Shown piece by piece: positions 1-34,023 of a DNA stretch of 34,023 nt. Each line of letters begins with the position of its first letter. The first letter of the stretch is position 1. The notes under the pieces were generated by a model. That model saw nothing but the letters and a program-made list of their open reading frames with translations, did not search any database and was not told where the DNA came from. The translations under genes and the position numbers were made by a program. The DNA comes from an uncultured Pseudomonadota bacterium (GTDB lineage Bacteria; Pseudomonadota; Gammaproteobacteria; Methylococcales; Methylomonadaceae): NCBI GenBank assembly GCA_903876445.1, contig CAIQZX010000145.1:1-34023 (forward strand), in the 5' to 3' direction.

Positions 1-139
1 GGACTTTCGGGGGCTAGTCTGTGAAGTGAACGGTGCTGTAATGCCGTCAGCAGCAGAAACCAGCAGGTAGTAGTGATACACACCTGCTCCTGAGTTAAAT
101 CAGGAATCCCCGTTCCCTTTAGGGCGGGGAGGATGTCAA
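1..139 (+). mobile_element. Right end of an IS200/IS605-group (IS1341-like) transposon, truncated by the window edge
   Basis: The first bases encode the last residues of a TnpB protein. They are followed by three nested or adjacent stem-loops: AGCAGGT 62-68 with ACCTGCT 82-88, TCCTGA 88-93 with TCAGGA 100-105, and TCCCCG 107-112 with CGGGGA 125-130, the last with an inner CCCT/AGGG stem. The element appears to end in TCAA at 136-139, a cleavage tetranucleotide known from right ends of this family (for example IS608). Elements of this group have no inverted terminal repeats and use subterminal hairpins, which fits. Only the right end is visible, so I cannot tell whether a TnpA transposase is present. 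The exact end at 139 is inferred from the TCAA. Confidence 0.8.
2..70 (+). CDS. tnpB: TnpB (IS605 OrfB) RNA-guided nuclease, C-terminal fragment
   Basis: Reading from base 2, the frame gives the C-terminal string CEVNGAVMPSAAETSR before two TAG stops at 68-73. This is a well-conserved ending of TnpB/IS1341-type proteins in proteobacteria and cyanobacteria. Only about 22 residues are in the window. The RuvC catalytic residues and the zinc finger lie upstream and cannot be judged, so the gene may be intact or broken outside the window. TnpB is an RNA-guided DNA endonuclease that helps the transposon persist and is the family from which Cas12 evolved. Confidence 0.8.
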   Translation, partial: DFRGLVCEVNGAVMPSAAETSR

Positions 140-163
140 TAACACTATATTTCAGGATTTAAG

Positions 164-1114
164 ATGATTATTGTCACAGGTGGCGCGGGATTTATCGGAA
201 GCAACATTGTTTATGCTTTAAACCAACAAGGCGAAGAAGATATTTTAGTCGTTGATAATTTAACAAATGGTCACAAAATGCAAAATATCGCCGATTTAAA
301 TATCGCCGATTATATGGATAAACAAGAATTTATCGACCATCTCGATAATCCCAATTTTTTAACTCACGTTCGCGCTGTGTTTCATCAAGGTGCGTGTTCA
401 GCAACAACCGAATGGAATGGGCATTACATTATGGCGAATAATTATGCGTATTCAAAACGGCTGTTAGCATGGTGCCAAGCTAAACATATTCCCTTTATTT
501 ATGCGTCTTCAGCCTCTGTTTACGGTATGGGTGAAAACGGTTTTCGCGTTGACCGAAATTGTGAAAAACCTATCAATATGTATGCGTATTCCAAATTTCA
601 ATTCGATCAATATGTGCGCCGTATTTTGCCCCATTCAAACAGCCAAATTGTGGGTTTGCGTTATTTCAACGTTTACGGTTCACGCGAACAACATAAAGGC
701 GGCATGAGTAGCACAGCGTTTCATTTTAACAATCAATTAAAAATCAGTGATGACGTGAAATTATTTGCCGGTTGTGATGATTACGCCGATGGCGAACAAC
801 AACGTGATTTTGTTTATGTGAATGACGTGGTGGCCGTGAATTTATGGTTTTTGAAAAATTCGTCTAAAAGCGGAATTTTTAACGTCGGAACAGGTCAAGC
901 AGAAACGTTTAATTCAATGGCGCAAGCGGTCATTGATTGGCATAAACGCGGAAAAACGCATTACATTCCCTTTCCTGACCATTTAAAAGGCGCGTACCAA
1001 AGTTTTACGCAGGCAGATATTAGCAGTTTGCGTGACGCGGGTTATGATGCGGAATTCATGAATGTGCAACAAGGTGTAACCGATTATTTGAATGGATTAA
1101 ACAATCGTGATTGA
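164..1114 (+). CDS. hldD: ADP-L-glycero-D-manno-heptose 6-epimerase
   Basis: This enzyme converts ADP-D-glycero-D-manno-heptose to the L-glycero form in the cytoplasm, the last step before heptose enters the LPS inner core. It is an extended short-chain dehydrogenase of 316 aa, close to the family's usual 310. The Rossmann motif GGAGFIG is at residues 6-12. The catalytic pair of the E. coli enzyme, Tyr140 and Lys178, is found at exactly those positions (MYAYSK at 139-144, HKGG around 178). An AGGA at 154-157 gives a good ribosome site for the ATG at 164. The gene starts only 24 bp beyond the IS605-type end, so its original promoter may have been displaced. The next gene overlaps its stop codon. 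Confidence 0.95.
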
Positions 1115-1646
1115 AGCATTAAATAATTTATTACCGCAAACACAATGCGGACAATGTGGTTTTAAAGGTTGTCGCCCTTACGCGGAAGCCATTGTTTCGG
1201 GTGAAGCCGATATAAATCAATGTCCACCAAGCGGAGACAGTGGCATTGCAAAAATCGCTGAATTTTTAAATGTACCGACTAAATTACTGAATACGCAATT
1301 TGGCGAACATAAATCAAAAAGTGTTGCCGTTATTGATGAATCCCAATGTATTGGATGTGTGAAATGTATTGCCGCCTGCCCTGTCGATGCCATTGTTGGA
1401 TCGGCGAAATTTATGCACACGGTGATTACGCAAGAATGTACAGGCTGTGAATTGTGTATTGCGCCCTGCCCTATCGATTGCATTTCAATGCAGCCACTGG
1501 AAAATCCAAAACTCGCGCCAAGCAATTCACATTCTAAAAAACGTTATGAAACCCGTTTGGCGCGTCAAGAAAAAGAAGCTATTGAAAAAACAGAACGTTT
1601 ACGGCTTCAAAAAGAACGATTATTAGGAAAAGTGTCTTATTCCTAA
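1107..1646 (+). CDS. rnfB: RnfB-like polyferredoxin lacking a membrane anchor
   Basis: RnfB is the ferredoxin-like subunit of the Rnf/Rsx ion-pumping electron-transfer complex. This 179-aa protein starts directly at the cysteine domain: C14, C17, C22 and C39 match the Fe-S motif of RnfB. Two classical 4Fe-4S motifs follow, C81/C84/C87/C91 and C111/C114/C117/C121. Canonical gamma RnfB begins with a membrane helix, which is absent here. The C-terminus is instead a basic, probably helical tail rich in Arg, Lys and Glu, a form also seen in betaproteobacterial RnfB-like proteins. It begins with GTG and overlaps the hldD stop by 8 bases. No rnfA, C, D, G or E is present in the window, so it may act as a free-standing ferredoxin rather than part of Rnf. 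Confidence 0.8.
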
Positions 1647-1660
1647 ATTTTTGATTTGCG

Positions 1661-1686
1661 TGGAGCGCGACATTTATCGCGCTCCA
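1661..1686. terminator. Hairpin between convergent rnfB and pheT
   Basis: A perfect 10-bp stem (TGGAGCGCGA 1661-1670, TCGCGCTCCA 1677-1686) with a 6-nt loop lies between the two convergent stop codons. A second small hairpin (TGGCA/TGCCA around a TTTT loop) follows at about 1690. Neither strand has a strong uridine tract directly after the main stem. A bidirectional terminator or 3' mRNA stabiliser is therefore likely from position but not proven. Confidence 0.5.
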
Positions 1687-1717
1687 AAAATGGCATTTTT
1701 GCCAAAACGAACTATCC

Positions 1718-4093
1718 TTAATCGCGTAATTTCGCGCCAGTTTTTGCCGTTATGGATTCCAAAAACGTACCAACAACTGTTTCGATTTCGACATCTGTTA
1801 ATGTTTGAGCGTGATTTTGCAAAACTAAACTTAATGCCACACTTTTGAAACCTTCGTCCACGCCTTTTCCGCGATACACGTCAAAAATCACCGCTTCTTG
1901 TAAAAGCGGTTCATTGCAAGTATGGATAGCGGCAATAATTTCGCCCGCATTGATTTCTTCCTTAACCAGCAACGCCAAATCACGACGAACAGATGGGAAT
2001 TTTGATAACGATTTGAAATTTGCGCGTTGTTTTTGGAGCAATAAATCTTGCGCCAATTCAAACAAAAACACAGGCGTTTCAAAACCCAATTGTTGCTCTA
2101 AAGTTGGATGCAACATTCCAAGCCAGCCAACGATTTCGTCATTTTCAGCGATAATTTTCGCGCTTTGACCGGGGTGTAACGTTTCATTTGAATCTGCGAC
2201 GAATTGCACTTTGCAACCGGTTAATTCAAACATCGCTTCCACGTCGGCTTTTACGTCATAGAAATCAACGGCACGTTCTTTTTCGCCCCATTGTTCATTC
2301 CACGCATTGCCTAACGCCAAACCTGCCAACATTTTTTCTTGTAATGTTTCGCCATCTTTCTGCACAAAACGCAAACCCGATTCAAATAATCGCACGCGCG
2401 TTTGTTGACGGTTTGTGTTGTGCAAAGCCGCGTTTAATAATCCGCCCCACAATGTAGTTCGCATTACTGCCAAATCCGCTGAAATAGGATTTCGCAATTT
2501 CACAAATTCTGCACTGGGCGCAATCGCCGTTTGCATAGCTTCATCAATGAAACTGTAAGTAATCGCTTCTTGATAACCTAAATCCACAAGCAAATCTTTC
2601 ACACGTTCCAAATCTAAAACATTTTCGGTCGCTTGATTCAACGCTGAACGCACCAAAATTTGATTGTTTGGCAAATTGTTGTAACCGTAAATTCGTGCAA
2701 TTTCTTCAATCAAATCGGCTTCAATCGCAATGTCGAAACGAAAACTCGGCGGCGTAACTTTCCAGCCGCCAGCTTGCGCTTCAACTTGCATTCCTAAACG
2801 TTGCAAAATGCCCGTAACGATTTCATTTTCAAACGTCACGCCCAAAATTTTGTTGAGTTTTTCTTGGCGCAACGAAATTGGGTGACGTTTTGGCAATTCT
2901 GAAACAGTTGTCACGTCAGTAATTTCGCCCGCCGCTCCGCCGCAAATTTCCAAAATCAGTTGCGACGCACGTTCAATGGCGCGGGTTTGCAATTCAAAAT
3001 CCACGCCGCGCTCAAAACGGTGTGACGAATCGGTGTGTAAACCAAATTGACGGGCTTTGCCGGCAATCGCTAGCGGTGTGAAAAATGCACATTCTAAAAA
3101 GACTTTGGTTGTTTCTTCATGAACAGCCGAATAACTCCCACCCATTACACCCGCAAACGCTAACGCGCTTTCACCGTCCGAAATCACTAAACTTTTTTCA
3201 TCAAACATAATCGTCTGATTGTTTAATAATTCCAATGTTTCACCATTAACGGCGTAACGAACTGTAATACCACCGGCTAATTTTGCTGAATCGAAAACGT
3301 GCAACGGTTGACCTAATTCGAGCAACACATAATTTGTCACATCAACAAGCGGACTGAGTGAACGCAAACCTGAACGACGCAAGCGTTCTTGCATCCAAAG
3401 TGGTGTTTGCGCTTTGTTATTTACGCCAGAAATGACGCGACCTAAATAACGTGGACACGCCGTCGTTGCTTCAACCGTAACGGATAATTTTTCAGAGGTT
3501 GTAACTGCAACGGATTCAACGGCTGGAATGTTCAATTGAATTTGATTTAAAACCGCCACTTCACGCGCCACACCTTCAACGCTTAAACAATCAGCACGAT
3601 TTGGCGTTAAATCGACTTCAATGCTGTTGTCATTGAGTTGCAAGTATTCACGAATATCCATGCCGACAGGCGCATCAGCGGGCAATTCCATCAAGCCTTC
3701 AGCTTCAGCGACAAGTCCTAATTCTTTTGCCGAACAAAGCATTCCGAATGATTCAACGCCGCGCAATTTTGATTTTTTGATTTTGAAATCACCAGGCAAC
3801 ACTGCACCAATGACCGAAGCAGGAATTTTCAAACCCGCTCGCACATTTGCCGCGCCACACACAATTTGTAACGGTTCAGCTTCACCGACATTGACTTTGC
3901 AAACGCGCAATTTGTCTGCGTCAGGATGCTGTTCTGTCTCTAACACTTCACCGACGACCACGCCACTAAATTGTGCCGCGACAGGCTCAACAGAATCCAC
4001 TTCCAAACCCGCCATTGTGATTTGTGCAACGAGTTCTTCCGTGCTAAGTTCTGGATTAACATAGGTTCTTAACCAAGTTTCACTGATTTTCAT
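1718..4093 (-). CDS. pheT: Phenylalanyl-tRNA synthetase beta subunit
   Basis: PheT pairs with PheS as an alpha2-beta2 enzyme that charges tRNA-Phe; the beta subunit carries the editing site and tRNA contacts. At 791 aa it has the usual length (E. coli 795). Visible domains in order are an N-terminal EMAP/tRNA-binding fold (VGEVLETEQHPDADKLRVC, about 47-65), the B3/4 editing region, the B5 domain, the catalytic-like domain, and a C-terminal FDX-ACB domain starting near LSKFPSVRRDLALL. The ATG at 4093 gives the typical start MKISETWLR. It lies 18 bp after pheS in a two-gene operon. ihfA, which often follows pheT in gammaproteobacteria, is not downstream. Confidence 0.97.
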   Translation of the reverse strand: MKISETWLRTYVNPELSTEELVAQITMAGLEVDSVEPVAAQFSGVVVGEVLETEQHPDADKLRVCKVNVGEAEPLQIVCGAANVRAGLKIPASVIGAVLPGDFKIKKSKLRGVESFGMLCSAKELGLVAEAEGLMELPADAPVGMDIREYLQLNDNSIEVDLTPNRADCLSVEGVAREVAVLNQIQLNIPAVESVAVTTSEKLSVTVEATTACPRYLGRVISGVNNKAQTPLWMQERLRRSGLRSLSPLVDVTNYVLLELGQPLHVFDSAKLAGGITVRYAVNGETLELLNNQTIMFDEKSLVISDGESALAFAGVMGGSYSAVHEETTKVFLECAFFTPLAIAGKARQFGLHTDSSHRFERGVDFELQTRAIERASQLILEICGGAAGEITDVTTVSELPKRHPISLRQEKLNKILGVTFENEIVTGILQRLGMQVEAQAGGWKVTPPSFRFDIAIEADLIEEIARIYGYNNLPNNQILVRSALNQATENVLDLERVKDLLVDLGYQEAITYSFIDEAMQTAIAPSAEFVKLRNPISADLAVMRTTLWGGLLNAALHNTNRQQTRVRLFESGLRFVQKDGETLQEKMLAGLALGNAWNEQWGEKERAVDFYDVKADVEAMFELTGCKVQFVADSNETLHPGQSAKIIAENDEIVGWLGMLHPTLEQQLGFETPVFLFELAQDLLLQKQRANFKSLSKFPSVRRDLALLVKEEINAGEIIAAIHTCNEPLLQEAVIFDVYRGKGVDEGFKSVALSLVLQNHAQTLTDVEIETVVGTFLESITAKTGAKLRD

Positions 4094-4111
4094 GCGCTTA
4101 ACGTCCTTGTC

Positions 4112-5173
<1,062 letters not shown>

Positions 5174-5261
5174 TCACTGTAGCTATCCAAAATAGCTTGT
5201 TTTTGTTGCAGTTTTTAATTTTTGTGCATAATGTATTTTTAAGATAATTCATGCGTCGCTT

Positions 5262-5289
5262 TTGCAATTCACTGAAAAATCTATATAAT
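5262..5289 (+). promoter_or_regulatory. Sigma-70 promoter of the rpsF operon
   Basis: A TTGCAA -35 box at 5262-5267 is followed, after 16 bp, by a perfect TATAAT -10 box at 5284-5289. Transcription would start near 5296, leaving a leader of about 80 nt before the rpsF ATG. It is the only strong promoter-like pair in the 244-bp space between the divergent pheS and rpsF genes. Confidence 0.7.
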
Positions 5290-5375
5290 TGCCGCTCTTT
5301 TACCGAGCATCCCGCTCCTCCTTGCTTTACCATTTTTATAATAGTGATGGAAGGCTTCACCAAAAGGAAACATAA

Positions 5376-5828
5376 ATGCGACACTACGAAATTGTCTTTT
5401 TAGTTCATCCTGACCAAAGTAGTCAGGTACCTGCGATGATTGACCGTTACAAATCGGTTATCGAAGCAACATCAGGAAAAATTCACCGATTAGAAGATTG
5501 GGGACGCAGACAAATGGCGTATCCAATCAAAAAAATTCACAAAGCTCATTACATTTTAATGAACGTTGAATGTGATCAAGTTGCATTAAACGAACTTGAA
5601 ACTGGATTCCGTTTTAACGATGCCATTTTGCGTAGCATGATTTTGTTACAAGAAGCTGCCATCACTGAACCATCAATCATTGCGACTTCAACAGCTGAAG
5701 AAAATAAAGCGGCAGAATTACGCGCGAAAGATGCAGCAGCGCGTGAAGCGGCAGCAGCTTTAGCAGCAGCTGAAATCGACTTAGACGATGCTGATGAAGA
5801 CTTTGATGCTGATGATTCAGCAGAATAA
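5376..5828 (+). CDS. rpsF: 30S ribosomal protein S6
   Basis: S6 binds S18 in the platform of the small ribosomal subunit. The first 100 residues fit the family: [15 protein letters not shown] at the N-terminus, the [22 protein letters not shown] segment around 38-59, and the RFNDAILR segment near 88. At 150 aa it is longer than the E. coli protein because of an Ala-rich, then Asp/Glu-rich tail (about 108-150). Acidic C-terminal tails are normal for gammaproteobacterial S6 and receive glutamates from RimK in E. coli. An AAGGAAA ribosome site precedes the ATG. It heads an operon with rpsR. Confidence 0.97.
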
Positions 5829-5857
5829 TCCATTTCACTATTCATTACGGAATTAAC

Positions 5858-6085
5858 ATGGCACGCAACATTAGACGTAAAAAATTCTGCCGTTTCACCG
5901 AAGAAAACAGCAGTCAAATTGACTATAAAGATTTGAGTTTGTTAGGCGATTACGTTACCGAAACAGGTAAAATCGTTCCAAGTCGTATCACAGGAACGCC
6001 TGCAAAATATCAAAGACAAATTTGCACCGCAATCAAACGGGCGCGTTTTATCGCGTTATTACCGTATTGCGACGCACACGAATAA
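5858..6085 (+). CDS. rpsR: 30S ribosomal protein S18
   Basis: This 75-aa protein has the expected S18 pattern: a basic N-terminus ([13 protein letters not shown]), the central [22 protein letters not shown] core, and the conserved ending [15 protein letters not shown]. It forms a heterodimer with S6 on 16S rRNA. It lies 29 bp after rpsF. The priB gene that sits between rpsF and rpsR in enterobacteria is absent. Confidence 0.97.
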
Positions 6086-6097
6086 ATTGAAAATCTA

Positions 6098-6976
6098 ATG
6101 GGATTCTTAGCAACTTATATTATGCGTGGACGTTGGCAAGCGGTCATTGCTGCCATCAGTTTAGCGTTCTTATCGTTGTTTATGCCACCCATTAGTATTG
6201 TTAGCTCCGCTGCTGTAGCGTTAGTGACGTTGCGGCTTGGAGCTTATGAAGGATTAACGGTTTTTGGTATTTCATTAGTCACTCTTGGCACATTGGGTGT
6301 ATTAGTTGGTAACATCGAATTCGCGTTGCTTTACGGTGTTGTTTTGTGGCTGCCAATTTGGGTAATAGCTATTTTATTACGAGCCGGTCGCCAATTATCA
6401 TTGGCAATTGAAAGTGCTGTATTGTTGGGTGGGATTACTATTATTGTGTTTTCACTATTTAAGCCTGATGCGTTTGAAATGTGGAAAAGTTTATTGATAC
6501 AAATGTCGCCACCAAATGCAGCATTGGACGTACAACCACAAATAGAACTTATCGCCCACTATATGACGGGCATTATTGCCGCTGGGACGATTTTTGGCTG
6601 GATATTCGCACTGTTTCTTGCACGTTGGTGGCAAGCACAACTTTATAATCCAGATGGATTTAAAACAGAATACTTAGCGTTATCAACGTCTAAACGCTTA
6701 GCAATGGGAAGCATTACGCTTGTGGGCATCGCTGCATTCACACAGGGTAATCTGTCAGAATTAGCGTGGAATTTGAGTATTCTCGCTTTTGTGCTTTATA
6801 CCTTCGTCGGTACAGCCGTTTGTCACAGTTTACTCGCACCACTAAAGCAAGGTCGCTATTTAGTTATTGGTTTTTATATGACCGTTTTTTTGATCCCACA
6901 TTTGCTAATTCCGGTTGTTTCGATTGGTGTTATTGATTCGTGGTTAAATTTACGTCATAAACTCAAAACGAAATAA
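6098..6976 (+). CDS. Multi-pass membrane protein, DUF2232-like, in the S6-S18-L9 operon
   Basis: This 292-aa protein has about eight hydrophobic segments, and its sequence and position fit the DUF2232/YybS-type membrane proteins. These are distantly related to substrate-binding components of ECF-type vitamin transporters, but no substrate is known. The N-terminus MGFLATYIMRGRWQAVI is basic before the first helix, consistent with cytoplasmic orientation. It starts 12 bp after rpsR and precedes rplI, a position where several gammaproteobacteria (for example pseudomonads) also carry a membrane protein gene. I cannot see a transporter ATPase nearby. The family assignment is moderate and the function unknown. 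Confidence 0.65.
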   Translation: MGFLATYIMRGRWQAVIAAISLAFLSLFMPPISIVSSAAVALVTLRLGAYEGLTVFGISLVTLGTLGVLVGNIEFALLYGVVLWLPIWVIAILLRAGRQLSLAIESAVLLGGITIIVFSLFKPDAFEMWKSLLIQMSPPNAALDVQPQIELIAHYMTGIIAAGTIFGWIFALFLARWWQAQLYNPDGFKTEYLALSTSKRLAMGSITLVGIAAFTQGNLSELAWNLSILAFVLYTFVGTAVCHSLLAPLKQGRYLVIGFYMTVFLIPHLLIPVVSIGVIDSWLNLRHKLKTK

Positions 6977-6995
6977 TCAACCAACAACAGTTAAT

Positions 6996-7056
6996 CAAAA
7001 TTTAAGTGCGTCTTACAAATTAGGCGCAAACACTACATTCACTGCTCAACAGGCAG
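6996..7056 (+). promoter_or_regulatory. Two small hairpins in the 103-bp gap upstream of rplI
   Basis: The gap 6977-7079 contains TGCGTC...GGCGCA, a 6-bp stem with one G-U pair and a 10-nt loop, and ACTGC/GCAGT around a 7-nt loop just before the ribosome site. They may stabilise or separate the rplI transcript. No clear promoter was found in the gap. Boundaries are approximate. Confidence 0.25.
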
Positions 7057-7079
7057 TTTAGAAAACGAGGATGGTAAAG

Positions 7080-7529
7080 ATGGAAATAATTCTTCTTGAA
7101 AAAATTGCGAATTTAGGCAGTTTGGGCGACAAAGTCAATGTTAAAAATGGCTACGCGAGAAACTTTTTGATTCCACAAAACAAAGCAGTTGTCGCGACAG
7201 CGAAAAAAATTGCTGAATTTGAAGTTCGCCGCGCTGAATTAGAAAAAGCTGCAAACGAAAAATTATTGGCAGCTCAATCACGCGCGGAATCATTAAGCAA
7301 ATTGCACATTTCGATTGCACACAAAGCAGGCGATGAAGGCCGTTTATTTGGTTCAGTGGGTACACACGCAATTGCGGATGCAATTACAGCCGCAGGCGTT
7401 CAAGTGGATAAAAGCGAAATTCGTTTACCACATGGCACAATTCGCCATTTAGGTGATTTTGAAGTTCATGTTCATTTGCACGCTGATGTTAATGCTGTTT
7501 GTGCAGTTAAAATCACAGCTGAGGCTTAA
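7080..7529 (+). CDS. rplI: 50S ribosomal protein L9
   Basis: L9 is a two-domain protein of the large subunit at the base of the L1 stalk, involved in frame maintenance. The start [19 protein letters not shown] and the loop [14 protein letters not shown] are typical. There are two candidate ATGs, at 7071 and 7080. I prefer 7080, because the GAGG at 7067-7070 would touch the first ATG but sits 9 bp before the second, and because the resulting 149 aa equals the E. coli length. The long central helix (about 40-75) and the C-terminal domain ending [11 protein letters not shown] are intact. It closes the rpsF operon. Confidence 0.97.
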
Positions 7530-7542
7530 TTTTCAGCTCGAA

Positions 7543-7567
7543 AGGCGCGAAGTTTAACTTTGCGCCT
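7543..7567 (+). terminator. Hairpin after rplI
   Basis: AGGCGCGAAG (7543-7552) pairs with CTTTGCGCCT (7558-7567) over 10 bp with one G-U pair and a 5-nt TTTAA loop. It lies between the rplI stop and the waaA start, where an operon end is expected. The following bases are not a clean T tract, so termination may be partial. Confidence 0.5.
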
Positions 7568-7581
7568 GACGCTTACATTTT

Positions 7582-8847
7582 ATGCGAAGTCTTTATTCGT
7601 TTCTTTTCTATTGCTCAATCCCCTTCGTTATTTCGCGTCTTTGGTGGCGTAGTCTTAAAAATCCCGCTTATCGACAACGTATTTCGGAGCGTTTTGGATT
7701 TTATTCACAAAGTTATGCACAAAATGTTATTTGGTTTCATGCGGTTTCGGTCGGTGAAAGTGAAGCTCTTTTTCCGTTAATTCGTTTAATTCAAACGCGC
7801 CAACCACAAATTCAAATTTTAATTACCACAACAACACCGACAGGTTCGAGACGAGTAAAAACGGTTTTGGGTGAAAGTGTGCAACACGTTTATTTACCTT
7901 ACGATTTGCCCGATGTGGTTTCGCGATTTTTGAATACGTTTAAACCTAAAATAGCGGTAATTGTTGAAACTGAAATTTGGGCAAATCTTTTTCATGCTTG
8001 CGAAAAAATTCAGATTCCATTGTATTTAATCAATGCCCGTTTATCAGAAAAATCAGTAAACGGTTATCAAAAAATTCCATTCCTCGTAGTTCCGAGCCTG
8101 TGTGCGATTACTCAAATTGCGACGCAAACAGAAGCAGATAAAAATCGCTTTATTGAAATCGGCGCAAATCCTGAAAAAGTCGAAAATTTAGGCAACATCA
8201 AATTTGACATAACAATTCCAGAATGTTGTTTATCGGAAGGTCAAAATTTAAAAAATCAAATCTTTGCAAAACGCTTTGTTTTCTTAGCCGCCAGTACACA
8301 CGATAGCGAAGAAATTTTATTACTCGATGCTTACAAAAACTTAAAAAAACAAATTCCTGAATTGATTTTAGCGATTGCACCACGTCATCCAGAACGCTTT
8401 TCAACCGTTGAAAATTTAGCAAAAAATTTAAATTTACAAACTGTCACGCGAACATCAAATCAACCGTGTGAAAATGAAACGGATGTATTTTTGATTGATA
8501 CATTAGGCGAATTAAAATTATTTTACGCCACAGCTGATTTAGCGTTTGTAGGTGGAAGTTTCGCGCCAATCGGTGGGCATAATGTTTTGGAACCCGCTGC
8601 CGTTGGTACGCCAGTTTTATTCGGTTTGGAAATGCGAAATTTCGCTTTAATCGCTGAAAAAATGTTAACTGCAAATGCCGCGATTCAATGCAAAAATGTG
8701 GCTGAATTAGAAAATCAAATTATCAAACTTTATAACCAACCTGAATTACGAAAAAATTTACAACACAATGCCAAAAACTTTGTCGTCCAAAATCAAGGCG
8801 CGACAGAACGAATTTATCAACTTTTAAACCTTGAATCTTTTATTTAA
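7582..8847 (+). CDS. waaA: 3-deoxy-D-manno-octulosonic acid (Kdo) transferase
   Basis: WaaA (KdtA) transfers Kdo from CMP-Kdo to lipid IVA at the inner face of the cytoplasmic membrane, starting the LPS core. The 421-aa length matches the family (E. coli 425). It has an N-terminal membrane anchor (about 1-20), the basic segment NPAYRQRISERFGF (27-40) and the conserved HAVSVGES motif (53-60) with the catalytic glutamate Glu59. The C-terminal GT-B half has the APRHPERF and FVGGSFAPIGGHNVLEPA motifs. Whether it adds one or two Kdo residues cannot be told from sequence. It is separated from rplI by a hairpin and lies 6 bp before miaB. Confidence 0.95.
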   Translation: MRSLYSFLFYCSIPFVISRLWWRSLKNPAYRQRISERFGFYSQSYAQNVIWFHAVSVGESEALFPLIRLIQTRQPQIQILITTTTPTGSRRVKTVLGESVQHVYLPYDLPDVVSRFLNTFKPKIAVIVETEIWANLFHACEKIQIPLYLINARLSEKSVNGYQKIPFLVVPSLCAITQIATQTEADKNRFIEIGANPEKVENLGNIKFDITIPECCLSEGQNLKNQIFAKRFVFLAASTHDSEEILLLDAYKNLKKQIPELILAIAPRHPERFSTVENLAKNLNLQTVTRTSNQPCENETDVFLIDTLGELKLFYATADLAFVGGSFAPIGGHNVLEPAAVGTPVLFGLEMRNFALIAEKMLTANAAIQCKNVAELENQIIKLYNQPELRKNLQHNAKNFVVQNQGATERIYQLLNLESFI

Positions 8848-8853
8848 AAAACT

Positions 8854-10191
8854 ATGACCCAAAAACTTTACATTCAAACTAATGGTTGCCAAATGAACGA
8901 ATACGATTCGGACAAAATGCGCGACGTTTTACAAGCCTCGCACGGGTTTGAATTGACCGATGATCCAAAATTAGCGGATGTTTTATTGCTTAACACTTGT
9001 TCAATTCGTGAAAAAGCCGAGGAAAAAGTGTTTTCAGCATTGGGCAGATGGCGAAAAATTAAAGATAAACGCCCCGACGTAATTATTGGCGTGGGTGGTT
9101 GCGTTGCAAGCCAAGAAGGTGCTGCAATTCAAAAACGTGCGCCATTTGTAGACATGGTTTTTGGCCCTCAAACGTTGCACCGTTTGCCACAATTATTAAA
9201 CGAAGTTCGCTCACAACATAAACCTGTTGTTGATATTTCGTTCCCCGAAATTGAAAAATTCGATAATTTGCCCGAAGCCAAAGCGGATGGCGTGAAAGCG
9301 TTTGTTTCGGTGATGGAAGGTTGCAGCAAATACTGTACTTATTGCGTTGTGCCATACACGCGCGGCGAAGAAATTAGTCGCCCGCTTGAAGACGTGTTAG
9401 CTGAAATTCGCGTGTTAGCAAAACAAGGCGTGCGCGAAATTAACTTACTTGGTCAAAACGTAAATGCCTATCGCGGCGAAATGGAAGATGGTGAAATTGC
9501 CGATTTTTCATTATTACTTCACGCCGTCGCGGCAATTGAAGGCATCGACCGCTTGCGTTTCACCACCTCGCACCCAATGGAATTTACTGACGAATTGATT
9601 GAAGCCTTCGCCGAAATTCCACAGCTCGTGAACCATTTACATTTGCCCGTGCAAAGCGGCAGCAATGCCATTTTAAAAGCGATGAAACGCGGTCACGTTA
9701 TTGATGATTACAAAGAAATTATTCGTAAATTGCGCGAAGTTCGTCCTGATATTTGTTTGTCGTCCGATTTTATTATTGGTTTCCCAGGTGAAACCGAAGT
9801 TGAATTTGAAGAAACCATGCAATTTATTGACGAAATGAATTTCGATTTGTCATTTAGTTTTATTTACAGCGCAAGACCAGGAACGCCAGCGGCTGAATTT
9901 GAAGATAATGTTCCGCTCGATGAAAAAAAAGAACGTTTGGAACGTTTCCAAAACCGCATCAACGAAATGGCAAATGCGATTGCAGCAAAAATGATTGGCA
10001 CGACACAGACGATTTTAGTCGAAGGACAATCAAAGAAAAATCCGCTGCAAATGCAAGGACGCACTGAAAATAATCGCGTGGTGAATTTTATCGGACATCC
10101 GCGTTTAACGGGGCAATTTGTGGATGTTTTAATTACCGAATCACTGACAAATTCGTTGCGCGGTCGAATGATTGATTTGGCGGTAGCATGA
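8854..10191 (+). CDS. miaB: tRNA-2-methylthio-N6-dimethylallyladenosine synthase
   Basis: MiaB adds a methylthio group to i6A37 in tRNAs reading UNN codons, using two 4Fe-4S clusters and S-adenosylmethionine. The 445-aa protein has the UPF0004 N-terminal domain with C12, C49 and C83 and the radical SAM motif C157-x3-C161-x2-C164 (CSKYCTYC). A C-terminal TRAM domain covers roughly 375-440. The start motif [14 protein letters not shown] is diagnostic. Its stop overlaps the next start as ATGA. The miaB-ybeZ-ybeY-corC order is the classic proteobacterial one. Confidence 0.97.
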
Positions 10192-11150
10192 GTTCACTTG
10201 ATTTAGTTTTATTGCCAGACGACAACGAGCGTTTAATGAATTTTTGTGGGCAATTAAATGAACATTTGCGGCATTTAGAAAAACGTTTAGGTGTACAAAT
10301 TGCGAATCGTGGCAATCATTTTCAAATTGATGGCGAAGAAAGCGTAATTGCTGGGTGTAGCGCGGTGATGCAGTCATTATTTGCTGCCACAGAAAAAGAT
10401 TTCATTACACCAGAATTGGTACATTTGGCGTTGCAAGAAGCGTCGATTGAAGTTAGTTTGCAGCCAGAAATTCCCACTTTTGAACCTGTTGTAATTAAAA
10501 CGAAACAGGGTTTAATCAAAGGGCGTGGTGCGAATCAAATCGGTTATTTACAAAAAATTGTTTCGCATGATGTAAATTTCGGCATCGGCCCTGCGGGAAC
10601 GGGTAAAACCTATTTAGCAGTCGCTTGCGCGGTTCATGCGCTCCAAAATGAACAAGTTCGCAAAATTATTTTAGTTCGCCCAGCGGTTGAAGCAGGTGAA
10701 AAACTCGGTTTTTTACCTGGTGATATGGCGCAAAAAGTTGACCCTTATTTGCGTCCGCTTTATGACGCGCTACATGAAATGTTAGGTTTAGAACGAGTTG
10801 AAAAACTGCTCGAAAAAGGTGTGATTGAAGTTGCGCCGCTTGCTTATATGCGTGGGCGCACCTTAAATAATGCGTTTATCATTCTCGACGAAGCCCAAAA
10901 TACAACTGTTGAACAAATTAAAATGTTTTTAACACGCTTAGGTTTTGGTTCGACGGCTGTGATTACGGGCGATATTACGCAAATTGACTTACCATCTGAA
11001 AAAATGTCGGGCTTGCATCATGTGTTAAAAGTTTTGCAAGAAGTTGAAGGTATTAGTTTTACGCATTTCAGCGCACGCGATGTAGTGCGTCATCCGCTTG
11101 TTCAAAGAATCGTGGAAGCCTACGAAGCGTTTGAGAAAAAACAAAAATGA
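10188..11150 (+). CDS. ybeZ: PhoH-like ATPase YbeZ
   Basis: This 320-aa P-loop protein of the PhoH family has a Walker A GPAGTGKT (about 134-141) and a Walker B-like FIILDEAQN (about 230-238). The N-terminal part (about 20-90) looks like a small KH-like domain as in other YbeZ proteins. In E. coli YbeZ works with YbeY, whose gene follows here with an ATGA overlap (11147-11150), in ribosome/rRNA processing. The upstream overlap with miaB is also ATGA (10188-10191), so the three are probably translationally coupled. Helicase or NTPase activity is inferred from the family. Confidence 0.94.
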
Positions 11151-11605
11151 ACATCATCGATATTCAACGTGTTTTTGAATCACCAAACCAGCCGAGCGAC
11201 GCGCAACTAGAACTTTGGGTTAATACAGTTTTAACAAACTTAGACGATGATTTTGAGTTGACGATTCGCATTGTGGACGAAACCGAATCCGCGCAACTCA
11301 ATGAAACGTATCGCCACAAAAAAGGCACAACCAACATTTTAAGTTTTCCATTTGAAGTTCCCGACGAAATAGAATTAAATTTACTCGGAGATTTAGTAAT
11401 TTGTGCATCTGTTTTAGAACGTGAAGCACTTGAACAGAATAAACCTTTGCATAATCATTGGGCGCACATTGTGATTCATGGTACGTTACATTTACTTGGT
11501 TATGACCATATTGACGATGCTGAAGCCGAAGAAATGGAAGCAAAAGAAATCGAATTATTACAAACGTTATCCATTCCAAATCCTTACGAAGAAATTGACT
11601 TATGA
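11147..11605 (+). CDS. ybeY: Endoribonuclease YbeY (16S rRNA maturation)
   Basis: YbeY is a zinc-dependent endoribonuclease needed for 16S rRNA 3'-end maturation and ribosome quality control. The zinc motif [11 protein letters not shown] supplies H111, H115 and H121. The conserved segment [16 protein letters not shown] (54-69) carries the key arginine. The length of 152 aa is normal (E. coli 155). It overlaps ybeZ and corC by four bases each. Confidence 0.96.
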
Positions 11606-12438
11606 GTGACGATTATCCGCCCGCAACCTCACCTAAAACATGGTTCGATAAATTAACCCAATTATTAACGGGTGAACCACAAGACGTTGATGACTTATTA
11701 GAATTATTGCGTGAAGCTAAATCACGCAGTTTATTAGATACTGATGCGCTATCAATGATTGAAGGTGTGTTACAAGTTTCACAAATGCGCGTCCGCGACA
11801 TCATGATCCCACGAATACAAATGATTGTGTTGCCGAAAGATGCAACGCTCGAAAGTATTTTACCGCTAGTTATTGAATCTGGACATTCACGTTATCCTGT
11901 GATTGATGGCGACAAAAGCAAAGTGATTGGCGTGTTATTGACAAAAGATTTATTGGTTCGTGTTTTTGAAAATAAAAATCTTAAAGTCCAAGAAATTATG
12001 CGTTCCGTCAGCATTGTTCCCGAAAGTAAACGCTTAAATGTTCTGCTCAAAGAATCTCGTACAAATGGCAACCACATGGCGGTTGTTGTTGATGAATACG
12101 GGCAAGCGGCTGGTTTGGTAACAATCGAAGATGTTTTAGAACAAATTGTAGGTGATATTGAAGACGAACATGACGATCCCGACGATGAAAATTATGTTTT
12201 TCAACGCAGCGAAAATGAATATATGTTGAAAGCGTTAATGCCAATGGATGAATTTGATGAATGCTTTGGTACAAAATTAGAAACAGATGAATATGACACA
12301 ATTGGCGGATTTATCGTTAGTCAACTCGAACGAATGCCACACAAAGGCGAGAGTTTAACTGTTGATAATTTCAAGTTTGAAGTGATTAAAGCGGATAGTC
12401 GTCGCATTCATTTGATTAAATTAAAACGGATAAATTAA
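11602..12438 (+). CDS. corC: CorC/HlyC-family CBS-domain protein
   Basis: This 278-aa protein has a tandem CBS pair (about 65-185, with [11 protein letters not shown] near the start and [19 protein letters not shown] near the end). A C-terminal CorC_HlyC domain (about 195-275) follows. CorC (YbeX) is linked to magnesium/cobalt resistance and, genetically, to ribosome metabolism in E. coli. It has no membrane domain, as expected for YbeX. It is the fourth gene of the miaB-ybeZ-ybeY cluster. lnt, which commonly follows corC in gammaproteobacteria, is absent and an AI-2E permease is present instead. Confidence 0.93.
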
Positions 12439-12445
12439 AAATTCC

Positions 12446-13528
12446 ATGAACCCACAAAATCAATTTGTAACATTGAATTTTATCAATCGTACATTAAAAC
12501 GTGCGTTACCAAATACACAAGCCGCGTCCTTAGTGATTATTGTCTTAGTGAGTTTTGTGTTGATTTATTCGTTATCGGATTTATTGATGCCCGTTTTTGT
12601 GTCGATTGGAATTGCATATTTATTAGAAGGCATTGTGCGAAAAGCAGAACGCTTAAATATGCCGCGTTTTGCCGCAGTGATGTTAGTTTTCTCACTGTTT
12701 GTTACCAGTCTTGTTTTTTTATTATTTATTTTAATTCCTATTATTTCACAACAAGCAGTCGAACTTGTTCAACAAGTACCAGACATTATCAGTCACGCGC
12801 AAACGGGGATTATGCGTTTGCCTAAGTTGTATCCCAAATTGGTTTCTGAAACTAAAATTCAGGAAATTTTACAAGTTGTTCAAAGTGAATTGTTAAGTTA
12901 CTGTCAAAGTTTATTGTCTGTTTCGGCAGCATCTGTAATGGGCTTGATTAGCGCGATGATTTACTTATTTCTTGTTCCGATGATGGTGTTTTTTTTGCTA
13001 AAAGATAAAGAAATTTTAATGGCATGGTTTATTCGTTTTATGCCAAAAGAGCGTCATTTAAGCGTTGATGTTTGGCATGAAGTCGATACGCAAATTGGGA
13101 ATTATGTGCGCGGTAAAGTGTCAGAAGTGTTGATTTTATGTGCCGTTAGCTATTTGACTTACGCGATAATGGGTTTGAACTATGCCTTGTTACTCGCGGT
13201 GTTAATGGGTTTACAAGTTATTTTACCGTATATCGGAGCTACACTTGTGACCTTTCCAGTTTTGGGGGTTGCCTATTTTCAATGGGGATTAAGCAACGAT
13301 GATTTTATGTCGATTGTCATTGCTTACGCGATTATTCAAGCCGTTGATGGTGTGTTACTTGTTCCGTTACTTTTTTCAGAAGCGGTCAATTTACACGCGA
13401 TTGCGATTATCGTTGCCATTTTATTTTTTGGTGGTTTGTGGGGATTTTGGGGTGTGTTTTTGGCAATTCCGCTAGCGACCGTTGTGAAAGCAATTTTAAC
13501 GGCTTGGTCAAGACTGGAAACAACTTGA
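12446..13528 (+). CDS. AI-2E/PerM-family membrane protein
   Basis: This 360-aa protein has about eight predicted membrane segments, including one at about 33-75, a pair near 75-105 and several in 205-350, with the large soluble loop (about 105-155) between. That is the AI-2 exporter/PerM family layout. The motif GPYIGAT-like (here LPYIGATLVTFP, about 264-275) and the C-terminal GFWGVFLAIPLAT are typical. Members differ in proposed function (AI-2 export, Na+/H+ antiport, none known), and nothing here indicates which. It starts 7 bp after corC and is probably co-transcribed. Confidence 0.85.
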   Translation: MNPQNQFVTLNFINRTLKRALPNTQAASLVIIVLVSFVLIYSLSDLLMPVFVSIGIAYLLEGIVRKAERLNMPRFAAVMLVFSLFVTSLVFLLFILIPIISQQAVELVQQVPDIISHAQTGIMRLPKLYPKLVSETKIQEILQVVQSELLSYCQSLLSVSAASVMGLISAMIYLFLVPMMVFFLLKDKEILMAWFIRFMPKERHLSVDVWHEVDTQIGNYVRGKVSEVLILCAVSYLTYAIMGLNYALLLAVLMGLQVILPYIGATLVTFPVLGVAYFQWGLSNDDFMSIVIAYAIIQAVDGVLLVPLLFSEAVNLHAIAIIVAILFFGGLWGFWGVFLAIPLATVVKAILTAWSRLETT

Positions 13529-13595
13529 AATTCGACAACAATTAAGTAATACCATCTACAATACCTTTTTTCTATATTCATTCACGCAAACAACC

Positions 13596-14918
13596 ATGAC
13601 AGAAACCACGTCTAGTCCAACCGAAACAGTTATTGATTTTTCAAGTTTTAATTTACATCCCGCTTTGCAAACTGCTTTAACTAAAAAGAGTTTCGAAACA
13701 CCAACTCTTGTTCAGCAACGTACAATTCCAGCCAGTTTAACGCGCCAAAATTTATTGGTTAGTGCCAAAACAGGCAGCGGCAAAACGTTAGCTTTTTTGT
13801 TGCCAACGCTACATCATTTATTAGTTAATCCGAATTATTATGCGGGAACTCGAGTGTTAGTTTTAGTGCCGACACGCGAATTAGCACAACAAATTTCTTT
13901 AGAATGCCAACAATTACTCGATGGTACATCGTTAAAAGTGGGTTTAATTACCGGTGGCGAAGATTTTAAAAAACAAGAAAATTTATTGCGAAGAAGTACC
14001 GCTATTGTCATTGCAACACCTGGTCGGGTTTTGGAATTATTGACGTTAGATAATCAACCTTTTGAAAATTTAGAAACCTTGATTCTTGACGAAGCAGACA
14101 GAATGCTAGATATGGGTTTCAGTGAAGATGTTTTAACTATTTCAAAACATTGCAACGAAAATCGTCAAACACTTTTATTTTCAGCCACCTTAACACACGC
14201 CGGTGTGTTGAAAATGGCAGATAAAATTCTCAAAAAATTTGAGTTAATTGCACTCAATACGTTACGCGACGAATTACCACATATCGAGCAACAAATCGTT
14301 TTAGCCGACGATAATTCGCATAAGGAAAAATTGCTTGCGTGGTTATTACTTAATGAAACGTTTGAAAAAGCACTGATTTTTTCAAATAGTCGCGCCCAAG
14401 CAGATGCGTTATGCGATCCCGTTCGCGCGAAAGGGGTTCGAGCCATTGTATTGCATGGTGAAATGGATCAAAAAGAACGCCAACGTGTCATGAAATTGTA
14501 TCGAGATGGCGTGGTAAATGTACTGATTTCAACGGATTTAGCTGCTCGCGGTTTAGATATTAAGGGTATTCAACTTGTTATTAACTTTGAAGTGCCACGC
14601 AACGGTATTAACTATATTCATCGAATTGGACGTACTGGACGCAGTGACGAAACGGGTTTGACAATCACATTAGTAAAACATACTGAATGGAATTTGATGG
14701 CGGGAATTGAACGTTTTTTGCGTCAAAGTTTTATTCGTCGTGGCATTAAAGAATTAGCGGGTAAATTTCAAGGTCCAAAAAAATTGAAAACATCCGGTAA
14801 AACTGTTGGCGGTAAAAAGAAAGTCGAAACGAAAAAAGAAAAACCCGAAAAGGTAAAAGTGCGTCATCGTGATAAAAAAAATATCGGTAAACGTCGTGCA
14901 CCAAGCGCAGCGAAATAA
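13596..14918 (+). CDS. srmB: DEAD-box RNA helicase, SrmB-type
   Basis: All helicase motifs are present: the Q motif around 32-44, Walker A AKTGSGKT (57-64), PTRELA, ATPGR, DEAD (in LILDEADRMLDMGF), SAT, and HRIGRTGR. The 440-aa length equals SrmB (444). The basic tail ends in RHRDKKNIGKRRAPSAAK, which strongly resembles the E. coli SrmB ending (RHRDTKNIGKRRKPS). That makes SrmB a better call than RhlE or DeaD. SrmB assists early 50S subunit assembly. The gene stands alone, with a 67-bp upstream gap and a hairpin terminator after it. Confidence 0.9.
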   Translation: MTETTSSPTETVIDFSSFNLHPALQTALTKKSFETPTLVQQRTIPASLTRQNLLVSAKTGSGKTLAFLLPTLHHLLVNPNYYAGTRVLVLVPTRELAQQISLECQQLLDGTSLKVGLITGGEDFKKQENLLRRSTAIVIATPGRVLELLTLDNQPFENLETLILDEADRMLDMGFSEDVLTISKHCNENRQTLLFSATLTHAGVLKMADKILKKFELIALNTLRDELPHIEQQIVLADDNSHKEKLLAWLLLNETFEKALIFSNSRAQADALCDPVRAKGVRAIVLHGEMDQKERQRVMKLYRDGVVNVLISTDLAARGLDIKGIQLVINFEVPRNGINYIHRIGRTGRSDETGLTITLVKHTEWNLMAGIERFLRQSFIRRGIKELAGKFQGPKKLKTSGKTVGGKKKVETKKEKPEKVKVRHRDKKNIGKRRAPSAAK

Positions 14919-14933
14919 TTCACAACCAAGAAC

Positions 14934-14966
14934 GGGTGGGTTTTAGCAAGACTAAAAGACCCACCT
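14934..14966. terminator. Bidirectional terminator between srmB and comM
   Basis: GGTGGGT (14935-14941) pairs with ACCCACC (14959-14965), and an inner T-rich/A-rich stem extends it, with a 2-nt bulge. The T/A-rich inner arms and position between convergent stop codons suit a terminator used from both sides. Confidence 0.6.
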
Positions 14967-14977
14967 AAATCGAAACA

Positions 14978-16486
14978 TTACGACTTTCTATCTAATTTAC
15001 GATAACCAATTGCTTCGCTCAAATGTTGAATTTCAATGTCGGTTGAATTAGCTAAATCCGCAATTGTTCGCGATAATTTCAAAATTCGATGGTAAGCGCG
15101 ATTCGATAAACCGAACCTTTCCATCGCTTGATCTAGCAACCGATGACTCGCTTCTGACAAAATACAGAAATGCTTCACTTCCTTTGCTGACAACAAAGCA
15201 TTTGCTTTATTTGCTCGCGAAAGGGCTAAATTTCGTGCCTTAATCACTCTAGCTCGAATAGTCGCGCTTGTTTCTTCCCCATCTGGTGAACCGCGTCGCA
15301 AAACTTCATGTGGTACACGCGGCACTTCAAGGTGCATATCGATTCTATCTAAAAGGGGTCCAGAAATTTTTGCGCGATAACGCATAATTTGTTCAGAGGT
15401 GCAATGACAGCGTCCGGACGTATCGCCTAAATAACCACACGGGCAAGGATTCATTGCGGCAATCAACTGAAATCGTGCCGGAAAATCCACTTGCCTCGCC
15501 GCACGAGAAATTGTGATGTGTCCCGTTTCGAGTGGCTCACGCAGAACCTCTAAAACCTTGCGATCAAATTCCGGTAATTCGTCTAAAAACAACGCGCCAT
15601 GATGTGAAAGCGAAATTTCACCGGGTTTTGGATTACTTCCGCCGCCAACTAATGCCGCCGCAGACGCAGTGTGATGCGGCGAACGATAAGGCGGTCTAAG
15701 CCAATTTGCCACATCCAAACCTTGATCGCTAATGGATGCAATCGCTGCTGTTTCTTGCGCTTGTTCTTCTGTTAATGACGGTAAAATTGTCGGCATTCTT
15801 GATGCTAACATTGATTTTCCGGTACCTGGAGGACCGAGCATTAACAAATTGTGTGCGCCCGCTGCCGCAATCTCAAATGCTCGTTTAACATGATATTGTC
15901 CATGAACATCCGAAAAATCAACATCATGTTTTAATTCAGTTGGTTGTGGCTGTTGATACGTCGTTTCAATCAGTGTTCGTCCATTAACATGAGCGCAAAC
16001 CTCAAGCAAATGCGCGGCGGGTAAAATTTCTACATTTTTAACTAACGCCGCTTCCGCTGTATTTTCTTTTGGCAAAATCAGTTGTCGCTTGCAATCTCGC
16101 GCTGCAATCGCAATGGGTAACACACCAATAATCGGACGTAATTCGCCACCTAACGATAATTCCCCAACGCATTCAAACTGCTCTAAGTTTTTACTCGAAA
16201 TTTGTCCACTTGCCGCTAAAATACCTAACGCAATGGCTAAATCAAATCGTCCGCCATCTTTCGGTAAATCTGCCGGCGCAAGATTTACTGTAATTCGTTG
16301 AGCAGGAAAATCGAAACGGCAATTTTGAATCGCGCCACGCACTCGGTCTTTACTTTCTTTAACGGCTGTTTCGGGCAAACCAACGATATTTAACGCAGGC
16401 AAACCATTTGCCACATGAACTTCGACAGTGACTAATGGCGCATCAATTCCTGAACGAGCGCGACAATACAGGACAGCTAAACCCAT
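14978..16486 (-). CDS. comM: ComM/YifB-family AAA+ helicase (Mg-chelatase-like)
   Basis: ComM is a hexameric helicase that extends RecA-driven strand invasion during natural transformation. The 502-aa protein has the N-terminal ChlI-like domain (MGLAVLYCRARSGIDAP...), Walker A GPPGTGKS (218-225) and Walker B FLDELPEF. The cysteine-containing NPCPCGYLGD...CHC segment and a C-terminal Mg-chelatase-like domain follow. It is the last gene of a minus-strand cluster speE-marR-ubiK-comM, with 6 bp between ubiK and comM. ComM is widespread in species not known to be competent, so it does not prove competence. Confidence 0.93.
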   Translation of the reverse strand: MGLAVLYCRARSGIDAPLVTVEVHVANGLPALNIVGLPETAVKESKDRVRGAIQNCRFDFPAQRITVNLAPADLPKDGGRFDLAIALGILAASGQISSKNLEQFECVGELSLGGELRPIIGVLPIAIAARDCKRQLILPKENTAEAALVKNVEILPAAHLLEVCAHVNGRTLIETTYQQPQPTELKHDVDFSDVHGQYHVKRAFEIAAAGAHNLLMLGPPGTGKSMLASRMPTILPSLTEEQAQETAAIASISDQGLDVANWLRPPYRSPHHTASAAALVGGGSNPKPGEISLSHHGALFLDELPEFDRKVLEVLREPLETGHITISRAARQVDFPARFQLIAAMNPCPCGYLGDTSGRCHCTSEQIMRYRAKISGPLLDRIDMHLEVPRVPHEVLRRGSPDGEETSATIRARVIKARNLALSRANKANALLSAKEVKHFCILSEASHRLLDQAMERFGLSNRAYHRILKLSRTIADLANSTDIEIQHLSEAIGYRKLDRKS

Positions 16487-16492
16487 TTTTAT

Positions 16493-16741
16493 TTACTCGG
16501 ATTGATTTGATTCTAAAGCGGCAACCCGTTTTTCGAGAGCGTCTAAATTGGCGCGGGTTTTCGCTAACACCATTTTTTGCACTTCAAATTCTTCACGAGT
16601 CACTAAATCTAATTTCCCCAAAGCACTTTGTAAAATTGCCCGAAAGGTTTTTTCTAAATCGTCTTTAATCGTATGTAACGCAGGTGGAACAACGCCTGCT
16701 AAACGATTAGCCATGTCATCAATTGTTTTAGTATCAAACAT
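16493..16741 (-). CDS. ubiK: Ubiquinone biosynthesis accessory factor UbiK (BMFP family)
   Basis: UbiK (YqiC) helps aerobic ubiquinone synthesis in the UbiJ/UbiK complex. An open frame extends upstream to 16834, but the real start is the ATG at 16741. The 82-aa product from there begins MFDTKTIDDMANRL and matches the family length, and an AGAGAAAA ribosome site sits just before it. The upstream part of the frame overlaps marR and is not family-like. The core LDLVTREEFEVQKMVLAKTR and the C-terminal coiled coil LDALEKRVAALE are typical. It sits 17 bp after marR. Confidence 0.92.
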   Translation of the reverse strand: MFDTKTIDDMANRLAGVVPPALHTIKDDLEKTFRAILQSALGKLDLVTREEFEVQKMVLAKTRANLDALEKRVAALESNQSE

Positions 16742-16758
16742 AATTTTCTCTAATAAAG

Positions 16759-17322
16759 TTAAGCCGCTAAACGGTGTTCGCGGCAAATTTTGTGGGTTTC
16801 GATTTGATAAACGGGCAAGCGGGTCGCGCTGCATAAATAGTGATTATCTTCGACATCAAAATTTATGCACGAATCGCACGAACCAAAACTTTTTGCATCA
16901 CAACCTTTTTGTAACGTGAATAACGTCATCCGCAAGGCTTCATCTAAATTAGCATATTGTTTGGAAAGTACCGCTTGTTGTGCCTGATCGAATACATCAT
17001 CGTTATTCGCTTTTTCGAGCAACAATTCACCGTTTTTTGATAACGTTAAATGTGTAACTCGTGCATCTTCTTCATCAATTTGCTTTTCGATGTAACCTTT
17101 GCGCTCTAATACTTGCAAAGATTGAGATACGGTACCTTTTGTCAAACCAAAATACTCAGTCATACCAACAGCGGTGTTGCTATAACTGTTGCATGAACTT
17201 AAATAATCAAGAACTTGCACATGAATAGGTTGCAAACCTAATGCTGCATATTTTTTTCGTTCTTCAGCACGAATTAACGTGCTAATTCGTTCAATCAATT
17301 TGAAAGTGGATAAATTCTGCAT
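16759..17322 (-). CDS. MarR-family regulator with a C-terminal cysteine cluster
   Basis: Residues 1-135 form a MarR winged helix-turn-helix regulator. The recognition helix region is TEYFGLTKGTVSQSLQVLERKGYIEK (about 55-80) and the wing is IDEEDARVTHLTLSKNG (82-98). The last 50 residues carry an extra motif with C141, C149, C152, C164 and C180, the last followed by REH. This spacing (Cx2Cx11Cx15Cx2H) suggests a bound metal or Fe-S cluster, or a thiol switch. Typical MarR proteins are about 140-150 aa, so this tail is an addition. The gene is 3 bp after speE and 17 bp before ubiK, so it is probably co-transcribed; its target is unknown. DNA binding is well supported, and metal binding is inference. 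Confidence 0.85.
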   Translation of the reverse strand: MQNLSTFKLIERISTLIRAEERKKYAALGLQPIHVQVLDYLSSCNSYSNTAVGMTEYFGLTKGTVSQSLQVLERKGYIEKQIDEEDARVTHLTLSKNGELLLEKANNDDVFDQAQQAVLSKQYANLDEALRMTLFTLQKGCDAKSFGSCDSCINFDVEDNHYLCSATRLPVYQIETHKICREHRLAA

Positions 17323-17325
17323 TGA

Positions 17326-18168
17326 TTACGCAAACGCCTTTTTAAAAAATTCAGGCTGTGCCATTGCTGCATTATGAATATCAAGATTGTAATACACGGT
17401 TTCAAAATCTTTCTTTGCACAATCTTCAGCACGGAAAGTTAATTCTGCTTTGCTAGCAATCGTTCCGCTCCACCAACCCGATGGGTAAATACATTGTGGA
17501 AAAAATAGCGTTTGTTGATAAGGGAAACCCGCTGTTTTCATCGCGCCACGCATATCTTTGATTAAATCTAAATGTAACAATGCCGATTCACTTTGTTGAA
17601 TTAACATTCCATCTTCTGCTAAACACGCCACGCAATCGCGATAAAATGCTTCACCAAATAATCCTTCCGCTACGCCAACAGGATCTGTGCTATCAACAAT
17701 GATTAAATCCACAGAGTTCGGTGCCGCATCTTTTAGCCATTTAATACCATCGATAAATTTCAAATCCGCGCGTGAGTCGTTGTTTGATTCACATAACTCA
17801 GGGAAATAAATTTCAGCTAAACGAGTAACTCGTTCGTCGATGTCGATTTGTACTGCTTCTTCAACGTTTTTATGTTTTAAAACTTCGCGTAACGTACCGC
17901 AATCACCGCCACCGATAATCCAAACACGTTTTGGATTTGGATGCAAAAACAGCGCGGGGTGGCTCATCATTTCATGATAAAAAAAGTTATCGCGTGTCGA
18001 AACCATAGTGCAGCCATCAATCACCATCAATTTACCGAACGTTTCGGTATCGTAAATTTCTAAATGTTGAAAATCTGATTGTTCTTCATGAAGTTTTTCT
18101 TTAATTTTGAGTGAGAATGCCGTACCAGTTGGTAGCATTTTTTCTGTGAACCAATCATTTGAATTCAT
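17326..18168 (-). CDS. speE: Spermidine synthase (polyamine aminopropyltransferase)
   Basis: SpeE transfers an aminopropyl group from decarboxylated S-adenosylmethionine to putrescine. The 280-aa protein has the glycine-rich dcSAM site GGGDCGTLREV (86-96) and the acidic catalytic segment VDSTDPVG with Asp159 and Asp162. The HEMMSHPALF segment (65-74) is also typical. No speD lies in the window, so decarboxylated SAM must come from elsewhere. It heads the minus-strand cluster and is divergent from rlmH. Confidence 0.95.
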   Translation of the reverse strand: MNSNDWFTEKMLPTGTAFSLKIKEKLHEEQSDFQHLEIYDTETFGKLMVIDGCTMVSTRDNFFYHEMMSHPALFLHPNPKRVWIIGGGDCGTLREVLKHKNVEEAVQIDIDERVTRLAEIYFPELCESNNDSRADLKFIDGIKWLKDAAPNSVDLIIVDSTDPVGVAEGLFGEAFYRDCVACLAEDGMLIQQSESALLHLDLIKDMRGAMKTAGFPYQQTLFFPQCIYPSGWWSGTIASKAELTFRAEDCAKKDFETVYYNLDIHNAAMAQPEFFKKAFA

Positions 18169-18202
18169 GTGCTAAAATCCTAAAAAGTTAAGTAATGCGA
18201 CC

Positions 18203-18208
18203 ATTATA
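18203..18208 (-). promoter_or_regulatory. Possible -10 box of the speE operon
   Basis: On the minus strand 18208-18203 reads TATAAT, 34 bp before the speE ATG, in the 93-bp divergent gap to rlmH. The -35 region is poor (TGCAAG or GTGCAA at 17-18 bp spacing), so the call rests mainly on the perfect -10 and the position. Confidence 0.45.
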
Positions 18209-18232
18209 GTAGGATTCACGCTTTACTTGCAC

Positions 18233-18260
18233 CTTGAACCTTTAACCCTGAACCTAAAAC
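18233..18260 (+). repeat. Four degenerate heptamer repeats abutting rlmH
   Basis: Four consecutive 7-nt units, CTTGAAC, CTTTAAC, CCTGAAC and CTAAAAC, end one base before the rlmH ATG at 18262. They replace any recognisable purine-rich ribosome site. Similar short heptamer tracts occur in many bacterial genomes; function here is unknown. Confidence 0.55.
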
Positions 18261-18261
18261 T

Positions 18262-18729
18262 ATGCAAATTCATTTAATTACTGTCGGAACAAAAATGCCC
18301 AACTGGGTTCAGCAAGGTTACGACGAATACGCAAAACGATTGCCACGTGAATGTGAATTGGTATTAAAAGAGATTCCAGCCGGTAAGCGCGGCAAAAATA
18401 GTGATGTAACCAGAATTATTAAAGACGAAGGCGAAAGAATGTTGACTGCAATCCCTGCAAACAGTCATTTAGTCACGTTAGATTTAGAGGGAAAATTATG
18501 GACAACAAGAGAATTATCGCAGTCGTTAGAGCGGTGGCAAGGAATTGGGCAGCATATTTCATTAGTGGTTGGTGGCGCGGATGGTTTAGCGGATTCAGTC
18601 AAACAAAATGCCCGTGAATCTTGGTGTTTATCAAATCTAACTTTCCCACATCCATTGGTCAGAATTGTCGTTGCAGAACAACTTTATCGCGCTTGGAGCA
18701 TTTTACAAAATCATCCTTATCATCGTTAA
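18262..18729 (+). CDS. rlmH: 23S rRNA pseudouridine-1915 N3-methyltransferase
   Basis: RlmH is a SPOUT methyltransferase that modifies pseudouridine 1915 in helix 69 of 23S rRNA on assembled ribosomes. The 155-aa length equals E. coli RlmH. The start [16 protein letters not shown], the SAM-binding knot VVGGADGLA, and the C-terminal ending [23 protein letters not shown] are characteristic. The usual partner rsfS is not adjacent. There is no clear Shine-Dalgarno site before the ATG. Confidence 0.96.
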
Positions 18730-18738
18730 TTTTTCATT

Positions 18739-18827
18739 CTTTCAAAGTGTTAAAATAAAAAAGTCTTTATATTTCATGTAAATGAAACTTTAGATTGAGA
18801 CATATTTTCAATCAAACACCTTGAAAG
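18739..18827 (-). other. Structured three-stem element between convergent rlmH and pcnB
   Basis: Outer arms CTTTCAAAGTGTT (18739-18751) and AACACCTTGAAAG (18815-18827) are complementary at 12 of 13 positions. On the minus strand the odd pair becomes G-U, so all 13 pair. Two inner stems, TTTCAT/ATGAAA (18772-18787, 4-nt loop) and GATTGA/TCAATC (18793-18813), complete a three-way junction. On the minus strand it would lie in the 3' region of the pcnB message. No T tract follows, so a standard terminator is not indicated. Confidence 0.45.
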
Positions 18828-18857
18828 ATTTGTAACGCATCATCACAATAAACAATC

Positions 18858-20321
18858 TTAATTGCTCGGATTTGGTACGACAGCCGTTTTCGCTTTTCTG
18901 CGGTAATTACGTTTTCTCTTTGGTTTCGTCGATTTAGCTTGTGCTTGAGGCTGTGTCATTTTTCGACGTTCTGTTTCATTAACGGTTTGGTAAATCGTCC
19001 ACCATTCTGCTGATTCTGCGGACGCGCTTCCTATTTGTGCGCGGAGAAGAAAAAAGTCATACGCCGCACGAAAACGCGGATGCGCTAAAAATTTGCTTGG
19101 TTTTGCACCAAAGCGAAATTCAAATTTTGCTTGATTATTCCAAATTTCTCGAATTGCCAATGTCAAATGCCTCGGCACTGTTATTCGCCGAATTTGTTGT
19201 GTCAAAATTTCGCTGCTAGCTGAAAAATACGCATCAGATTCCAACATCCCTTTTGCCATCTTTTCTTTCGCGAGATGCAACATTGGCTCGTATAAAAATG
19301 CGGCGAATAAAAAATAACTCGTAACAGGCTTATTTTCAGCGATTCGATCATCCGAATTTTGAAGTACGTTAATCACCATCATTCGTGGAAAGTGCGCTTC
19401 TTCATGCGCTAAAATTTTTTCAACCGACGGGAAAAGCACTTCAAATAAACCATAGTGCCGTAACATCTCAAATGTTTGTACACCATGACCCGTTAAAAAT
19501 AATTTCACCACTTCATCATGTAATCTTGCGGCTGGAACGCTTGTTAACAAATTAGCGTTAGCAGGAATCTCACGTTCACAATCTTCGTGCATTTTGAATC
19601 CCAATTTCACTGCAAATCTTACTGCACGTAGCATTCGTACAGGATCTTCACGGAAACGTTCAGCCGTGTCACCAATCAAACGAATTAAACTCGCTTTGTG
19701 ATCTGCCATGCCACCAACATAATCAATAATTGAAAAATCACGAATGTTGTAATACAGCGCGTTAATAGTAAAATCCCGTCGCCACACATCATCATCTATC
19801 GTACCGTATAGATTATCCTGAACAATACGACCTTCTTTCGTTAATCGTTGAGCATCATTCGGGCTATCACCACTACTTTTACGAAATGTTGCCACCTCAA
19901 CAATGTCACGCCCGTAAACAATATGCGCTAAACGAAAACGCTTGCCGATAATCCTACAATTAGAAAAAAGACGAGCAAGTTGTTCCGGTAAAGCATTTGT
20001 CACGACATCAAAGTCTTTAGGTTCACGTCCAAGTAATAAATCGCGTACACATCCTCCAACTAAGTAAGCATCGAAACCTTCTTTTTTTAGCTTGTGCAAG
20101 ACTTTCAGTGCATTTTCGCTCACATGATTGCGCGAAACATTATGTTCAGCGCGAGCGATTACAGTTGCACCGGTATAGGTTTCAGTGACTGCATGAGTAA
20201 TTCCTGACGATTTTTTAGTAAGTTTTTCACGAGCTATTTTCGCCGATCTAATCGGAACTCGTTTTTCTTCGTCAGAATCTGCAAAATTTTTTAAGAAATT
20301 TAAAATGGCGTTCACACTCAA
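18858..20321 (-). CDS. pcnB: Poly(A) polymerase I
   Basis: PcnB adds poly(A) tails to RNAs, promoting their decay and controlling some plasmid copy numbers. The nucleotidyltransferase core has YLVGGCVRDLLLG (86-98) with GG at 89-90 and the metal-binding D103-x-D105 in KDFDVVT. The RFREDPVRMLRAVRFAVKLGF segment near 240 is the conserved tRNA-nucleotidyltransferase-family region. The C-terminus is strongly basic (KPKRKRNYRRKAK), as in true poly(A) polymerases and unlike the CCA enzyme. The frame begins at TTG (20321) or GTG (20315), with no good ribosome site at either, so the start is uncertain. folK, its frequent neighbour, is absent. Confidence 0.92.
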   Translation of the reverse strand: MSVNAILNFLKNFADSDEEKRVPIRSAKIAREKLTKKSSGITHAVTETYTGATVIARAEHNVSRNHVSENALKVLHKLKKEGFDAYLVGGCVRDLLLGREPKDFDVVTNALPEQLARLFSNCRIIGKRFRLAHIVYGRDIVEVATFRKSSGDSPNDAQRLTKEGRIVQDNLYGTIDDDVWRRDFTINALYYNIRDFSIIDYVGGMADHKASLIRLIGDTAERFREDPVRMLRAVRFAVKLGFKMHEDCEREIPANANLLTSVPAARLHDEVVKLFLTGHGVQTFEMLRHYGLFEVLFPSVEKILAHEEAHFPRMMVINVLQNSDDRIAENKPVTSYFLFAAFLYEPMLHLAKEKMAKGMLESDAYFSASSEILTQQIRRITVPRHLTLAIREIWNNQAKFEFRFGAKPSKFLAHPRFRAAYDFFLLRAQIGSASAESAEWWTIYQTVNETERRKMTQPQAQAKSTKPKRKRNYRRKAKTAVVPNPSN

Positions 20322-20479
20322 TTGGTTTTGTTCATAATTGGTTAATATGATTGCAATTCATGCACAGTTAATCAACATTTGTTTTCTTTTACTTTGCCCT
20401 TTTGAATAGAGTAAAATCGTACTGTTTTTTATTCTTTTGCATACGCGACAAAGTATGTACGTTTAATTTTGGAGTTTTT

Positions 20480-20659
20480 ATGTTTAAAAATGTTATTGCT
20501 AGCTTGATTGATCAGCCTATTTTAACCAGCTTATTTTTAAGCGATTTTTTCATTTTATTGTTTCATCGTCCACCGTTTTTCTTTTCGTTGTTAATGTTTA
20601 GCGCATTGCTTGGCATGACGATGTACTTTGGACAAAAATTAGCTTTATTTAAAGTTTAA
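20480..20659 (+). CDS. Small membrane protein of unknown function (59 aa)
   Basis: The frame is open further upstream, but a GGAG at 20471-20474 correctly spaced from the ATG at 20480 sets the start. The 59-aa product is very hydrophobic and rich in Phe and Leu, with two likely membrane segments (about 14-28 and 33-50) separated by HRPP. I do not recognise a family. It ends 12 bp before an RDD-family gene and is probably in the same transcript, so a shared role in the membrane is possible. Confidence 0.6.
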   Translation: MFKNVIASLIDQPILTSLFLSDFFILLFHRPPFFFSLLMFSALLGMTMYFGQKLALFKV

Positions 20660-20671
20660 ATCACGTTGTTA

Positions 20672-21082
20672 ATGTCGCCGAACACACCAAATTTGTTGCA
20701 TCGTCTTGCTGCTATTTTTTACGATTTTTTATTATTAGCAAGCATTTTATTTGTAGCTACCGCGTTAATTCTACCATTTAACGCGGGGCAGGCATTCACG
20801 GCACATTGGTTTTATTCATTTTATTTGTTAGCGTTGAGTTTTCTTTTTTATGGCTGGTTTTGGACACATGGTGGACAAACTTTAGGCTTACGCGCTTGGA
20901 AATTACAAGTTTTAACATTTGATGAACAGCCAATCAGTTGGCGACAAGCATTTTTACGTTTTAGCATTGCAATTGCCTCTTGGGGAGTATTGGGGATTGG
21001 TTTTTTATGGTCATTGGTTAACAAAAATAGACGTTGTTGGCATGACTTATTTTCTAAAACAGATATTTTTTACAAAAAATGA
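20672..21082 (+). CDS. RDD-family membrane protein
   Basis: This 136-aa protein has the three-helix RDD layout: an N-terminal RLAAIFYDFLLLASILF segment holding the Arg-Asp positions, a second helix near 45-65, and GGQTLGLRAWKLQVL (about 70-84) before a third helix. The frame extends to a TTG at 20666; the ATG at 20672 gives the likelier start. RDD proteins are mostly uncharacterised, and some act in transport or insertion of membrane components. It lies between the small membrane protein and the first HDOD gene. Confidence 0.8.
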   Translation: MSPNTPNLLHRLAAIFYDFLLLASILFVATALILPFNAGQAFTAHWFYSFYLLALSFLFYGWFWTHGGQTLGLRAWKLQVLTFDEQPISWRQAFLRFSIAIASWGVLGIGFLWSLVNKNRRCWHDLFSKTDIFYKK

Positions 21083-21098
21083 ACGGATTAAGTAATTT

Positions 21099-22463
21099 AT
21101 GGTAGCGTGGAAAAGCAGTCTTTTTTTTAAAAAAGCTGAACCTGAAAAATTTTTACAAGAAACATCAATAACAGCATCAACGTCTACCTGTTTGCGCGTC
21201 ATGTCTCCGTTGTCAATTAGTTACGAAAAACAACCGTTATCTGTTTTAAAAAAGTTAGCCCCGATTCGTGATTTACCCGACGATGACATTCTGCAAATGG
21301 AGCAACACTCTGTCAGTTACGCAAAAGAATCTGTTGTCTTTGCCTTGGGCGAAAAAAGTGAATACATTTATTACTTGATAAAAGGCAGTGTCGAATTAAA
21401 ACCCGATGGTGGAATAAGTTATGTTATCAATGAAAGTTCTACATTAGCTAATTTACCCCTTAACGGCGGCAGAGTTTGCGGTGCGATGGCAATAACAAAA
21501 GAACCATCTGTTTTCCTTTCAGTACCAATGACAGTTGTGCAGTGGTGGGTAAACAAAAGCAGAAGTCAAAAATTAGCGAATTCACTACAAATTATAGACA
21601 TTGAATTGCCATCAGAAGTCCCTAATACACATTTTTTTAGGAGTTTTGCGCAAGCCTACCGCGAAAATAAATTAAGTTTGCCATTGTTGCCCCAAGTGGC
21701 AAATCAATTGCGTAAAGCAATGGAAAAAGAAAATCTTGGTGTGAAAGAGGTTATTTCTATTGTTCAAATTGATCCGCCAATTGTCGCAAAATTGATTCAA
21801 GTTTCAAACAGTGCTTTATATGCCTCAAGCACCCCAATTAAAAACTGCCACGATGCAGTCACTCGTTTGGGCTTGGAAACTACACGAAAACTTGTTATTG
21901 GAATGAGTATTAAGCAATTATTCCGATGTAACTCACCACAATTGACGTTAAAAATGCAAGAACTTTGGAAAAAGAGTTTACATATTTCGAGTTTAAGTTT
22001 TGTTTTGGCGCAAGAATCAGGTGAAGTCAATCCAGAAGACGCTTTATTAGCGGGCTTAATTTGTGACATTGGAGCCATTCCTCTTATTCATTTTGCAGAA
22101 CAACATCCTGAAAATCATCCTGATCTAAATGATTTACAAACGGCGATGCCTTATCTAAACCCTCCCGTTGGTTCGTTAATTTTACATTCTCTTGGTTTTT
22201 CTAATGAGATGACAGAAATTCCAAGATTTTCAGAAGATTGGTATTACGAAAGTAATAGTGAAAACCTAACGCTCATTGATATAGTTATCTTGGCAAAATT
22301 GCACAGTTATTTAGGAACGACCAGCACAAAAAAATTGCCTTATATTTGTTCTATTCCAGCGTACAATAAACTGAGAAACGGTAAATTAAATTCTGATTTT
22401 TCACTTGATATTTTAGTCAAAGCGCAACAGCGTATTGACATAGCCATGAGCATGTTCGGGTAA
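21099..22463 (+). CDS. HDOD-domain protein with N-terminal cNMP-binding-like domain (copy 1)
   Basis: The 454-aa protein has a cyclic-nucleotide-binding-like beta-roll (about 50-155: KKLAPIRDLPDDDILQM..., YYLIKGSVELK) followed by an HDOD domain (about 192-390: LSLPLLPQVANQLRKAM, IDPPIVAKLIQVSNSALYAS, PEDALLAGLICDIGAI). HDOD proteins are HD-superfamily relatives that lack the catalytic His-Asp pair and act as signalling scaffolds for motility, virulence or cell-cycle control. The position of the HD pair reads CD here. The phosphate-binding cassette of true cAMP/cGMP sensors (with its FGE and R residues) is not visible, so ligand binding is doubtful. It overlaps the next, similar gene by one base (TAATG). 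Confidence 0.85.
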   Translation: MVAWKSSLFFKKAEPEKFLQETSITASTSTCLRVMSPLSISYEKQPLSVLKKLAPIRDLPDDDILQMEQHSVSYAKESVVFALGEKSEYIYYLIKGSVELKPDGGISYVINESSTLANLPLNGGRVCGAMAITKEPSVFLSVPMTVVQWWVNKSRSQKLANSLQIIDIELPSEVPNTHFFRSFAQAYRENKLSLPLLPQVANQLRKAMEKENLGVKEVISIVQIDPPIVAKLIQVSNSALYASSTPIKNCHDAVTRLGLETTRKLVIGMSIKQLFRCNSPQLTLKMQELWKKSLHISSLSFVLAQESGEVNPEDALLAGLICDIGAIPLIHFAEQHPENHPDLNDLQTAMPYLNPPVGSLILHSLGFSNEMTEIPRFSEDWYYESNSENLTLIDIVILAKLHSYLGTTSTKKLPYICSIPAYNKLRNGKLNSDFSLDILVKAQQRIDIAMSMFG

Positions 22464-23929
22464 TGTTTGAAAGATTATTTGCTTTTTTACAGAGTATTCT
22501 TACTCTGCCACGTTTTGGTCTGGGATCTTCCCCACCAAACGAAATATCCATTCAGCAGGCGAAAATAACTCCTGAAAATGCAGTGGCGATTTTCAACGAT
22601 TTATTAGCCGCCCAAACGCCTGAAACACCTGTTGATATTTCCAATGTGAATCCGGTTGAACGTACTGAACCTATTTTAATTAACGCAGAAGAAGCCTTAC
22701 CGGTTAGTTTATTGCGAAAATTTGCACCGTTACGTTTTTTATCAGAAAGTACATTAGCGCAACTCGCTCACAAAACACTGCATTACATGCCTGAATCGGT
22801 CATTTTTATTGTTGGACAACGTACCGATTTTGCCTATTACTTATTACAAGGTAGTGTTGAAATTCGTCCTCAATCGACCTTTCCTTACCCTGTTGTTTTC
22901 AATACACCACTGTCTTATCTGCCACTAAATAGTGGTTATTTATGTGGTTCAACTGCAATTAGTACAACACACTGTATTATCTTAGCTGTGTCTCGGGTAT
23001 TTTTGCAGCGTCTTAGCCAACGTAAATACCGTTACGTTACCGGCGGAGAATTTGTAAAAAGTGGCTTGCCTCCAAATTTGCCAAATAATCGTTTCTTTAC
23101 AGATTTTTCACACGCTTATAATGAAAATACATTGAGTTTGCCATGCTTACCACAAGTGGCATTACGCTTGAAACAAGCGATTGATGAACCGGATGCAACA
23201 CTTTTAGACATTGTTAATATCGTACAATTTGATCCAACTATTGTTGCTAAACTCATTCAAGTTGCTAACAGTGTGTTTTATGCGGCTGAAGCACCCATTA
23301 CAAATTGTAAAAATGCTGTTATTCGTTTAGGACTCGATGGCACTCGTCGAGTCGTGATGGGAATTAGTGTTAAACACTTTTTTAATTCTACACATCCCGA
23401 ATTAAAAGGCATGATGGAAACAAATTGGCGAAATAGCATTTATCTATCGAGTTTATGCTTTATCTTAGCAAAAGAAAGTAAAACGGTTAGTCCAGAAGAT
23501 GCGTTATTAGCAGGTTTAGTTTGCGATATTGGTAAAATTCCTGCATTGAATTTTGCAGAGCAACAATCTCATGCTAATTATCCACCTAACATGAAAGAAC
23601 TTAGAACGGCGTTACCTTTTTTAAGTCCGCCCGTTGGATCATTGATGTTATATAACTTAGGTTTTCCGCCGGAATTAGTGAATATCCCTAAATTTTCTGA
23701 AGATTGGTTTTATGAAAGTGGTGAAGAGGCACTAACATTGATTGATATTGTTATATTAGCAAAATTACACAGTTATTTTGGCTCGAAAAAGGCAAAATAC
23801 TTACCATTTTTAAACACCGTTCCAGCGTATGTGAAACTTAATCAAGGGAAACTCAATGGTGATTTTTCTTTGAATGTTCTAAATCAGGCAAAAGACCGTA
23901 TTTTCGAAGCGATGACATTTTTTGCTTAA
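22463..23929 (+). CDS. HDOD-domain protein with N-terminal cNMP-binding-like domain (copy 2)
   Basis: The 488-aa protein repeats the layout of its neighbour: an extra 70-residue N-terminus, a cNMP-like roll (about 83-190) and HDOD (about 228-430). Shared strings include PQVA, VAKLIQV, RLGL, PEDALLAGL, PPVGSL, FSEDW and LTLIDIVILAKLHSY. The two therefore come from tandem duplication, with divergence greatest in the N-terminal region. Its HD position is also CDIG (VCDIGKIP). The 1-base TAATG overlap points to coupled translation and perhaps a heteromeric product. Function is unknown. Confidence 0.85.
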   Translation: MFERLFAFLQSILTLPRFGLGSSPPNEISIQQAKITPENAVAIFNDLLAAQTPETPVDISNVNPVERTEPILINAEEALPVSLLRKFAPLRFLSESTLAQLAHKTLHYMPESVIFIVGQRTDFAYYLLQGSVEIRPQSTFPYPVVFNTPLSYLPLNSGYLCGSTAISTTHCIILAVSRVFLQRLSQRKYRYVTGGEFVKSGLPPNLPNNRFFTDFSHAYNENTLSLPCLPQVALRLKQAIDEPDATLLDIVNIVQFDPTIVAKLIQVANSVFYAAEAPITNCKNAVIRLGLDGTRRVVMGISVKHFFNSTHPELKGMMETNWRNSIYLSSLCFILAKESKTVSPEDALLAGLVCDIGKIPALNFAEQQSHANYPPNMKELRTALPFLSPPVGSLMLYNLGFPPELVNIPKFSEDWFYESGEEALTLIDIVILAKLHSYFGSKKAKYLPFLNTVPAYVKLNQGKLNGDFSLNVLNQAKDRIFEAMTFFA

Positions 23930-23967
23930 ATTTTAACCGCTTAAACTATTTGGATTTAACATACGCC

Positions 23968-24456
23968 ATGAAAAAAAGTGTCTTACAACGCTACTGTTTA
24001 ATATCACAATTTGTTTTATGTTTTTTGTTTTTTAGCCTGAATGCTCATGCTGAAATCGAAGTTTATCAATTTGCCTCACCAGAAATTGAACTGCGTTATC
24101 AAACCTTAACCGAAGAATTACGTTGTTTAGTTTGTCAAAATCAAAACATCGCGGATTCACATGCCGAACTCGCTCAAGATTTACGCCGTAAAGTTTATGA
24201 AAAACTCAATTTAGGTGAAACCAACGAACAAATTATTGATTACATGACAGAACGTTATGGTGATTTTGTGTTATATCGCCCACCATTTAACGCTAGAACG
24301 TTGATTTTATGGCTTGCGCCAATTTTAACATTGTTAATCGGGGCGATAGGTTTCTGGTCATTACTCAAACGCCGCAAAAATTCAGAACCCGAATTATCTG
24401 CGAGTGAATTCGAGCGTCTTAATACATTGTTACGGGCAAGAGGAGATAAATTATGA
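23968..24456 (+). CDS. ccmH: Cytochrome c-type biogenesis protein CcmH (CycL-type thioredoxin-like)
   Basis: CcmH is a membrane-anchored periplasmic thiol protein that reduces apocytochrome c before heme attachment. The redox motif LRCLVCQNQNIADS has C53 and C56, and the conserved start is a signal peptide (about 1-28, ending NAHA). The segment RYGDFVLYRPPFN precedes a single C-terminal membrane helix (about 109-127). The frame can be read from a TTG at 23950, but the ATG at 23968 starts a proper signal peptide. The 162-aa length fits the short CcmH form, with CcmI supplied separately by the next gene (ATGA overlap). Confidence 0.93.
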   Translation: MKKSVLQRYCLISQFVLCFLFFSLNAHAEIEVYQFASPEIELRYQTLTEELRCLVCQNQNIADSHAELAQDLRRKVYEKLNLGETNEQIIDYMTERYGDFVLYRPPFNARTLILWLAPILTLLIGAIGFWSLLKRRKNSEPELSASEFERLNTLLRARGDKL

Positions 24457-25697
24457 TTCAATTTGGCATTTTTGTCGCGATACTAATTGCTATCGCCTTA
24501 TGTTTTGTGTTGATTCCATTGTGGTTAAAACCAAAGATTGTTCAAAATGATGATACGCAAACTAACATTCAATTAGCTCAACAGAAATTGCAAGCGTTAG
24601 AAACGGATTTAGAAAATGGAGTAATTACCGAGACGCAATACGAGCCATTGAAAAATGAACTCATGCTAAATTTACATCGCGATTTACAGCATATTCCTGT
24701 TTCTTTAAATACGACAAATTCTGAATCTAAAGGTCGTTGGCTGGCTATTCCACTCGGTGTTTTTATGCCATTACTCGCGTTAGCGTTATACAGTGTGAAA
24801 GGTGATTTGCGTGCTTTTGACGAAGTCGCCGTTAAAGGCGAAATCGCGACAAAACCCTCCGCCGCCGATATTAACGGAATGGTTGATAAACTAGCACAAC
24901 GAATGAAAGATGATCCAACTGATTCACAAGGTTGGATTATGTTGTCGCGTTCATACAAAGTTTTGAAACGTTATCCCGAAGCTGTTGAAGCGATGCGGAA
25001 AGCCCGCACAATTTTGGGCGATGAACCTGAAACACTGTTGCAATTAGCAGATGTCATTGCTATGTCAAATGGCGGTACGCTACAAGGCGAACCTACGACT
25101 TTAATTACTAGAGCGTTGGAACTCGACGCTAATAACGACATGGGACTATGGTTAAATGGTTTGGCGAATGCTGAAGCAGGGAAATTCAATGAAGCGATTG
25201 CTTCATGGGAAAAATTCCAAACACATTACAAACCCGAAGATGCCGATTATCAAGAAGTTGCGGGTTTAATCAATCAAGCGAAAGAAGCATTAGGGCAAAA
25301 TCTGACACCGCTAGCAAAAGTGAAATCGGAAACAAAAATAACAGACAATAAAGGCATTCGTGTTTCTGTTATGTTGGATAAGAAATTTGAATCTGAAGCA
25401 AGCCCTGAAGATGTTGTTTTCATTTACGCACAGCCCGCTCAAGGCGGAAAGATGCCGTTAGCTGTCGTCAAAAAACAAGTTAAAGATTTGCCATTAGAAA
25501 TAACGCTCGATGACAGCATGGCAATGATGCCAGCAATGACGATTTCATCAGTCGCTAATGTACAACTTAGCGCGAGAATTAGTCGTTCTGGTAACGCTAT
25601 CGCTCAAGCGGGCGAGCCAATTGGTAAAAAACAAGTTTCAACAGCCATTGATAACGGTGTGATTAGTTTGGTAATTGATGACAATGTTTCAAATTAG
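24453..25697 (+). CDS. ccmI: Cytochrome c-type biogenesis protein CcmI (CycH)
   Basis: CcmI delivers apocytochrome c to the heme-ligation machinery. The 414-aa protein has two membrane helices (about 3-24 and 95-113) with a cytoplasmic loop between. A periplasmic TPR domain (about 130-275) follows, then the C-terminal beta-rich domain of full-length CcmI (from about 290). It overlaps ccmH by ATGA. The rest of the system (ccmABCDEFG) is not in the window, so this pair is split from a main locus elsewhere, or the window cuts a dispersed arrangement. Confidence 0.92.
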   Translation: MIQFGIFVAILIAIALCFVLIPLWLKPKIVQNDDTQTNIQLAQQKLQALETDLENGVITETQYEPLKNELMLNLHRDLQHIPVSLNTTNSESKGRWLAIPLGVFMPLLALALYSVKGDLRAFDEVAVKGEIATKPSAADINGMVDKLAQRMKDDPTDSQGWIMLSRSYKVLKRYPEAVEAMRKARTILGDEPETLLQLADVIAMSNGGTLQGEPTTLITRALELDANNDMGLWLNGLANAEAGKFNEAIASWEKFQTHYKPEDADYQEVAGLINQAKEALGQNLTPLAKVKSETKITDNKGIRVSVMLDKKFESEASPEDVVFIYAQPAQGGKMPLAVVKKQVKDLPLEITLDDSMAMMPAMTISSVANVQLSARISRSGNAIAQAGEPIGKKQVSTAIDNGVISLVIDDNVSN

Positions 25698-25709
25698 GAG
25701 CTTTACGCG

Positions 25710-26333
25710 ATGAGCAGAGGAAAATTTATCACATTTGAAGGTGGCGAAGGCGTTGGTAAAACGACGAATGTTGCCTTTGTAGAAAATTATTTGAAAGCCC
25801 GTCAAATTCCTGTTGTTGTTACACGGGAACCGGGTGGAACAGCGTTAGCAGAAAAATTACGCTCATTATTACTTGATAAAAAAACCGAACTAATCGCCGA
25901 AGAAGCAGAATTATTGTTGATGTTTGCCGCTAGAGCGCAACACTTAAAACACGTTATTGAACCGGCTTTAGCGCGAGGTGATTGGGTAATTTGCGATCGA
26001 TTTACCGATGCAACGTATGCGTATCAAGGTGGAGGACGAAATATGAAAATTAAAACCATTGAATGGTTAGAAAATTTAGTTCAAGGAAATTTACGTCCCG
26101 ATTTAACTCTTTTACTTGATGCACCGGTGAGAATTGGAATTGAACGCGCTCGAAAACGTGGCGCATTTGACCGTTTTGAATCAGAAACCGTGCAGTTTTT
26201 TGAGGATGTTCGTCGCGCCTATTTGTTACAAGCCGAAATCAATCCCAAGCGAATTAAACTTATCAAAGCGAACCAACCTTTAGCGGATGTTCAACAAATA
26301 ATTATCAGTGTATTAAGTCCTTTGTTACGGTGA
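25710..26333 (+). CDS. tmk: Thymidylate kinase
   Basis: Tmk phosphorylates dTMP to dTDP in the cytoplasm. The 207-aa protein has the P-loop GEGVGKTT (12-19), the DRF motif with TDATYAYQGGGR (about 93-108) and a LID region RARKRGAFDRFE with arginines as in the E. coli-type enzyme. It follows ccmI by 12 bp behind a GGAG ribosome site. holB, which often follows tmk, is absent; the next region is non-coding. Confidence 0.95.
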   Translation: MSRGKFITFEGGEGVGKTTNVAFVENYLKARQIPVVVTREPGGTALAEKLRSLLLDKKTELIAEEAELLLMFAARAQHLKHVIEPALARGDWVICDRFTDATYAYQGGGRNMKIKTIEWLENLVQGNLRPDLTLLLDAPVRIGIERARKRGAFDRFESETVQFFEDVRRAYLLQAEINPKRIKLIKANQPLADVQQIIISVLSPLLR

Positions 26334-26342
26334 ATTTCAGGC

Positions 26343-26372
26343 AAAAAAAAGACGACTTAATGGCAAGTCGTC
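26343..26372 (-). terminator. Strong Rho-independent terminator facing the minus strand
   Basis: GACGACTT (26351-26358) and AAGTCGTC (26365-26372) form an 8-bp stem with a 6-nt loop. Eight A residues (26343-26350) become a T8 tract on the minus strand. No annotated minus-strand gene lies upstream of it. On the plus strand the stem has no T tract, so it does not look like the tmk terminator. Confidence 0.75.
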
Positions 26373-26450
26373 CGAGGTATTAGGAAGGATATAACACACA
26401 ACTTTAGCTATCAGCTACGAAAAAAATAGTTTAAAACATATAAGTTGTTT
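26351..26450 (-). ncRNA. Candidate small RNA ending at the minus-strand terminator
   Basis: Reading the minus strand toward the terminator, the sequence has a small TAGCT-GAT-AGCTA hairpin. It then has an unstructured, C-rich stretch (CCTTCCTAATACCTC) complementary to Shine-Dalgarno-like sequence, and then the terminator stem and T tract. That is the plan of many trans-acting sRNAs that mask ribosome sites. The 5' end is uncertain: only a weak promoter (TTGAAA around 26441-26451 on the minus strand) is visible. Start and size are estimates. Confidence 0.4.
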
Positions 26451-26481
26451 CAATCATACCAATAAAAAATGGTTCCGGGAA

Positions 26482-26498
26482 TGCGACAAATTGTCGCA
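26482..26498 (+). promoter_or_regulatory. RegA/PrrA-type binding palindrome upstream of regB
   Basis: TGCGACA-AAT-TGTCGCA is a perfect 7-bp inverted repeat with a 3-nt centre. It matches the published RegA-type consensus GNGRCRTTNNGNCGC at all fixed positions except the two central Ts. It lies 57 bp before the preferred regB start, so it suggests autoregulation of the regBA pair by RegA. The palindrome is observed; the identity of the binding protein is inferred. Confidence 0.55.
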
Positions 26499-26555
26499 GG
26501 CAAATTCTCAAGAATCAATTTACACTATTCGCAATTCAATTTTTGCGAGCCTTTC

Positions 26556-27932
26556 ATGTTTTCTTACGTTGCTTCTAAGTCCGAATTATCTGTTCGGCAA
26601 AATTTAAAATGGCTTTTTGTATTACGAAATTTAATGCTATTTAGCGAAGCCTTTTTGATTTTTCTTACTGTTTATGGTCTGCAAATTCAATTACCACAAC
26701 GCCCATTATGGTGGATTGTGGCAAGTATTGCAGCTGTTAATATCTACACTTGGCTACGTTTACAAGACGCAAGTCCCGTTACGACACAAGAAATTTTCCT
26801 CCAACTTGTTTTAGATGTTATTGCAATCACAGCATTACTTTATCCTACAGGTGGCGCATCAAATCCCATTATCTGGGTTTATTTATTGCCGTTAATGATT
26901 ACTGCCATTATGTTACCGCCAACGTATGCGTGGTACATGGTCATCTTAACTACCTCGATGTACACAATGTTAATGCTTTATAACATTCCATTACCATCCA
27001 TTGCGCCACATTTAAGTCATACATCAAGTATCGATTTCTCAGGTATGGCACATTTGGAATCCATCGATTTAGAACACGCATTAAACGATAAAAATTATTT
27101 TAATTTGCACATTTTTGGTATGTGGTTTGGATTTGTATTTAGTGCCGGCTTGGTTGCTTTTTTCGTCGTTGAGTTAGCGAAAACGTTAAAAATTCGTGAA
27201 CGGAGTCTAGCAGAAGCTCGAGAAAATGCGTTACGAAATGAACGTGTTGTCGCATTAGGAACTTTAGCAGCAAGTGCCGCACATGATATGGGAACGCCAC
27301 TTGGAACAATGGCAATTATCACGCATGAACTCATACAAGATTACTCATACTGCAATCATCCCGATTTATACGAAAAAATAATAATTATCGAAGAGCAAAT
27401 CAATCGATGCAAAGAAGCGTTATCCGTTATGTCCGCGTCTGCTGGTGAAATGCGAGCGGAATCGGGAAATGTTATGGCATTGAGTGAGTATTTAGATGAC
27501 GTAATTAAACAATGGCGCACGCACAAAGCCGGCACAAAATTAAATTTCTTCATAGACATTGATGTGAATATGAACGCCGAAATTATTGCTGAAAGAACAT
27601 TGACACATTCACTTATTAACATTTTGAACAACGCCGCCGAAGCAACAAATCCAGATTTGGGAATTGAATTTCATGCTGTTTGGGACTGTCAATTTGTGAC
27701 TATTAAAATTTGTGATTTTGGTACCGGCTTTCCAGAAGGTTTAATTGAATTTGCCGGTCAACAACCCGTGATGAGCAGTAAACATGGTTTGGGTGTCGGC
27801 TTATTTTTAACCTGTTCAACTGTACAGCGTTTAGGCGGCAAAATTGAATTCACTAATCGTCTTCAGGGTGGCGCGGAAGTGATTATCACCTTACCTTTAT
27901 TAACGAATGAGACTGGAAATGACAACTGTTGA
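26556..27932 (+). CDS. regB: Redox sensor histidine kinase, RegB/PrrB/RoxS type
   Basis: RegB-type kinases sense the respiratory redox state through membrane quinones and a cytoplasmic cysteine. The 458-aa product from the ATG at 26556 has about six membrane helices. The quinone-binding motif is GGASNP (99-104, family GGxxNP), and the H-box AHDMGTPLGT carries His243. The conserved redox Cys285 (in INRCKEAL) and the ATPase motifs NILNNAAEA and GLGVGLFL follow. The open frame extends to 26469, but that extra stretch would cover the RegA-type palindrome and lacks a ribosome site, so I reject it. The gene overlaps regA. Targets are usually respiration, carbon or nitrogen metabolism genes. Confidence 0.92.
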   Translation: MFSYVASKSELSVRQNLKWLFVLRNLMLFSEAFLIFLTVYGLQIQLPQRPLWWIVASIAAVNIYTWLRLQDASPVTTQEIFLQLVLDVIAITALLYPTGGASNPIIWVYLLPLMITAIMLPPTYAWYMVILTTSMYTMLMLYNIPLPSIAPHLSHTSSIDFSGMAHLESIDLEHALNDKNYFNLHIFGMWFGFVFSAGLVAFFVVELAKTLKIRERSLAEARENALRNERVVALGTLAASAAHDMGTPLGTMAIITHELIQDYSYCNHPDLYEKIIIIEEQINRCKEALSVMSASAGEMRAESGNVMALSEYLDDVIKQWRTHKAGTKLNFFIDIDVNMNAEIIAERTLTHSLINILNNAAEATNPDLGIEFHAVWDCQFVTIKICDFGTGFPEGLIEFAGQQPVMSSKHGLGVGLFLTCSTVQRLGGKIEFTNRLQGGAEVIITLPLLTNETGNDNC

Positions 27933-28470
27933 AGAACTCGATAAACCACGATTGTTACTGGTTGATGATGACAAAACTTTTTGTAAAGTTTTAAAAAGTG
28001 CGCTGGAAAAACGAGATTATGACGTTTTAGTGGCTTACGATGTGGCATCGGGCATTACGCTTGCGGAACAAAATTTTCCGGAATATGCCGTGATTGATTT
28101 GCGAATTGGTTTGGAATCGGGTTTGGAATTAGTAAAAAAATTGATTTCTCTCGATAACAATACGCGAATTGTTATGTTGACAGGTTTTGCGAGTATTGCC
28201 ACCGCTGTTGAAGCAATTAAATTAGGAGCGACGCATTATTTAACAAAACCCGCAAATGCAGATGAAATTGTCACTGCATTACTAAAAAATGAAGGCGATA
28301 CATCTACAACAATTAGTGATGTGCCGTTATCGGTAAAGCGTTTGGAATGGGAGCATCTGCAAAAAGTATTGATGCAGCATGAAGGAAATATCTCCGCAGC
28401 GGCGCGGGCTTTAAATATGCACCGTCGTTCATTACAACGAAAATTAGATAAACATCCCGTACAATCCTAA
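27919..28470 (+). CDS. regA: Redox response regulator, RegA/PrrA/RoxR type
   Basis: The 183-aa regulator has an N-terminal receiver domain: acidic pocket VDDD (about 15-18), phospho-acceptor Asp in VIDLRIGLESG, Thr in MLTGFAS and Lys in LTKPA. It ends in a Fis-type helix-turn-helix, EGNISAAARALNMHRRSLQRKL, whose NMHRRSLQRKL recognition helix is a RegA hallmark. Two starts are possible, ATG at 27907 or 27919. I use 27919, which has a better-spaced purine-rich stretch, while the earlier start has none. It overlaps the end of regB, so the two are co-translated. Confidence 0.93.
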   Translation: MTTVEELDKPRLLLVDDDKTFCKVLKSALEKRDYDVLVAYDVASGITLAEQNFPEYAVIDLRIGLESGLELVKKLISLDNNTRIVMLTGFASIATAVEAIKLGATHYLTKPANADEIVTALLKNEGDTSTTISDVPLSVKRLEWEHLQKVLMQHEGNISAAARALNMHRRSLQRKLDKHPVQS

Positions 28471-28606
28471 AATTTTTTTGTCACTTATTTGAACGAAGCC
28501 GCACCACCTGCGGCATTTCAAAATAAATTGATTCCATTTGGTGATTTCACAAAACAGGTCGATAATTTCACCAACAAAATTAAATAATATAAATGAGGAT
28601 TAACTA

Positions 28607-29326
28607 ATGCTTCCTGAAAAAATGTTAAACTTTTTCAAAAAAAATGGTGCTTTAATACTACAAGTATCCGTTCTCTCGCTTCCATTTGTTATTTTTGCTT
28701 TTTATTTTGAAATGGGTGATGAATCGGATGTGACAGATGTTCCGAGTATTGAAAAAGTAGAATCAAAAATTGAAGCCGCCCAAAAAGTAGATAAACCGAA
28801 AGAAGAAAAGAAAGAAGAATCATCAAGTGATAAAAAAGAAGATAATAAAAAAGAAAAATTAGACAGTGCGGCGTTTGAAATAGACGAAGTCAGTCAAGAA
28901 ATGCTGGATAAAAGTGCTGCAAATCCGCAAGAAGCATTCTCGGAAAATAGCGCGTGTAAAAGTTTTGAAAATGTACACACCATCGCAAAACACACCGGAA
29001 CGATTTCAAAAGCAAAAAATATCGATAAATTTAAAAAACCTTTGCCTGCAATGATTACAGAAACGGAATACACTTGTGTCGATGCGGCAGGCGGGAAGAA
29101 AGTTAAGTTTGCAACTATGGGCGTGGCTGTCGATGCAGAAACAAATATGTTGCGTTGTGTGCAATCGAATTCCGATGAAACACTAACCAATGAAGCGCGA
29201 TTCAAGCACGTTTTGAAAATTATGACGCATCATTGTGGTTTTAAACTATCGGAACATCGCTCAAATGAACCGGCTGCACCAACCATGAAGCTATCGGATG
29301 TAAAACCTTTAGATAAAACCCCTTAA
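28607..29326 (+). CDS. Unknown membrane-anchored protein with four cysteines
   Basis: No family is recognised. The 239-aa protein has one N-terminal membrane helix (about 14-36), then a low-complexity Lys/Glu/Ser linker (about 47-85). A soluble domain (about 115-215) carries exactly four cysteines: C117, C157, C184 and C210. An even number in a probably periplasmic domain suggests one or two disulfides. A GAGG site correctly spaced from the ATG supports the start. It follows regBA, with a 136-bp gap, and precedes dapA, so an association with redox control is possible but unproven. Confidence 0.65.
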   Translation: MLPEKMLNFFKKNGALILQVSVLSLPFVIFAFYFEMGDESDVTDVPSIEKVESKIEAAQKVDKPKEEKKEESSSDKKEDNKKEKLDSAAFEIDEVSQEMLDKSAANPQEAFSENSACKSFENVHTIAKHTGTISKAKNIDKFKKPLPAMITETEYTCVDAAGGKKVKFATMGVAVDAETNMLRCVQSNSDETLTNEARFKHVLKIMTHHCGFKLSEHRSNEPAAPTMKLSDVKPLDKTP

Positions 29327-29379
29327 TCAGCAGGTAAATGCTAGTCACCTACTAGTTAGCAGTCTTGCTGTCGCTAATT

Positions 29380-29409
29380 TAGGCATTTTCACAAAATTAC
29401 TTTTATAAT
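29380..29409 (+). promoter_or_regulatory. Probable promoter of dapA
   Basis: A perfect TATAAT -10 box at 29404-29409 lies about 43 bp before the dapA ATG. A moderate -35 (TAGGCA at 29380-29385, 18-bp spacing) precedes it. The 125-bp gap is otherwise without a gene, apart from a small CTAGT/ACTAG hairpin near its start. Confidence 0.5.
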
Positions 29410-29451
29410 AGTCACAACAGAAAATTAACTTTTAACCCATCGAGAGCTTTC

Positions 29452-30327
29452 ATGATTCAAGGTAGTATCGTCGCATTAATTACCCCAATGGACAGTCAAG
29501 GTAATATAGATAAAGACAGTTTAGCGCGTTTAATCGAATTTCATATTGAGCAAGGAACGGACGCTTTAGTTGCTGTTGGCACAACAGGCGAATCCGCAAC
29601 ATTAAATGAGGAAGAGCATTGCTATGTCATTAAATTCATGGTTGATAAAGTCGCCGGACGGATTCCCGTTATTGCGGGTACAGGTTCAAATTCAACGACA
29701 GAAGCCATTAACTTAACTCAAAAAGCAAAAGAATTAGGCGCAAATGCGTGTTTAATTGTCACGCCATACTACAATAAACCAACACAAGAAGGTTTATATT
29801 TGCATCATAAAGCGATTGCAGAAGCTGTTGATATTCCACAAATTTTATACAACGTTCCGGGAAGAACAGCCTGCGATATGTTACCTGAAACGATTGGGCG
29901 TTTAGCAAAAGTTCCAAACATTGTTGGCGTAAAAGAAGCCACTGGCGATTTAACGCGCGTCACAAAATTACGCGATTTAACACATTCTAATTTCGCTCTT
30001 TATACTGGTGATGATGCCAGCAGCCGCGAATTTTGTTTATTAGGCGGCAACGGCACGATTACCGTGACAGGAAATGTCGCTCCACGTTTGGTTCATGAAA
30101 TGATTACAGCGGCGATAGCTGGCAACTCAAAAATTGCAGCTGAAATTGACCGAAAAATCGATGCACTTCACAGTAGTTTGTTTATTCAAGCCAATCCAAT
30201 TCCTGTAAAATGGGCGGTTGCCGAAATGGGGTTAATGCAAAAAGGAATTCGTTTGCCATTAACTTGGTTGAGCGAAGAATGCTTTGAAACAGTTCGTGCT
30301 GCTATGCGTCAAGCTAGTGTGATTTAG
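29452..30327 (+). CDS. dapA: 4-hydroxy-tetrahydrodipicolinate synthase
   Basis: DapA condenses pyruvate with aspartate semialdehyde, the first step toward lysine and meso-diaminopimelate for peptidoglycan. All catalytic residues of the E. coli enzyme sit at the same numbers: Thr44, Tyr107, Tyr133, Arg138 and the Schiff-base Lys161. The motifs GTTGESATL (43-51) and VGVKEATGDL (158-167) are typical. The 291-aa length is normal. The adjacent bamC, 2 bp downstream, is the enterobacterial order. Confidence 0.97.
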   Translation: MIQGSIVALITPMDSQGNIDKDSLARLIEFHIEQGTDALVAVGTTGESATLNEEEHCYVIKFMVDKVAGRIPVIAGTGSNSTTEAINLTQKAKELGANACLIVTPYYNKPTQEGLYLHHKAIAEAVDIPQILYNVPGRTACDMLPETIGRLAKVPNIVGVKEATGDLTRVTKLRDLTHSNFALYTGDDASSREFCLLGGNGTITVTGNVAPRLVHEMITAAIAGNSKIAAEIDRKIDALHSSLFIQANPIPVKWAVAEMGLMQKGIRLPLTWLSEECFETVRAAMRQASVI

Positions 30328-30329
30328 AG

Positions 30330-31097
30330 ATGACTAATTTTAAGATGTCTATTTCGCCCACATCATTTCAAAAAGGTGGGATCTTATTGTTATTAACGTG
30401 CAATTTAGTTGGTTGCAGCACATTACAAAGTTGGTTTCCGGACAAAGAAAAAGATTATCAATTTACAACTGAATTACCACCATTGGTTATTCCGCCTGAT
30501 TTAATTCAAAAATCATCAGTATTACCGCGTTCTGTGCCAGTTGAAATTCCCGTTTTAAAAACGGAGAAACCTGCTACACAAATTCCTGAAGCAATAAAAA
30601 ACAACAAAAAAGTTGTTACTAAAAAAATTGACGCGGTAGTTGAACCTACGTTAGTAAAATCAGCAAATCGCCCTGCTCTTACTGAGACAGAAACAGAAAT
30701 TTCCCGTGATGAAATTCAAGTAAGTTTAACGCACGAAAATGCGCCGACCTTAAATTTGAATGTGCCATCGGAGCGAGCATGGCGAATAGTCGGAAAAGCA
30801 TTAAGTCGAAGCGGTATCGAAGTGACAAATCGCAACCAAGAAAAGGGTGAAATTCATATTGAAATGATGGATTCCAAAACAAAAATCGAACCAGAAAAAA
30901 ACCTTTGGGATGATACGATTTCGGTGTTCAATCCATTTTCTGAAAATGAAAAAAGTTATATTTTGAAGTTTAGTGAAACGAATTCAAAAACAGCCATTAC
31001 TGCTTTAAACGGAGAATTCCAATCACTGACTGATGGCGATGATAATCGATTATTAACGATTTTATTTGAGGCAATTAAATCAGATTTAAGCAAATGA
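30330..31097 (+). CDS. bamC: Outer membrane assembly lipoprotein BamC (short form)
   Basis: BamC (NlpB) is a lipoprotein of the outer-membrane beta-barrel assembly complex. The N-terminus has a lipoprotein signal with lipobox LVGC (Cys29) followed by Ser, which favours outer-membrane sorting. The proline-rich low-complexity N-region is followed by a helix-grip domain (about 135-250: LNLNVPSERAWRIVGKALSRSGIEV). At 255 aa it is clearly shorter than E. coli BamC (344), leaving room for one helix-grip domain rather than two. It follows dapA by 2 bp. purC, which often follows, is absent. Confidence 0.85.
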   Translation: MTNFKMSISPTSFQKGGILLLLTCNLVGCSTLQSWFPDKEKDYQFTTELPPLVIPPDLIQKSSVLPRSVPVEIPVLKTEKPATQIPEAIKNNKKVVTKKIDAVVEPTLVKSANRPALTETETEISRDEIQVSLTHENAPTLNLNVPSERAWRIVGKALSRSGIEVTNRNQEKGEIHIEMMDSKTKIEPEKNLWDDTISVFNPFSENEKSYILKFSETNSKTAITALNGEFQSLTDGDDNRLLTILFEAIKSDLSK

Positions 31098-31128
31098 TTA
31101 TCTTGTAATTATTCGGCATTAAAAAAAC

Positions 31129-32553
31129 ATGAATCCCATTTTTTATCGTCTTGCAAAATTACGCGGATTAGCTTTTCTTGGTTTATTACTCCTAGCGTTA
31201 GGAATCCTCGGCGGTATGATTTGGCGAACACATCATCATTTCGACACCGCCATTTCATACGTTAATTATTCACATCGCATTCAAAATGTTTCCGTTGATT
31301 TGCAGCAATCTGTTATCACGCGGTTAGCAAATAAAACCGTAGATTTGTCGCCTAAACTACTGACAACATTGCTATCTGAAATTGATAGTTTAATGACAGA
31401 CAGGGATTATTTATCTGTTACCACTCGCCAACATTTGGAAACGGTACGCGAATTACTGACACAAAGCCAAAGCCTTGATAAAAATCAACAGCAACAAAGT
31501 TTGATTTTAGTTTTAAAGTCTATGGGTGAAATTTTGGATAATGAAACGTTGCAACGTGAACAAATGCTGGAAGATATAAATCTCGATACGCAATCCGAGT
31601 TATATGTTGCTTTATTTATGTTTGTAACGATTTTTATTGGTGCGATTTTATTTTTAAAACACAGAATTTTGCATCCGTTAAATGATTTGCAACAATTATT
31701 AGAGCGGCTCACAGATGAAAACTACACACCAATTACAACAAATCACATTGATTCGCTGTTGCTACCTGTTTTTCATAGCTACAACGGAATGGTGACACAT
31801 TTAAGTGAACTTGAAGAAACAAAACGCGAATACGCAAAATCATTACAACGTGAAGTGCGTTTAGCAACACAAGCGTTATTAGAACAACAACATAATTTAG
31901 CACGGGCAGAACGTCTCGCCGCAATTGGCGAAGTATCGGCAGAGTTAGCACACGAAATTCGTAATCCGCTAGCAGGAATTCAAATGGCATTTGCAAATCT
32001 GCGCCGTGAAATTGATAACGAAAATCAACACGAGCGTTTCACACTCATTGAAAGCGAATTAAAGCGTTTAGCACGATTGCTAAACGAGATGTTAAACGCT
32101 AGCAAACATACGCCAGAAACACCTAGTCATTTTGATTTGAGTATTGTTATTCGTGATTTAGTTACATTAGTTCGTTACCAAATCCCAGAAAATGTTAATT
32201 TACAATTTAAAACGCCTGAAACGTTATGTGTCTATTTGCCAGAAAGTGGTTTGAGACAGGCTTTATTAAATTTATTGCTTAATTCTTCGGATGCGATGGA
32301 AGGACATGATGGACATATTTTGATTTCAGCGAATGTAATTGCTGATAATTTAGAAATTGAAATTCGTGATAATGGACATGGTTTTGCACAAGAATGGTTG
32401 GATTATGGCATTCGACCATTCCGCACTAGCCGAGAGCGCGGAACGGGTTTAGGCTTGGCAATGGTTCAACGATTTGTAAGAAATAATCACGGTTTTTTAA
32501 CACTGAGTAATGACGAGGGTGCCGTAGTTAACATACGTTTCCACATGAATTAA
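31129..32553 (+). CDS. Orphan sensor histidine kinase (PAS-less, two-TM)
   Basis: The 474-aa kinase has two membrane helices (about 12-32 and 158-177) enclosing a periplasmic sensor region of about 125 residues. A HAMP-like segment (about 180-230) leads to the H-box GEVSAELAHEIRNPLAG with His275. The N-box is NLLLNSSDAM (381-390), and the G boxes are RDNGHGF and GTGLGLAMV. The H-box resembles NtrB/AtoS-type kinases that partner with sigma-54 activators. No response regulator lies next to it. It overlaps the last bases of convergent mepA. Confidence 0.9.
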   Translation: MNPIFYRLAKLRGLAFLGLLLLALGILGGMIWRTHHHFDTAISYVNYSHRIQNVSVDLQQSVITRLANKTVDLSPKLLTTLLSEIDSLMTDRDYLSVTTRQHLETVRELLTQSQSLDKNQQQQSLILVLKSMGEILDNETLQREQMLEDINLDTQSELYVALFMFVTIFIGAILFLKHRILHPLNDLQQLLERLTDENYTPITTNHIDSLLLPVFHSYNGMVTHLSELEETKREYAKSLQREVRLATQALLEQQHNLARAERLAAIGEVSAELAHEIRNPLAGIQMAFANLRREIDNENQHERFTLIESELKRLARLLNEMLNASKHTPETPSHFDLSIVIRDLVTLVRYQIPENVNLQFKTPETLCVYLPESGLRQALLNLLLNSSDAMEGHDGHILISANVIADNLEIEIRDNGHGFAQEWLDYGIRPFRTSRERGTGLGLAMVQRFVRNNHGFLTLSNDEGAVVNIRFHMN

Positions 32554-33368
32554 ATCGTATTTTTCAAAATCTGTTTGCATAATGCCGGTATAGCTGGCGG
32601 CTCATGAGAAGCGGATTCTCTACCTTTTGCATTAGGTTTCGTCGCTTCATCTGAAAACCACCACGCTAAATCTTCATCGCAACCATCACCCGCTGGAAGC
32701 GGCTCTTGATGTTCACAATTTTGGCTATCTTTCGGGCAACTTAATCTAACATGAAAATGGTCATCATGTTTCCACCATGGACGAATTTTTCTCAGCCACG
32801 CGCGATTTAACGGTTCGGCGTGTTTGCACAATTCACGTTTAATGACAGGATTCACAAAAATGCGTTCAACTTCGGGAAGTTGTGTTGCGGCTTTCAAAAC
32901 TTGTTCGTGTGCAAACGTCCATTCTTTGAGTGCAATTTTGTCCGCACTGGAAAGCATCGACGTTGCGCTTAACGTTTCACGCTCGTGTTCTGTCAACGTA
33001 CTTGCTGTCGAAAGAGTGAACCAAATGTCCACATCTAAACCATTTTGATGACTTCGATGTCCGCTTGGAGTACGTCCGCCGTTAATTTGTCCTAAATCAC
33101 CAATCAACAAATTACTACCGTGTTGCGTTGCGACAATTTCGCCTAAAGTTTGAATGAAGTTGATTAAATTCGTGTGTCCGTAAATTCGATTACGCGACAA
33201 ACGCATCACTTGATAACCTTTGCCATCAATCGGTAATTCCACTGCGCCACTTAAACAACCGTTTGTGTAAGTGCCGATGCTTTGCGTATTGGCGAAAGTG
33301 TTGCTCGAAAGCAGAAGAAAAAATACAAACAAATTGACTTTGAATTTCATAAAATCAAAATTAGCCAT
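32550..33368 (-). CDS. mepA: Penicillin-insensitive murein endopeptidase
   Basis: MepA is a periplasmic LAS-family zinc amidase that cuts D-Ala-meso-DAP cross-links in peptidoglycan. The zinc motif HRSHQNGLDVD gives H104, H107, D112 and D114, and HDDHFHVRL near 201-209 supplies the remaining ligands. A signal peptide ends around residue 26. The start is ambiguous: ATG at 33368 overlaps the preceding stop by 8 bases. ATG at 33350 (MKFKVNLFVFF) gives a cleaner signal peptide. Numbering here uses the longer form. It is downstream of the EVE-like gene. Confidence 0.93.
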   Translation of the reverse strand: MANFDFMKFKVNLFVFFLLLSSNTFANTQSIGTYTNGCLSGAVELPIDGKGYQVMRLSRNRIYGHTNLINFIQTLGEIVATQHGSNLLIGDLGQINGGRTPSGHRSHQNGLDVDIWFTLSTASTLTEHERETLSATSMLSSADKIALKEWTFAHEQVLKAATQLPEVERIFVNPVIKRELCKHAEPLNRAWLRKIRPWWKHDDHFHVRLSCPKDSQNCEHQEPLPAGDGCDEDLAWWFSDEATKPNAKGRESASHEPPAIPALCKQILKNTI

Positions 33369-33903
33369 TTTGTGAAGATTTATATTTTTTCCAAGCCTCT
33401 TTTACATCAAAACTTTCTTTGTTTAGCCCCCTTATACCTTGAACTGATTGCTCTGGTGCATTTGGAATAAAGTCACCAAAATTATTTTTATTCCAATCTA
33501 TCCATTTAACAGGAAATCCTATCGTATGGGCATACTCATAGCCTGAATCATATCTATAGCTTTCAACTCCATCGACAGGCATTTCACAAATCCCCATTAC
33601 TTGCGTCCCTTCTATACCAACAATTAAATCCCCTTTTTTAACGTTCATTAAATTCCACATAACAGTTGGACATCTTGTCGCTTTTTTATCTTTATGCAAC
33701 CACCAACCTTTACTTTTATAGGCGACATCACCTAACAATTGAATGATACTGAAAAATTCTTTTTTATTATTTGGGACACATTTTCTTAACAAATCCAAAT
33801 TACCCAATGCAGACCAACCTTGAGCCACAATTTTTTTGTGTTTCAATTCTAAATATGAAGAATTTTTGTCATTTTTATCTATTGCCAACCACCAAGTTTT
33901 CAT
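33361..33903 (-). CDS. Solitary EVE-like (PUA-superfamily) domain protein
   Basis: The 180-aa protein resembles the EVE/PUA-like N-terminal domain found fused to type IV restriction enzymes (McrB/Mrr-type), which reads modified bases. Supporting residues are the aromatic start WWLAID, the central [27 protein letters not shown] (81-107) and the [16 protein letters not shown] segment (122-137). No nuclease or ATPase domain is attached. Its start overlaps the hisH stop as ATGA, with a GGAGAT ribosome site, so the two are translationally coupled. It looks more AT-rich than its neighbours, which hints at recent acquisition. Family assignment is by pattern only. Confidence 0.6.
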
Positions 33904-34022
33904 TTTTTATCTCCATTCCAACTCAAAAAATTCGCCAATAATTGCAAACCAACCGTTTGACTTTTTTCAGGGTGAAATTGCACCGCGAAAATATTTTTTC
34001 GCATCAACGCACAAGCAAAGGA
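33900..34022 (-). CDS. hisH: Imidazole glycerol phosphate synthase subunit HisH, C-terminal fragment
   Basis: The last 40 codons are visible on the minus strand, with the gene cut by the window edge. The string [20 protein letters not shown] and the final FLSWNG match the glutamine amidotransferase end of HisH, including His and Glu of the catalytic triad (FHPEKS). HisH supplies ammonia to HisF in histidine synthesis. The rest of the his operon should lie beyond the window. Confidence 0.9.
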
Positions 34023-34023
34023 A

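Follow-up and report, generated by a model that had tools for sequence, protein, structure and literature searches.

The small RNAs (sRNAs) closest in build to the locus reported here belong to the alpha-R8 family, which includes MmgR of S. meliloti and SisA-D of C. crescentus. According to the accessible part of PMC12559287, alpha-R8 RNAs carry a weak hairpin, an exposed anti-Shine-Dalgarno 10-mer (UUUCCUCCCU) and a terminator, and occur as sibling copies, some of them adjacent; the Qrr sRNAs of Vibrio are described there as dispersed, co-regulated siblings. In Rhodobacter sphaeroides, the sRNAs PcrZ and PcrX are regulated by PrrA, the counterpart of RegA, together with AppA and FnrL (excerpts of PMC8307010), and in E. 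coli FnrS is a repressor sRNA driven by the redox regulator FNR (excerpts of PMC4263372).

For gammaproteobacterial methanotrophs, no natural base-pairing sRNA is described among the best-ranked open-access matches to a literature search, and no description of the RNA presented here was found among the best-ranked open-access matches on methanotroph small RNAs. The Methylomonas sp. DH-1 transcriptome paper names only rnpB, 6S, SRP RNA and tmRNA in its available sections (PMC6373157), and the sRNA of PMC7720504 is, in the sections at hand, a synthetic one. Small RNA terms appear in PMC10992012 in the reference list only, and the terms sRNA and small RNA are absent from the main text of PMC13274454.

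The locus, designated class I, lies in the window, i.e., the whole 34,023-nucleotide stretch of an uncultured Methylomonadaceae genome that was analysed. Judged from its sequence, it is well supported as a free-standing small regulatory RNA gene on the minus strand in methane-oxidising bacteria. The features of the locus and its neighbourhood are as follows.

24453-25697, plus strand: ccmI, cytochrome c biogenesis
25710-26333, plus strand: tmk
26446..26343, minus strand: predicted class I sRNA of about 104 nt, 5′ end ±3 nt as deduced from the -10; covariance model R1 gives 72.3 bits at 26343-26450, a score that is not independent, the window being among the 46 sequences (alignment A2) from which R1 was built
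26343..26373, minus strand: intrinsic terminator with T8 (scan, fold, helix covariation)
26380..26395, minus strand: single-stranded core GTTATATCCTTCCTAA, presumed seed (conservation, unpaired probability)
26399..26447, minus strand: 5′ stem, CAACTT (26447-26442) with AAGTTG (26404-26399) (RNA fold; both arms in the genus alignment)
26417-26405, minus strand: small hairpin TAGCTGATAGCTA enclosed by the 5′ stem (RNA fold)
26453..26458, minus strand: hexamer TATGAT of the extended -10 TGG-TATGAT, at fixed spacing to the box
26481..26498, minus strand: palindromic box TGCGACAATTTGTCGCAT of RegA/PrrA type in the stretch that separates regB from the sRNA; found in each of the 63 distinct class I loci
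26556..27932, plus strand: regB, sensor kinase; best NCBIfam match NF033792 (ActS/PrrB/RegB), 195.5 bits, below the cut-off of 350
27907..28470, plus strand: regA, response regulator with Fis-type HTH (Pfam Response_reg and HTH_8); best NCBIfam match NF033791 (ActR/PrrA/RegA), 182.2 bits, below the cut-off of 250

Like the alpha-R8 RNAs, the class I RNA is predicted to combine a weak 5′ hairpin, an exposed C-rich core and a terminator, and it has several sibling copies, some adjacent. In contrast, its core reads UAUAUCCUUCCUAA in place of the alpha-R8 10-mer, it is gammaproteobacterial, and it shares a promoter box with its siblings (class II), whereas the portion of PMC12559287 available describes no conserved promoter motif for SisA-D.

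The first-pass annotation of this DNA had proposed Rfam and homology searches; the latter returned homologues at family scale, while no Rfam family reached its gathering score in the window. The nearest family, RF00519 (suhB/MmgR, alpha-R8), scored 22.5 bits over the full model against a gathering score of 41. It exceeded 41 bits in none of 121 Methylococcales genomes, the best match (37.1 bits) falling on a class I locus of a Methyloglobulus genome (G034). Class I loci accounted for 18 of the 105 suhB matches listed for the 121 genomes, including the top one; as matches at E ≤ 0.1 also occurred in 7 of 14 control genomes, the weak ones mean little. Since both the gathering score and the 10-mer were lacking, membership of alpha-R8 was rejected and the family was kept as the closest architecture: the class I RNA resembles it in build and, by analogy, may work likewise.

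The control proposed below for class I is of the kind described for PcrZ and PcrX, which to our knowledge are not encoded next to prrBA. Its proposed part, that of a repressor sRNA driven by a redox regulator, resembles that of FnrS. However, FnrS is driven by FNR, whereas class I lies behind a RegA-type box and has no counterpart at gathering score in the Rfam library searched, which we presume includes FnrS. Dispersed siblings under common control would also recall the Qrr sRNAs, whose regulator and promoter type differ from those of class I.

The terminator occupies 26373-26350 of the minus strand, with stem arms GGACGACTT and AAGTCGTCT, a loop between them and a T8 run (26350-26343) whose first T belongs to the stem as well. 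The terminator scan gave a stem of 10 pairs, 4 of them G-C, and the RNA fold likewise gave 10 pairs; a stem containing G+C followed by a U run is the makeup of an intrinsic terminator. The C-rich 15-mer CCTTCCTAATACCTC (26388-26374, minus strand) ends beside the stem at 26373, and no minus-strand ORF of at least 60 aa overlaps 26343-26450. These observations agree with the first-pass annotation, which had described a minus-strand terminator with T8 in a gap free of minus-strand genes and a C-rich stretch just before it. The region 25000-28000 contains two terminator-like sites against a mean of 3.1 in shuffled sequences, so the terminator alone is within chance, and conservation was taken as evidence instead. 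The fold of the 108-nt minus strand gave a z-score of −3.19 against shuffles (1 of 200 as good), and that of the plus strand, where these inverted repeats are equally present, was weaker (z = −2.32; 6 of 200 as good).

What decides the case is that sequence far outside the hairpin is conserved. The conserved feature extends upstream past the interval originally marked, up to the box at 26498, and includes elements absent from the earlier description: the upstream box, a fixed promoter geometry, a sibling class and the 5′ stem-loop. A lack of conservation outside the hairpin had been named beforehand among the grounds for abandoning the sRNA call; such conservation is present, and the call is not refuted on this ground. 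The further claim of an sRNA gene adjoining redox genes is likewise supported, with ccmI, regB and regA nearby and sequence kept far outside the hairpin.

In the terminator helix, 6 of 7 pairs showed changes on both sides. The whole structure had a covariation score of 0.291; shuffles gave 0.186, none of the 500 reaching the observed value, and slid partners gave at most 0.107. Among 30 sequences from other genera, 9 pairs changed on both sides; in the inner hairpin of the 5′ stem this held for all 5 pairs, with 81% of cells paired. The genus of the window carries a different small hairpin inside the 5′ stem than the other genera do. Pairing of the outer 5′ helix in 98.7% of cells is weak evidence, as the extraction patterns fixed much of both arms, and for the same reason the outer-arm pair counts in alignments A2 and A3 are not independent.

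Invariance of the core in A2 and A3 was rejected as evidence, the loci having been picked by pattern: an exact 21-base pattern predetermined the core along with the 3′ arm of the 5′ stem, while the 5′ arm was set by a second pattern. Conservation of the core was therefore judged from the genus loci and the model matches only. The genus loci, for which DNA similarity was the sole criterion, kept both outer arms, with CAACAT for CAACTT in L011, L013, L021 and L022, and 15 of the 16 (L009-L024) retained TTATATCCTTCCTA, L023 being one base off. The middle of the core varies in R1 matches from several other genera (UAUAUUUCUUCCUA, UAUAUCACUCCUAA and others). Over the 46 sequences, CCTTCCTA had a mean unpaired probability of 0.92. 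Like a base-pairing sRNA gene, the sequence thus has its own predicted promoter and terminator and a conserved unpaired core, and lacks ORF conservation.

The 136-bp stretch containing the locus is single-copy in its own genome, where the other 15 matches had E ≥ 0.33. Strong matches (E < 1e-14) were found in 16 of 17 genomes of the same genus; in the exception (G015), regA lies at base 890 of its contig, and the upstream region may therefore be off the contig. The 21-base core pattern returned 46 stretches in the named genome collection, and the genera named among them are all methanotrophs: Methylovulum, Methylobacter, Methyloglobulus, Methylicorpusculum, Methylocucumis and Methylomicrobium. 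The laboratory methanotrophs Methylovulum miyakonense and Methyloglobulus morosus are among the carriers. These bacteria oxidise methane before it escapes from lakes and wetlands.

At E ≤ 0.001, R1 matched 155 of 237 genomes of the family, which we take to be the GTDB family Methylomonadaceae, including 122 of 173 good-quality genomes and 26 of 29 genera; at E ≤ 2e-6, 144 family genomes and 20 of 29 genera were matched. Weak matches only (E from 1.9e-5 to 0.001) were obtained in 11 of the 155, of which at least three (G023, G026, G302) belong by inspection to the sibling class. The weak match in G108 resembles class I. Outside the family, R1 found nothing in an order sample of 161 genomes (E ≤ 0.01), where all 70 matches were to family members, nor in a class sample of 369 genomes, where the two matches were to the window genome and another family member; both searches used stricter filters, which lose some weak matches.

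The box TGCGACAATNTGYCRCAT lies upstream of the RNA in all 63 distinct loci of class I that had been chosen by core patterns, 61 times exactly and twice with a single mismatch. Among 21 class I places taken from model matches and not chosen by core, 19 had the exact box and 2 a box with one mismatch. In 329 control slices it never occurred with one mismatch or fewer, and 2 slices contained it at two mismatches. Exactly 22 bp separate the 3′ end of the box from the -10 hexamer in 46 of the 47 loci compared, and the TG extension of the -10 was found in 45 of the 47. This fixed geometry places the centre of the box at about -43 and suggests a transcript start near 26446 in the window. The -35 element is weak by eye.

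Compared by hand with the degenerate motifs given in the available part of PMC5506826, the window box agrees at 15 of 15 positions with the R. capsulatus RegA motif SSGNVRDNHYSNCSS, at 14 of 15 with the RegR motif and at 11 of 12 with the PrrA motif. The commonest form of the box in the family, TGCGACAATATGTCACAT, agrees with the RegA motif at 14 of 15. In 8 genomes, a strict search for the box (at most one mismatch) gave 46 matches, or 40 distinct places with palindromes counted once, versus 3 for the reversed pattern; with palindromes counted on both strands, there were 3 to 9 matches per genome. When 28 box places, some overlapping, were taken as loci, 17 were matched by R1 or by R2, the model of the sibling class (E ≤ 0.1).

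The neighbouring two-component genes have the RegB/RegA arrangement, a regulator with receiver and Fis-type HTH domains lying directly downstream of the kinase. The ATG at 26469 is probably a wrong start for regB, given that homologues begin at the Met at 26556; the ORF from 26469 would cross the box. At the quinone-site position, the kinase reads GGASNP followed by I (by eye); the motif given in the accessible text of PMC8191878 is GGXXNPF, ending in F. A RegA orthologue was found in 223 of 237 family genomes and 170 of 173 good-quality ones, i.e., in 68 more genomes than had R1 matches, making RegA the more widespread of the two.

Based on places copied by hand from a printed listing, a regA orthologue is divergent from the sRNA and within 2.6 kb of it in 88 of 112 genomes (88 of 111 without G214, where the two are on different contigs). 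The remaining pairs comprise 14 on different contigs (13 without G214) and 10 elsewhere on the same contig. Presumably regB lies between the sRNA and the divergent regA across the family, as it does in the inspected loci. An hfq gene was present in each of the 20 genomes searched. Among 20 loci compared, tmk lies 3′ of the sRNA in the window only, which indicates that the locus is rearranged here; elsewhere this place is taken by a convergent lipoprotein-like or msrA-like gene (by eye).

With moderate confidence, we interpret class I as a new family of trans-acting base-pairing sRNAs that is controlled by RegA, assisted by Hfq and represses mRNAs. The RNA would be made from the minus strand, divergent from regBA, and RegA, bound to the box centred at about -43, would set the promoter together with the extended -10 and the weak -35, its most probable role being activation under a reduced quinone pool. 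In the predicted fold of the transcript, a stem-loop at the 5′ end is followed by the exposed core AUAUCCUUCCUAA and by a terminator that ends in U8. With the help of Hfq, the core would pair with A/G-rich translation-start regions of target mRNAs, leading to their repression. Encoded back-to-back with a redox sensor and behind an apparent control site of that system, the sRNA may relay redox signals to other genes.

RegA control is opposed by the presence of boxes in G023, a 98% complete genome with a class II sRNA and two boxes in which no RegA match was found at E ≤ 1e-30, by the occurrence of RegA in genomes without an R1 match, and by the scores of RegB and RegA below the NCBIfam cut-offs. 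A real sRNA whose box is bound by a different regulator, the regBA adjacency being inherited synteny, would account for G023 and also for five loci (L017, L018, L019, L024, L026) in which another gene stands in the place of regB and the box is kept. The box is, moreover, far stricter and rarer than the degenerate RegA/PrrA sites described; for At. ferrooxidans and R. sphaeroides, the published work, as far as its text was available, reports finding no simple binding consensus for RegA/PrrA. We treat a different regulator as a tentative alternative, somewhat on the unlikely side, as the window box agrees in full with the R. capsulatus RegA motif, degenerate as that motif is, and a divergent regA is conserved in a family where almost every good-quality genome has a RegA orthologue.

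The sign of the control could also be the reverse. With RegA as a repressor of the sRNA, a strain lacking RegA would contain more of the sRNA and less of its targets, TonB-dependent receptors being an example. RegA of Methylomonas sp. DH-1 binds the feo promoter, whereas its binding at the tbdr and tonB promoters is not appreciable; tbdr and tonB nonetheless fall in the regA deletion mutant, and the intermediary is, in the words available from the authors, not yet identified (PMC13274454). The alpha-R8 RNA SisA represses TonB-dependent receptor mRNAs (part of PMC12559287). The box of the loci studied here extends to about -35, a position at which polymerase can be blocked by a bound protein. 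Repression by RegA was nevertheless judged unlikely: activated promoters usually have a weak -35 and a fixed spacing from regulator box to -10, and class I shows this layout, with a weak -35 and constant spacing. Activation by RegA is the sign we prefer.

An sRNA could act as the intermediary of the indirect effects of RegA, and the sign would fit best if RegA repressed it. More speculatively, and with considerable doubt, RegB/RegA of type I methanotrophs might act post-transcriptionally through class I and its siblings as a co-regulated set, which would couple metal uptake, and perhaps methane oxidation, to the redox state of the quinones. The set might then be the intermediary still sought for genes that depend on RegA without being bound by it, such as those for the DH-1 TonB-dependent receptor and the tonB operon. 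If so, a family-wide set of sRNAs under a RegA-type box would give RegB/RegA a post-transcriptional arm, and the carrier of the indirect effects of RegA, an open question in 2026 in the accessible text of PMC13274454, would become directly testable.

The first-pass annotation had also read the C-rich stretch as masking Shine-Dalgarno sequences, and this part is unproven. In pairing with the 32 start regions of the window, the core had no advantage over versions with shuffled letters, 132 of 200 of which reached values as low. TAGGAAGGAT with an ATG within 12 nt occurred at 5 places in 20 genomes versus 11 for the control, i.e., without enrichment, and TTAGGAAG with an ATG within 12 nt occurred at 45 places in 6 genomes, fewer than the 79 of the control. 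One of the 45 (G131:C19) was the sRNA gene itself on the opposite strand; 15 had an ORF of at least 60 aa, and none of these was recurrent (blastp, E 1e-3). The target check suggested earlier for this stretch thus revealed neither enrichment near start codons nor a recurrent gene, which leaves the masking reading resting on resemblance.

A core that is conserved across many genera and for which no recurrent mRNA target emerged would suit an RNA that sequesters a protein or another RNA and does not pair with mRNAs. However, the core is C/U-rich and resembles an anti-Shine-Dalgarno sequence, and the alignment shows by eye no conserved GGA loop, the CsrA-type motif. A CsrA-type sponge was rejected on the latter ground, and sequestration in general appears improbable.

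It is hardly credible that the locus holds no regulatory RNA and is a bare terminator or encodes a short peptide: the terminator scan is at chance level and the core can be read as ...AESCVISFLI, but the promoter and box are conserved and the inner hairpin covaries. Moreover, 10 of 46 sequences lack any start-to-stop ORF within the RNA, the ORFs of the others span 4 to 21 codons, and one- and two-base indels in the core of other-genus model matches (by eye) would shift the frame. With neither start nor ORF length conserved, the peptide reading was rejected.

Under the preferred reading of class I as a RegA-controlled, base-pairing sRNA, its sibling class, which is preceded by one or two such boxes and shares much of the core, would probably overlap with it in targets. 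This second class was recognised from second-site R1 matches and has the order CAACTCTTGAGATGCA...AGAGTTTTATATCCTTC...terminator. Model R2 was built from 19 class II sequences of 17 genomes. In the class II terminator, 4 of 7 pairs showed changes on both sides; upstream, 14 of the 19 sequences had two or more boxes, 15 bp apart, and 5 had one box. Class II was present in the window genome and 17 others; of the 17 genomes behind R2, 12 also hold a class I place according to R1. The copy in the window genome (contig C133, L158 1375-1469, minus strand) lies between ksgA and pdxA (by eye) with a double box upstream and scored 33.0 bits with R2 (E = 2.7e-4 in the bases searched).

Tandem copies, each unit with its own box, were observed for both classes (among L135, L136, L117 and L125): class I units about 220 bp apart in G120 and G226, and class II units about 195 bp apart in G133 and G061. 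Two further box-preceded RNAs, L130 (G232:C2 20572-20652) and L132 (G268:C1 867797-867876), have a 5′ stem of yet another kind, the third (CAACTCA...), together with a CCTTC core, and were excluded from both R1 and R2.

Boxes were also seen in other settings. In the window genome, a one-mismatch box on contig C54 (L157 1501-1517) precedes pmoC (particulate methane monooxygenase, by eye) by 84 nt; a link to the pmoC promoter was set aside, as one-mismatch sites for that pattern occurred at control frequency (control 4+2) and the site may be due to chance. At about position 1501 of L156 (window genome) and L217 (G011), the box lies 24 and 36 nt, respectively, upstream of a multicopper oxidase-like gene (by eye). 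An array of about three boxes at about position 1501 of L160 (window genome) and L233 precedes a leader resembling the class II 5′ stem (CCAACTTGTGAG...) and then a small protein gene. Finally, at about position 1501 of L220 (G131), beside a PEP synthase-like gene (by eye), the box is followed by a strong hairpin and a T run, which hints at a possible third sRNA class.
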